64,000 nt of DNA from Kappaphycus alvarezii (lineage: Eukaryota; Rhodophyta; Florideophyceae; Gigartinales; Solieriaceae). The position numbers and the translations under genes are program-made. Shown piece by piece: positions 1 through 64,000 of this stretch. The first letter of the stretch is position 1. The number at the start of each line of letters is the position of its first letter. The DNA lies in assembly GCA_002205965.3 (NCBI GenBank), contig NADL03000464.1, positions 1,674,001-1,738,000 of the forward strand, in the 5' to 3' direction. The notes beneath the pieces were generated by a model. The model was not told the DNA's origin, did no database searches, and worked only from the letters and a program-made list of their open reading frames with translations.

Positions 1-504
1 GATCGTAATTTTATCAGGATTGTACGCATCAATAAACGATCTCTCTCCCAGTCTCTCATATTCTTCTGCTATGAGTTTGCTGTCGTGATATTTGTATTTA
101 ATTGCCGCCGTCCTGGCTTTTTCAGTCCAGTATTTCAATGGCACGACCACGTTCAGTCCTGAGCAACCTACTGTCCAGTGTTCAATAATATCCCGCCAGT
201 TATTAACTCTCGGTATGAATTTTCATTTAGATGAAAGCTCTTCGTCATTTCCTGATAATAGTACAGAATCAGATCCCTCCCTGCTTTTTTTCATCATCCC
301 CCAGTCCTCCCCACTGTTGCTGAGCCCCGCCTGCCCCTTCCACTGTCGCTGAGCCCACCCCTCCCCCCTCACTGTTGCTGAGCCCCCCTCCCCCCCAACT
401 TTTTTTGCGCACACCCCCACTATTCCTGCGTCTCCCCTTCCTATCATACTGTCCATTGTCACCATCAGCGTCTTTAAAATTGTTTGTTTCCAAAGTTCGG
501 ACAA
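1..504 (-). pseudogene. Transposon-associated protein fragment, truncated by window edge
   Basis: The minus strand is open from position 222 to the window edge (74 codons, no start codon) and reads as coherent protein. It has a regular pattern of tryptophans and charged residues: NNWRDIIEHW, then VPLKYWTE, then KLIAEEYERLG and a final SFIDAYNP. I associate this W-PLxxW-IAxEYxxLG pattern with DNA-binding-like domains of transposon-related proteins in algae and oomycetes, from memory and without a named family. Upstream in the same frame, after one TGA at 223-225, a further 93 codons run back to 504. They include a glycine- and tryptophan-rich stretch made by a short tandem repeat. The internal stop suggests a decayed copy. 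The protein continues beyond the window, so its C-terminus and function cannot be judged. Confidence 0.4.
296..395. repeat. Three-copy GC-rich minisatellite
   Basis: About three imperfect copies of a roughly 30-bp unit built around CACTGTTGCTGAGCCCC, separated by C-rich spacers. The unit lies inside the degenerate frame on the minus strand and gives it a Gly/Ser/Trp-rich segment. Confidence 0.6.
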
Positions 505-1300
505 GAAATCTGTCTGTGCTCATATGTGCGTGATAATCCTTTCTTCGAAATCTACTATGTCCTTTTGCCCCTTCTGTGTTGAAGTTTTAGTTCAGAAATC
601 AAGTCCTCAAGGTCACCCAGACTCTATGCTTGATTTTACCTCAAATCATTCCCACGATTGAAGAGGTAATGAGTATAACTTTCTCATATTTCCACGTCTC
701 TTCCAGCAGATAGCGGATTGTATTGTTCACGTCATCCCCGCTCCCCCCCCCCCCATTTTACTACATGAAGAAGCGGCCACCGTTTGGCTCCCGTAAGAAC
801 CGATGTTTGCGCCCCCGTCGAAAAAATGCATGTAAACTTACCTAATGGTTCCCCGCTGCGTTTCTGGGACTAATGTTGCACCTTTCAACCCAATCGTTAA
901 TCCTTTTCACGAAATTCTGCTGATTCATTCGTGTTCCAACATTGATCTGACAAACGACATCATCTGCATGCGGAAACAGGGGGTCACCACTCTCAAGCGG
1001 TCGAGACATTATAGATTGGTAGTTTTCAATCCAACCACGAACATGAGTGAATGCACATACAACAAATCATTCTTTTTTCATATATCCGTACTTTTGCCAT
1101 CAGCATTGCGTTCAAACTTTCTCCCTTTCAATGTAACTTCAATAAATGGCACCCTTTGCTCGTTCACCGTGTCCAATCGGATGTCATCCCAGCTCAATTT
1201 CACTAGTTCGTCTATTCGCAACCACAACGCAAAACACAAAGACGCAGCTCCATTACATACGTAGACTGCAATGACTGGTTCCCACGCGGATTGAATATCT
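505..1300. other. Intergenic; nothing recognised
   Basis: This stretch has no recognisable gene. It holds a 12-base C run at 743-754 and an open frame of 139 codons on the plus strand (845-1264). That frame has no motif, signal peptide or family resemblance that I can see and is probably fortuitous. Confidence 0.4.
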
Positions 1301-2146
1301 CTACAAGCGTTCCATGTATCTGTACTTGAAAGGAAGGGCCTCTTGTATCCTACTGTTTTTTTGCCTCTTGTAGTGGTTCATGGCGCCCTCAATATCGACT
1401 GAGTTCACGGATTTCCTCTGTCTTCCCACCTGGAAAAGTTTTCCATTTCCCATCCCTTCTGAATTTCCTCTTGTACACGCTCGAAGAGCAGATCTGATAT
1501 TGACCACCTCGCCAGGGTCACATCCTGTCTCCATAACTTTGTAGTAGAAAAACTCCAATATCTTCCAACAATTAATGCGCTTGGTTCTCCCGTCCTTCAG
1601 GATCGACAGAAATTCCCCATCCTGCAATTCACTGTCCATGCAGAACGATCGAAATTGTTCCCATTTCCTTTTATACACTGCATCACTGCTCTCCCTCACG
1701 AACCCGAGGCTAGTACTCACGGCTTGAGCTTTCCTACATTCGGCACTGATACTTACGCCGTTTAGACATGAAGAATCGTGCGCGGAACGGTAGCCAGGAC
1801 GTGGTGGAGGTTGATTTGCAGAGGCAGCTTTTGATACAGGTGTGCAGGTGTGGCCTGCACTGGTGAGGTTGATGTTCAGAAAGTTTTGGTGGCGGTGGCG
1901 GTGCGGGTGTGGTTGAGGAAGTTTTGGCGTCGGTGGCGGTAGGTTTCCGTTTTTGGGAGTCTTACCGCCGGGCTTCAGTGCGGCGGGTGTGATTCTGGGA
2001 GTGTTGGGTGGCAGTGACAGTGCGGGTGTCGGTGTCCGGTGTGGCGTCGGAGTGTGGGCGCCGGTCGTGGGTGTCCGGTGAGGTATCAGTGATGGTCCCA
2101 GCGTAGGAATGTGGGCGTCAGTTGCGGCATCGGTTGTTGGCATCAT
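1301..2146 (-). pseudogene. Tyrosine-recombinase-like N-terminal fragment (Crypton/DIRS-like?)
   Basis: The reading frame of 281 codons has two parts. The first 100 or so codons are Pro/Thr/His-rich and are produced by the GT-rich minisatellite, so they are probably not original coding sequence. The last 140 codons read as a helical domain: AVYKRKWEQFRSFCMD, then a segment ending ILEFFYYKVMETG, then NIRSALRACTRG, and finally NSVDIEGAMNHYKRQK. This is the layout of the SAM-like core-binding domain of tyrosine recombinases, including the 'DP-V-x-Y-x-K-G' type linker. No catalytic domain (R..HxxR..Y) follows before the stop near 1301, so only the DNA-binding half remains. The assignment rests on pattern only and is tentative. 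Confidence 0.35.
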
Positions 2147-2400
2147 TGTCGGATTGGGGGCGTCGGTTGTGGGCGTCGATTGTCGGAGACGGGTGGGGGA
2201 GGTATCTGGTGTTGGGAACGCGGGTATGGGCGTAGGTGCCGGATCTGGTGCTGTGATTGCGGGTATGGGTGTCAGTACCGGAGCCGGTGTTTTGGATGTT
2301 GTGTTGAGAATGCAGGCGTGGGGTGGGGTTGCAGTTGGCAGGGGTTTCGAGATGGTGGTGCGGGGTGGGTGGTGCGGGGTGGCGGTGCGGAGTGGGGATC
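1870..2400. repeat. GT/GGTGTCGG-rich degenerate minisatellite
   Basis: A strongly strand-asymmetric tract, G- and T-rich on the plus strand, made of irregular repeats of words such as GGTGTCGGT, GTGGGCGTC and GGGTATGGGTG. It is open in several frames on both strands, which explains the overlapping low-complexity frames here. It joins the recombinase-like fragment to the 5'-truncated retrotransposon that begins near 2,400. Confidence 0.6.
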
Positions 2401-2404
2401 AGCA

Positions 2405-4351
2405 CAGCACCTTCAACCGCTCCATGTGGGAATCGCAACCCGTTCTGGAACTGACACAGTCGTGCAGGGCGTCCGAAGGGTTGTTCAGAAATTTGGGACG
2501 AGTTCTGATTACGGGATGCTCACAGTAGACCTCAAGAACGCATTTAATTTGTGCAGTCGACCCGATTTTCTCGAAGCTGTCAGGACGTCCTTCCCAGAAC
2601 TGTTGCCGTGGGTCTCGTATTGCTATGCAACTGCGCGGCGTACTTGTGGATTGGTCGCCATATTCTCCGAAGCGTGCGCGGAACACAACAGGGGATAATC
2701 TTGGCGGGCTCTTTTTTCGACTTAGTTCTGCACCCCTCATACTCAAAATCCAGGAGCTCTTGGGCTCTAGCTCTGGGAAGACGAGACCATGGGCCAACTG
2801 TTGCCCCAACTATGGTATCACGATGACGGGTACATTATCGAGCATCACGAACAACTTCTCCGAGCCGTCGACATCCTTTCTTCGCTGGACACCACTAGAA
2901 GGGGTCTGCGCTGGACGCCACTATAAGGGGTCTGCACTCTCTTTGTCAAAATGCAAGGTTTGGTGGCCGACGGCCCCTCCAGTCCGTGCTGCGCCTCTAC
3001 CCGAATGTCCTCAAACAAGAGTATAGTGAGGGCGCACTCGTCCCTCAACGCTCCAATTGGCACAGAAACCTTCACCAAGAGAACTTTCTCCACGCACGTG
3101 AAGTCCCTCGAACCGTTCCTTGAGGCCATCATTGACCTCGAGGACACGCAAATGGCGTTCCAGCTGCTCCGAAATTGCTTCGGAGTCTGCAAACTCGGCT
3201 ACTTACTGCGCGTAGTCCCGACGTCGTCCACCGCCGAGGGCGCTCCCATGTTTGACGATATATGATGGAGCGCTGCGTCCGCACACTGGCAAGGGGGGTC
3301 TTGGATTCAGAGGTCTTCCGTGAACTTCAACTCCCAGTGAAACCACTGGATGCGAAGCGGCCCTCGCTTGGGATCGGATTCACTTCCGCCAAAAACATCG
3401 CTGCGGCCGCCTTCCTCGCCTCCAGCGCGGCCGCCAACAGGTGCAAAGTTGTTCTGCCCGCTCCTATCAAGAGCCTCGCCACCTACAACGACGCTTTGGA
3501 CGCCCACCGGAATTGGTCACTTTCCTGTCTGCTGTCAAGAATTCTACCATTTAGTGCCTTTTGCTCACGCAACACACCATCGCAAAAGAAAAACTAACAG
3601 ACGCAATCCATGCAGCTGTGCAAGAACGCATTTCCCCCGGTGATCAAAGAAGGCAGGCATTCCGCCCCTCCATGGCCCTCCCGGGCGCCAAGGAACGGGT
3701 GTACTGCGCCCCGTGCCCCGGCCTCAAGACGAGTATTGGCCCCCGCGAATTCCGGAGTGGTTCCAATACTTCTGGCAAGTCCCGCTGTTCCCTTCGGACG
3801 TGCCGTGCCCAAGACATAACTGCCCCGAAGCCCTCGACTCCTTCAGGGATCACGTCCTTCACTGCAGACATGGTGGGCACAGGAATCGACGCCATGACTA
3901 TCAAGTGGCCCTCTTCGCGCAAGACTTGCAGAAAGCAGCCCGTCACCCCGCCGTCGAACCGCGGGACGGGGTCCATCGCACAAGACCAGACATCCGGGCG
4001 ATGGGAAGCAGTGGAGGTACGGACTTCTTTGACGTGACCTTCGTCAACCCGCTGGCGCCCTCCCACAGGAGGGCCCTAACCTTTAATCCCCTCACCTCGC
4101 TCAATGCCGCCGCCTCCGCGAAGCATAGGAGATATAATTCTTTCATTCCAACCTCCGTGAGAAGTAGGCTCGTGCCTATTCCTACATCTACTCTCGGAGG
4201 GTGGCACCCGGACGCTTATAGGGTGCTAACCGACGTCGCGCGGAACGTGGCCGTTAGGGCTATGGAGGCATATGGTAAGGTCCGTGCGGTACTTAGAGGC
4301 ACGCTGCGCGGCCGAAATGTCCAACGCAGCCTGCCTGCTGGGGGGCCTTGA
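2405..4351 (+). pseudogene. Non-LTR retrotransposon, RT plus restriction-like endonuclease (family 1)
   Basis: A 5'-truncated, frameshifted copy of a LINE with a C-terminal restriction-like endonuclease. The reverse transcriptase starts near 2,440 and shows TVDLKNAFN (catalytic Asp block), then RGTQQG in another frame, then YHDDG near 2,820 (the YxDD site with one substitution). The C-terminal RT region near 3,350-3,430 shows SLGIGFTSAKN. The endonuclease follows at 3,760-4,060. It has a CCHC cluster (CPRHNC..DHVLHC), an RHD motif (RRHDYQ), and RPD with an aspartate 13 residues later in FFDVTF. These match the R2/CRE-type endonuclease signature. A conserved C-terminal tail ends near 4,345. 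At least four frame changes make it non-functional. Copies of the same tail lie near 29.6, 38.2 and 62.5 kb. Confidence 0.8.
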
Positions 4352-4553
4352 GCCAGCTTTTTAGGGTAATTTACCGTAAGAGGTATTACTGGGCACCCTG
4401 TAAGATACTCCGGGCCACAACCGACCATATCTTTCAAATATTAAATCACCCTACATTTACTCCCTATTATTTATGATCACAAGGTATCGAGAAACTAAAG
4501 AGACACGTGTCTGGATAGCTACTGTACTGTACATTTAGGAATTCGGAGGCAAG

Positions 4554-5225
4554 ATGTGGACAGTGATGCTACTCGTCACCTGCGGAGTTTGCGTGTTTGA
4601 CGACACTGCACCGCTGCGGTGCGCAGATTGCAACAGCCCCATGGATTCCCTAGGATACCATGCGACAGATCTTTGCAACAAAGGTCTAGGGTGGACCAAC
4701 CAGCACACAGCAGTGGTGAAAGTACTCGGGCGAGAGGTGTTTAAGGCAGCAAGAGTTGGCGTCCAATACGAGGTTAAGTACCTATTCCCTGGACTCTATG
4801 CGCGACCTGCAGATATTCTGGAGCGTACGTGGTCTGACGCAACGAGCACCCCGCCCCCTCTCCCAGTGGCCTACGACAACTCCGTATCCTCGCCATTCCA
4901 GGGGGGCTATATGTCAATGGGAGCACGGGAAGCGCGAGCCGTTGCCATTGCAGCAGAAAAGCGGAAGAAGAGGGACCTAGCCACGAAAGTGGCTGCCATT
5001 CCTGGCGAGGTCCTGCCGGGATGATCGAAGCTAGCATAGAATTTTGTGCGCTAGCTTTTGACCGCCAGGATCACCCTCGGAGACATCATCCAAGATCGCA
5101 GAGAATACGCGGCAGCTGTCGCGTCTCGCAGCGGATGCTCTACCGGAGGAGTAAAGACTCGCTTGTATAAGAAGCTTAGCTACGTCATTTGGTCCAGATG
5201 TCTGACGTCTGTAGTATGTCGTGCC
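4554..5225 (+). pseudogene. Non-LTR retrotransposon endonuclease tail (family 2)
   Basis: An open frame of 156 codons (4554-5024) reads as another restriction-like endonuclease domain, different from the one just upstream. A zinc-binding segment CADC..DSLGYHATDLC is followed by TNQHTAVVKVLGREV. The catalytic RPADIL comes next, with a later acidic position in VAYDNSVSSPF, and then the basic AAEKRKKRD typical of this C-terminus. After a stop the homology appears to continue to about 5,225 in another frame, with TRLYKKLSYVIW, as in the last helix of such elements. There is no reverse transcriptase upstream in this orientation apart from the family 1 copy, so this is a severely 5'-truncated insertion. 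I am confident of the class but not of the clade. Confidence 0.65.
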
Positions 5226-6382
5226 GAGCTACACGTAGGCTTCAGTCACCCGATTCAAAATTAGATTTGTGGTGACTTCGTAGTGTCGCACAAGCATATA
5301 ACAGTGGTAAAATTGGTCAAAATTGGGAGGCGAGATACAGTACTATTCTTGTGGCTCAAGTTGTACGAGGTCTGCGATTTGGACTGTTGAATTTGTCGAA
5401 GATATCGATAGATATCGATGGCAACTTGTCGTAGGTCAGTGCTTTCGGCTTCACAAGGAGGAGAGTATGTCTGATTCGTTCAGCCCCCTGTAGCACAGAG
5501 ATATCGCCCTTGGCTCGGTTGTGATAGGGTGCGGAAGTGGGGCTGCTGCTAATAACTCACTACTCGCAAACACGAACGTCATCGAGCGAAATGAGTGAGG
5601 AAAGAACGGAGCAACACTGCGCTTGCGGAATGAGGCATCCACGCGAAGCGATAGATTAGTATGAGCGCGGTCAGCACGAGCCGTCTTCTCAGTGGTAGTC
5701 CATTTTGGGCAATGGCCGACGAGGACAAGATAGCACTGCAAAGCGTCGCCTGAAGCTAGATGCGGTATATTGTCGAATTCCACTGCTGTAGCCAAAGAGA
5801 AACGTTCCGATAGGCGGTGGCTTTTGCCTCCGAGGAAGCCGGTAGGAATCTATACTATTTCGAGGCCATCCTCGCCGTGATCTGTGTTGGCAAGTAGTCC
5901 TTGATCCTGCTCATGTGAAGGTTTAAGCTGAAGGCAGGGTCAGAGTCACGGATGACCTTGTGGGTGTTCCTTACCTAACATGTGCTTTCCCCAATGATTC
6001 CATGATCAGCGAACCACATACCAGCTTCAAATTCCAACATCACGTAGAGGTGCTCGGGCCCATTGGCGAGAATAACCAGCGACAGCACAATCTCACTCAT
6101 CTCAATTTGGTTAGGACTTCATTTAAACATCGAAGTTAGTCACAAAAAGTGGCTGAACTTTCCGGAATATTGGACACTGTACAATGAACTTGAACTCTCT
6201 GGCAGCTCCACACAGGTATCAATTCTGCTATGCATTCACAACAGAGGCAGAACCACCTTCGTAGGTGTGGCCGTGGAACCGAGAGCTACTTGCGACACTC
6301 GCAGTCCCATGATTGCTGCTTCCAAGTGTGCTTGCTTTCACCTCACCTGCCTCCACTCCTCTGTTCAACCCCATCCCACCCA
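5226..6382. other. Intergenic; nothing recognised
   Basis: No convincing coding sequence on either strand. A short ATATCGAT repeat occurs near 5,401-5,420. Open frames here are short and lack recognisable motifs. Confidence 0.4.
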
Positions 6383-7954
6383 TTATAACAGCTGATCTCT
6401 ACTCGCGCTCGGCTCCTCTGGCACTACCCGTTCTTTCTTCCGTCCAAACAAAAACACAACTAAAACGGTCGCAAACAACACTCCTAACCCGCCTGCAACC
6501 CCTGCTACAACTAAACCCGTTTTTGGCACCGACTCACTGCTTCCTGCACCGCCTCATTCTCCGCTTCCTGTACTGCGTCTTCCACTCCGTCGTCATTCAA
6601 AGTAGCACTCCTCCACCAACCGCTACCCCAACAACACTCCCATTCGTTACCTCTCTCACCCACTCAAAGTATCTTCCAACCCTTGTATAAATTCCTGGTA
6701 GTCCTTCTCTTGCACACCCAATGCCCCCACTCACCACCCCCACCTGTACGTAACCAGACTCTGGGTCCCGAACCACAACCGGCCCTCCACTATCTCCGTA
6801 GCAAGTATCCCCCCCACAGTCTCCATCCAGGAACCCGACACACAAATGACCTTTTCCTGTCAATGACCTTGCGAATTCCGACGCACCCCATCGGACGAAC
6901 GCCTTGACGCACTCTCGAAACCCAACAACCGGCATATCGACCTGCAACAGCTGTCTCACAGGTCCTCCCACCCATCCCTCTGCAATCTGTCCATATCCAC
7001 TCGCCCTAACGAACCGCCCATCGTCTGGGCCTTCGATCCTCGTATTCAGTGATACTGCATTACCAGCAACAATTCGCTCCGATACTCGCACCACAGCAAT
7101 GTCGTGCTCCTCCAATAATCCATCTGTTGATAGTGTGTATTCAGGATGTGCGATAAACTCCGCTACCTGATACAAAGTGCCACTCTCTGTAGTATCTCCA
7201 TTAACATGAGCCCGCCCGCCCACTCGCACCTGACAATGCGCCGCCGTCAAAATCCAGTAGTCGCCAATCACCGTGCCAGAACAAGCTCCAGCTGATGATC
7301 GGATGGATGCCATATACCCTCGTATGGTGGGATCTGTGACTGATGTACCCGCCACGACATGGAATTCGGGTGTGTTAAAGGATTGCATAGGCTGAGGCTG
7401 CACACGTAGAGAACTGCCCGTTGAAGGAGGTTGAGCTTCTGAAGAAGGGGCAGACGTTCAGGACAAGGGGACGGTTGGGATTGAAAAATGTACATCACAT
7501 CGAGGACGCAGTCTTGTTTTGGGAGGAGGTGCGGGTGACAAATGTAAGTCAGAGTCAATAGGAAGTTCGATATTTTCAGTTTGGAAAGAAAAGAAGCCGT
7601 AGACAAAGTGGTAGGTGGTCGCAGAGGCATTTAGCGTAGAGTATTGAGGAAGGTAAGGAGGAGGCCCGGAAAAGTTAGAGGATGACCAGGTGTTGTAAGA
7701 GAGGCTGGAATAATTAGAAAGTCGACGGCGACATCAGAGGATGAAGGGGAGGATAGACCAAAGGAGACGAAGCAAGGGCATCTTTGGGTTTTGGGATCGG
7801 GAAGGATTTGATTGGTGCCAGAGGGTATGCAGTCGGGAATAACATCGAAAAGGATTCGGTTTTCGATTGAGAGTTTGTGGGGGGGATGAGAATGATTTTG
7901 AAGTGAGTAGCTCAGTTGAAAATAAAATGGGAGAAGAAGATAGATTACGAGCAT
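6383..7954 (-). CDS. Trypsin-like serine protease (S1), possibly secreted and membrane-anchored; frame-broken
   Basis: The protease domain is one clean frame, 7403-6597. It has VVAGT, then LTAAHC with the catalytic His, HDIAVVRV with the catalytic Asp and CYGDSGGPV with the catalytic Ser. The residue six before that Ser is Asp, which in family S1 predicts cleavage after Arg or Lys. GIYTRVGRYFEW closes the fold. In the same frame, one TGA (7458-7460) precedes a Ser/Pro-rich stretch. Further up, in a shifted frame, ATG at 7954 starts MLVIYLLLPFYFQLSYS, a good signal peptide. Downstream, in shifted frames, a Glu-rich stalk leads to TGLVVAGVAGGLGVLFATVL and VVFLFGRKK, a membrane span with a basic stop-transfer, ending at TAA 6383-6385. 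I infer one type I membrane protease broken by a few indels. A pseudogene, or a separate intact core gene, is also possible. Confidence 0.7.
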
Positions 7955-8934
7955 GGTGATGGAGAAATGGCCTCCCGCTAGGTGCGGGGCCTTGGGAAGG
8001 TGACACAGCAATACGAGGAGGGGTGGGAAAGAATTCGGGAGGAAGGGGAAGGGTTGAGAAAAGTGGAGGGGTAAGAGTAAGGAGGGAACCTCGAGGCATA
8101 GTTGTCTGCAGCGGATGTCGGATACGAGGGCGGTTGTTTGGGGCAAGGATTTGTGCGAGCTGATTGTGGTATAGTAAGCCAGTGATGACAGTGGGAATAT
8201 AAGCACAACCGTAGTCGGGCCCGTGCTGGAGTTTCTGTTTTTTGGCTTGAGGTTTGAAATGAGCCCGTGGTGGGTCTTTGGGTAGCGGGCGATTGAATTA
8301 CATAGGGGCGTTTGAGTAAAAGACATGGAGGTTAGAGGTGTGCTAGGGTTGAGGCAAATTGCCTGGGATAGAGCTGTCTTTTTGAGCGCACGGCAAGGCC
8401 GAAATGCTAAACGATGTAAGTGACAGGGACTCTTCAGGTGGTTGAGAGGTGATGTAGCGCAAATGAAAGCGGAGTTGCTGATGTTCAGATTCAGAAAGGG
8501 AGAGTGGTTTGAGAAATACATGCAGATTGTAATTATGTGGCCACATGTACCCTTCCCCTTGTATCCCCTCTGTTCTTTTTGATGACTAGGGCTTTTGGTA
8601 TCAATATTGCGATGAACAATTCGCTGAAGAAGGTGTCGGATGCCATACATATCTGAATCCCTATGCAGGAGTGAAATGAATTTTGCAAGACTTATGTCGA
8701 AACAGCTGGACGTCAAAATAATGGGTTTGCCAGTAATTGTCCATGCTGGAGGCTAGATCCAACGACTTTCCCGAAAGAGGGTCGGCATCATCTACAAAGC
8801 AAGGAGCCATTAGCTTTCAAGTTAGTTTCACGTGAAGACATCGAGAAAAACGAAGGAGCAACATGTAACGAACTCCCTCATCCCAATGGAGTTGTTCCCT
8901 GAAACAGCGGTCTGCGTGCTCGTACGAAAGGGGG
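7955..8934. other. Upstream of protease; nothing recognised
   Basis: A pyrimidine-rich (minus strand) region. It is open for long stretches on the minus strand but has no recognisable domain, so I do not extend the protease gene into it. No tRNA or repeat was seen. Confidence 0.35.
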
Positions 8935-9215
8935 AATTTTTGGGGAATTTTACTGGTCGGTTGTATCCATGCCGCTTGGAGTAAGAATGATTTACTGTAC
9001 TGTACTGTACAGTACTGTACAAATCTGAATGGTACTGTACGCAGCGTCGCCCAGCTTCACCTGGCCCGGAATAAGGATAAATTGTGGTTTTTGGGGAAGG
9101 CCAGAGAAATTCAACCTGGTACACGTGGCCGACGTGGACCACCCGGTTGGCTCTTAGCAGGCAATGTAGTCGGATCCTGCAGCGCACCCTTTCATACCGT
9201 ACTGATGCCATAAGG
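8935..9215. repeat. Dispersed repeat copy with GTAC palindrome cluster
   Basis: This is a composite of pieces found elsewhere in the window. Near 8,952 the string TGGTCGGTTGTATCCATGCC recurs with one change near 49,493. At 8,994-9,022 there is a GTACTGTAC palindromic run, with another GTACTGTAC near 9,032. From 9,125 to 9,215 the segment containing TGTAGTCGGATCCTGCAGCG and ACTGATGCCATAA recurs at 30,098-30,178. It carries no coding capacity that I trust. Confidence 0.6.
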
Positions 9216-9316
9216 TTCCCCCCCTCGTGCTTCAAGTGTAAGCTTACGCTATACGTAGTAGGATACCTCCTTTGTAGATACGAAAGGTCACGGCTCCGAT
9301 ATGGAGGCCGTAAGTT

Positions 9317-10418
9317 TCAGCGACCCAACATGTACAGACCCAATTCGTCCACAATGCCCTGGCAGCCGAAGACATCCGCACAGCCGACCGCTGCTTTGAT
9401 TTCGCTACTCAGCCTCCTGCCAGTTTCTAGTTCACGCACCGAACCCTTCCCTGCAAACATCCTACCTTTCCTCTCTGCTACCAATACCCGCGCGCTTACC
9501 TGCAGTATCCAAGTCGCGTCCCCTTCGAAGCCGCCAAGCTTTCGAAGGCTTGGCAAACTGCAACGGTTGCCGCGGGGCGTCCCTCGCAGGGACAAGATTC
9601 TGGGCGTGGACTGCATAATTGCTCGAGGCGCAATGAATATCCCCGGCCGAGCACCATTTTCAGTCCGAAGTTATGGAATTCGAACCCTTTAGCGCACCTT
9701 CCCCGGGACAGGTCTCTTTCTCGACTAGTTCCCCCTGCATGTGGTACGCAAATACTGCACCTGTATGGAATCGCTGACAGCAATCAAATCAGCTCCGTCA
9801 GCTCAACAGGCAATCCTTCGTTTTTGAGTCAAAAACGTCCGGTCCACCGTTACACACAAGGCCAGTTGGCTCTAAGTGTAACTGCTTGTGGTCCTAAACG
9901 AGGAGCAGGGGTCACTGAGGCGGCTGTTGTCATCCTTGAGCTGAATGCTGCACTCAAATTCAGCATTGCAATGTTCCCTGCTCTTCTTATACCCCCCCTG
10001 TCCATTCCACCTGCATCTCTCCAGCGGAAGACACAGGGAATCCCAACCTCCCACTCGCGATCCCGTGTTACCGCCACTTCCTCCCACAGCAGCCGACGAG
10101 TCATTCACCATAATTCCCCTCTTCAAAAATACCCTACCCTAGCCCTCGTCTGTCCGTCCATGCTTCCATGAGGAAGCTGCACCCCCTCACTCCCCGTACT
10201 CGTCGCCCCAACTCACAAATGCACAGCATGTCCTCTGGTGCATTCGCCCCCTCCAAGGTCCCTCTGTATCCTTGAACTTCCATACTTGCGCACGGAGCCT
10301 CCTTGTCGGGACTGTCGTCGCTGTACTTCGCCCCCCGCCCGTTGTCATCATCCCCAGTTTGGGCCATTTCTACATGCAGGGGCCTCAGCTCCCTGCCCTT
10401 TTCCGCTCCCTTCAGCAT
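9317..10418 (-). other. Possible unrecognised gene, broken frames
   Basis: Several minus-strand frames follow one another: 10418-10134 (94 codons from ATG), 10126-9872 and 9616-9317 (99 codons). Their composition is protein-like, and the last ends SEIKAAVGCADVFGCQGIVD. They match no family I know, and no splice pair joins them convincingly. A GTAC palindrome cluster lies 50-115 bp upstream of the 10,418 start, as it does for several real genes later in the window. That is the main reason for mentioning it. It could be an indel-broken gene, or chance. Confidence 0.2.
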
Positions 10419-10467
10419 CGCGATTTCTGAATAACCGAATATTTCTGAAGTATCGCGACCACCCCGC

Positions 10468-10533
10468 CGTATACATTACAGTATCATACAGTACGGTACA
10501 GTACAGTATAGTACCGTACTGTACAGTACTGTT
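10468..10533. repeat. GTAC palindrome cluster
   Basis: A run of overlapping ACAGTAC, GTACGGTAC and GTACTGTACAGTACTGT words in which almost every turn holds a GTAC core. The strands can fold or pair over most of the tract. Confidence 0.75.
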
Positions 10534-10790
10534 GATACAGTCATCTGGTTTCCACCAATGTGGTACCTCACACACAGGATGATCCTAATCTCTACAACAA
10601 CACAATGCAGGCACAAAACCGATGCCCGGGTTAGCTCCCTGTGCTCCTTTATTTCATCATGAGGTGCTGCTTAAGTAGACTTTGGATATGCTCATTTCAT
10701 GTAGCTTGTTTTGCTGAGCGCCCATTTGCAGAAGCTTGTAATTCAAAGTAATGTCCATCTGCTTACAGTCATTGGCTGTGGTAATGGGGT

Positions 10791-11132
10791 GCTGAAGGTC
10801 GCTGACCTTTTTGTATTGCGCTGCAATACATACATGGGGCTGCCAGTCGCAGACCGTACCGAGGCAGATGGCTTCTCGGCCCTTTGGTATTGCGCTGCTA
10901 ATACCATTGCAGAAGGTCGCTTTGACCAATTCCAAGTATTGCACTGCAACACTGGTGCAAGGGGTCTTTCGACTCATTTGGTGTTACGCTGCAGACACCA
11001 AAGCGGAAGGTTGTTGATCTTTAAGAATTGCGCTGCAATATGCAACAATCAACGTAAGTTTTGCAGTGTAACAATCAACGTAATACTCACGTTGATTGTT
11101 GCACGACCCTAAGGTATTGCGCTGCAAGTACC
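10791..11132. repeat. Array of hairpins with TTGC-GCT-GCAA cores, about 45-bp period
   Basis: Six imperfect inverted repeats share the core TTGCGCTGCAA. The clearest are TGTATTGC-GCT-GCAATACA (10812-10830), TGGTATT...AATACCA (10885-10906), TTTGGTGT...ACACCAAA (10977-11002) and GGTATTGC-GCT-GCAA-G-TACC (11113-11132, one bulge). Weaker ones lie near 10944 and 11033. Spacing of the last four is 44-45 bp or twice that. Further hairpins are interleaved: AAGGTC-GCT-GACCTT (10795-10809), and a 12-bp stem at 11070-11081 with 11089-11100, whose left arm is also duplicated at 11042-11055. On the minus strand each core reads LQRNT or LQCNT, so this may be a decayed tandem repeat encoding a peptide of about 15 residues. 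Confidence 0.7.
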
Positions 11133-11139
11133 TAAGCAT

Positions 11140-11399
11140 TAACAATGACTGCGTTCAGTACTGTGTCGCTGGTGATACAGAGGTTATCACTGGAGCTACA
11201 GTACTCTCATTGCATGTAACACGTGATACTCCTTTGCTGTAAGAGCTGTAATCATGTGCACAGTGATGTCACACTTATGCTGTAATCATTCGTGCAAATG
11301 ATCCACACTCCCCCCAGTCGGATTGATGGGTTATTCCGTCCGCCCTTAAGTAAACCATGTCCACGTCTCGCTATCGACTGAGTATTCATCATCAAGCCT
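11140..11399. other. Intergenic beside the copia element
   Basis: No gene seen. It contains one more inverted repeat (GGTGATA...TATCAC near 11,171) and may include the 3' flank of the copia element on the minus strand. Confidence 0.3.
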
Positions 11400-11498
11400 G
11401 ACGTTCATCATGCTGTTTGCACGCAATTCGTTCAATTTCTGATAAAGCTCAAGGTTGCGTTTTGTTCATGCGTCTGCGATATTTTCTGTCCCAGGGAT

Positions 11499-12397
11499 CT
11501 ATCTGATCACGTGGAGTTCCCGTGCCTCAAAGCTGCTCTTGATGCGGGTTACTGTTGGTTGTAGTCGGTAATCCTCACCAGTGTGAAGCATCGTGATGGT
11601 ATCTCCCAAAGCTCTGCTGTCCACGCTGAGGTCATGTCTTATCGTTGACTTTGGGAATATATTCTGGAGAGCCATCCAGGAAGAAGCGCCCCGCGCCCAT
11701 AGCCGCTGTACAAGCAGCATCCGGAGATTCGAGTGATCAAGCATTTTTAACCCTGCCTTCACCAGTTCTGTCTCGAGCAAACGTCCAACACTAAGGTTCA
11801 AATCAGTCCCAACTACTGGAGCAAGTAAGCTGCATAAGTTATCCCTGATTGCTGTAATGCGTACTTCTTTAGTTATCCCTGTTGCTGTTAGCTATTTGCT
11901 TTGATAAAGTGTTTCGTTACCGCACACTCACGCATCGGCCGGACTTTGACCTATACCCCTTTAATCCAACTCGCTATCTCCGCATATCAACAAGCAGACC
12001 GGGAACGGAAATTAATCAGTGATCCGACACTGGCCTCCGAACATCGCGCGCTACCCAGCTCTGTGGCTCGCCAAGCGTTTACCATTTTGTAATATTATCC
12101 CCTGTCGTCGTCTATTATTGCAGCGATGATTTCCGCACCATACGGAGAGTAGCTTACTCGTTTCTGCTTATGGCTGGTCCAGTCGATTGGGTGGAATAGT
12201 TGATCACCATTTCCATTCAAGATTCGTAAACCACTTATCATTTCAGTTTGTCCGTAGTCTTTTGCTGTGTTATGCGAATCATCAGTGAATGTAAATGGCC
12301 GTATTGATGTTGGCTTGAATGGTCTGCGAAATATTAGTACGGACTTAAGGCGCAGTAGTTCTCGAAGCATGCTATTTGCATCAATGAGGTGTTTCAC
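11499..12397 (-). pseudogene. Copia RNase H, split in two frames
   Basis: The frame 12397-12095 shows RPFTFTDDSHNTAKDYGQTE (first catalytic Asp region) and PIDWTSHKQKRVSYSPYGAE, the copia RNase H 'W.SkKQ..vs.S..EAE' motif with its Glu. The frame 11801-11499 continues with LSVDSRALGDTITML (third catalytic Asp) and TRIKSSFEARELHVIR. A W-x-PG-x-x-N-x-A-D-type end follows to about 11,400. The reading frame changes between the two blocks. Confidence 0.75.
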
Positions 12398-13306
12398 GCA
12401 AAGTCAGTTAATTTTCTGCTGCATGAATGGCACAAAAAACTATGCCTGAGGTAGCCTTCCATTTCCGAGATGAAGTAGTATGCCCGCGAGCGATTTGTAT
12501 TGGTGTTTTTCTTCATGTGTGACCAATGAGTTCCTTCTTGTGCGGCTAATTGAGATAGGACGTAGTCTTTCAAGTTAATGCCACATAGAAAGGCTGATAT
12601 TACCCCAGTCGTCAATTTTGATCCTGCAACCATTAAGTTGAAGAGTTTGCTTCTTACGAACTTGCTTACTGTGAACTGCTCCTGTATTAGGGTAACGAAC
12701 TCATCAATATAATCACTTCTCCCCCCGATGAGTAAATCATATGTAACCTTCGCTATGATGAGAAAGATTCGCCCTTTTGTATCTCTCCGAAGGAAAAGTT
12801 GTCCAACGCTGCGAACTTGATGCAAAACTCCTGATCTTAGCATCCATTCATCGATATATTTTTGCCACTGGCGTACTGCTTCAATGATAGCATAAGGTAA
12901 CTTTGTCAACCGCCACACTTTGCCACGTTCGTACTTGGGATGATTACACCATTCTTTCGGGGGACGCACGAAAATGACTCGCTTAATTGGCCCGCTTTGT
13001 AAGCTCCCTTACTGTCAAGAGTATCCAGTTCAAGGCCAACTATACTAACTATAGAGAAAAGAAGGCGGATTATTCTATTTTTGCAGTGGCGAAAGCTTTT
13101 CTAATTTTCTCTTTCTCATTATCTTTGCTAACATTGGGTACAATCCTCGCCTTAAGTTTATGCTTGCCATTGTCTTCCGTGTTTACCTTATACAACAAAT
13201 GTGACGTGATAATGTTCGCTCTGTACGGCAGAGTTCTATCTTCAACTGCTTCAAATGTATCGGCCCAATTGTCGGTGAATTCAGTGTTGAATGCCTGCTC
13301 GATGAT
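12394..13306 (-). pseudogene. Copia reverse transcriptase, interrupted
   Basis: From about 13,300 the minus strand shows, with stops, SHLLYKVNTEDNGKHKLKAR, the conserved N-terminal RT block of copia elements. The open frame 12969-12394 continues with RPPKEWCNHPKYERGKVWRL, then TKLPYAIIEAVRQWQKYI (the 'VWRL-K-LYGL-EA-R-W' motif) and LNLMVAGSKLTTG-type sequence. The usual YVDD catalytic site is represented by KVTYDLLIGG, in which the first catalytic Asp appears to be lost. The domain is therefore probably inactive. Confidence 0.75.
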
Positions 13307-14155
13307 CTATGATGGCGCGAAGTTCAGCTTACTGGCAGTGACTCGTTTTGCTCCCACTGTAGTGTAAATATCTTCAAGGACTCCATCCTTTATACTGCTG
13401 AGTTCTTTGAACTCAGATGGAGGGCCTCTCAGGCTTTCTGCATGAGATCCTGCGTCACGTGTGCCTGATTTTACATCATTACCATCATGTATCTTGCCGA
13501 GGTATGAAAGCTTCTGAGATGGGATTTCATATCCCAACTCTCTTTCAAGTGAACAAGATAACAGTTCCCGGGAGAGATCTGACTGAGGTGCGATTCTAAT
13601 ATCCCCGTAAGCCGGTTTCATGGTGGGGCCACGTGTCAGTACTCCATTAACAATCCGATGTACCTCTGAATAGTGTGGATATGCCTTGACCACTTGTGCA
13701 GCGACCCAATGGTCATCCTCATTCTTTTTTGTGGATGCATACCAGACCCAAACCTTTTGGCCTGGTCGGAATAATGTTTCGTATGGGATGTTGGGTGATC
13801 TCGACCATAGGAGTTTCTGTAAGGCACGTGTAGCAGTCTGTTCTTCGTGCACGGCAAGCAGTCCCGCAGGTAAAATGGCTTCCGGGATTGTGAATATTGA
13901 GGGTTGGTACCGACGTACTAGCTCAAAGGAGCTCAGAATGGACGATCCAGAGAATAAATTTAAAAGGAATATAGCTCTATACAAGATGGTTTCCGTTGTA
14001 GCTGATTGTATCTCGCGATTGAGGCGGGATATTATTTGTTTGATTGTTCGGATCTTTTGCTCGAAAATTCCGGTCTTATTATGCCGGCGAGTGGGACGAG
14101 GTTGAAGAGTATATTGTGTGATTTCAGGTAAGCAATGAACGGCCTCCGGTTGCAT
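13307..14155 (-). pseudogene. Copia integrase core end and C-terminal region
   Basis: A continuous frame of 282 codons. It begins near the end of the integrase core: the Glu-containing motif KTGIFEQKIRTIKQIISR corresponds to the 'N..xE..h..lk' catalytic Glu helix. After it comes a helical region with RALQKLLWSR and a beta-rich DNA-binding-like segment (PGQKVWVWYASTKKNEDDHW) resembling the integrase C-terminal domain. The final 100 residues are charged linker leading to the reverse transcriptase. No stops interrupt it, unusual for this element. Confidence 0.65.
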
Positions 14156-14879
14156 TCATCGTCAGCGGACACTGCAGCTGGTGATCCATGTCTGTATACC
14201 CAAAGTGATTCCAGTTTCTCGATAACGTTTTTAATGTTCCTTTGCGTTGTGATTGAACACTCCGTGTAACCAGTACCGGCATCTGTAAAGACAACAGCAG
14301 TATGATTCTGTCCACAAATGAAGGAAACATGAAATCCACTTGCACCTCTTGGTTTAAGGCTTGGTTAACATGTGTTTGTGAGATTTTCTTTGTGGGGAGT
14401 GGGAACCCCGTGCTAGAGCAAATCTCACAGGCCGCTGCCACTTTGTCAATATCTTCTTTCAGCTTCTTATCAAGTATACCTGCCTGTTTGCATAAGTGTT
14501 TCATTTGATTTGGGTGAGCTTGTGTGTAACGATGTACTCTCTTCGCAAAGTTATGCCTAGTGAGTTGTACATTAACCTTCAGGTGTTGTGAAATCAAGAA
14601 GCTCACCAGTGTCTTGGGTCTGGGCGCAATCTCGAGTCTCATGCGTATACTTTCGGGATTCGACTTACTCTCACTGGCACTATACGCGTCGATCCTAGTA
14701 GGACTCTTGTCTTGCGGTCTGTTGACCTCTAAGTATGGTACATCCGTTAGGTTGACTGAGGTAGCATATCGGGTAACATCTAAACCTAATATGAGTAGTA
14801 GGCTACCTTGGACAAAGTCAAACGTAATAGAAGTGGGGCTACCCGCCTTGTCAGGCACTGTAACTGTACAGGAGCACAC
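14124..14879 (-). pseudogene. Copia protease end and integrase zinc-binding domain
   Basis: The frame of 251 codons begins with the C-terminal part of a retroviral-type aspartic protease (FVQGSLLLILGLDVTRY). After a linker comes the integrase HHCC zinc-binding region, with HRYTQAHPNQMKHLCKQAG and CEICSSTG. The first catalytic Asp of the integrase core is probable in VQVDFMF. The frame then shifts; the core continues in another frame with VFTDAGTGYTECS and is followed by the next segment. Its place upstream of the RT supports the copia assignment. Confidence 0.7.
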
Positions 14880-15509
14880 GATAGGTTGGGGATCTAGGCA
14901 CTGCTCACCCCAACATGTATGTAATTTGCTCGAGGAGGAGAGAGTTCAAGGTTGATCCGCAATGCATTACATAAAAACGCGGCTTCTCTTATTCAACCAT
15001 TGGATGTGGGGATCCTGGATCGAATATTGGGTTAGGATCTGCGCGGAGCTCTGCAGATCCTATTCCCCCCAGAAAAGCAATCTCTGCCGCTGGTCCTGTC
15101 CCGTTGTGAGGGTGATCTTTTTTGAATCGTTTGCTACTTGGTTTGTCATTGAACGTGACCATCTTACCTCTGTTTTCATCTGGTGCATGACGTTTGAAGG
15201 GCCCATTGGAACGCTTCTGTCCCTGTCGTACAAAAGCATCCCCTTATGTACTGAAGTGTACTTGGACTTCAACGAAGAGAATTAAGTAGGCTCCAAGCGA
15301 GATACTCGAGGATAAAGTCCGCGATTGCGAGCTTGCGAGGTTCAACTAGGACTCCGTGAGGAGAAAACACGCAGGTTTCTCTGTACTTCATGACATCCCT
15401 AAGCGTCACAGACGACCAAATGCTCGTGAATCGGCTTACTTTTGCCCACCTAGAACACGCCCAATAAAAAATGCAGCTTTTTCAGCTCGAGCTCGCTTTT
15501 TTCCCGGCG

Positions 15510-16130
15510 TTACTCGCGATCCTTGCTGCGCCCATCCTTTTCAGCGTCGAAATTGGATCTCTCGAACGCTAGTTGATCCCTCTCCAAATCAACTTTCGCT
15601 AAGTCCGACTCTTTCAAAGACTCTCCAATCGCAGCCAGCTCCCCGCTCATAGCTCTGTCTCGGCTCTTTCTGCGCCTCTTGGTCTCCTTAATACTGTCAC
15701 TCGAGTCGCTTTCAGAGCCTTCGTCGTTGCGCTTGTAGTCAGGCGAAATCTTATTCTTCCTCGACAATGAAGCGGCAACGAGATAACACCCAAACCTCTC
15801 CTTCCGTTCTTCGTCCTTTGCGATCTTCTCCTTCTTCGCGTTCTTCTTCTGTTTGAAGTCTCCCTCCGCTTGTTCATATGCGAAAGGAGCTCGTTCAGTT
15901 CACTGAGATCCCCGCCCCCAATACCTGAGCGGGCATTCGTCAGTCCGTATTTATTCTAGAACGCCTCTTGCAGGCGGTCGTAATGGTCATGACACTGCTT
16001 CCAATTGACCTCCGAAGTCATTCCCTTACTGCCGTTGCATCGAGTGGGGACGATATCATATCGAGTGCAACTTGTCCCCTACGGAGCGATATGGGCCTTT
16101 GCAGCGGCCACATCCCGCATTATTATGAGA
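15510..16130 (-). pseudogene. PIF/Harbinger accessory (Myb-like) ORF2, copy A
   Basis: Across three frames on the minus strand, a Myb/trihelix-like protein can be followed. EVNWKQCHDHYDRLQEAF is followed by NARSGIGGGDLSELNELLS, the 'SGI..e..ELe.LL' signature seen in the DNA-binding second protein of PIF/Harbinger transposons. Then comes a long basic and acidic coiled segment (KKNAKKEKIAKDEERKERFG, SESDSSDSIKETKRRRKSRD) and a terminal helix (LAKVDLERDQLAFERSNFD). It lies divergently next to the transposase at 16.7 kb, the usual arrangement in these elements, but frameshifts show it is dead. Confidence 0.6.
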
Positions 16131-16299
16131 TCACCAGCGGGGAGGAACTTAAAGCGGCGGCCATTATTGCCCCAGCGCATATCGCCGACTTTTGTTGGAG
16201 AGGGGGCTGCGGTGGCCGATGAGGTCGGGAAATCGGGCATAGGAACTACTGCAGCCTGCAATGGCGGCGGAGGGATAAGCGGAAAGGATTTGGCGAGGA

Positions 16300-16575
16300 T
16301 TACTGAGGAGGGCTGCTGTGCAGGAGAGGAAGAAGCGGCGTCGCTGGCCATGTAGAGCTGGTGCGTGGGGAATGAGAGGGACGCATGGAACCGCCAAGAA
16401 CATTGGTACTGGTATTTAGGCCTTGAATTTCCGCAAAAAATGCTTTCTCACGCTTGTCAGAGTTGCTCACGAAGTCGTGACAAATAGCATATGTTTCAGC
16501 CCATTTAGTCACGAGTTCGCAGCAGAATTCTGCGAAAACGCTGTCAGGGTAATTTTTATTTACGTAGTCTGCCAT
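16300..16575 (-). other. Unrecognised ORF between Harbinger genes
   Basis: This is a frame of 91 codons from ATG. Its first 55 residues look like a folded, alpha-helical protein (VFAEFCCELVTKWAETYAIC, DKREKAFFAEIQGLN). The rest is Ser/Pro-rich. It may be the N-terminal part of the accessory protein encoded just downstream on the same strand, shifted by an indel. No independent family is recognised. Confidence 0.3.
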
Positions 16576-16719
16576 TGTCTTTGGCTCATATTTGTCTGCG
16601 TACGGTCACTATTATAGATTTTACGGTACGACGGACTTCAGCAATTAATCTGCAATTTTTCTGTAAATGTATAGAAAAATTTAACTCGACTAGACAGTCA
16701 CATGAGCAATCCAATTAAT

Positions 16720-17990
16720 TGCCCATGTTTTTTACGGCGTATACTCATGTGAGTATTAGATCCGACAGCATACATAGGCACTACCAAGAAACTGGATGTC
16801 TCGGGCCCGAAGGGGGTCCCTTCTTCTGGAAACAAAGGCCCAAAACTTCAAATGGCTCCAATTCTGGCGGGGAGAATTCTACTGCATCATCGAGAGGCGT
16901 GCACCCACTGATATAACCACAGCAGTTCTTGTTACAGCGCTCAAGAACTGCAAAGAACTACGCGAAAACCATGTCGTTTACGTTCAACAGAACGCACTTA
17001 TTGCAACGAAAACCTTTGAACAGGATTTTAAAAACATGGGTTATGAGCAATGTTTGCTGCACTTTCGATTCCAACGTGCAGATGTGTACAAAGTTATGGA
17101 GATTATCACGTTTGGCAGCGAGTATTACAGATAAAGTACAAGACTGATTGCTACATGCATTATTCTAGAAAGAATTTCGACAACGCAAAAGTGGAAAGAT
17201 GGAGAACTCAGTTCCAAAAGAATTCTTCTCCTTTATCGGAGATATTATGGGAAGCAACCGATTCCTTCACAGAGAAATGGGAATCGCGTTTTACAAGTCC
17301 AATCAATTCAGAATTCATACAGGACAAAATAGCAAAGTATGTGCTTGCTATCAAAGGAAAAACAGGGGCTACAGATAACTGTGGGCCTCATTGATGGAAA
17401 TGTAATGGAAAATGCTCGCCGTAGTGATGGTGCATTAGATAATGTTGGTTATAATGGACACAATTGGAAACATGCGTTAAAGTTTCAAGAAGTAACATCA
17501 CCGGATGGGCTCTTTTTACATTTCTACAGCGCTTTGAGGGCCGTAGACATGACTGAACCCTCTACTCTCGATCTGGTCTAGATAAGCAGTTAGAGACAGT
17601 ATTGCAAGACGGATCACAGTCTTACTGTATATATGGAGACAGCCGCTGTAATTGGAGAGGTTACTAAGAAATATCGTTTCTGGGCTCTTCAATAACACCA
17701 AAACAGGCTCTTTTTAATACAGGAATGGGTAAGGGAGAATAAAGGTCGAATGAATGTTCAAAGAAGCAAAAACGCATTGGACAACCGTGGAATTTCCCAG
17801 GAAATTACGCAGTCTGCAGCTTCCTGTTGGTGTGATTTACATAGCCGCTTTCCTACTGAGTAATGTCAGAACTATTATTTATGGAAACCTAACATCACTT
17901 TACTTTAGATGCAATCCACGCTTACTGCTGGAGTATCTACAGACTAGATTGGCAAGTGAAAATGCAAATCGAACAGACTCAGATTAAGAG
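16720..17990 (+). pseudogene. PIF/Harbinger transposase (DDE_Tnp_4 type), degenerate
   Basis: The catalytic region is clear near 17,390-17,560: GLIDGNVMENARRSD is the 'GfiDGT' first Asp motif. VGYNGHNWKHALKFQEV is the highly conserved 'YNGHK..H.lkfQ' motif, followed by SPDGL. Near 17,630 IYGDSRCNWR matches the second Asp (GDxxY). The C-terminal block 17,754-17,987 (WTTVEFPRKLRSLQLPVGVI) fits the third acidic-residue helix region. The N-terminal half (16,796-17,390) reads in two frames and includes LWEATDSFTEKWESRF. At least three frame changes and several stops rule out function. Confidence 0.75.
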
Positions 17991-18089
17991 TAAAAGTGGA
18001 AATCTGTAATATTTTGTTACCCTACGTCCGGTGTGAACCCCCATTTTCCCCCTCGAACTTACTTTAATAAGCTCATCCATTACATCCAT

Positions 18090-18640
18090 TATTAGCTTCA
18101 TTTTAGTTCCAATTAAGCGGCTGCATCCCTTTCTTCTCTTCGCTCGTCACGTGCGCGTTTGCGTCCTGCAATATCTTCCTGTAGTCGTTTCTGGTCGAGC
18201 TCTAATTTCTGTTTTTTCGTTTCAAATCGCTAACTCTAAGCACGTTGTTATGCCCTTGAAAATTCATTCTCGTCGGTTATGGCGATGTCTATAAAGAGTT
18301 GATGTCAGCGGCAATATTTCTAATTTTTTTCTATGGCTTCTGTAGAACTACTTTCACCAGAGTCTAGTTCCGGCACAGAATATTTACTATCAGTTGACAG
18401 TCTTTCATTTGATCGCGCCTCAATCAATGAAACAATTCTACCTTTCTCCATATCTCTACGGGCCTCCATCCCCCTTTTCGACTTCTTTTCTTCGGTTAGT
18501 TCATCTCTATCGTCTTTTATGGTGAACAGTAGCTCCTCCATTTCTCGAACTTATCCCAATATTCCACTCATAAAGCGCTCAGAAAGGTCATCCCGGTCAA
18601 ACCTGCGCTGTAGTCTTAAACATCTGTCTTGTACAGATTT
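18090..18640 (-). pseudogene. PIF/Harbinger accessory (Myb-like) ORF2, copy B
   Basis: A second copy of the accessory protein. RCLRLQRRFDRDDLSERFMS leads to GILG-stop-VREMEELLFTIKDDRDEL, matching the 'R..lL..f+.++..e+..SGI..e..E.e.LL..i' layout. Then KKSKRGMEARRDMEKGR and an acidic serine-rich stretch follow (frame 18541-18320). A last coiled segment (KLELDQKRLQEDIAGRKRAR) lies near 18,130-18,230. It is clearly paralogous to copy A at 15.5-16.1 kb, segment by segment. Both copies sit on the minus strand, on either side of the plus-strand transposase. Confidence 0.6.
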
Positions 18641-18889
18641 CTACGTCACAGTTCTCGTAATCATTAGTGTTGTATTTGCCTTTGAAGCAGCAATTTAGAA
18701 CCTCTCTCTTGTTACTCCATTCGGAGCTATATTGGCCTTGCATGGCGCCACTTCTCGTAAAATAACCAGATCCTCTGCATAGGTAAACTTTTATCGTCTG
18801 CCAGGTCCCGGTTGCGTAACATTCGGTAGTGACGTAATAGCGGCGGCAGTAATTTTCGGTAGAAACGCAATTGCGGCGGCAGGCAGTTG

Positions 18890-19400
18890 CGGATCAGGCG
18901 GTATCGACTGCATGGTGGCGGTAAGAGTTGACGAAACAGGATGTAGTGACTGCATAGCGGATGTAGTCGATGGCGGCGGTATTTAGTTGAAGATAAGGTG
19001 GTAGTGACGCCATAGCAGTGGTAAGCGTTGAAGAAACAGGCGGCAGTGACTGTGCAGTGGATGCAAGAGGTGGCACAAGGAGCACTACTAGCGCAATTGC
19101 AGCGATAGACGGTGACGAAACAGGCGGTAGTGACAGCATAGTGGCGACGGGGGGTTGTGGAACAAGCATTGGTGACGCCATTGCAGCGGTAAGCCATGAA
19201 GAAACAGGTAGTAGTAGTGACTTCATAGCGGCCGCAGGCGGTGGAGAAAGAAGCAGTAATGACGCCATGGCAGCGGAAGGCGGTGACGAACCAGGCGGTT
19301 ACGTCACAATAGCAGCAGAACAAGGTGACGTAACAGGCCGTGGTGATGGCATTGTAGCGGTTGGAGGCTATGTACACGGCTGTACTGATGATGTAGGAGC
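18890..19400 (+). repeat. Coding-type minisatellite, 42-48 bp units
   Basis: A run of at least eight imperfect units with the consensus GCGGTGACGAAACAGGCGG followed by TAGTGAC and GCNATNGCAGCGG. One plus-strand frame stays open for 145 codons (19018-19455) and reads as a degenerate 14-16-residue peptide repeat of the type GGDETGGSDSIAA. The minus strand is also open for over 200 codons, so open frames are not evidence of a gene here. Confidence 0.7.
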
Positions 19401-20239
19401 TGTAGGAAATAATAGAAACTTCACGTCGTCGATCCGGGCGGTTTTAAGGGAATGAAAAAAGGTGATAGGAAAAGCAGAACCGTAATCAATCGTTTAGCAG
19501 CGGCAGAAAGCACATGGGCTGCTAAAAGCGCAGCTTAGATACAACGTCTTTGTGATGGGTGTCTGAGGTGAAAGGGCTGCCCTTGCTCAGGTTCACACAA
19601 CTTGATGGCTTGTTGGCGAGCAATATTCGCACACGCTACTTCACTAACTCCTCACTTTTCTGGAAATACGCTCACGCGGAACTTTACGATTTCTGCAATT
19701 CGTTTGCTTTTTGTACACGTATTGCCGAAAGTCTGCCTTTTAATTACAGAATTCTGTATCCGTAAAATACTTATTGAAAGATGCATCCCTATAGTGAGGT
19801 CTCATAGGGAGGGGATGTAATGCTTTTTTTCTATTTACGCTTCTTTTTGCAGCCAACCGGAACCGACCCCCTCCTTTCGAATATCCCTTTTCTCCTCTCT
19901 CCACATGCCCAACCGATCAAAAAACATTCGCAACTTCTTTTTCATTTCTCCCCACAGCAATGGCTCTAACCAAGCAACTCGCTTGTTTGCTCACTGACGG
20001 TCGTGCCCCTCGGAAAAATATCGACACTAAGGCGATGCGGGTCGCCCGCTGCGCAAAGGGACCCCTCCAATAGCAAGATCGAACCTAATATGCCTGTCAT
20101 CGGAACGGTCAGACATCAAGAAGATGATCTTCATTGTTGGGGAGTAGCGAAACCACTTCTTCATACACAACGATTCTTGCGGAATTCATCCGTACCGCGT
20201 TTCGCATCAGGAGTTCCTCGATCTCTTTGTAACTCAAAT
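19401..20239. other. Intergenic; nothing recognised
   Basis: No convincing gene. Short frames at 19,559-19,820 have no motif. From about 20,003 degenerate reading begins that may belong to the element described next. Confidence 0.3.
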
Positions 20240-21250
20240 TAAGGACTATGTTACTCACTGCGTCGGTGAAGAGGTCACGCGTGGCGACGCCTTCTAACTC
20301 GGTCTCACAGAGTCTCAGTACGATAGGCGGATTTATGATGAGGTCTAAGAAAAAATTTCGATCATCATTGCGGTTCGCTGGGACGACGACACCTAAATTT
20401 ATCGAGCAGTCGACTCGGAAACTGGAGAGGAGCACTCAGTTTTGCTCTACGCTCTCGCATTTTACGGCCTCCAAGAGCCATTCGGTCACTCTATCTCTCG
20501 TCAGGCCAGGTCCTCCTTGGGGTGCGAAGGTTGACTCAGTTCTGTGTCGAGCGTTCAAAGGTGGTGCCAAATTCATCCCTATCGCCGTCTTCAGTTGTCC
20601 TTGGTTCGTTAAAGGGATCCACGTGCTTCCCCCGATTCTTTCTTGGCCTCTCCGCGCGCCGATGTGGTACTCCGTGACGACACCGACATATGCATTTGTT
20701 GCTCTATCTCCAACGCTCTCTGGCAGCTGGGTTCTCCTTCCGTTCCCAGAAAGTGGTTGGAGTACTATGAAAGTATTGATCGAGCTTTGAAGGTCGATAT
20801 CATGCGTAATGGTCGCATTAGAAGTTTGATGCACAAAAGCATGCGCCTCCATGTTCTTTCATTCTTCATCAAGGGCCTCAAGGATAATTTGGCCCTTCCT
20901 AGTGGGTTTTACGTTATGAAGATCCAGGATTCTCGTGAGGTGCATCACTGCGTCACGATGAATACTGAGGCCGGCCAGATATGGGATCTGTGCGAGCTAT
21001 TCCTGTGGAACTCTCTTTTCAAGCTCTCCGTGAATGTGTCGGCGATAATTTTTCATTCCTATTCGTTCTAGAGCCCCGAAAGGCTATGCTCGTGACTGCA
21101 AGGAAGCGCAAGGAGCGTCGTTCTGGTCTTCACTCCTTGTCCGTCCGTAAGCGCGAGCGAAGGATGAGGGAAAACAAGGGAGGCAGCAGGGCCGCTCCTT
21201 ATTTACTCAAGATTCAAGACTTCACTCGCAACGTTTACGATTTCTCTTCA
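20240..21250 (+). pseudogene. Unknown protein with possible papain-like Cys/His domain, copy A
   Basis: The best frame is 20643-21071 (142 codons). DICICCSISNALWQLG has the look of a cysteine-nucleophile helix (C..xxNAL..LG). About 80 residues later, VHHCVTMNTEAGQIWDLCE has the look of the histidine strand with a trailing acidic residue (HxV.v......i.D..E). That Cys-then-His order is the papain-like one. Upstream, in other frames from about 20,180, protein-like sequence (RVSHQEFLDLFVTQIKDYVT, SETGEEHSVLLYALAFYGLQ) shows this is a longer, frameshifted protein. After the domain the frame at 20981-21253 is rich in Lys/Arg. Family unknown; a similar fragment lies at 26.1-26.7 kb. Confidence 0.35.
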
Positions 21251-21490
21251 TGATTCATTAGTACTTAGCCTTCGATGATGAACTCTTCTCCGCAATTGCT
21301 CTTCAACCTACTTGATTGCTGATTGTACCCCTTGCTTCATTGAAATTCTTGCTTTTCCCTAAATGATTAAATGAGTAGGTCTCGTCTTATACGAGACAAT
21401 ACGATGCGCAGGAATTTCTTTCCTTGTAACGCGTCCGGAAGAGGACAGTAACTAGTAGCGTGGGTGGTTCGCTTTAGTCACCCGGCATGG

Positions 21491-22591
21491 TCAATATAAA
21501 TACGAATCGAAGGCCGGCAACTTGCGCCCCTTATTGGGGGCCGCACCGTGCGACACCAACACTTCATCTCCAACTTCGAACTCCCTGACGTTTCCCTTGG
21601 CCTTACGAGGTTCGCTAGACTTCTCCACCATAACAACACTCGGTCTAGAATCGGCTAAGGTCTCGAAAACGATGATAGGGACTTGCGTCACAGAGAAATG
21701 CTACCGAATCGCTGGCCAGAATCCCCGGATTAATCCCATGCATCAGTCGGAAGGGGGCAGGGGCATCGCTTCGGTCGCGTCTGCTGCAACCGTATAGGAC
21801 TTTAGGGGGGGTTCTGCATAGTCTCTCCCACCCCGCGCGATCGACCTTTTGAGCGCGTGCTTGTTCCCACCATCCGCTCCGCGCGACTGTTTGCCATCTG
21901 CGCGTAAGCAAGCACCGCCTTCCACTCGACTCCCTTCTCTTTCATGTACTCTTATACCGATCCCGCTAAAAAACGCAGCCGCTTTATCCGAGACGATTCT
22001 TTTTGGCGGTCCGAACGGTGATATTATCTCTTCCTCGATGAACCTCATTACCGTATCGGCAGTAGAATTCGTCGTAACTCACGCTTCGGGCCACCCAGTC
22101 ATATGTTCCACGGCAATAAGAATAAATAATTTTCCACTATTCGAAGGCTTGAATGGTCCATCGAAGTCCATCGAGAAGATCTAGAAGAGTCCAGTAACGG
22201 GAGCTCTCAGCCTCAAGTGATACGTCGGCAACCTTCTCGCATGCTGACACCCATCGCAACCTTCTATATACACAGTGACGTCACGGTACAACTCAGGCCA
22301 CCAGAATCGGTCTCTTACGAACTTTCTTGTTGAACTGACGCCCCATTGGCCAATAGTATCGTGAAAAGTGGCCACTATTTTTATATGTTGACCGATTGGA
22401 GGCAACAAACGGAGTCCGTCCTTCTCGCGACGAAAGGGGGTGTCGTTCCACAACATGAAACTCTTTGCACTCCGCCTGACTGTAAACTTCTTCTTCGGGT
22501 CGGATTCTTTAACTCGTTTTCCAGCTAGGAACCGTTCTTCATCTGGAAAGTGCGGTTTCAAACCGCCCAACATTGGGTCTTCAAAATCCAC
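21491..22591 (-). pseudogene. Gypsy integrase and C-terminal region
   Basis: Frame 22591-22181 includes the HHCC zinc-binding domain: FHDTIGQWGVSSTRKFVRDR, FWWPELYRDV and CDGCQHARR. The core's second catalytic Asp is in FGPPKRIVSDKAAAFFSG (frame 22048-21743). A post-core segment, FEVGDEVLVSHGA, lies in frame 21691-21491 and matches the 'f.vGD.Vlv' C-terminal motif. No chromodomain is visible. Confidence 0.75.
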
Positions 22592-22837
22592 TGTCGCTAC
22601 TAATCCTTCTGTTATGTTCTCACCGTTTCTTCTTTCTGCCTTCTTTTTTGGTCTTAGCTAGAGATAATTGACCGCCTTATTCGCCAGGCTAAGATGATAC
22701 TTGATCTCGAAGTCGTATTCCGCCATCAAGTCCTTCTATTTTGCCAACCGCCCGTGAACATCTTTCTTCTTGAACGCGGTAAGAAGTGCTTGGTGATCCG
22801 TAGAGACGACGAAAGGCTCATCTGACAGCAAGTACAC

Positions 22838-24059
22838 TCAGGACTTCGTATGAACGAAAACCACAGCAAGTGCTTCTCTTTCGCTTGTGGAATAGCGGCG
22901 CTCGAAGTCCGTCATCGTTCGAGAAGCGAACTGATAGGGGTGTACTTTCTCGTCTTCTTTCTTCTGCGAGAGAGACACATCGAGGGCTGCCGAAGAGGCG
23001 TCTGCTTCCACTAAGAAAGGGAAATTAAAACTCGTAAACGCCAGTACTGGAGGGGTAGTCAGGATCCCATTCAAGTATTCAAAAGCCTCTGGCATCTTCG
23101 GATTCCATTCAAAAGCATTCTTGACAGTCGTCGCCGCAAGCAGCACTGCTGAGCTGTTGGTAAGTCCCCTTATGAACCTTCGTTAGTATCCCGCGAGCCC
23201 TAGGAAATTCCTGAGTTCCGTGCCGTTTTACGGCGCAGGAACTTCAACAATATCTTTGATCTTGTCTGGATAACCTTCACACAACTTGAATTAACGATGT
23301 GACCAAGAAACTTCACTTCTGACTGAGCAAAGCTGCAATTGGTTACCTTAAGCTTCAACTTCGATTCTTTGATCCTCCTGAACAGCTCTTTGCAATGAAA
23401 TATGTGTTCCTCCAACGTCTTCGAGAAAATTGCAACTTCGTCCACGTAAACGGTAACCCGCAAAGGACCTCGGCCATCATCCTTTGAAACGTCGCTAGAG
23501 TGTTCATGAGTCTAGAAGACATTACCTGGAACTTGCACGTTCCATACATAGAGAAAAAAGTCGTCATTTCCTTGCAAGTTTCGGACATCCTAGCCTTCCA
23601 GTATCCAGTGTAAAGGTCCAATGTTGTGAAGAACTCTGTGCCAGAGAGTTCGTCGAAAATTTCTTCTGTTTTCGGTTACTACCAGCGATTTGGCTTCATC
23701 ACCCTGTTCAACTGACGATAGTTAACGCAGAACCGGAGCCTTCCGTCTTTCTTCGTGGCTCTCACCACCGGAAATGACCAGGCAGACCTTGACGGCGTAA
23801 TAATTAAAACTTCCAATAATTCCTTCACCTCTTTCCTTACTACTTCGTTATGGCTCGGTGGGATTCGGCGGGCTTTCGAATGTATCGAAGTCTCATCAGT
23901 CAACTCGAAAGAATGTACCACCGGTAAATGAGCAGGCCACATACCGCAAATATCCCAAGCTATGACATCCGTATCCTTGTGAGCTTTCGCCAGCTCCTGA
24001 TTATTCCCTTCGATGTGGTCCAGCTTCGAGGCCAATAGAGACGAACGGCCCACCTGCAC
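22838..24059 (-). pseudogene. Gypsy reverse transcriptase and RNase H
   Basis: Frame 24059-23679 has HSFELTDETSIHSKARRIPP and VRATKKDGRLRFCVNYRQLN, the classic N-terminal RT blocks. Frame 23621-23355 continues with DLYTGYWKARM (a counterpart of DL.sGY.qi.m). Frame 23463-23200 holds the catalytic box as VYVDEVAIFSKTLEEH; the canonical YVDD has become YVDE. SEVKFLGHIV follows. RNase H (23146-22838) shows FNFPFLVEADASSAALDVSL and the middle motif SRTMTDFERRYSTSEREALA. Loss of the second catalytic Asp plus frameshifts make it inactive. Confidence 0.8.
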
Positions 24060-24240
24060 TTTAACCTGTTTCTAAACTTCAGTCTTCGCCGTGAGAGGTA
24101 GATCAGGCTCGTGCTGTTCCTTGTTAATAATGGTTAGGACCAGGTATTGTTCGGTATCTGATCTAACATCGATTTCGCTAGACGACGAGAAAGGGTGGAG
24201 AGTTTCCTCATCGTCCAAACATTTGGGAGACGTAGAGTCC

Positions 24241-24660
24241 TCACTGTCCGTCTGAGGTCCATTTATTCTGGGCGGCCCATTGATGAATGGTAACAAAACC
24301 TCTTACTCTCCTGTAACCAAAGTGACGTATTGTAGTGCATAATCGATGCGCGTCTGGATGGCTTCCAGAGTCGGACTTCCCACGATATCTTCGAACAGGG
24401 CATTTTTGACCACCAGGAACTCTATCCGCAAGACAATTGACCCGTAAGGCACCGGCACTCCTCTGAGACAACCCAGAACCTCGGAGGACCTCGGCGACAG
24501 TTCCGTCTGCTATTATCATCTAAAGATCGGTCTACGTCATGGTGAGTGCAAGCTTTTGGCAGAGGTCCCAAGAAATCAGTTGGAATTGTACCCGCGTCCA
24601 GAAGGGCATGAGTATCCGTTCCATACACCTTTACGGCTACTGCCTTGAGTCGGCGTGGAA
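24241..24660 (-). pseudogene. Gypsy aspartic protease remnant
   Basis: Near the 5' end of the pol remnant, THALLDAGTIPTDFL corresponds to the retropepsin active-site motif (ALLDtGAt..nfi). Its frame is then lost and short segments continue to 24,241. It lies directly upstream of the RT, as expected for gypsy pol. Confidence 0.55.
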
Positions 24661-26050
24661 CTCCTCAAGAGTTATCCATCGATGTATGTATAACTGGTAT
24701 CCTCTTGGATAAAAAGCTCCTTAAAAACGTTCTGGCCTCACCGAAATCCCCGCGAAATAGTTGCCCGAAGTTCATCCCTGTGGCAGTGGAAGCCATTTCA
24801 TCTATCATTTTCTATAGAAATGCAAGAGAGAAACCTCGTAAAGGATAGCAGGAGCCAAGAAAAAAAAAGAACATTAATTTGCCCTAATTAGCTAAAATAA
24901 ATCTTATTTAACTGTAACCTAGCAAGTAATAGTTGCCTAAGCGTGTCGTAAGACTTACCAATATTCACGAGGGAGTTACCACGCACAATAGAGGTAGTGT
25001 TTATTGAGGGTAAGTTAAAATGGGGGGAAACTTTATTGGGAGCAAAAAGGCGCCCAGAGCGAAGATCATGCGGCTAGCACTATGATAATGTCGGTATGCG
25101 AATCCTTCTTTTTCCTTCGTCCCTTTTCTCCCTCTGGGCAAAGTGTGGAGTCGGCGTGTTAAACCCAAAACTTGTTCCCGGGTGCTGACAGAGGGAGCGC
25201 TGTCAGCACCCTTCTACGCGACTTACTTACGTGCACGTGCGCCAACATGGCGCCACACTATTGTTACACTGACACCCCCTGCAAGTCGCGGGAGATCATT
25301 GTGGTCAATTGATAGCTTCAATTCACTCCTTCATCAAAATATCAACCTTAGCTTAGACAGTTAACATGGTGGTCGCAGAAGCAATTAGAAATATTTTCAA
25401 CGATGTCTGGCACATATATGTAATGGAGACTCAAAGCGAGCTATCCTATTATACAACTAAGCATACCGACAGCACTATGGCTAGGGTCAAACAAGCCGGC
25501 ACATGCAACCGGAAAGTGCAGGGGGCACATAGCCAAAGCGATGGCTCGAGGGTGATGCGTGGCGCCGGTGCGGTTCCCTGGGGTGGGAGTTGGCCGAGGA
25601 AGAATAGGCCAGTGAATGCGGGCATATGCCGAAATGGACAAATTGTGAAACAAGCCCTTGAGGGAGTTGCGAGCGTCAGCAGATGTTGACTTCGTGGGAG
25701 CCATTCCAAGCAAAAGTCGAACCAAGATGTAAGCAGAAATACGATGCATGTTTATGAAAGAATGAAAAAAGATGAAGCAAAGGACGGGGTGACGGTGATG
25801 ATTAGTGGGCGATTTGCGCTGGGTTTTGCGGTGATGGGAATTGGAGAGGGAGATTCGATCTGCATCATGTACGGTGGTATAGCACAGCAGCTTCGCCAAG
25901 GGATGTATCAGTGTACTACCGGATCGGCCCCCAAAGCATGAAAATGTCTAGTTTTGGTACTCGAGCGGTGATTTTTCTCACTGTCAATGTAGAGTTAGCA
26001 CAGAGTCTTGGATAAACAATTCCCTGTAGGATTTCCGGTGAGGACGGACG
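24661..26050. other. Degenerate region; no gene recognised
   Basis: This stretch probably contains the 5' part (gag and LTR) of the gypsy element, too decayed to read. Opposing open frames at 25366-25689 (+) and 25441-25899 (-) overlap and neither shows a domain. The hairpin at 25180-25211 is listed separately. Confidence 0.35.
25180..25211. repeat. Perfect 12-bp inverted repeat, 8-nt loop
   Basis: GGGTGCTGACAG (25180-25191) is the exact reverse complement of CTGTCAGCACCC (25200-25211), with AGGGAGCG between. Read outward, the two arms contain ...TGCTGACA and TGTCAGCA..., the CA/TG ends expected where two LTR termini face each other. Confidence 0.7.
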
Positions 26051-26059
26051 TACTGTAGA

Positions 26060-26657
26060 CCAGTCCAAACGGTTGATAGAAGTAATCATGCAGTACTGCG
26101 CACAAAATACCGGTGTGGCTGTAGTAACATCTGGCCCGAGGGCCCGTGAGTATATTTCATAATTGGAGAAGTACCAACTTGAGTCACCAGAAGGTCCAAT
26201 AGCTCGCAGTAATGAGCTTGATTTTTCCTTGCCGTGTATCGTGAATGGGATCCGTATTCCAAGAGGGTTGATCACGCAAAGGTTACACTTGAGAAAATGC
26301 TGAAAACAGATGTTCACATTGGAAGTCTTAAAAAGTTCAATCCTATGTATAAGCCGCTTGCAAATACATATGGGGTTGCGCAGGCCTCGCGATCGGGCCT
26401 TCACCCACAAATTCAGGAAAAATGCGGCATTCGACCATGTTTTGAGTTTCTAGGAAGGTATATGGTTGCTGAAGTTTTACCCAGATATCTGTAATGAGGT
26501 GTACCACGTGATCTTATTAGACGCCAAGAGGAGTGTCATTTTGGATCCGGCAGAGAACCACGCAATCAAAGATACTGTCGAGAGCATCCGCACATGTGCT
26601 GGACCAGTTGTTGCGAATCTCCAGCTTGCTGAAGTACTTGAATTGTACAAGCGCTAG
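26060..26657 (+). pseudogene. Unknown protein with possible papain-like domain, copy B
   Basis: Protein-like sequence runs through two or three frames. Near 26,060 it reads KRLIEVIMQYCAQNTGVAVV. From 26,234 it reads WDPYSKRVDHAKVTLEKMLK, and it ends (26,466-26,657) with EVYHVILLDAKRSVILDPAE and then NLQLAEVLELYKR and a stop. The HVILLDAKRSVILDPAE block matches the HHCV...IWDLCE block of the fragment at 20.6 kb in spacing and character. I infer that both are remnants of one multicopy family, possibly with a cysteine-peptidase-like fold. No database family comes to mind. Confidence 0.35.
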
Positions 26658-26769
26658 TGCTTGTAAAAGTCCCATTTCCCAATAATCCCATTATTAATCA
26701 CCAGCCTTTGTTTCCTCTCAGCCTTATTCTGTGCGTACAATACACTGTTCCGGATAAATATTTAATTGT

Positions 26770-27719
26770 CTAGTTGCAATGAACGTACGTAGACCCGCTT
26801 GCGGAATCCTTTTTGTGAGTCCATCGGCTACGTTGTCGAAATTCTAATGAAGCCAATATCTGGGATAATGTAATCCTTGAAATCCTCACGGGCAGCCGCT
26901 ATATCTAACATCATGCGTTTTTCTGATGTTCGAGACACTGTCGAGATATTGTCGAATAGAGATTTGTAATCAGTCTACAACTGGACGGGTATAGTGCGTC
27001 CCATAAGTTTTGCTAGATCTTGCGATAATGCGATAGCGTAGTCGAACATGTCGCTGAAGGCTATGACCCCGCCCTACATGGCTGTCCGGGTAATCCTTCT
27101 TGCTTTTTAGGATCGACACACTAGTGGTACTACAGTATCAATTCCATTATCAAGGAAGACGATGTATCCTAGCTGCGATGACAAATCGTGGTTGTTTTGA
27201 AAAGCATGAATCACTGAAACCACGATCTTGGGCGAGCTAGCATCTATTTTTCTCACCTTTAGCCCAATGTGGTTGTCTGTAGCGTACTTGATGGACTTTT
27301 TTAGCCTTTTAATGTAGATTGCTGGTTGTTCTGTGAACATTTCTTGCGTAACTTGCGCCAACTGTGCTATTTTGAATATGCAATCGGGCCTTGAGCTAGC
27401 TACCAAGCTAACTTCATGTGTGAAGACCGGAAACTCTTGAGAGATGCATTAATGGGTATGCATTCTAGTTTGCGTAGGTAGTGATACCGGTCTATTATCA
27501 CATCTCCATCCTTGTCTCGTGATAAGGAGAGTCCTGATACTCAAAAGGGAATGGTGACTGTTCTGTCATTTTAAACTTGTCCTTCATCAGTTTGCAACGC
27601 TCTCTAAAAGCAGCCTTACCGGTAAGTAGTATGTCATCTACGTATGTCCCACTCAGTCCAACAAGTACCTCATTCTCTATAAGATAGTACAGTGCCGGGT
27701 CTAATTTGCTTGGGATCAT
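26770..27719 (-). pseudogene. Second Ty1/copia fragment: RT end and RNase H
   Basis: Frame 27719-27498 holds an intact copia catalytic box, GLSGTYVDDILLTGKAAFRE. Frame 27406-27107 holds SSRPDCIFKIAQLAQVT (the 'aTRPDl.faV..lsq' motif) and HAFQNNHDLSSQLGYIVFL, the RNase H start. RNase H then continues with frame changes to about 26,780, with GGVIAFSDMFDYAIALSQDL and a D-Y-K-S-L type motif. It is on the same strand as the first copia but differs in sequence, so it is a separate insertion of another lineage. It is truncated at both ends. Confidence 0.75.
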
Positions 27720-28141
27720 CCAAAGGTCATTTCGGTGATGTAGATATAACGTTTTGTGTCGTATGTATCCTGCATCGTACAGTCCGTACAGGGGGGGTAG
27801 GAGTTTGAGTCATTCATTTGGTTGCACAGGGGGTGCTCCTCAATAGAGCACCCCTCACGAGGACATGCTCCTTAATAGGGCACATTTTCCTTATGTCACC
27901 ACTTTTCAGGGGGTACACGTGGCACCTCCCATGCAGTGCGCCGTCGATCATTACGGCCCATCCCAATGCTCTGTTGACTGTCACAGCCGGTAATTCCTGA
28001 CGTTGAGAGACAAAGACATGGACGTGAAAAATCTGCATAGCGCGTGGCACCAGAAACCATCCTATAAAGGTCCTGTTCTCTTCCGTTCCTCAAGACCACA
28101 TCTCCAAAAACCTCCCACACTAGTCTTGCACAAGCTCATCC
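27720..28141. other. Intergenic with hairpin and short direct repeat
   Basis: GGGGTGCTC (27831-27839) and GAGCACCCC (27847-27855) form a perfect 9-bp stem. A related copy, ATGCTCCTTAATAGGGCAC, follows about 30 bp later, so the unit is directly repeated in diverged form. No coding sequence recognised. Confidence 0.5.
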
Positions 28142-28865
28142 ATGGCCTCCGACCGCCGTAAATGCGTCCAACGAGACTGCACGCGCTGCGCACTACTGAT
28201 TGGCAATTATCATTCTTGCCGTGTATGCCAAGGACACCTTCATGCCTGGGGCGGCAAAGCTACAGGTGATTCGCTGCGACTGTGTGGCAAATTTGAACGG
28301 GCCAATCCCAACGCGGATGACGGAAGAAATGAGCAAGTACCGTCTGGCGCCGTTATAGACTGTCCACCATCGCACAGTGATCTCATGAATGAGATCACTG
28401 TGAGAACAAACCCCGCCAATAAACCAGCAAATCTAACCGCTATGTCAAAAACTGCCGAAAAGCGCAATTTCCTGCAGAGACAATTGGAATGGGGCGTTGG
28501 TAATGCAGTTTCAGGTGGACGGAAGCAGCGACGAAGGTTGAATATTGACGAACAACTTGAGGTGGCAAAGCTTTTGCGTGCTGGCACCAGTCAATCCACA
28601 CTGATGCTAACGTTTGGTGTCGGTAGACGAACGCTCTCTGAGATCAAGAATCGAGAGGCCTCTCTTCAACAACTCCGAGAATCAGATGGTAGAGCTGGAC
28701 AACGGAAATCATCGCATAGAAGCAGAATGGCTGGTACTGGAGGAAAGCTTCTGAAGTTCATTCAAACAGCTCAATCGGTAAATTTGGCAGCCACAAGGGA
28801 TTTATTACGCGTAAGGGAACTTTCAGTTCGTTCCAAACTTCTACAAGGTGAACTGGTGACGACTG
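28142..28865 (+). CDS. CENP-B/pogo-type DNA-binding protein fragment
   Basis: This is the front part of an open frame that runs 309 codons (28142-29071). After a Cys/His-rich start (CTRCALLIGNYHSCRVCQGH), and possibly from the internal ATG at 28441, it has a clear CENP-B N-terminal helix-turn-helix: RRRLNIDEQLEVAKLLRAGT and FGVGRRTLSEIKNRE. This is followed by the start of the second helical domain (GGKLLKFIQTAQSVNLAATR). Such tandem domains bind DNA in pogo/Tigger transposases. No DDE catalytic domain follows; at about 28,866 the DNA changes into a non-LTR retrotransposon tail, and the frame merely runs on through it. It is probably a transposase cut short by that insertion. Confidence 0.6.
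28373..28402. repeat. Near-perfect 30-bp palindrome
   Basis: CACAGTGATCTCAT (28373-28386) and its exact reverse complement (28389-28402) are separated by only GA. It lies inside the CENP-B-type frame, 40 bp before the internal ATG. The CAGT...ACTG ends recall Tc1/pogo termini. Confidence 0.8.
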
Positions 28866-29640
28866 CTACGGGGATCATCTCACGCACTGCATGTGCGGGC
28901 TCCGAACCCGACTACATGACCGTCAAGTCGTCCTCGCCCAACATCTGCAGAAATCAGCACCCCCCTCCCATCGAGCAGAGTCATGAACTTAGCCACGCAA
29001 GGCCGGATATCCATGCTATGGGTATGTTACAACTCGCTGGACAACGCTCGCTTGCACGACCCGGACGATGATGGGCACAATGCTCTGACTCCCGGTACTT
29101 GGACCTCAGGCCTGTCCTTTACTCAGAATTCTGTTTTTATGCTTTCTCTTTCATTGCTCACGTCCTTTCGACGATCAAATTAAAGGCCTACAAACTGTCA
29201 CTAATTCCAATTATCCGACCTCTGATCTAGTTGTACGTCACTGCCAAGAAGCTGTACTCCACAATAGGTAGCAATAGAGGAACGAACTGTTTTGACGTCA
29301 CGTTCGTCAATCCTCTTGGGATTTCTACTAGGAGAGTGCGTGCTTTCAATCCACTCACCTTCCTCAATGCAGCAATTTCCGTCAAGCGTAGAAGGTATGG
29401 ACCCCTGCACGCGACTTCTGCTAGGGAAGGCTTGTGCCTATCCCAATATCCACCCTTGGAGGCTTACACCCAGACCGTACGCGGTGCTAACCGATCTCGA
29501 GAGTAACGTGACCGTCCGAGCAATGGAGACCTATGGGAGGGTTAGAGCAGAGCCTACCCAAAGACACGCTGCCATAGCCGTCATGTCTAACGCGGCATGC
29601 CTGCTCGCTGGCTTTGAGCCGGCCAAGGTATGTTATTTAG
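28866..29640 (+). pseudogene. Non-LTR retrotransposon endonuclease tail (family 1 copy, interrupted)
   Basis: The region matches the family 1 endonuclease at 3.8-4.3 kb. In one frame, HCMCGLRTRLHDRQVVLAQH and LQKSAP align with the CCHC/RHD block. TRPDIHAMG-like sequence lies near 29,005. About 200 bp unrelated to family 1 follow, and then the catalytic NCFDVTFVNPLG resumes at 29,285. The conserved tail ends with GTCTAACGCGGCATGCCTGC near 29,584-29,603. The interruption between RPD and the catalytic Asp destroys the endonuclease. The same reading orientation and 3' boundary as the other copies support target-primed 5' truncation. Confidence 0.65.
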
Positions 29641-29949
29641 TGTTACATACCTATCAGTGAAAACTTACCCCACAAAACGTGGCGGTGTGGATACAAGTTG
29701 TACAGTAGCCACGCCGCTAATCACAGCCACATCATTACTGTAAGTAGTATGAAGGGTCCCGTGCAGGACTAATTGCATTACTACTGTAAATAAACCTAGG
29801 ATTGTAAGGACAATATGATCAACAATTTTCATGGTCTTTGGCATTCGCTGCTTGCTCGCGCAGGACGCTTGGCAAGACTGCAACAGCGATGAAAACTACT
29901 GCAGCTCCAAACGTAATGGAGGCTCAAAAAATTAAAAAATTTTCAGCCA

Positions 29950-30031
29950 GCTCGTGCCGGGAATTGAACCCGGATCTCCTCGGTGACAGCGAGATATACA
30001 CTGGCATTGATAACCATTATACTACACGAAC
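29950..30031 (-). tRNA. tRNA-Asp (GTC) with 11-nt insertion in the D-arm
   Basis: The cloverleaf can be drawn in full. The acceptor arms GTTCGTG (30031-30025) and CACGAGC (29956-29950) pair at all seven positions, one of them G-U. The D-stem strands are GTAT/GTAT with the loop AATGGTTA. The anticodon arm TCTCG-CTGTCAC-CGAGG gives anticodon GTC, and the T-arm is CCGGG-TTCAATT-CCCGG. Eleven extra bases, TCAATGCCAGT (30010-30000), lie between the D-loop and the 3' strand of the D-stem. Removing them leaves a standard 71-nt body plus discriminator. Red algae such as Cyanidioschyzon are known to carry tRNA introns at non-canonical sites including the D-arm, so I read this as a short ectopic intron. 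The base after the acceptor is T, not the usual G73 for Asp, so a pseudogene cannot be excluded. Confidence 0.75.
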
Positions 30032-30097
30032 ATATTTGACTTCGTTATCCACGTTGCTTCCACAACCAAATTTTATAGAAATGTTCACGTGAAATAA

Positions 30098-30345
30098 TGT
30101 GCCACGTGTCCACGTTGCATTCGCAATATAGTCGGATCTTGCAGCGGACACCCGTTTTACTGATGCCATAAAGTTACAACGATTTTCTCAAGCTATGGAT
30201 GTCCAGTTCTATTTCGGTTGATTTTTGTTGATTTTTGTATGATATACTGTACTGCGGAAAAGGGGGGGTGTTTCATTGCAAGGAGGAAGTTTAATGCGTT
30301 CAGTATCTACTGTGGACTGCGCACGTCCTAACAGATACGGTACCG
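30098..30345. repeat. Dispersed repeat copy (modules shared with 9.1 and 54.7 kb)
   Basis: The segment 30,098-30,178 matches 9,125-9,215 (TAGTCGGATCTTGCAGCG, ACTGATGCCATAAAGTT). The segment 30,283-30,345 matches 54,697-54,745 (GTTTAATGCGTTCAGTAT, GGACTGCGCACG). A weak GTACTG word lies between them at about 30,248. Only the first match sits in the same orientation beside the tRNA. Confidence 0.6.
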
Positions 30346-31017
30346 ATAAAACGGTACGTATCTGGGGAAACGTGACCTCTTCTTAATAACTTCATAATTT
30401 TCGGAATGAGGAACAGGACAGGGTATTTGTCGCGACGTCGATGCGTATAGAGAAACAGGTGCTTGGTGTGACAATAATTTGTGGGACAAAGATAATACTT
30501 CACATCATTGGCAGTTCGACAACCAACAATCTGGATAACAGGGTGAAGGAAATCGAGGGAAGACTTGAGCTTGTTGGACCGATCCCTCGTGTACTTCAGT
30601 AATCATGAGTAATCATCTAAGATAACTTGATACACCTAGCATGCATATAACGAGAAAACGTACTTTACCAGAGAAAGGAAAAGCTCGTAGGTACGTCAAT
30701 ATCTTCCTGTCCTGTTAGACTTCAGAACTGTGACTGCTACGTGCGAAGGCGCCCTGGTAATGCCCCGAAGGCGATGCTTATATCAAATTGCTGCTGGCAG
30801 TATTAAGATGCAGAATTTGCACTGTCAACGGCATGTATCTCAATGTGTAATCATCTTAACTTCATGTTTATAAAGGGCATGTATCTCAAGGTGCTCGCTG
30901 AGGATAAATGTAGGTGCATTAATTCGACGCGCCTCCCCTCTTAAGTCAAGAGAGTAAAGATGCCTCAGTACCATCTCTTCCCGTTCACCGCGTATGCCGA
31001 CTTCAAATTGCCCCATC
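30346..31017. other. Intergenic; nothing recognised
   Basis: No gene seen. GGCATGTATCTCAA occurs twice, near 30,830 and 30,877, forming a diverged direct repeat of about 45 bp. Confidence 0.35.
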
Positions 31018-31945
31018 CTATAGTGTATGTGCTACTACCATTACAATTCTCACGCCATATCTTAGAGCCAAGTATGTCTGCCTCCCCAACAAACCACGGA
31101 TGACTTGCACCATTGACAAATCCCACCGTTTCTTCGGGTCTCTCACCAGCAATTTCCTCAACATATCAACAACTCCGTCGGATAAGTATTCAGGGTATTC
31201 AACCTCACATCGATGCACTTGACATAGTATCCTACCTCATCCTTATGTTCGAAAGGTCTTGTGCCCGTCACCATCATATATAGAATTACCCCCAACGAGA
31301 ATGCATCCGCTTTAGCCCCATTGTACTCATCGCTGTGCTCATCCACACTTCGGTGCCGTGCAGTGTACAGAAAGGTGATCGCTAGGTAGCAAAGGATTAT
31401 TACGATCGACAATCCCGCCCTTCCAAAAGTCACAGACTTTCAACTTCCCGTTTGACGTTAGCTTGATGCACTCCGTGCTCAGGTATCCATGATATAGTCC
31501 GAATTTATGGTACGTCGACACTACCTCCACAATCTTCGAAAACAAATTTCGAGCCATCCTCTCTTCCATGCATCCCTGTTTGAGCAGCGTATTCAAAAAC
31601 CACTCACGCCAGTTGAGACTTCTGTCACTACGAATACGTGGTTAAGGATGAAAATACCTCGAACACACGCTCAAAGTTTTCATGAACAACCTCTCGAAGC
31701 CGCTCGAGATCTAACCTCATTTTCTTGTTTTCCATCAAATCATGTCTCAAGTAGCACTTGTCAATTACGTTGACCGCAAATGTCTCTCCAGAGAGCACAT
31801 GTCGAGCGAGGAATGCCTTGTTCAAGCTATCAGAACTGAGAACATTTAGAATATGATATGCACCAATGCATGTACCAGGAAAGCCAGGACGCGTCATCAC
31901 CCTCGCGTATGAAATGATCGGGGCCATACTTGATAATTCTCTCAC
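31018..31945 (-). pseudogene. Protein kinase relic lacking catalytic residues (CAMK/SNF1-like fold)
   Basis: Four minus-strand frames together trace a whole Ser/Thr kinase domain. YHILNVLSSDSLNKAF replaces the glycine loop (no GxGxxG). ETFAVNVIDKCYLR replaces 'VAIKvIdK', with Asn in place of the ATP-binding Lys. LYHGYLSTECIKLT replaces HRDLKPEN, with Tyr at the catalytic Asp. LKVCDFWKGG replaces DFG. ADAFSLGVILYMMVTGTRPF is the well-kept helix F region and KLLVRDPKKRWDLSMV the 'll..dP.kR' C-lobe motif. The lobe order and spacing are those of CAMK-group kinases. With all active-site motifs altered and three frame changes it is a decayed pseudokinase or kinase pseudogene. Confidence 0.65.
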
Positions 31946-32663
31946 CGTTTCAATAATCTTACGAGCTTCAAGCGATGCTAGGTTTTGTTGGTCCTACGCT
32001 TTATGTCGAATGCATTCGCCCCTTGGAGATGGGAAGGGGAACTTATCCGTGGCTTAAGTAATCTTTTCGTAGGATTCATCACTTTTCCGAATGCGTAACA
32101 GTCCTACATGGTAGACGCAGATTTAAATCACTCGGCGTTTGCAATCTATTACCTGTCGAGTCAAAATCATTTTACTGTCATCGATTATGCTTGCAGGAGA
32201 CAATCGGAACTGTTTCGCTAATTGCTGACACAATTAGTGCGGTTCTATTACGCGTTCTTACCCTAGAAAATGAAATGGAGCCTGTATAACCTATTAGAGA
32301 GTTCCGAGAAATGAGCTCACCTGAAAACTTGCTTATCACTGATGTGCAGTTACCTGGAAGAGAGCTAAAGCGGGCATCTCAATTGCAGCAAAAGGAATCT
32401 CTACCTTCGTCTAAACGGCAACGTTGTATTTCCGGACCTGGTTGAACAGTTTCCAAGTTTGGATATTGTTCCTGATATTGTAGTCGAGGGGGGAAAGGTG
32501 ACCTTTTAATGTAAAAATGTGAAGTGGGGACAGAGACTATCTGGCCCAGCCGTAGGCAGTATTACTGAGAACTGTCGCTAGTGAAACGTATTTTGCGATG
32601 ATTCGTCACAACAGCCATGTACCGGAGGACGAACGATGAGATACGTGTACGCAGGAATGAAAC
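31946..32663. other. Intergenic; nothing recognised
   Basis: No coding sequence, RNA gene or repeat recognised. Short open stretches carry no motif. Confidence 0.35.
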
Positions 32664-35600
32664 TCAGAATGACGGTGTCTCCCACGCCTCACCCATGAAG
32701 TTGCTAAGGTCTTGAAGAGCATTGAGACCACATTTTCCAATCTGTCCGTAGATGTCGATGGGGAGAGGGATGAGTTCTAAGCCTTCTTGGTTGCAAGCCG
32801 CAGAATAGTATGCTACTTTCTTCTTCTCGGCACGGTCAAGAATAGACGCGTCATTGTCAGCTAAGTTGCGATACGGGGCACAATGGGGGCTGACAAATGG
32901 TGACATCCAAGGCCATGGGAGATGGGGCGAACAGGGAATCGTTAATGACTAAGTCGAGTGCTCGCCGCTCATTGGGACTCTTGAGCAGATCGGCTGCGAG
33001 AACACGCTCCGTTTGAAGGAAGGGGAAATGGCAGGGTGCGAGATTTCGTGGTATAAAAGGTCGCGCAGGCGGTTGTGCCGGCGTACCGCCCCAATACCAC
33101 CCTTGCATAGAGCCGCGTGATGTCCAAGCTCGTCAAGGATAGGCGGAACATCAGAATGACCGGAGAGGCATGTGGGGCAGGGGTCCGAGCCGCGGAAGAC
33201 CGGGATTCTGAGGCGTGGGGAGACCATCGTTCACCAGATCTCGACGGGTGTATACAGGCCATTGCATGGGAAGGGCAGAGTGAAGAAAGGGGCTGAGGCG
33301 GTGGAGGACTGCACCGAGAGCATGCGTGAGCAGTGATAGTTGTAGTGGTGTGCGGAGAAAGAGTGGCGCAACTTCACCGAGTGGGATTGGTACAGATGCT
33401 CAGTAACAGCGTGTTGTGAGGAGCGAGAGGTCGTTGTGTCCAGTCGGGGTATGAGCTCAAGCAGTGCCTCTAATTGAAGTTCGAGGGTAAGTCCAGGTCT
33501 GCGGTGAGCCTGTCGTCAGCGGAGCGAGGAGACTTGCTGCGCGGGCATACGGAGTTGCTAGCACGATTGACGAGATTGAGGCTTGAGAGAAAGGAGGCGG
33601 TGAAGGCGACGATGTTCACATCCTGTGATGGGGTGAGTCCTAGACCGCCAAATCGGAACGGAAGGGACGCCTGGAACCTCTGATTGTCGTCGACTGCTCG
33701 ATGAGTCTGTTCGAAAGCCCTTCGCATCCCCTTGTCAAAAGATTTGGCAAGAGGGGTAGTAATTTGCGGCGGGGCAGTTCGAAACAAGTACATCACGGGG
33801 GAGGACGATGCGCAGGAGCGGAAGATGTGGAATGAAATTTGCCGATCGTTGAGGAGGGCGGAGAGGACCGCAAGGTTTCGGCATTCACAAGAGCTTGGCG
33901 TGCGAGGGTGATCGAGGCATATCAAAGGTTTGCACTTGAATGAGTTTTTTCCTGCGCTAAATACAATTTACTGGGGTCAATCTGCCCTCTCGTTTCTGTT
34001 GCTAACGTATTGCGGTCGGGCGCCGCGCTTATAACTACCTCTACAAACATCTTCTGGTAGGTTCTACAGGCTTGCGCGCCTGCGTGGAAGGTACTCCTCT
34101 CGCCAACCTAAGTAATATAGTGGTTACATTCAAATTGACTGCTGCCGGCACATCGTAACTAGTCTGTCCAGTTTCCATCCCGGATGTGTACCGTGCTGTA
34201 GCCTTGACTTTCGTACGCATGTACAGCTCGTTCGATTGCCGTGAAGGATTATTTCGTTCCGTAGGCAGATGTGGTGCCCACCGGGCTTCTCAGGATTGTA
34301 GTAGCACCCGAGGTTATGACGTCGCATAGAAAGCCAGGGAGGGAGGCGTCGGATTGAAGAGAGGCCACCATACTGATGTTCTTAAGGTTGAGTTAACGTG
34401 AAACCCGTGTTGTGGGCCGTACTGCTGGAGGTAGAGCAGGATTTGCTTAGCAATGGGGGCCGGCGCAACGATATTTCCGTCATCTACATACCACATGTGA
34501 AGAGGGAGAGAGGGGAAGTGGTATGCAGGAGCTTCCAATAAGGGATGGAGGGCAAGAGCGAAGAGCAGGTTTCCTAGTGAATCTCCTTGTTGGGTGCCAA
34601 TCCTGCTCCACAGGAGAAGTCGACCAAAAAAGAGCCTGGAGGACTCGCCGTACAACTAGTGGATCCATCTTGCGGCTTGAGGGATGCGGGCAACTGTTGG
34701 TCCAGAATCTTGGCACGCTTAATCGAATTAAAGGCATTGCGGGCGTCTACTTGTATGAGGACATGCTGGGTCTGTGCAGCGAGCTGCTGTATGGTGGCTC
34801 GCGTGCATGAACAATTGCCTCAGCAGCTCCTGGGACACCAACGCCAAGCTGTAGAAGTTGGAAGTAGGAGGCGAGGGCTGTGTCATGCGGATGCGTTTCA
34901 TAATCAGGAGTCCTGCTAGACGGCGAATTGCGAGGCCGATTGCGAATGGCCGGAGGCCTCGGAAGGCAACATCCTTGGGGATACCAATGAGGGTGGCGCT
35001 GGCGATGTAGTTCCCTCAGCTCGGGTGGGGCGTTTCCGCGAGGAGGCAGTTAATAAAATCTGTGAACCATTTGAGTGCCGAATGTGAGGGTTCCGTGCCA
35101 CCTGGGAGGAAGGAAAGGACCTTCAGAATGGACGGATGAAGACCATCAGGACCGGGCTGCTGTGGTGTGAGAGCCGGAGCTCACGACGCACTTCCGCTTC
35201 GGTGAATTTGTACGCGCGGGAAGAGCACCACGGGTACATGGTGTGACAGGAGCAACAGGGCCAGGTGAAGGGCACGAAGTTTGGCGGCGTTGGCGGGAGT
35301 TGGCAGAACAGGTGGAGCGTGAGATGTGAGAGCTTGGGCGGCTTTCTGAGGGGAAACTCGGAGGAAACTTCGCTTGCATCGTTCCGACGGGGTGGGCGGG
35401 GGGGGCCCTTGTAGGTAGCTAGTGCACCGAGGGCATCCGTGGCCTCGTAGAGGAGGCGGGACCATTGTCCAGATCGGGCGAGAGAGATGCGGCTTTTGAG
35501 CGAGGCAACAAAGCTCGGCCGGTGGCGGTTCCAAGTCTCCCGCATTCCGTTTTTCCAAAGGACGAGTTTCCCTACTGCAAGCATTTGGTTGAGATTGTCG

Positions 35601-35700
35601 ATACTTCGTAGGGTGGATCGGGATTCAACGTATCGCCGGCAGATGTCTGCGACAGGGAATGGATAGGTGCCCAGAGGGAGTTTCGGAGGTAAGGGAGGGT
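32664..35700 (-). mobile_element. Near-full-length pol of a non-LTR retrotransposon with restriction-like endonuclease (family 3)
   Basis: Read on the minus strand, the element runs from an N-terminal helical region (35,700-35,150: RSIDNLNQMLAVGKLVLWKN, SGQWSRLLYEATDALGAL) into the RT. There is FTEAEVRREL, then FAIGLAIRRLAGLLIMKR, then VQVDARNAFNSIKRAK. The RT catalytic half is in frame 34655-34314, GTQQGDSLGNLLFALALHP and WYVDDGNIVAP, with intact YVDD. The thumb region, PFRFGGLGLTPSQDV, is in frame 33925-33470. The endonuclease follows at 33,260-32,870: CPTCLSG, then LGHHAALCKGG, RRHNRLRD, and RALDLVIND with ALDVTI. The C-terminus AEKKKVAYYSAACNQEG ends at 32,664. At least six frame changes exist, but the domain series is complete, unlike all other copies here. 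Confidence 0.8.
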
Positions 35701-37300
35701 AGGGACAGGAAGTGGAAAGACATGAGCGGGAGGGGGCATCGTTGTGTGGGTTCCTCGGCGTAGAGCTCCATTAATTAGAGAGAAGGGATCGGCGGTGGCC
35801 CGTCCTCGGGAGAGCGGGGGCTGGCGGGACGCAGGCGCTTGTAGGGAGATGCAGCTGGAGTTACAGGGGGAGTGGGGCGGAAAAATGGGGCCAGGGTTAG
35901 AATTTATTGGGTCAGGAGTGGGGAAGGGGTCAGGGGGCGAGCCCCAGGGAAGCGGAAGAGGATGTCTGAGATGGAAGCACGCAGCAAGTCGATGAAGTAC
36001 TGCTCAGGCCGCCAAGCGCAGGCGGGGTGCATGAAGCGAGAAAGCTCTATGTGGAGGGTCGGGAGGAGGGAGCAGGCGTCCTCGACCGTTTTGCGATGAT
36101 CAAAGACCGGGGAGGGCAGGGAGACGGTGGTAGAGGGTAGAGACGACGGAGAGTTTTCAGGAAGGCATCGTATGCGGTTGCTGTGTGCCGGAGGGTGTCG
36201 CTGGCAGCGCATACGAAAGCTTGTGTAGGGGTCAGCGGTGGGACGACGGTAACCTGGCCGGGGAACCCTCCAGTGGTGAGAGGGAGGCGACGAGACCGCT
36301 TGCGTGCCAAATCAGTCTTCTTGTTGCTATGCACCACAGCAGCAGCACCGCCCGCATCGCGAGTGGTCCTGATGCGGGCGTCGTCCTTGAAGGGCGAGAC
36401 GACGGTGATGTCAGAGGCGATTGCAATGGGCAGAGCGCAGTACCTTAGGGCTCAGTGAGTGGATGTATCAAGATGTCGGCTGGGCACAGCTCCGTGCCCG
36501 GTAGCAGCGGGGGGCCTCCATCCGGTAGTCTATGCCTGCCGCTCGGGCGATTTGGCCAACAATTACATCACGCAGAGAGTCGTGCCGGTGTTTGCGACCA
36601 AACCCTGTTGAGCAGAGGTCGGCCCCATGATCCCCGAGGACGTGCATGGCGCGCCCACAATGTTCGCACTTCCGGGAGAGCGAGTCAGCGTAAACGGGCA
36701 GTCCAAAGTGCCAGCGAAGCATGGCTCGACAGTGCATTGCAAACTGTTCTGTTTTCATGGTTAAATGGGCATGACGAAAGGCGGCGCCGGGGCCCTTGCG
36801 GAACGCAAGACCGCGTATCTGTAGCTGTACCCCGGCGTCCGTGTGGAGGTCCAGGTTCAGAGATCTGCCTCACTCGTCGTCACGCCAGTGACCTGTGGCC
36901 AGCGCCTCCTGCTGCACACTTTTAAGGTAGGTTTGAACGTGGAAGTGTGCTACAGCGAGTGGGAGCGGGTCGAAGGAACCCAGGTCGACGGGATAGGGCA
37001 TCCAAGGGATGTGGAGCAGGAAATCGCGAAAGTGAGGGGCGGCTTGACCAAAATGGAAAGCCTTGTCGCGACGGTAGCGGGATCCGGTGAGCGCGGTGGA
37101 TTGGGGCCCAATGTGGGCTCCGGACCTGACGCGGGCCGGTGCGGCGTCGATGATACTCGCGCCAATGGCACCATTTAGGAACGGTGAGATGAGGGTGAAC
37201 CAAAGACCCCCGTGTCGGAGGGCAAGGTTGCCTGCGACCACGCTTTGGCTGTGAGCCGTCTTCGTTCGTCTTCTCTCATTGTCGTATATAGAGATCCCGG
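35701..37300 (-). pseudogene. Non-LTR retrotransposon 3' fragment (second family 3-like copy)
   Basis: This fragment is on the same strand as, and immediately upstream of, the longer element. Part of the RT C-terminal region is in frame 37616-36870 (ALRHGGLWFTLISPF, FGQAAPHFRDFLLHIPW). The endonuclease begins in frame 36758-36468: KCEHCGRAMHVLGDHGADLC, GFGRKHRHDSLRDVIVGQIA and AAGIDYRMEAP. In another frame PADILIH is followed by ASDITVVSPFKDDARI, the catalytic PAD and Asp. The C-terminal tail can be followed to about 35,900. It differs from the neighbouring endonuclease, so these are two separate insertions in tandem orientation. The upstream half of the 37616 frame (above 37,300) shows no homology. 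Confidence 0.65.
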
Positions 37301-37849
37301 TGTCTGGTACCACACACCGCCTATGTGCATTTTGTGTAATAATAACACTCATTGCAACCGTACTTGTTTCTCTCTTCTCAAGCCAAACGTCCCAATCTTC
37401 ACTCTGATTTGATTTGGGATGTAACCATCTGACCGCAAGACCATGACGAGGAAAGTGGCGTTCCCCGGACGTGGCAACTTTTGACGCGTTCGATTGCGCT
37501 TTGTTTGGTTCATTGAAGGCGGTAGTTGAAAAGATGAGACGAAAACAAGGAGAGAGTACGGATTCAACACACAAAGGAACATTGCAACAAGAGGTAAACG
37601 AGAAGGCTTTTTCCACGAAACCTGACTGAAGCCCCGCATCCTCCCCTTGCCGGAGCGCACCCTGTGCCTAACACCATTGGCCCAATGAACCACGTTCACC
37701 CCGCTCATGTCCGCCCGACAGCCCCGCTGGACGATATTCCTACCCTGGGCTCCCTTTTTTCAATTTCCTAGTCCCCCAGACACAACACGACCTTGAAATC
37801 TTCGAAGTTCTGATCGGATAGCGTGGGTTGGAGAAGTTCTTCTATACCA

Positions 37850-38230
37850 AGATAGAAGAATTCATACCCACACGGCAATCATTGGAAGAAGGCCGCGACC
37901 CCCATGCCCCTCTCCGCACTGGCCTTTCGCATGTCCTCTCTGAATGCGGCGCGAAATGCAAAGCAGAGAAGATATCAATCCTTTATCGCGACCTCCACCA
38001 GAGGTAGGCTCGTGCCTGTGCCAATCTCCACTCTTGGAGGTTGGCACCCGGATGCATGTGCAGTGTTAAATGACGTGGCAAGGAACGTGGCTGTGAGGGC
38101 ACTGGAGACGTACGGAAAGGTTCGGGGGTTTTGATGCAAAGGCACGCTGCAGCAGCCGTCATATCCAATGCGGCCTGCTTGATGGCTGGCCTGAAGGTAG
38201 CATTTTAGGAAGCGTAGTTCCTTCCCCATT
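37850..38230 (+). pseudogene. Non-LTR retrotransposon tail (family 1 copy)
   Basis: Frame 37904-38134 contains MSSLNAARNAKQRRYQSF, LVPVPISTLGGWHPDA and NDVARNVAVRALETYGKVRG. These match the family 1 C-terminus at 4.09-4.3 kb almost residue for residue. The DNA then matches the common 3' end (ATATCCAATGCGGCCTGCTTG near 38,160-38,180). Only the last 110 codons or so of the element are present, so it is a strongly 5'-truncated insertion. Confidence 0.75.
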
Positions 38231-40354
38231 ACGGTGTCCATATACCCTTTTTGAGTCGATTGTGGTTATCTGGAAAACGATGGGATAGATCGGATATACC
38301 TTCCAAGAGTAAAACACCCAAACGTTTCCCCATCTCCATACCTCACGAACCACGACATCCGGTTAGTAATCCTGCGAATCGAATTCGCCGCGGAGGGAGC
38401 CAGCAAAATGCAAGTGCTACATGACGCGATTCTCAACAGCATCGCAGTTTCTCTCAACGCTTGCGATTAGGCGTTCCTCTCCATGCACTTCAGCAACCAC
38501 GGGTTATCTCACAGTGCCATCTCTGCCAGCATCATCGGCGCAGCGGCTGTTCGTGGGAAGAACGCCGTATATTTCATTCAACTAACCACGGCGCTCGCCG
38601 GCGCTGGGTACGGGGTACCATAGAAGCCACCATTTTCTATCCTGACAAGCCAAGTTTCCATCGCCTGCTCTCCAAGTAGGCGTCCTCGGCCACTGATCTG
38701 CTGATTTTGACCCCTTCGACCCCACTGCCCTCGCTTTGTGACCCGGCAACACACAAAAATATCCTAGGCTGTTACAGGAGGACGCGATAACAAGGACCGA
38801 CTGGAATAATGACTTTTGCGGCCCATCCCCTATGCCGATCTCTAGAGCAAAATCGACGTTTGACCGCGATACGCACAAAAACCTCATAGCAGAGGCCTCT
38901 CGCACACTATGAACTGCAGGCACTATAGTGTCGAACTGCAATTAAACAATTATGGTTCTATAGCATCGGTGACTAGCATTCTGTTGCGGAGCCAAGCCGC
39001 TAAGTTCTAATACTAACCTACTAATGGACGCCTAATGGTACCACGCCGCACGTTTCTGCCCTTTCTGCTTCGGCCACTCCCACAGCTACAATAATGCCAA
39101 GAGTTTCCCCCCAAAGCATGCCTTCTACCCCACTGTGTCACCTTTGCGAACGGTCTTGGTTAATGGCATTTATGTGATATTCGCACTCTGACCAGTGCTA
39201 CTATTTTCTAGCTCAAGTTCGAGCCGGCCGCACTCTCCGCACATCTTTAGTCAGCCCTGCAAAATCCGCTCGCGATCTTCTCGAAGCAAATGAGGGCTGG
39301 AAAAATTGGCCCAATCTCTTGGCTTGCACTAGCCTGAAGATCTCCAAACGCTCTTGAAATGATTTGTTAATGGGTTTCCCTGTCGCCGCAATCTGCAGTG
39401 TCCATCAGCTATCACCCTGTCGTTTTCACTCCTGTAGAAGAATCACGCTCTGGCTTGACTAGGACTCATTCATCCACAAAAAATCTAACGCCCTCCAAAA
39501 AGATGCATATAATCAAACCGTGCTGCCCCACCACCCACGCAGCCCAAGCCAGAGCCAGAATTACCGCGTTGGTGACGAGAACTAAGTTGTTCTCGGAGTA
39601 TAAAATCTATGTAATCTATCGTGACCTAAGTTCTCACTTCTCGCATGCTTCATACCGGGGCGGCTGCATTTCAAACCTTGCGTTTGCGATAGGTTCCCTC
39701 TACCCACAAAGGGCCTCCTCCGCATGACTTTATAAAGGCACAATATTTCCATTCACGAGCACAAAAGCTCGGTTGCATCAAGGAGGAAGGCATAGTAGAA
39801 TCTTTTCGCCACCATCTTAGCCCAACAAGTGGAAACGCACCCTCAGACGGAAGTTTAGACTGCTGGCCAAATTACATCACTACTGGGTCTTGCCTGCAGA
39901 CTCCAAAACTCGTAGTGACAAAGCTGGTCTCTGCAGTTATTATTTCCCCTCCTGCTGCACAATGACGTGGAAAACACAATACGAATAATTACTGCGCGTC
40001 GCTATCCAGCCCACAATGACCAAGGTCCCTCTCGCCTGCATGCCCTCCTTCAGAGTTAAAAATCGCCCAAACTGCAATTCCTTCCTGTCTACCACGAAAC
40101 TCCACTCATGCACAATGTCCTTCTTTGCAGTTACTGGGCAACAACTTCCCCAACCGTGACATTCGCTTGGTAACAGCCGAGATCCGCAGCGAACTTGATT
40201 AAAAAAAGCTCCTTGATGGTACCAAACATTTTGAATAGATAACCCCGCGTAAATTGACCACGCAAAGACATTGTCAGCCAAACTAGTCAGGTTCAGCATC
40301 CATTGCTTCCCGAATATTTACTTGCATCCATTAGGACCGTCTTCCTATAGCTCG
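38231..40354. other. Intergenic; unrecognised short ORFs only
   Basis: About 2 kb without recognisable genes. The most protein-like frame is 40299-39940 on the minus strand (119 codons: HEWSFVVDRKELQFGRFLTL, TLVIVGWIATRSNYSYCVF). It has no family resemblance known to me. Frames at 38941-38582 (-) and 39398-39727 (+) look fortuitous. Confidence 0.3.
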
Positions 40355-40450
40355 CGAAAGTTACTGATAGGGTAAAAATAGTGCTAACGGAAAGCGGAAT
40401 AAATAACCACCCGAGGTGAGAGTCGTTGCGAGCGACTAAAGTGCGTAGAC
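40355..40450. repeat. LTR-like repeat, copy 1
   Basis: Shares with 44,530-44,622 the words ACTGATAGGGT/ACTGAGAGGGT, GCTAACGGAAA and AGAGTCGTT(G)(C/G)GAGCGACT plus AAAGTGC, at about 75% overall by eye. It includes a small hairpin GTCG...CGAC. Placement at both ends of the gypsy remnant, in the same orientation, suggests LTR sequence. Confidence 0.5.
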
Positions 40451-43400
40451 GTTAATGGGCGATGGGAGGAGTGGGCGTGCAAGCTGAGTGACTGCTCTAG
40501 TAACTAACTCCAAAGGAACTCCAAGGAAGCAGGCTCTACCACCTCGATTAGAGGCTAGGGAACTGATTGAAGGTTTTGGTTTTAAGCTGACTCCCAACTT
40601 TCTTCGGGGCTTTGGTCCTCTTGATTGGAACTATCTCATCAAAACTTTTCTGAAGATACCTTCTAAGTATGAGAGGCAACAGTACCTCTGTCCCCAATAA
40701 CTGAACGACTGGCCTTCTATGCAGTATGAAATGTTTGATCTCGATTCTGCATGAAAAAAGGCTCACTGACCTTGGTGGGAGTGATTGCCTTGACGGCACT
40801 ACTCTGCGAAGGTCAATATTTCTGAATTGACTCTATGCTAATTAAGGCCTGAACCTTTCCTGTCGAACCGTGATTGGGGAATATTTGTTCTCTTACATGC
40901 TCTTTCGGAAGCCTAGTTTTGGAAGAATATATGAGTACCATATTTTAGGTGCTACCTATGAAGGATTCTCTCTGCAACAAATAGCCATGAAATATGATTT
41001 ATCTGGCTGTAGTAAAGTAGCAGACTAAACCGTGAATAATCGGTGATTTGGATCTCCTAATTTAACTCCAAGACTTTAACAAGCCCAACCGACGTCCATG
41101 AACTTTCTAGTCGTTGTTCTCCCGCCAAAAAAATACTTTCTTCCAGCAAAACTCTGAGCAGAAACCCGCTTTACTGGATGGAATTCATTTAACAAAGGAA
41201 TTCAAACCGATGGTAGCGGAGAAAGAAGACGGTGAAGAAGACGGTGAAATGGTCTGTGAGGGGAAAGGAGACAATTAAGGTGAGTAGAATATATATCAGG
41301 ATAGGGAAGTGGTGGAAGACATCGGTGGTTGGAATGAATTACCGCACTGCCTTCAGTTATATGCATGTGCAAATCTTTGAACGGTCGAAAAGCATCTGAA
41401 AGCACGAGTGTAGCGTACTTATAGCTTGAGAAGCTTCTATTCTAGGTAGGAGAAAGCGGTTTCCAGTTCTGGTTCTCAGTTAAACCTTCTGATTGAAGTT
41501 CATATATGTAGAGGGGCAGAGAGCTTATCGAAACCCTAAATAAACCGCCTTTAGTACGATACCAGGCAGAGAAAGCTATATAACTATGTTTTTGACGTCT
41601 ACCTGGGAGAGATTTTGATCCTAGAGGCCTTTTCTGGATCAGTCATAATACCGCTGCCGTCCACCACATGGCCATTAATTTGAAAGAGGGTTGTGCGAAG
41701 AAGTAATTGCTGATTTTGATTTTCAAATTATACAGTGAAATTCTTTCCAATACTATCTTAATATATTCTAGGTGGGATTCCAAGGTTTCCGAAAACATAA
41801 CCGCGTCGCCTATACAATATCTAAAGAGAGAGCAGCTTCAGTAATTCGTTAATCATTCTTTGAAAGGTTGGTGGCATTAATAAGACCGAGGAGTATCACT
41901 TAGAACCTGAAATTCCCTAGTTTACAGATAAATTTCGTCATGGAATTGCATTCTTTAGAGAAGGGGATCTGCCAATATCCTGTGTACAAGTCTATAGACG
42001 TTAACTAGCGCCCTCCTTTCAATTATTCTAGAATCTATTCCATCTTTTGGAGAGGGAATCTCCCTGGGATAGTTCTTTGGTCAAGTAGGCGATAGTAGAC
42101 ACAAAACCTCGAATTATTATCTTTTTTGGGAATGATTACAACTGAGAAGGACCAAGCTGACGAAATTGGCTTAACAGTTCCATTTTGTTACATATTAATG
42201 GCGTTTTATTGTCTAATTACCTCCAATTTGGTGATGTACTTCGTGTTCTATGATAAACGTCGTCGATATTGGTCAGCTCGAATGAATGCGTTACAGGGAC
42301 TTGGTCCAGTCGTAAGAACCAAGCTTCCCAGGCGATCACTTCGTTTAAGTTAAGTATTGCAGCAGTAGTCTCAATTTCAGGGAGAGAAAGGTGCTTCAGC
42401 TTGTCATGAATGGCGTCCAACTTTTCTGATTTGTTCATCACGTCGCACCACGCAGCGTCTTGTTTCGAACCCTTGGTACTTAAACAGCCATTTCGCACCA
42501 GGTGAGAACGACTATGACCTTCTCCTGTTATTTTGGAGCGTCATTTGAAATCTCGGTTGCGGTCTTTGCATGAGGCCATGTATATGTAGATTTGTTTGAG
42601 CCTCGTCGGCTTACTGCCGACTGTAAGGTAGCCAGAATCTGGATTCCCACCAGCGAAGTTCGGAAATTTCTCTTGGTCCGGTTCTGTTAGTTCTTTCCCT
42701 ACCGTAACTTTGGAGCCACTGATGTCATAACTGGACGTGAAATCTTCGCAATTTGCTCCATTAAATTTCTCCAAACAAATTCCTTTGTCTTAATTCAATG
42801 GAAGCCTCACTTGTTTTCCGTCAATTTAGACTGAGAATATTTGATTACCTAGTTCGATACAAGCTTCAAGTTGCTACATTGTTGGAAAACCAATAATTGT
42901 GTCAAAAAGAAATTCTTACATCACAAGGAAGTCCGAAGACAGTGAGATACGGCCCCATCCGCGATAGTTATCCTCCCAGTGGTTGGGAGGAAATCGGGCC
43001 TAGTTACTCGACCAGATCTCCTGAAATGAGATTTAGGACTGCTCCGTAGTGAAATAATGCCTGTGAATCTCTTCCTTGTACCTTGACAGGGACTAATTTA
43101 CCGTAAGACTTCTGGCGGTTTTGTTCGCAGAGGTAACGACAGCCTCTTCCCATTGTCAGTAATCCCGGACCTCAAGATCTTTTTCGACTCTCACCTCGCA
43201 ATCTCGGCATTCCATCTCAGCAGCTGCCCGAAGGTCATACCGGATGGGGCCGTATTGAGCTCGGATATTAGGTCGTATTTTTTGACGTATCCTAACAAAT
43301 CCCTAGTCGTAAACCGCGGCTTCCGCATTTGGGGCCAAGGTGTTCATACTTTTTGTTCGAGGAAACGACGGATCCGGGAGGTAGTATAGCGAGTCTTGGT

Positions 43401-44529
43401 CTAGCCTTAGATTCCTTGATTGAACATTCACTTCAGCGTCTTGTTTGGTAACGCTAACTTTTTCGGATTCCTGAGCGACTGAAACCGTCCCCGCGTCAAC
43501 ATGTCCCTTCTTTTGTCCACTTTTAACAGCTTAAGCGTTAATCTTGATTCTACCCTTGCTTCCAGTATTCCACCTGGACACCCATTCTTCGACCTAAAAT
43601 TACTCTCATAATGCCCGTAATGACCGCGTTCCCCTACGTGTGTTTCGGTGGGGATTCTAAGGACACTGGTTAGCGAAATGTCATGTTTTGGGCAACAGGA
43701 GAATACTAATCCCTTCTTCGGGCTCGCCGTCTTATTCTCCCTATTTTTTAGGGCGAGGTTCTTGAATTGCGAATTGATCAAGTAAAAACGGTTGTCGAAA
43801 TGGTTCTCCACTTTCTCCTCGAGCTTCCTGACATCGCTCCGAACAGACTCCAATTCCGCTAGACACGGAGCAGGCCTGAAGTAATTCTGCTTGTGATCAA
43901 AGACAAAATTCTTCATATTGATTTGCCCTCGTTGGGAACCCAACGACTGGAAGGTCTCGGATTTCCTTGCGTGTTACACAATTGTATCCTTCAGATCGCT
44001 AAAGAGCGATGTTTCTTCAATAGGAAGGAAGTCAGCCAGGCGTTTGTCGACTGGCGCCGCTTTCCGGCGCATCTCGTACTTTCTTTCGTTGTTGAAACCT
44101 GACTTCTCGTCCATTCTTCACAATCTAGCCAATGAACCCTAAAAATCCTGTTAATCTAAACGACCTTCGATGGCAAAACGAATCATATCATTGGCTTCTA
44201 CCGTCCTTGTGTATTCCTTGACAAGCCACGCACAAAGTTTGTTAAATTTACGGCCATTTCCATTCAAAGACCATCCAGTTATAAACTTTGCCTTGCACCT
44301 CGCCCTAACTTCTCCAGACAAAGAGTCAAAAACTTTTATAAACTTCTCTTCGTCGTTCTTACCTCTCATTAAAACATTGACGTACGTATAAAGGAACTCT
44401 TCCATGTCTTCCTCCCTGCTACCATTGAACCGCAAGTAGGCGGGATCTATCATGCGAATGATATTATGAGAGGCCTTGCAACCCAACAGCCAAAGTATAG
44501 TGCTACAGGTGCATCAAATCTCGACATAA

Positions 44530-44622
44530 GTACCAACTGAGAGGGTGAAAATGGCGCTAACGGAAAAAGCTACCACCAACTATCCGAGATTAGAGTCGTT
44601 GGGAGCGACTAAAGTGCTACGT
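44530..44622. repeat. LTR-like repeat, copy 2
   Basis: Partner of the repeat at 40,355-40,450. It lies just upstream of the minus-strand gag and directly before the plus-strand gypsy fragment, so it could belong to either element. Confidence 0.5.
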
Positions 44623-44639
44623 TGAACTGTACGGAGATT

Positions 44640-46599
44640 ACGCATTGTCCGCCACAAAACACATCGAGGAAGACATCGACTGTGAAGACCCTAGGGACGA
44701 CGAATTAGACTTTTTGAACATTTTCGCAGTGTAAGAGCCAGAGAGCGAGTTGAAGCCGCTGACAACGGATAAAATCCTCTGGGAACAGGACGAGATCCCT
44801 TCTGCAAGCAATTAAAGGATGAATTCACGGAATTGGAACGTAATGTCAGAGACTTTACGATAGAACAGCGTAGACTAGTTGTTAGACTTGCGAAGGTAGA
44901 CGAATGGGTGCAGATCCACCTGCAAAGGTCGCTGCGACCGAGCGTCATAATGATATCTCACTACGCGAAAATGTCCAGACATCCCGGAAGCTCACATATG
45001 TACATAACGTTACTTCGCACATTATTCTGGCCAGACATTGCGATAGATGGAGCTTGGTGTTTAAAAAACAGTGAGGCAATGTTACTCCTATAGAAAAGAG
45101 CGTATCGCTCTTAGGAAGCATGCGAATTTACTCAAACACCTTCCTGCCTCGAGACCTCCCCAGTTTGTGGGCATCGATATTCTCGGCTCGTTACAAAAGC
45201 CTTCATTTGGTTTTCACTATCTGTTAGTGATCAAAGGTAGGTACTCGAATCTATTTAGCACCGTACCGCCACGCAGTGATACTGCATAAGCTGTCACCAA
45301 AGAATTCTGTGAAGAAAGGGTGTTTATCTACTGGCCTCCAGTGTATGTATTGTCCGACAATGGCGGACAGTTCGTGAGTAATTTTTTCTAGATCATTTCC
45401 TCCGTATTAGGCACGCGTAACCTCTTTACGACGGCCTATTATCGGCAGACCAATGGTCAGACGAAGATATTTAACAGGACAATCCCGTTTGAGTTGCGTC
45501 ACTTTTGCAGTGAGTATGGAAGGGACTGGGACCAGTTGTACTCCTCTGTAGCATACCGCTAAAACAGTAAAGTCCACAGGGCTACCTGTTGCATCCAATT
45601 TGAGTTCTTGTGCAGTCAGGTTCCGTCTCCGCTTGCGCTCGCGCAAGTAGAGGCGATGGACATTGAACAGTTCAACCAAAGTCAAGTGAAGCGTTTCTTC
45701 CATGACAGCTTGAAAGGCACATTGGCAAGTTCAGAGAAAAAATTAAGCTCCACTCAACAAGCGTTCAGACGCGACTCCGATCGCCAAGCGCTATTCCTCA
45801 TTGAGACAATTGCAATGGGTGAATCCGTCGTCTCGTCCGCCGGTAAAAGGCAGAGGAAGACGACGCTACTGTAACGACAAAAGGAACAGGTGGATCTTTA
45901 ACCAGAGAATAAGCTCCGATCTAAGGCACTGGGTACCTATCCAGTCTCAAGGAAGTCCTCAAATGCAGTAACGATCTCCACGATGAGCCGAAGGATATGG
46001 TGTCACAAGACAGGGTGACCAAGGCACCTATTCGACATCGAACGAGTGTTGAACCTATGGGACACCCGTTTGGGAACATCAGGAAACTCCTGAGTCGTGA
46101 AAGGAAACATATGTCACTTCCGAAGAGACAGGCCAAGTTAAAGTAAGAACCTCTGCTGAGGTTGCCGTGCAACGGGCACCAAAAAAACCCTCTATAAAAG
46201 GAATGTTTCTTATGTAATGTCAGAAAGATGTAGCCCTAGACCCGCAACGTACGGTTGACGAAGCTCTGCGTTGACGTTCGGCGTGAATCAAAACAGGCGA
46301 GGTATCGAGCTTGGGGCAGACCCGAGGCGATGTACGGGCCACGCTCATCACCGTTGAAACAACAAGGGTTAATACTGAATACAATATCAGAAACAACGCA
46401 AGAGACATAGGTTCTTACTCGTTCGATCGGATTGTGGATCACGATCTATAAAGAGTACTTTACCTGCGTCCGCTGGACGAACTACTCTTCTAGCGATGAT
46501 ACATGGGAGCGGATGCACTCTATTCCTTACAATGCCGTATTACAGTACCTCAGGCGTTGGCGGCTGAAGCCACCGCAGAATAAATCATCCTCGAGGTAA
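44640..46599 (+). mobile_element. Chromovirus-type gypsy fragment: RNase H end, integrase, chromodomain
   Basis: The plus strand begins in the RNase H-integrase linker (DPRDDELDFLNIFAV). The integrase zinc-binding domain follows (MISHYAKMSRHPGSSHMYIT, LFWPDIAIDG). The core shows PPQFVGIDILGSLQKPSFGF (first Asp) and VLSDNGGQFVSNFF (second Asp), and then AYYRQTNGQTKIFNRTI (position of the catalytic Glu; here Lys-Ile replaces the usual xE). At 46,447-46,599, KEYFTCVRWTNYSSSDDTWE followed by RMHSIPYNAVLQYLRRW is a chromodomain, which in chromoviruses directs integration to marked chromatin. The domain series is the gypsy chromovirus one, interrupted by about five stops or frame changes. Confidence 0.75.
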
Positions 46600-46837
46600 A
46601 TCTTGTAATTTAACAGTGAACAAGGAAGGCCCTTGTCTGACCGCGCCGGATGCGTCCGGGTCGCAGGAGAAAAGAAGAACACAGCTCATTAATTGCTACT
46701 AAATACACGCTACGTGTTAGAGAATGATAAGGGAAGCTACGCTTTCTCAAAGGAGACATGTGAGACGTAAGTCTAGTTGTTTATTCATGAACACAACAAA
46801 AAGCCGGCTACGCCCCTGCTCTCATGTGTCGGTCACT

Positions 46838-47220
46838 TAATCGTCCATCGAAAAAGGAACGTCATCTCCCCCAGACCCCGACGCACCGACAGTGTCCTGC
46901 TGCTCAGCAGGGGGAAGAAAATGTTCCTTCCCTTCAACAATAATGCCCCTGAGCATATCCAGGAGGCAGATGAAGGTTAGACGGCGACTGTTGCCGTTGC
47001 GATGAAGGGCCCAGGCGAATTGGGGACCCCAGTTGTTGCTAGAAACCATGCTGAGCATACGCACAACGTCTTCGTACGCGTCACGCTAACGGCTCCGCTG
47101 AGCTTGTGACGGGAAAATTCCACTCGATATCCATTACGGAAAACGCCGCCAAGGGTCTGTCATGTGCGACCCGCGATCATCGCGTTGTATGCGACCGTCC
47201 TCACCCCGTTAGATCGGCCT
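46838..47220 (-). pseudogene. Unrecognised degenerate protein
   Basis: Protein-like sequence runs on the minus strand across one stop and one frame change. It reads VRTVAYNAMIAGR, LGGVFRNGYRVEFSRHKLSG, then (after the shift) DAYEDVVRMLSMVSSNNWGP, LTFICLLDMLRGIIVEGKEH and a Ser/Gly/Asp-rich end with GGDDVPFSMDD. The acidic DDVPF tail superficially resembles single-strand DNA-binding proteins, but the rest does not persuade me of an OB fold. It lies in transposon debris and is probably part of an element. Confidence 0.3.
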
Positions 47221-48065
47221 GTAATGCAAGAAGGCGGATGTACCGCGCTAAAGTCACAAAAGTTCGGGGAGAAGGGTAGGCGATCGGATCCAAAAGGGGG
47301 AAAATAAGAAGGGACAGCAAATTAAAAAAACAATGAAGGTGATAGATAGCTGCAGTAGTAGAGCGAGTAGCGCAAAAGCAAGGAAAAATGCGACTGTAAA
47401 CGGGATCTCCGGGTTCCGCAGTCAAACCGTGCTGACAAACTAGAGTGGTAAAGGAGGACGCCGGGCCGGGCGCGAAAGAGGTGACCAAAGGGGTTAGACG
47501 AACAAAGACGAGCCCAAGAATAGAGAGTTAAGTCTAAGGTTGGGGGTTTCAAGTCCGAGTAGACAATGATAAATTTATTGCAGTGAGAGTAGATTCTTTA
47601 GACTAAATAGTAAACTGGCTCTAGACTAGTAACTAGAAACATACCCTAATGGCACAAAATAAAAAGGAGCTGAAGATAGGGAAAAATAAAAGATTGAACC
47701 GCCCAGCCTAAAGTGATAGGCACCATTACAGTAGATCAGTAGAAGGTGGTGGCTAGCAATAGGATATCAGGTAAACTGAATTAAGTAAGTAAAACAATGA
47801 GGCACAGAAAAACAATATTACCCGTCTGGAGCTCAGGTCCAGGAAGGCTCATGCACTACGCAGCCCATCGAACGGGTCAGTGGCGGTCAAAATGCCCGGT
47901 TTAAGTCCAACCCAATCTCCTCCGGCATGTACTGGAGTGAATTTTTCCCTCAATTCATGAAGTATTCTGCTTGAAGGAGGCATCTGCGACCAACGCACGG
48001 GATCGACAAGGTCGATTAACGCGACACCGTTCTCTTTACAGAGATGCATATTCACAAAGCGCAAC
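47221..48065. other. Intergenic; nothing firmly recognised
   Basis: AT-rich in the middle. A 71-codon frame at 48064-47849 on the minus strand is protein-like (KENGVALIDLVDPVRWSQMP) but unidentified. Overlapping frames at 47,200-47,560 show nothing. Confidence 0.3.
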
Positions 48066-48892
48066 CGCTATTATTGTGACCCTATTATTGCTTTCTGCGT
48101 TGTTTTGCGAATAATTTCGTCCCCAGTAGTTTATTAGATATCGAGGAGGAGTTTGTTATGCACTCTTCAAGATTGAGTGAGGTATTTTGGGAGAGCGTGG
48201 AGATATTTTGGAGTCCAATGGGCATCTTCTCGAATTTCGTCCGCAGTTGCTGCGATCCAGAGCATCGATCTAACCAATGGCAATGGAGGAGAATGGATGT
48301 CCTCTGGATCGCTGCGTTGGGTTTATTGACTGTACCAAGATTTAGATGAAAAGACCAGGAGGACATGAAATCTGCAGCGAAGGTGCTATTCAGGACACAA
48401 GCGCGTACACTGCCTGGTATATCAGTCAATAGTGACTCAGGACGGCCTTATATTTTGCCTTCAGGGACCGCAAGAAAGCCGAAGACATGATCTGACTCTT
48501 TTACTGGAGAGCGGAATGGAGGAGAAGCTAAAGGCAGCCCTTTTAATTGATGATGTTCATTACTACATATACGGAGATTCCGATAATATCACAGGCCCTA
48601 CATGAATAGGCCTTTCGACCGAATGATCGCCACCGCTGATCAGAAGTCTTTCAACACTGCGATGAGCCAGCTTCGCATCAGCGTTGAGAGAGGCTATAAA
48701 GATTTGAAGAAACAGTGGTCTCGGAACGAATTTGCTCGCGGATTCAAGGTGAGGATGTCTCCTGTTGCGCTTTATTATCGGGCTTCTGCCCTTTTGCTAA
48801 ATATTAAGACATGTATAGAGAAGAGCGGCCGGACGTGTTGTTACTTCCAGTGCTCAACGCCCTCACTACAGCAATATCTTGAGTCCGAGTAA
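48066..48892 (+). pseudogene. Second PIF/Harbinger-like transposase (RRHD subtype), degenerate
   Basis: The N-terminal region reads IIAFCVVLRIISSPVVY, then SSRLSEVFWESVEIFW, as in the helical start of Harbinger transposases. The catalytic part (48,421-48,600) has YQSIVTQDGLIFCLQGPQ, ESRRHDLTLLLESG and YYIYGDSDNITGP. After a TGA, frame 48602-48892 continues with NRPFDRMIATADQKSFNTAM and SQLRISVERGYKDLKKQW, the acidic-residue helix region. It differs clearly from the transposase at 17 kb (RRHD motif, different spacing), so it is another lineage. A stop at the junction and the unclear first Asp motif indicate it is inactive. Confidence 0.65.
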
Positions 48893-49458
48893 ACGAGACA
48901 TTTTGAGTTACGTTTACTCTGGTCTAGTACGGAATGGACGTCAATCATTCAAACATATTTTCAATCAATCAACCCAATCCACCTTTTATTAGGAAATTCA
49001 GGTACACCCACCCCATTTAACCCAATCCACCTCACAAGAACACGAAGGAGGCAAGCGTACGAACGAGCCACCGATGAAAAAACAGTAGCCTTCAAAAGAG
49101 TAGCCGGTTGGTTTGAGTTGCAGTGTGTTGCCACAAGCATCGTTTGCAGCTCCTTATTTATGTTAGAAGATGGGTTTTTGAAAGTGAGTCTCCTTTGTGA
49201 GGCAAACTCTATGCTTCGGAAACTGTGGGCTCTTAAAAAAATCCTGTTATCAAGTTCGTATCAACAAAGTACAGTATACAGTATGTTGTTTCCGCTTGTA
49301 CTGTAGTTGCACGTTTTCCGATACGTGAATTAACATCCACTCCGCTTGACAGTACGGACAATCTGGGATCTTACAGTATCGGGAATCTGTGCGAACGTTT
49401 GTGGATAACCCAGTACAGTACTGCACACGTAAAGTAATATCAATTACAGTAGCGAGGA
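48893..49458. other. Intergenic
   Basis: AACCCAATCCACCT occurs twice (near 48,972 and 49,019), a short direct repeat. ACAGTATACAGTAT and TTGTACTGTAG near 49,270-49,300 are the first of the CAGTA/GTAC words that precede the EF-hand gene. No gene seen. Confidence 0.4.
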
Positions 49459-49602
49459 GATTTTGGGGTTATTTAAACGCCTGGAAGATGTGGTCGGTAG
49501 TATCCATGCCGCTAGTGCGAATTACAGTAGTAATCGCGCCTTTTGAATTTCGCCGAGTGCAGTTCCCGCCTACTGAGCAGTACTGTACAAACTGTACAGT
49601 AA
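49459..49602. repeat. Dispersed repeat copy with GTAC palindromes, upstream of EF-hand gene
   Basis: TGGTCGGTAGTATCCATGCC here matches 8,952 with one change, and both are followed by GTAC words. At 49,577-49,602 AGTACTGTAC and CTGTACAGTA alternate. It ends 200 bp before the start codon at 49,803. Confidence 0.6.
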
Positions 49603-49802
49603 CCGGAAGGGACCACTGCTGAGCGTGTTTATTTCCCAAAGCCAATTTCTCCAATACGCTACAAAGAAAACGTGTCTTCAATGCCCAACGCCTCTTCTCC
49701 CGACAAGTCGCCACTCCCATCTACAAGTCGTCTGGAACCAACTCGTCAAATCAGTCAGCACTGCACAGCAGGCATCGCTGCAAACTCATCGCATCATTCC
49801 CG

Positions 49803-50355
49803 ATGACAGACTCCATCACAAATGACGAACGACGCGAGCTCAAGCTTTCTTTTGATCTTTTCGACGACAACAACACCGGTAAGCTCACATCATCCCTTGA
49901 AACCTTTCATCACAAACACTTGCCATCTCCACTCCATCACCCTAACCTCTCTCCCTGCTATTTCATCGCCCCCATGATCCAGGTGTGGTATCGGCCAGCC
50001 AGATTGGCATGATTATCCGCGCTTGCGGTGAAAACCCCTCTGAGGCTCGGATTGCTGCTATCGTCGAAAAGGCCAATGAAAAGATGGCACCGTTAGCTTT
50101 GACGACTTTCTTGAAATTATCATTGACCTTCGTACGAATGAAAAGCGAATCACCGTTTCTGACTTGGAGGCCGCATTCAAGGTATTCGACACAAATAACA
50201 CAGGAACAATTCACAAGGATGAGCTGCAACGCGTCCTCACAAACTTGGGCGAAAAACTGAATCAACAGGAGATGGCCGAATTTTTCAAATTGGCACAACC
50301 TAGTCCTGACGGAGCCGTGGACTATGAGCGACTGGCCAAGGTCCTTATTCCCTGA
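49803..50355 (+). CDS. EF-hand protein of calmodulin length (calmodulin/centrin/myosin light chain type)
   Basis: Exon 1 is 49803-49878. A 104-nt GT-AG intron (GTAAGC...CCAG) ends at 49982, and exon 2 runs to TGA at 50355. Exonic length is 449 nt, one short of the 450 that encode 149 residues, the length of calmodulin. The missing base is in the GAAAAG run near 50,076, where the frame must change from VEKANEK to DGTVSFDDFLEIIIDL. Four EF-hand units can be counted. The first loop, DDNNTGVVSASQ, ends in Gln and probably binds Ca2+ poorly. The second is reduced. The third, DTNNTGTIHKDE, has the key acidic ends. The fourth is degenerate. A regulatory light chain, centrin-like or calmodulin-like role is possible. 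It is tail-to-tail with the Obg gene. Confidence 0.8.
49879..49982 (+). other. Intron of the EF-hand gene
   Basis: Begins GTAAGCTCAC and ends with a pyrimidine-rich tract and ATGATCCAG. It interrupts a glycine codon of the first EF-hand loop (phase 1). Splicing joins NNT to GVVSASQ in frame. Confidence 0.85.
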
Positions 50356-50589
50356 TCGTCACATCTTGACATACTCCTCTCCTTGTACATACTACGCTTC
50401 CGCAGCATTGTGCCAGCGAAAACTCGCTAACGTAAACGATACAGCATTCCGTGGCTCAGTTTTTTTCATTCTGCCAAAAGGCACTGGCAATGGCCACCCT
50501 TGTCGGGGGGAATCACGTCACGCACTATTTCACCACCTATCGTCCTTGGTGTCCATGTGTTTCGTCGTGCGACCCATCATCAATGTCTT

Positions 50590-51782
50590 TCAAGACACCC
50601 GCCGTAGGAATCTCACCAGAGCAGCCTCCGTTCCGGTCCCATGCTTTGCGGAGAGCGGGAAAAGGGCACCAAGCTCCCGACAGAATCCAGCAAGATGTGC
50701 AAGTTGTCATAAGACGACTGTCCAACGTCCATTTTGTTTGCCGCAATGCAACACATCCGTCCGATAATCCTCCTCGTGCATCTCCAATTCGTGTCTCAAA
50801 ACCTCCAATCCTCCACTACCTGTCGTCGACACAGACAAGTCCAACACATACACCAACACTTTTGTCCTTTCAATATGCCGCAAAAATTCATGTCCCAATC
50901 CTCTATTCTCATGCGCACCCTCTATCAATCCTGGTATGTCGGCCACCGTGAGTCTGCAATCCTTCAACCGCTCTTCATCCGTGATGGCTGATACCACTCC
51001 AATGTGCGGGCGGAGAGTTGTAAACGGATAACACGCTACCTTTGGTTTCGCTCTTGATATTGCTCGCAGCAATGTACTTTTCCTGCTTCGGAAATCCCAC
51101 AAGACCCACATCAGCGATCGTCTTCATCTCAAGCTCTACACGACGCCGTTCTCCTGAGCCACCAGGCTCAGCTCTTTGTGGCGACCGATTCTGAGATGAC
51201 TTAAATGCCGAGTTGCCACGTCCCCCGGCCCCTCCTCGCGCGAGAAGTGCCTGCTTCCGCCCGGCTCAGTTCGGCAATAGTCACTGCCTCGCCACGATCC
51301 ACGCTTTTGCCATCATCACAAGGTTCTATCACCGTGAGAAATTTCATTTCAAAAGGCTCTTCATCCACAACATCCTGGAGTTCACGGATTACAGTCCAGG
51401 GGGAACATTGATAACGAGATCGGCGCCTTGCCTCCCTCGCCGTTATCAGATCGTCCCGGGGTGCCATGCGCAGCCTGGAATGTTGTTGATGACATGCGAA
51501 GCGAGTTGCAGTCAGTGCTTGCCTCAACCCAGATAGAACCGCCGGTACCGCCATGCCCGCCATCTGGTGGCGCTATTTCCTGATGTGGTCCAGACCGAAT
51601 GAAACGCAGCCCGGACCACCATCTCCAGCCTTCAACGTGAGAAACAGTGCGGTCTACGAAGGATCGGCGGGATCCTGAGTACCCTCTAGAGTGACGGACT
51701 GGCGCGAGGCACAGCAAATTACGAGGCGCGGGCGTGCTCGAAGAGACGTACAGAGGAAGGAAAACCGAGGTCCAGGCCTCAT
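50590..51782 (-). CDS. Obg-family GTPase, probably organellar (MTG2/GTPBP5-like)
   Basis: From ATG at 51782 a basic, acid-free leader ([20 protein letters not shown]) suggests import into an organelle. After a frame change the Obg glycine-rich domain follows: [12 protein letters not shown], then [14 protein letters not shown] and [15 protein letters not shown]. The GTPase domain has G1 GFPKAGKST (read across an indel; RKSTLLRAI is clear), G2 region [14 protein letters not shown]3 [21 protein letters not shown]4 ANKMD and G5 SAL. The end is LVRFLRRVS with TGA at 50590-50592, giving about 397 residues, normal for mitochondrial Obg proteins. These assist large ribosomal subunit assembly. At least four indels interrupt it, including a compensating pair around 51,610-51,650. 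Divergent with TrmH. Confidence 0.8.
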
Positions 51783-52102
51783 TGGCGCTCAACAAGTTTG
51801 GTGGGGTTGTCTGAATTCCTGCGCAATACCCGGTGTCGAGAGGGCATAGTTGTCAGATCAGATCGAATTTTTGCGACCGATAACTGCTGGTTGAGAGAAT
51901 CACGGACCTGTGGAATTTTTCTTAAAGGAGTACTCACCGCTCAGGACTTTGCGTTGCAATCAGTAGGCTCTGTTTAGAGCAGATGAGTGCTTCTGCGCTC
52001 ATTTAATGCATATTTTGGCTAATTTTTTGAGCTGATGCTCAACCGGCGATTTTGCGGTACCTTGCCAGCGACCCAGTAGCTCTAGCGGCAATAAAGAGCT
52101 TG

Positions 52103-53207
52103 ATGAAGCCACCACGAGAGATGCCCTCTACCGCACGCACGATGCCACTTTCTTCGAACTATCCGGCTCCAAAATGCAAAATCAGCACATTAACAACTCT
52201 ATGTTTTGCCGCCCAAGTACTTGTTCCCCATCAAAAGATTGTCAGGTTTAAGCAAGCTCGGCAGTCAACAAGGCGCATGCGGGCAACGTCGCAGCAACAA
52301 ACCTACATTCACAGTTTGAAAAATCAACGCATCAAGGATACAAGGGCACTGCTGCGTAGGCGGCAAAGGGAAAGGGAGGGTAAGATTTTACTGGAAGGAC
52401 AACGCTTGATTTCAGACGCCATCCATGCGGGAGCTCTACCACTCGATTTTTTCTGTACCAGAGAGGCGCTTGAAAGAAGTGAATCTGTAAGGGCATTAAG
52501 GGCAGACATTGCGAGTGCCGGCTCACGTGAGTTTCTTGTCACGGAAAGTGTCATCGAGTCGTTTTCCGACACCTCAACGCCACAGGTACGTCCAAGTTGA
52601 GAGAGTGGAAGGAGCTTTCTTCCAAACATGCGGCATAGTTGGTCACCAGCAGAGGAAGGCGACTGATTGAGATAATCTAATGTTCTTTTCTGTTCATCGC
52701 AGGGCCTTGTGGCAGTGTTTCAGCGCCCACTCTGTAATCTTCCCGCACTATCCACCCTTACCTTGGTATGTGATGACATTAGAGATCCTGGGAATCTGGG
52801 AACTTTGTTGCGCTCAGCTGCTGGTGCAGGTGTACAGGCAGTGGCTCTTACCGCTGGCTGTGCGGATGTATGGAGTCTCAAGGCCCTAAGGGCAGGTATG
52901 GGAGCTCAGTTCCGTCTACCATCCCAAAGTAATATGACATGGACGCAGATTCAAGACTACATTCAAGCTAGTGGAGGCCGTATCCGGGTTGCAGAGGGAA
53001 CTTCAAGTACCCTACACAAATGTAGATTGGTCGGTGCCATGCGCGCTCATTATTGGCTCAGAAGCTGCAGGGCCAAGCGAGGAGGCGTTTAATGCCGCAG
53101 ATGAAAAGATTGCTATCCCATTAGAGGCCGGGGTAGAGAGCTTGAACGCAGCGATGGCAGGGGCAGTTATTCTATTTGAGGCATCCAGGCAAAGGCGAGG
53201 CAAATAG
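52103..53207 (+). CDS. SpoU/TrmH-family RNA 2'-O-methyltransferase (MRM3-like)
   Basis: Two exons, 52103-52585 and 52703-53207, flank a 117-nt GT-AG intron. After a basic leader the substrate-binding domain reads RIKDTRALLRRRQREREGKI and LLEGQRLISDAIHAGA, the L30e-like start of TrmH enzymes. The SPOUT domain has motif 1 DDIRDPGNLGTLLRSAAGAG, motif 2 LIIGSEAAGPSEE and motif 3 IPLEAGVESLNAAMAGAVIL, the S-adenosylmethionine-binding knot. One frame change lies near 53,000 between motifs 1 and 2. These enzymes methylate ribose in rRNA or tRNA. The leader and the Obg neighbour suggest an organellar rRNA target, as for MRM3 (inference). The start is uncertain: ATGs at 52103, 52121 and 52142 are all in frame. 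Confidence 0.8.
52586..52702 (+). other. Intron of the TrmH-family gene
   Basis: Begins GTACGTCC and ends TGTTCATCGCAG. Phase 0, after the codon for Gln. It joins TSTPQ to GLVAVFQRP, continuous in the alignment-like order of the family. Confidence 0.85.
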
Positions 53208-53310
53208 AATAACAATACAAGACGTAACTTGCATAAGAAGTACCTTTTACAGCTTTAGATGTGCTCGCAAAGGGGCAGTTTTCACGTCAACTTTCGCGAA
53301 GACATACAGT

Positions 53311-54484
53311 TTAAAACCAGAAGTTTACTGAGATTGACGCGGTGCGTGCCTTGACCCAGTGCCAATGCCCCGCGGGAATGTAAAGCGCGTCCCCAGGCAT
53401 GAGCCGTACAAGCTGGCCCCGAACTGCAGAAAAAGACGGGTGGACTTTAAGGTCCGGGTTTTCTACATTGACCGGGGATATGTTCATTGGTGAGGGAGGT
53501 GAGTTGCGATACAACAAATTACTCTGGTCTGGCGAGATCAACACCACCAGCTTTTGCCCCACGACTTGCACGAGGAGATTGTCGGCAGAATCGAAATGAA
53601 GTTTGGAACCGCTACCAGCAGTCCCCATCCAGACGTTTGTCAAATCAGCACGTTCCTTACCCACGACCAACATGTACTCTGGCTGCACCACATCTTCTTC
53701 CAACTGCGGGACGTAATCGAACAAGGGGTGTTGGGCCATATAAACGCTTTCCTTTCCCTCTGCTTGCCGCATCTTCCCCAGTACGTCTGTAAGTAGGCAA
53801 AATTTTTCTTCTATTCCATTGCCATCGGGGCTCAATTCCACAGGCACAGTCCGGTGTCCATACCTACTATCTAGATAGCCGTCTTTGCACCAATTCTTGG
53901 TTGCCGACCAAACTGAAGCACACCCTCGAATAACCACCGGTCGATCGCTTTCAAAATAAGAGCGAAAGTCTTCAACAGAGAATTCTGAGGCCTGAAACTC
54001 GGCACATTTCTCCGAAAGGGAATCAGGTAACGACACGCCGTCTTGACCTGAATTTGGCCAAGTGGCATAGAAGGTTTGCCTAAATTTCGACGCGATACAA
54101 CGTGAGGCTCTATCTCCTCTACCAGTTGCCTGACAGCAAGGGCGGTGGGCATTCCGAACATTACCATTGCAATGTCTGCAGCAGCAACGGCCTTTCGAAA
54201 ATTGTGTTCATTTGCGAAACGGGCAGCCGCGGCTGCCGACGCGACAGCTAGCGCCTTGGAACAAGCGGGCAGGTCGTTGGTGGCGTGTGCAATAATTTTC
54301 TCATCAGCGTCTGAAGGCAGAGAAAGAACATGACGAGCTATCCGTGAGCGTCCTTCAAGTCGAAGTTCGGCTGCAATTGACGTTTTGAGTGTTGGACCAG
54401 GGCGTTTACAGGGGATATGGAGGAAGCATATTGGTTTCCTGGGATGTTTGTGGGAGGAATTGGGGTTTTGGCAGAGGGTGTCAT
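53311..54484 (-). CDS. JmjC-domain hydroxylase, JMJD5/KDM8-like
   Basis: The JmjC part is one clean frame from about 54,036 to TAA at 53311-53313. It has FRSYFESDRPVVIRGCASVW, YGHRTVPVELSPDG and KESVYMAQHPLFDYVPQLEE. The iron site is KLHFDSADNLLVQVVGQK (HxD), and the distal His is in ALYIPAGHWHWVKA, ending ISVNFWF. The order and wording are those of JMJD5/KDM8, an Fe(II)/2-oxoglutarate enzyme that hydroxylates arginine residues. The N-terminal part lies in another frame (SRIARHVLSLPSDADEK, ANEHNFRKAVAAADIAMVMF), joined by an indel near 54,050. I propose the ATG at 54484; about 390 residues would result. A GTAC cluster begins 160 bp upstream. Confidence 0.85.
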
Positions 54485-54647
54485 TCCTGTCCACGTTGGG
54501 TGTCAAGGCGGCGAGAGGACTTGAAAAAGTTAACGTAGGAAAGGGTTGTGTCAGGCCATAATTTCGTATTGACGAGGGAAAAAGGTGAATCCTGGGACAC
54601 TGCGCGGGACTAGTTTGCCAATGTCGACGCGTCCAAGCTCACCAGAA

Positions 54648-54745
54648 CGTACAGTACGTTATGTACAGTACAGTAAACGGCGGGTACAATGCAGAAGAAG
54701 AAGTTTACTGCATTCAGTATCCACTGGTGACTGCGCACGCCCCAA
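54648..54745. repeat. Dispersed repeat copy with GTAC palindromes, upstream of the JmjC gene
   Basis: CGTACAGTACGTTATGTAC and TACAGTACAGTAAACGG are followed by a block that matches 30,283-30,345 (AGTTTACTGCATTCAGTAT, GACTGCGCACG). The JmjC gene starts 160 bp away on the minus strand. Confidence 0.65.
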
Positions 54746-55503
54746 CTATACGGCCAAGACCTAACCGGATGTATCCTTCGTACCTCGTCGTCCATGCGCA
54801 TCGGGGCTCGTGAGAGGATGGCTTGAGCGGTGGATGACCAATAATGTGCAGTATTCTGCAAAACTGTGCAATGAATATAGCGTTGTACTGCGCAGTCTGG
54901 ACTTGAATAAACGTGTTTCACTTTATAAAAGTGGATTATGTTACAAAGGAAACAACCATCGACAACTTACACCAATTTAATCCCGCAATATTGCGAGGGG
55001 AGAGGCAATTCGGTGCATCATTCCACGCCACGCCACGTCAAAAAGATGCCAACCGCTGCTGATTGCCACCAGCTGCTATGCAGCAGAGCAATACGGCCTC
55101 AAAGCACAACCTGCAATGTCATCCAATGTGTTCCACGAGTTACATTTGGCTCAGATGCAGTGAGACGCTATACCACTCCTTTCCATTCCCAAGTCTTAGT
55201 GACGATGCAATCAATGGAACACCCATCCATCGATTGCTCAACGCAGACCACACCACCTGATATACCAACACTGGTTGGCTCAGTCTTCTTTCAAATCCCC
55301 TCGCCATCTTTGCCACGTGCCCTGGTCATCCCCATGTGCCTGACTGATAACCCAATTTGATCAGCATACTTGCAAAAGCAAGGCTCTTCCCGACACAACC
55401 TGAAACAGTGACAGCTGGCATGTCCTCCCTATCCTAATCATGATCACTAACTTCACCCCAGCGTCATCGCGCCTATGCCCTCGCTACTTTTCGGTTCTTC
55501 CGT
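54746..55503. other. Intergenic; nothing recognised
   Basis: A plus-strand frame at 54938-55360 (140 codons) and several shorter ones show no domain or compositional sign of a gene. Region between the 5' end of the JmjC gene and the 3' end of the membrane protein gene. Confidence 0.35.
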
Positions 55504-56536
55504 TCACCCTCCCAAATCTAATACGGTTTCATCCATTCGCGGGTCTCCCATCAAAAACCCTCGTGCAGTGCTTTCAAGACATCGATTGATAACATTCACC
55601 TGCTCCATTGTACGCCCGGTTGCCCTTCCTTTTTTGTTCACATATACCACCGCGTCCGCCGCAACACGTCGAGCAACCCAGCCAATAGGCCTCTCATCGT
55701 CGGCACCGACATTCTTCGCCTGCCATTCCACTGGTAATCCACTCCATTTTTCGAAAAATGGTTCAAAGTTTACCTCAATATGCCCGTTTCTGACAGCCCG
55801 TGCCCCCGTTTTGGGAAGGGAGGGACACATTGCCCCAGCCCAAAACGCCCTGATTGCTTCTCTCGTTACTCCCGAGGGGACGAAACGGCAAGGCCCTCAT
55901 GACGACTTCGTAAAAACGTTTGTACGCTGTTTCTACGCTGGCCTGATCCACGTTCATGTATTCGACGGTGCCAAAAATATCGAGCTTATCCGAGTGCAGA
56001 CCCTCTTCAACCAGTCTAACCTCCCATGTGCAGGCCTTTTCGTGAAAGGTATCCGGGGCTTCTTTGACGCCGCGCCAATAATGTTGACCAGGGGGAGCCT
56101 TGCGAGCTCCCCTCCTAATGACCAGCTCCCAATCGTCCTTGCGCCTACAATTGTCCGTCTTGTCTGTACTAAAGCCGATTCTCATGGTGCGCAATTCCCT
56201 CAAGGCCAGGGCGACCTGGAAGAGACGGCTTTCTTGAGATTCAGGGCGGTTCATTCGCCAGGAAAGCCACAACCAGCGTCCAAGATAAACCACGCTACCG
56301 ACGAGAAATTCGCGGGGACCGGGTGAAAGAAAGATTCCCTCTCCTATGAAGCGGAAGGCGGAATAAGCGATGGAAAGGGCTTGGGTGAGGAAGAGGAGGG
56401 CATTGTGAAAAGGGGAGCGGCCCCAGACTAAGCGAGAAGGGGCGAGGCCGCCGACGTAAAGAGAAAGAATAAGAAGCACGAGGGAACCCAGGTCTGCCCA
56501 GGCGGCAATGTGTTCGAAGGTCTCCTGGGACAGCAT
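55504..56536 (-). CDS. Unrecognised membrane protein, three N-terminal membrane spans
   Basis: From ATG at 56536 (MLSQETFEHIAAWADLG) three hydrophobic segments follow. They are LGSLVLLILSLYVGGLAP, HNALLFLTQALSIAYSAF and REFLVGSVVYLGRWLWLSW. Then comes a long soluble part with DNCRRKDDWELVIRRGARKA, TWEVRLVEEGLHSDKLDIFG and NVDQASVETAYKRFYEVVMR. After a frame change near 55,820 it continues VEWQAKNVGADDERPIGWVA, AVVYVNKKGRATGRTMEQV and a C-terminus DETVLDLGG, TGA at 55504-55506. The total is about 344 residues. The conserved-looking composition and the location in the gene island support a real gene. I do not recognise the family; the repeated ALREL/RRG and VYVNKKG segments suggest a soluble alpha/beta domain on one face of a membrane. 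Confidence 0.6.
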
Positions 56537-56987
56537 TCGGGACAAGCGGCAAGCGTGTGTAAGAATTTGCGACTGCAAAATGCGCGTGACCTAGTCGAGG
56601 AATGTTGGGTGACAAGTGCAATGTATGTGCAGAATGTGTACGAGGGCGAGAGCAGCTGAGGTGAGAGGTAAGGTCGCTCAGGAAAGGGGGCCGTGGATGG
56701 GGCTAGTGAAACATTCAGGTGTAGAGTAGCTGAAAGGTAGCGGAGCGTTTCGCGGATGATTGGCAAAAGCAGGAGAAGAAGCGCAGCAACATGGATGACC
56801 TTGCAATCTTGTTGCAGTCTTTGAGATGTGGGGTTGTGTACGTCCCCACATATCTCGCAAGCAATAAATGCGAGGGTCCAACCGGAGTATGGACTTGGAA
56901 GGTGGACGGAGCATTGCATTGGAAGACCTGAATTGATGGCCTGATGCTTTTGTACTGCCGTAGGAACGTAGGAACACACTCTTCACC

Positions 56988-57032
56988 CGCTGTACCGTAC
57001 CGTACTGTACTGTACTGTACAGTACAGTACAA
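56988..57032. repeat. GTAC palindrome cluster upstream of membrane protein gene
   Basis: CTGTACCGTACCGTACTGT and then GTACTGTACAGTACAGTAC in direct sequence, 450 bp upstream of the membrane protein start at 56,536. The plus and minus strands are nearly identical over 35 bp. Confidence 0.75.
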
Positions 57033-57379
57033 TATATGAAAAATTCTTTTTCCAAGTAATCTTACTCCCCTCCCTCAAGCCAACGCCGAAATTACCATTC
57101 TACAGTCAGTCATAATTGTCACAATCCAGGTCATCAATTCCCCGAAAAAAAAAGTGCTGAAACCCAGAGGGCTGTTGGAGGACGGCAGACGTCTGCATTC
57201 TGTCAAGAAACCTGTTGGGAGCCCAGACAACAGACAGTCTTGCATGTGAATGTAACCACTATCGCAATTATATTAGAATGACACTAGCCTTTCATTCGGG
57301 TCAACGAGACGGGCTGGGATTTTTAAGCACCACAACATATGAGAGACAAGGGGCGACGGGAGACGGTGTAGGCCGAGAG
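57033..57379. other. Intergenic; nothing recognised
   Basis: No gene seen. The plus-strand frame 57215-57571 overlaps the retrotransposon tail on the other strand and is regarded as its shadow. Confidence 0.35.
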
Positions 57380-57610
57380 TTGCAGACCGAGGGACGAGAG
57401 GGTGGTAGCGAGATGATGGCATTCGTTGGAGGCATGTATACCGCGTCGGGTGGCAAACGAGGCGAGGCGGTTCTTCCAAGGGCTTCCAGAGCTGGCTCGC
57501 CCATTCCCCCGTGCGTGTCCACCCCAACATGGAAGAGCTGCGCGTGTATCGTAGCGTACAAGCCGGCATAGTATGTCCTCTTCTGGGCATTGATGGGGAG
57601 GTTGACGCCC
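57380..57610 (-). pseudogene. Non-LTR retrotransposon C-terminal remnant
   Basis: NAQKRTYYAGLYATIHAQLF followed by HVGVDTHGGMGEPALEALGR resembles the last segment of the endonuclease-type LINE proteins. It can be compared with AEKKKVAYYSAACNQEG...PLPIDIYGQIG...NAL in the element ending at 32,664. In those proteins it lies just after the endonuclease. Only about 60 codons are recognisable, and no RT is nearby. The insertion lies between the membrane protein and aspartate kinase genes. Confidence 0.45.
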
Positions 57611-58130
57611 GGTTGAGTGTTGCATGTCCGGAGGGGGCCCTCGCTTTATTAATTTGAGTTTTATGAATCAATGGAATACCGTTCCGGCAAAGTCATGACC
57701 AGACATGTTCCGCCGGGAACAAAGGCTCACTGTAACGTGAAGTACATGATAGGCTGTTGATTGCGCAGGTCGTGCTCATTCATGTGTTTCCCCGATCTTG
57801 CTGTTGCAACGACCGATGGGTTCGGCCTGGCCAGCGAGCAATGACACGTGTTTCCATGTGCGACGTCGCCATGAATCCCCCCGCCCCCATTTTTCCTGTT
57901 CTCTTTACAGGTATTCCATTTCGCCCAATTCATTGTACTGCACAGTGTTGTACCTCGGAAAAAAGCACCATTCGAACCGCTTCTATCCACACCTGCGCCA
58001 GCACAGCGTCGCCTTCGACATCCGCATCCTCCCATCTCTTCTCCATTTTGTCATCCAGCACCCATTCTTCACTCGCCGCCTCGTCTCACACTTTCCCCGT
58101 CGCTCGAATCATTCCACACCTTTTTTCAAC
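57611..58130. other. Upstream region of the aspartate kinase gene
   Basis: TTGTACTGCACAGTGTTGTAC at 57,931-57,952 is a diverged version of the GTAC palindromes, 180 bp upstream of the kinase start. The last 100 bp before the ATG are pyrimidine-rich. No other gene seen. Confidence 0.4.
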
Positions 58131-59680
58131 ATGCATGCCGTTGCTTTTGCCGCCGCCCCCGCCCTCTCATCACGCTCCCACTTTACATCCGCTGTCCGCA
58201 CTCATCCCACCGCCTTGCGCCTCTCTCCACTGCGTACGCCAATACGACCTGCAGTGCCCTTTGTGCATGACAGCCGCCGATAGCGTCGTCCTTCCGCCTA
58301 CTGTCGCCCCAACTACCACCGCCGTCGACCTGGATCGCGTCGTATGTAAGTTTGGAGCTCCAGTTTGGCAGACTCTACTCGATTGAAGGAGGTTACAAAA
58401 TTGGTCAAGTTGCAGATTGCAAGGTCACGCAAAATGCCTGTGGTCGTCTTATCGCCATGGGGCAGAGTACCAATGAGCTCTTGGCGGCTGGCAATCGAAG
58501 TTTGTATGATGGTGTCGTCGATACTTCCACAGTTCGAGCAAGGGCTTATGAGGCCTGTGACGCATTGGCGTTGGATAGGAAAGAGTTGGTCGACCCCTTG
58601 TTGCATAATCTCGATGAGTTGCTGGTCGGCGTCAAGTTTATCAAGGAGCTCAGTCTCAGAACAAAGGACTACCTGGTCTCTTTTGGCGAGCGCTTAAGTG
58701 TCAGGATTTTTGCAGCTCATCTTCGACTAATGAGGGCTTGAACGCTCTTCATGTCGATGCCTTTGATGCCGGTTTCCTCACCAACTCAAACTTTACACGC
58801 GCCGATTTGTTGGAACCCACTTATACAAACGTTAAGAATACTTTGACATAACATCGGTCCTGATAAGCTTGCTGTCGTTACGGGGTTCATTGCAAAGGAT
58901 GAAAATGACAACATTACTACTTTGGGACGCGGAGGCAGCGATTTGACAGCTCTACCTTGGGCGTGGCCATCGGTACTACAGAGGTCAAGTCTGGAAAGAT
59001 GTTGATGGAATCCTCTCCTCGGATCCCAGGATTGTTGATGAGGCCGTTCCAATTCCCAGCATTTCGTTCGAGGAGGCAGCCGAGATGGCCTTTTTTGGTG
59101 CCAAGGTTTTGCATCCCATTGCCATGCAGCCGGCATGAGGGGAAATATCCCTGTCCGCGTCAAAAATAGTTACAACCCGGATCATCCTGGCACTGTCATT
59201 GTTCGGTCGCGGGACTTTACGTCCAACCCAGTCACAGCTGTGAGTTTGAAGAAAAACGTCCAGATAGTCGATATAGAGAGCACTAGGATGCTAGGTGCAT
59301 ACGGGTTTTTGGCGGAAGTCTTCAAGGCATTCGCTTATCACAAAATCTCTATCGATATGATTGCAACTTCGGAGGTCTCCATCTCCATGACTCTTGATGA
59401 CTCGGTGTGTGATCTGGAGGTCTTGAGTCAGCTCAAGGAAGAGCTGAGTTCAATTGCAAAGGTCTCTTTCTCAGAAAACAACAAGGCCATCGTTTCACTG
59501 GTATCAGATTCATCAAGAAGCACGGCAGTCGTTGGCAGGGCTCTGTCGGCATTAGATTCGGCAGGGGTCAAGGTCTTAATGATATCTCAAGGTGCGAGCA
59601 AATTCAATGTTTCCGTTATTGTCGAGGGTTCGGACGCCAAGAAGGCTGTGAAGGTCGTTCATGAGGAATTTTTTGGTTGA
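58131..59680 (+). CDS. Aspartate kinase, plastid-type, with two ACT domains
   Basis: It catalyses phosphorylation of aspartate, the first step to lysine, threonine and methionine. The leader ([20 protein letters not shown]) has Ala/Ser/Arg/Pro and no acidic residues, like a plastid transit peptide. The catalytic start [10 protein letters not shown] is followed, after a one-base deletion in GGAG(G)CTCC, by [20 protein letters not shown]. Then come [34 protein letters not shown] and [17 protein letters not shown]. The second half has [31 protein letters not shown]-type sequence in shifted frames, and [20 protein letters not shown]. The C-terminal frame holds both ACT domains, [20 protein letters not shown] and [20 protein letters not shown]. 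About 516 residues, normal for the family. At least five indels interrupt it. It converges on PEX5. Confidence 0.85.
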
Positions 59681-59996
59681 ATTAGTTTGCCTGTGGACAC
59701 CGCGTGGCCACTGGATATCTTGGGGGCATTAGACGCGAAAACAGTTTTTCCCCTTTCCTTTCCCAAGTGACGAGACGGGTTTCCATGGCAGAACCTGGCT
59801 GCCATTGTGGTCCACCGAGGGGCTACGGGGTTTGTGAATATATTAGTCAGCCATCAGCTAGGAAACCTTAACAATGAAGCCAAATTATTCTTATCCCCTT
59901 GTTCGGAGGTCGGTGAGGGCAATGACGCACTACGCGGTCTCCTGCCCAATTGACAGTAGTCAAAATCAGTTTACACGCATGGTCGCAACTCAGTAA
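59681..59996. other. Convergent intergenic region
   Basis: A 316-bp gap between the stop codons of aspartate kinase (+) and PEX5 (-). It must hold both 3' ends. No gene, repeat or clear polyadenylation signal was recognised. Confidence 0.5.
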
Positions 59997-61926
59997 CTAG
60001 AAATTGAAATGCGCGCGTAGCCCTTCTAAGTCCCTTGCGTCCGCTAGGGGTAAAATATCAGCCCGTGACATTGAGAGAAGACTCGTCCTCAAATAGCCCC
60101 AAACGTGTGCCATTCTGTCCTGCGTTATTGCATCAGCCGGTTTGGTAGATCCCTTGTTTGATGTGCCTCCCTCGTGTTCCTTTGCTAGGGAAATTGACTT
60201 CAGATAATACCGCACAGCCTTTGCGTACTCTTGTCTGTTTGAGTACGCCGTCCCTACATTCACCCACGCTCGAACCATGGCCGGATTTATGTCCACTGCT
60301 CTTCTGTACGCCCTTAAGCATCGTCGAAATCTCTCCCGTTGGCCAATGTCGCACCCAACTTGTTCCACAAACTGGGATCCTCCGGTCTTAACGTGACAGC
60401 ATGCCGAAGTACTCCCGCCGCCTCCTTGTACTCGCTGTGCAAATTGTGTAAAACTCCAATAATGACAAACAAATTCGTATCGCCAGGATTCCTCTGGGCT
60501 GCTACCATCATTTGCCTCGAGAGGCGATTCGCACCTTCCTTCGTTGCATCGAGTAACACATCTTCAAAAGAGTCTCCAGTGTGCGGTACCTCCCCCTTCT
60601 CTTTGCACCAAACCTCAAACCACTCCTTAATATGCCCGAATGCCATGTTTTGATCTAGTTCGTTTGTGTAGCTCACCGCTAATGCCATCAACGTATCCTT
60701 CAAGTAGCGGTTATCTTCCCTCCTCTGACCCGCAGCACTCCCGTCGAATTCCGCCAGCCCCTTCCGCAATGCCGCAATCGCCATCTCATCATCATCACTC
60801 TCAGCCAATGTGATACCTAACAAAAACCAAGCTTTGCTCCTCATATCCCGTTCTAATGGCGGAAACGGATCATCGGCTGCTCTGTTCAAGGCCTCTTCAA
60901 ACCTCTCCATAGCCACTCCCAGCCTTCCCAGAGTCCTCATTTTGACCCCTTCCTCCAAAGCCTCCAATGCGCTTCTGTTATGATCTCTAGCTTGCTTCTC
61001 TCTGAAAACGTAGTCTCTCCCACCAGGCTTCTTCCGACAAAATCCATGAATGCAGCTTCATACATCCTCTCAAACGTGTCCTCATCTCCGAATAAGCCGC
61101 TTTCCCTCTCGACATTCCCCTCTAAAGAGGTGAACTCGTCACCCCAACTAGTACTTTTCCTCAGCTCCGTCACCTCTGCTTTTTCACTCCTCTTTCTCCT
61201 GAGAAGTTTCCACTTTGGTCTCTGCTGTTCTTTGCTCTCTGTTTAACACTGTTTGCGCAGGCCGCTGTGCCTGAACTGCACCATCCATCCTCATGCCGTA
61301 CGCAGCGCCATCGAAGCCCCCCCATCTGCCAAGAGCATATCTGGACCTCCCCCGTGTGCATCATGGGACCGCCTCGTAAACGCGTCCATTCGTTGCCCTT
61401 AGCATGGTGCTGATTCAACATAGTCATGCGGGAAAAATCTGCCGCTAAATCACTGTTCACATCGGCCCACCGTTTGCTGAAACACCTCTGCGTTTTGCCA
61501 TGCCCTTGCACCATCAAAGCTAGCATTATGGGCAGATGTCGGATGAGGCGCAGGAGATTCCTGAAATGCCGTTCGAAGGCCTCGGTGGCGCTATTCTGCC
61601 ATGCGAGCGCATGATGAAGTTGAGATTGGTGATACGAGTGTGGCGTATGGGTGGAGACAGAGAAGGGCGAGTACGTGGGGGGGACGTTGGCATGGTGTGG
61701 AGAGGTGGCAAAGGTTTGTTTTGAAGGAGAGCGACCTCTAGTGGGGAAAGTTCATTTTGTGGGAAGAAGAAGAAGCCTGGTTGGGAGGATTGCGGGAACT
61801 GGATGCAAGCTTCGAAAAGGGAGTTGTTGAGGTACCCGGAAGGAGATTGTCTGCGAGAGATGACAGAGCGTTACCTTGAGATGGATTTGGGCAGGCAGGA
61901 GGGCTAGTTAGGTCGCGCAGAGACAT
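59997..61926 (-). CDS. PEX5: PEX5-like peroxisomal targeting signal receptor
   Basis: It binds the C-terminal SKL-type signal of cargo proteins in the cytosol and docks at the peroxisome. From ATG at 61926 the N-terminus MSLRDLTSPPACPNPSQ, then GNALSSLADNLL, has the near-terminal Cys that PEX5 uses for recycling by ubiquitination. The disordered middle holds tryptophan motifs, including WGDEF (WxxxF) at about 61,140, for PEX14 binding. The C-terminal half is TPR repeats: ERDMRSKAWFLLGITLAESD, then NLFVIIGVLHNLHSEYKEAA and SLWNKLGATLANGRDFDDAL. After that come RAYRRAVDINPAMVRAWVNV and GTAYSNRQEYAKAVRYYLKS, and the end LEGLRAHFNF, TAG at 59997-59999. About 643 residues. At least four frame changes, mostly in the middle region. 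A GTAC cluster lies 126-254 bp upstream. Confidence 0.85.
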
Positions 61927-62051
61927 GGCAGATGGTGATGATAAGTTAGTTTGCAAAGTGTTTGACGAGCTCGAGCAAGGACAAAGAGAGTCAGTACGGC
62001 TTGACAACGATTTAGTTGACCAAGTTACCTCAGGATGTGAGTGGAACGGCA

Positions 62052-62180
62052 CAGCTACAGTACAGTAAGTACTGGACTGTCAGTACAGTCCAGAATTACT
62101 GTATTGTTTTATTTCGATGGATTTTTTGGTTGAGCGTCCAGACCTACTGGACTGTATGATACTGTACTGTACAGTACGCA
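62052..62180. repeat. GTAC/CTGGACTGT palindrome cluster upstream of PEX5
   Basis: CTACAGTACAGTAAGTACTG, then CTGTCAGTACAG (62,052-62,092), then after a T-rich spacer ACTGGACTGTATGATACTG and TACTGTACAGTACG (62,149-62,178). The cluster is 126-254 bp from the PEX5 start codon on the minus strand. Confidence 0.75.
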
Positions 62181-62403
62181 ACCGGACCTTTACGAGAGGA
62201 TACTGTCGAGGGGCTGGTTGCGACTTACAGAAAAATCTCGTTTAAAGAATAGAACTGAAAGTAAGCTTGCAGGCAGCATCAAAAATGATTCCACTGAAAA
62301 AAAATCTGGGATTTTTGCTAAATATGCAATTGAAGTTTAGATAAAATTCAAAACCAAACTGTCACAAGAAATATTTATATTTGGAAGAAATGGGGCGTTC
62401 ATT

Positions 62404-62480
62404 TACTGTAAGCAAGGTCCCGTGCTTACAGTAGACGTCGTTATGTCTAATGCGGCATGCCTGCTCGTTTGTAGTATCAT
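62404..62480 (+). repeat. Hairpin plus family 1 retrotransposon 3' end
   Basis: TACTGTAAGCA (62404-62414) and TGCTTACAGTA (62423-62433) form a perfect 11-bp stem with loop AGGTCCCG. Directly after it, GTCTAATGCGGCATGCCTGC (62,445-62,464) matches the 3' end shared by the family 1 copies near 4,320, 29,590 and 38,170. Confidence 0.65.
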
Positions 62481-64000
62481 AGCCCAAAAGTATGACACGT
62501 GTAGCACACTGCATTCTAAAGATTGGAAAAACGACTCCTCAATCTCAAATTTGATCACCACACATGATTCGACTAAAACAGGATTCCAGTGACTCGAGCA
62601 TCGCGAATTTCAAAGCAAATAAAAAGCAGAGTGGCGCTTGCAGGCGACTCTGAAAAAAAAGAAGATTTTTGCCTCATACATTTGGTTGTTTGTTGATAGA
62701 AAATTTTGTCTTGGGTCTTTCTTTCTACCCTGGCGCAATCGCCCCGTTCTTTATTACCAACTTCGGCACTATTCTCTAGGTCTATCATGCTCGATTGTTG
62801 GCATCTACTACAATAAACTCTCAAAATGCTCACAATAATATTGAGAAATTTCTACAATAACAAATATCTGTAGGAATAGTGAGCTAGAAAGAATTACCGT
62901 AAGCAAATATCTAAAAAATATCTAAAGGCTACATCAGGAAGAATAAAATCCATCAAAGGAGTATTAGAAGGTGAGCTTTTACGGTAACATTTTCAACACC
63001 AAAGCGTTTTCTTTCTGTAATTTAAGTTCAATGAACACTTAACAATAGGTTTTGTACACAAATCTAAACCGAAAAGGTGCTCCACAATTTTGTAGTCCCG
63101 GAATATTTTGCAATACCCATAAAAGTCTCAACTTTAAAAATATAGGCCTAACCGCATCTCTTTTAACAGTCTTTTAAGATTCAATTGAGTCCTAGACCGA
63201 TTGAAAGCTCAGGAAGTTTTCAAATGAATGAGATTATGTTTTAGCGGTAAAAATAAATCCGCGAGGAAAAAACCTCACAATCTATAAGATTGAATTACAA
63301 AATTTAAAAATCATGTTAGTAAACATTTACCGTCATGTAATCTTTAGTATGATCATTAAATGAAAATTATAAGTAGTAAATTTACAAATAATGCTTTTGG
63401 GTAAATTTGGCAGTAGCTTTTGTAGTCCCCCAGCTGCATGGAAAGCAGTTTGTAATTATCAATTTACGGATATGTAATAGATAGACTACTTTCATATATT
63501 TGACGGCCCTTAGCAGAGTTGTTCTTTGGGAGCTGTCTAGAAGAAGTAAAACAAGCTTTGGCAGCGAGGAAGAAGATGACTGAGTGCTTTTGGAAGCAAA
63601 ACTATTAACAATTAAGGAGATAATGGTGATACTTCAGGTTCCGTCATTCACAGAAAGGAGGAACACGTCGGAAATATTTGAGATTCTTAGAAAGTTACTT
63701 GTCAATATCAATGAGGTTGGTACTCTTTTTCTCTCAAATCCCTTACTAACACTCCTCAACTATCAATGGGAAGCATTCCTTAGTTAAAAGAATAAGCTGC
63801 TTTCCAAATCCAGGACATCACATTCGAGGTATTTTCGTACAGTAATATAATTCAGGACTTCCCTCAACGAAGGATTTAAAAATTTTTGTCAAGTTAACCT
63901 TTCTTTTGGCATATGATTGTACCTTTTCTCGATTATTCACGTCCGATAACGCCGAATTGGTGGCCTTTGTAACACGCTGTGTCCATAATTGTTTGAACTT
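62481..64000. other. AT-rich region; nothing recognised
   Basis: The base composition changes to clearly AT-rich after about 62.2 kb. Short frames (for example 62638-62838 and 63584-63787) show no motif. No tRNA or long repeat was seen. Confidence 0.4.

Follow-up and report, generated by a model that had tools for sequence, protein, structure and literature searches.

A putative D-arm intron in the nuclear tRNA-Asp(GTC) gene family of the red alga Kappaphycus alvarezii

The nuclear tRNA-Asp(GTC) genes of Kappaphycus alvarezii very probably carry a genuine ectopic intron in the D arm, between tRNA positions 21 and 22, and the whole family, and with it the reading of aspartate codons, would then depend on its removal. 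This reading was based on genome sequence and predicted structure. An insert was present at the identical point in all 14 nuclear-type genes located in the assembly, the insert varied while the exons on either side were constrained, and genes for the catalytic subunits of a tRNA splicing endonuclease were found in the same genome. A D-arm intron had been proposed in the earlier note for a single gene; the family as a whole supports that proposal, and we infer transcription, cutting and ligation of the tRNA-Asp precursor from it.

Results

The tRNA-Asp gene of the window

The window is a stretch of 64,000 nucleotides of contig NADL03000464.1 (positions 1,674,001 to 1,738,000; assembly GCA_002205965.3). 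It contains a single tRNA gene, a tRNA-Asp(GTC) on the minus strand (30031-29949), and this interval was also the only Rfam match above gathering score in the window (RF00005, 50.9 bits against a gathering score of 29), with the extra stretch in the D-loop modelled as an insertion. The features of the gene are collected in Table 1. The coordinates originally given for the 11-nt insert, 30010-30000, proved exact, and with the discriminator T included the gene extends to 29949. When the 11 nt were left out, the remaining 72 nt could form a cloverleaf whose D-loop (AATGGTTA) is 8 nt long and whose variable loop has 4 nt, in agreement with the architecture first described for this gene; the A and B boxes are intact. 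The computed D-stem probability in the spliced form of the window gene was near 0.5. The insert was placed between A21 of the D-loop and G22 of the D-stem because the D arm of the tRNA-Glu of this genome, whose D-loop is also 8 nt long (AGTGGTTA), reads ...GTGGTTA/GGAT. No canonical 37/38 intron was seen in the 14-copy alignment, where the anticodon arm was uninterrupted. A reading of the gene as tRNA-Ile(TAT), returned by ARAGORN, was ruled out by the intact Asp anticodon arm in the same alignment and in the Rfam model.

Table 1 Features of the tRNA-Asp(GTC) gene in the window.
Feature	Position in window	Strand	Basis
tRNA-Asp(GTC) gene, 83 nt including discriminator U73	29949..30031	-	RF00005, 50.9 bits; model R1, 110.8 bits
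5' exon, 21 nt, tRNA positions 1-21, holds A box	30011..30031	-	alignment A1
Putative D-arm intron TCAATGCCAGT, 11 nt, at 21/22	30000..30010	-	variable block of alignment A1, columns 22-32; borders are the predicted cut sites
3' exon, 51 nt, D-stem 3' strand through discriminator	29949..29999	-	alignment A1
Exon side of exon-intron helix, T16 G18 G19 T20 T20a	30012..30016	-	predicted pairing
Intron side of exon-intron helix, TGCCA in window copy	30002..30006	-	CC invariant in 14/14 copies
Anticodon GTC	29985..29987	-	alignment with RF00005 and R1
B box / T-loop GGTTCAATTCC, intact	29960..29970	-	invariant in 14/14 copies
TTTTTT run, Pol III terminator-like, begins 10 nt downstream of gene	29934..29939	-	sequence

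The alignment of all 14 tRNA-Asp genes showed U73 as the discriminator base throughout. Eukaryotic tRNA-Asp normally has G73, which is an identity base. The T at this position had been held up as a reason for caution, a concern that falls away since a base fixed in every copy characterises the family and does not mark decay of the window copy; it suggests that recognition by AspRS has changed in this lineage. Two open reading frames of the window were also recorded. One of 309 aa at 28142-29071 (+), less than 1 kb from the tRNA gene, gave a weak match to the CENP-B N-terminal DNA-binding domain (22.9 bits, cut-off 21.2) and is possibly a transposase-type gene. The other, of 268 aa at 6597-7403 (-), gave a strong trypsin domain match (E 1.4e-35).

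The tRNA-Asp family in the genome

The genome assembly (336.0 Mb in 884 contigs) was searched with three probes. BLAST with the 83-nt gene returned 14 places, each aligned across positions 1-83 with the insert included. A pattern built on the anticodon loop and T arm matched the same 14 places only, and its backward control matched none. A D-arm pattern in which gaps of 0-25 were allowed gave 23 matches (25 in the control), of which 14 were the same genes with a gap of 10 or 11 and the other nine were other sequences; both patterns were run with zero mismatches allowed. Among the 14 places, the window gene (L010) has an identical copy on C619 and 12 further copies. The insert is 11 nt long in eight genes and 10 nt in six, and its recurrence at the same point in 14 of 14 genes is not due to chance. 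It lies in complete tRNA genes and elsewhere than at 37/38.

An intact set of tRNA-Asp(GTC) genes would have counted against an intron, and none was found: neither BLAST, nor the anticodon/T-arm pattern, nor the D-arm pattern (no gap-0 match) returned an uninterrupted nuclear-type copy, within the reach of three probes that could miss a strongly divergent copy or one outside the assembly. By these same probes, the window gene is not one decayed copy among intact ones. The one remaining tRNA-Asp(GTC) located lies on C556 and was taken as a bacterial contaminant because its CCA end is encoded, as it is in a Thr-Tyr-Gly-Thr tRNA cluster on the same contig. CCA-encoding tRNA genes were noted on C556, which holds this bacterial-type cluster, on C562, C571 and C581, and on other contigs; such contigs likely represent bacterial contaminants or epiphytes, or organelle DNA. 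At four further loci that matched an Asp pattern with one extra unspecified position, which also matched the C556 gene, ARAGORN found no tRNA.

Two covariance model searches were also made. The Rfam search across the genome scored 63 of 11601 candidates, and the 14 genes were absent from that list. Model R1, which was built from the 14 intron-bearing copies themselves, scored those copies at 105.7-111.4 bits among 39 fetched loci, and the next locus, a tRNA-Glu, at 52.0 bits.

Copy relationships and constraint on the exons

Many of the copies share homologous flanks with 64-98% identity over 100-3000 bases. Two pairs, L009/L010 and L013/L016, are each 98% identical over 3 kb, L018/L019 is 86.8% identical across 2692 bases, and other gene-spanning pairs reach 64-87% over shorter stretches. 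They arose as segmental duplications, and the assembly may, in the near-identical pairs, have kept two haplotypes separate. Pairs were counted as homologous for comparison when they had at least 100 aligned flank columns and start offsets within 40 bases, which left 20 pairs among 90 spanning alignments (91 pairs); L018/L019, a homologous pair, fell outside this set through the offset filter.

In the 20 pairs, 1426 of 1440 exon positions, 151 of 218 insert positions and 10353 of 11639 flank positions were identical (0.990, 0.693 and 0.890 pooled, the last value being driven mainly by the two near-identical pairs). Identities in the remaining 18 pairs were 0.64-0.85 for the flanks, 0.55-0.82 for the inserts and 0.97-1.00 for the exons. 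Exon identity was at least 95.8% across all 91 pairs, and 97-100% in the 20 flank-aligned pairs. A run of at least four T, starting 6-15 nt downstream, follows the gene in 14 of 14 copies. The near-identity of the exons in diverged surroundings indicates that selection maintains them, and the insert drifts about as fast as those surroundings, with the exception of an invariant CC. Such a pattern is typical of an intron that is excised and keeps a short recognition element, and it argues against both a decayed gene and a retained insert. A lone decayed copy or a SINE, the latter named earlier as grounds for abandoning the idea, was ruled out by the 14 copies, by flanks that are segmental duplications, and by the exon constraint.

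Pairing between the insert and the D-loop

In the alignment of the 14 copies (A1), the only variable exon columns were column 9 in the 5' exon and columns 36 and 55 in the 3' exon. Eleven distinct inserts were counted among the 14 genes, and the variable block coincided exactly with the insert. Counted from the 3' border, C was invariant at -4 and -5, a purine was always found at -6, and -3 was A or T. The 10/11 length change was put near the 5' border by MAFFT, and the distance between the helix described here and the 3' border is constant. The CC of the insert is able to pair with G18 and G19 of the D-loop, and this helix is extended by U20, U20a or U16, so that at least four contiguous pairs formed in one fixed register in all 14 copies. 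Across the helix 83.3% of cells were paired; the weakest pair, U16/-3, was paired in 3 of 12 distinct sequences, and the D-stem was pairable in all 12. For a random insert of 10 nt with the pooled composition, the probability of such pairing is 0.093 in the fixed register and 0.67 in any register. Pairing alone is therefore cheap, and the signal lies in the fixed register together with the invariant CC; the 14 copies are related by duplication, and the 11 distinct inserts do not amount to independent trials.

The predicted fold of the window precursor was 3.2 sd below that of shuffled sequences, with the exon-intron helix present. In ensemble folding, the fixed-register GG-CC helix had a probability of 0.69-1.00 in 11 of the 12 distinct genes, a level equalled by 0-8 of 200 shuffled inserts. 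The twelfth gene, L017, was adverse, with a probability of 0.06 that was reached by 36 of 200 shuffles. Shuffled inserts paired the GG somewhere with a mean probability of 0.40-0.62, and the observed value was reached by 3-79 of 200 in the 11 genes and by 164 of 200 in L017; what was unusual in the shuffle comparison was only the fixed register. Two-sided covariation was absent because the exon side never changes, and one shuffling control was uninformative for the same reason. A minimum free energy scan of 231 deletions did not favour excision of the 11 nt, which ranked 155. The evidence for the borders of the putative intron is conservation and tRNA architecture rather than energy.

The cuts in a bulge-helix-bulge lie 2 nt 3' of a 4-bp central helix on each strand. 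With the register UGGU/RCCW, both borders of the insert lie exactly 2 nt 3' of such a helix. This helix is complete in 4 of 14 copies; in the other 10 the fourth pair is U16 facing a U, and GGUU/RRCC describes the helix better. Bulges, central helix and relaxed forms are taken here as the cited part of PMC3978253 defines them. The strict hBHBh' form (4-bp central helix, two 3-nt bulges and two flanking helices) fails because there is no inner helix and because the apical loop is where the 5' border sits. The relaxed hBH form (an outer helix, a single 3-nt bulge and a 4-bp central helix, with the other site in a loop) fits, with very weak ensemble support in L017. Of the bulge-helix-bulge for which a test at the boundaries had been advised, the relaxed form thus stands, with both predicted cuts on the proposed borders, and the strict form does not.

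A mature tRNA-Asp that keeps the insert, in an enlarged D-loop of 18-19 nt, was weighed against these results. G18 and G19 are normally needed for contact between the D-loop and the T-loop. The fold of the window precursor allows a cloverleaf with the insert present, but the invariant CC would occupy G18G19, the homologous inserts diverge in a way that the mature part of the gene does not (151/218 against 1426/1440), and the tRNA-Glu of the same genome has an ordinary D-loop. Retention of the insert is very unlikely, and the D-arm intron remained the preferred reading.

Splicing machinery

The endonuclease catalytic domain (PF01974) gave six matches in the genome, five of them above cut-off. 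An ORF of 375 aa (L131) matched solved Sen34 chains (2.4e-20) and another of 448 aa (L133) matched solved Sen2 chains (4e-16), so that the same genome holds genes for both catalytic subunits, one ORF each. From inspection of the alignments by eye, the catalytic triad of Tyr, His and Lys is presumably in place in both. A Sen54 N-terminal domain was also found (PF12928, 60.3 bits), and RtcB-like pieces on C530 together span most of the profile, with stop codons within two of six matches. Like the near-identical tRNA-Asp copies, the Sen domains were each seen at more than one place (two or three). The Sen2 ORF had 17 relatives, among them one protein at 82% identity, a EukProt transcript at 80% and a sequence of Agarophyton chilense at 48%, the sole relative of the 17 with an organism name. 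Agarophyton chilense is a red alga, which agrees with the red-algal origin that had been proposed from the tRNA gene.

Excision of the insert by an activity other than Sen, or by a modified pathway, is most unlikely. The motif is relaxed and varies among copies, and section 5 of PMC4090602 treats the splicing of non-canonical introns in the Guillardia theta nucleomorph, notably the extremely short ones, as unexplained; set against this are the Sen2- and Sen34-type genes with their catalytic domains, and a geometry that suits a substrate of the bulge-helix-bulge type.

Other tRNA isotypes and annotation

Uninterrupted genes were seen for Lys(TTT, CTT), Arg(TCT, TCG, CCT), Thr(AGT), Asn, Trp, Val(TAC), Ile(AAT), Pro(AGG, CGG), Cys, Phe, Glu(CTC) and initiator Met (two of eight initiator-Met places fetched). 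Met(CAT) genes at L006, L008 and L042 lie beyond the initiator/elongator assignment. A search for other tRNA genes with D-arm insertions, advised in the earlier note, was thus rewarded by 13 more tRNA-Asp genes and by none of the other isotypes seen, and the intron is Asp-specific as far as those isotypes go. The probes, which initially missed Glu, identified no nuclear-type gene for Ala, Gly, His, Gln, Leu, Ser, Tyr, elongator Met or Val(AAC), and some of these isotypes may have interrupted or unusual genes. A concatenated query of 11 isotypes found Ile, Pro, Cys, Phe and initiator Met and missed Glu, which is present, so its silence on other isotypes proves little. A second concatenated tRNA query returned the Phe genes again and nothing else, and a His pattern gave 19 matches against 7 in controls, with no recognisable tRNA in the matched letters.

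Two further observations concern other tRNA genes. Genes for tRNA-Thr(AGT) recur at a spacing of about 5.7 kb on C388 and C802 (L068, L069), with at least two on the former and at least four on the latter, as in a tandem repeat unit. L087 (C41:356791-356862) is a tRNA-like gene with anticodon TCA and is probably a nuclear insertion of a mitochondrial tRNA-Trp(UCA).

As run here, ARAGORN called 8 of the 14 tRNA-Asp genes tRNA-Ile(TAT) and left the other 6 unreported. In tRNAscan-SE 2.0, non-canonical introns are analysed for candidates of the archaeal search model, according to the cited part of PMC8450103. In genome annotation, tRNA-Asp may look absent in such genomes.

Discussion

Proposed mechanism

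That the 14 genes are pseudogenes or a tRNA-derived repeat, with the working tRNA-Asp genes divergent from the probes or missing from the assembly, is barely credible: the homologous flanks are common to the copies, and in section 5 of PMC4090602 eukaryotic D- and T-arm insertions lie mostly in one of many copies, supposed pseudogenes, but here the insert is in every copy, the exons are near-identical amid diverged surroundings, the A and B boxes are intact with a T-run after each gene, and the three probes returned no uninterrupted nuclear copy.

For a D-arm intron, the following course of events is proposed. In the precursor, the D-stem would stay formed while G18G19(UU) of the D-loop pairs with RRCC of the intron in a central helix of 4-5 bp. 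The 3' border would then lie about 3 nt past the GGUU/RRCC helix, beside the D-stem, and the 5' border in the apical loop. After cleavage of both sites by the Sen2/Sen34 endonuclease, the exons would be sealed by a ligase, and G18G19, once freed, could dock with the T-loop.

A bolder version is offered tentatively, as a possibility with the odds against it. All genes for an essential isoacceptor would need D-arm splicing in a multicellular red alga, and the intron would act as a folding lock: the CC would sequester the GG of the D-loop, the tRNA elbow could form only after splicing, and Sen cleavage would license tRNA-Asp. If so, what the Sen enzyme reads would be a local helix rather than its distance from the body of the tRNA.

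Comparison with known systems

The closest parallel is Cyanidioschyzon merolae, also a red alga, with introns off 37/38, bulge-helix-bulge-like sites and homologues of Sen2, Sen34 and Sen54 (cited parts of PMC3978253 and PMC9602550). Its ectopic introns lie in the D, anticodon and T arms, and a D-arm site at 12/13 is described for tRNA-Ile(UAU) in the cited part of PMC9602550; per the same text that intron is one of three in its gene, whereas the tRNA-Asp intron is a lone one at 21/22. The cited part of PMC3978253 describes the C. merolae motifs as varied and as occurring at scattered points of the cloverleaf, and discusses recognition that does not depend on the mature domain; by analogy, such recognition would be needed here too. 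Compared with C. merolae as these texts present it, K. alvarezii is distinct in that 14 of 14 copies of one isoacceptor carry the insert while the other isotypes seen are uninterrupted.

The nucleomorph of the cryptophyte Guillardia theta shares red-algal descent and short inserts in the D arm. Its tRNA inserts of 3-24 nt, those in the D and T arms included, were confirmed by RT-PCR to be removed (section 5 of PMC4090602). The nucleomorph is a relict nucleus in which many introns have no defined motif (cited part of PMC3978253); here the genome has 336 Mb and the gene family is redundant. Canonical 37/38 tRNA introns are likewise short, and the Sen-type genes and intact Pol III A and B boxes of K. 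alvarezii fit with them, but the position differs. Eukaryotic D- and T-arm insertions in single copies, as the cited section of PMC4090602 reports them, are the opposite of what was found here, where all located nuclear copies carry the insert. Among the literature matches listed, none described introns of this kind in Kappaphycus or any other florideophyte.

The 11 distinct inserts offer a natural series of minimal substrates for asking which features guide a eukaryotic splicing endonuclease at sites other than the anticodon. For an essential, redundant gene family to rely entirely on D-arm splicing would be unexpected in a large genome, and the idea is directly testable. The kind of intron is known, that of ectopic red-algal tRNA introns, and what is new is that the intron is fixed across a redundant family of a large genome. 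In the cited portions of the reviews, known eukaryotic D-arm introns come from a small extreme-habitat red alga and from relict nuclei, and could be attributed to genome reduction. Fixation of such introns across a gene family in a genome of 336 Mb suggests that tolerating off-site tRNA introns is a property of the red lineage.
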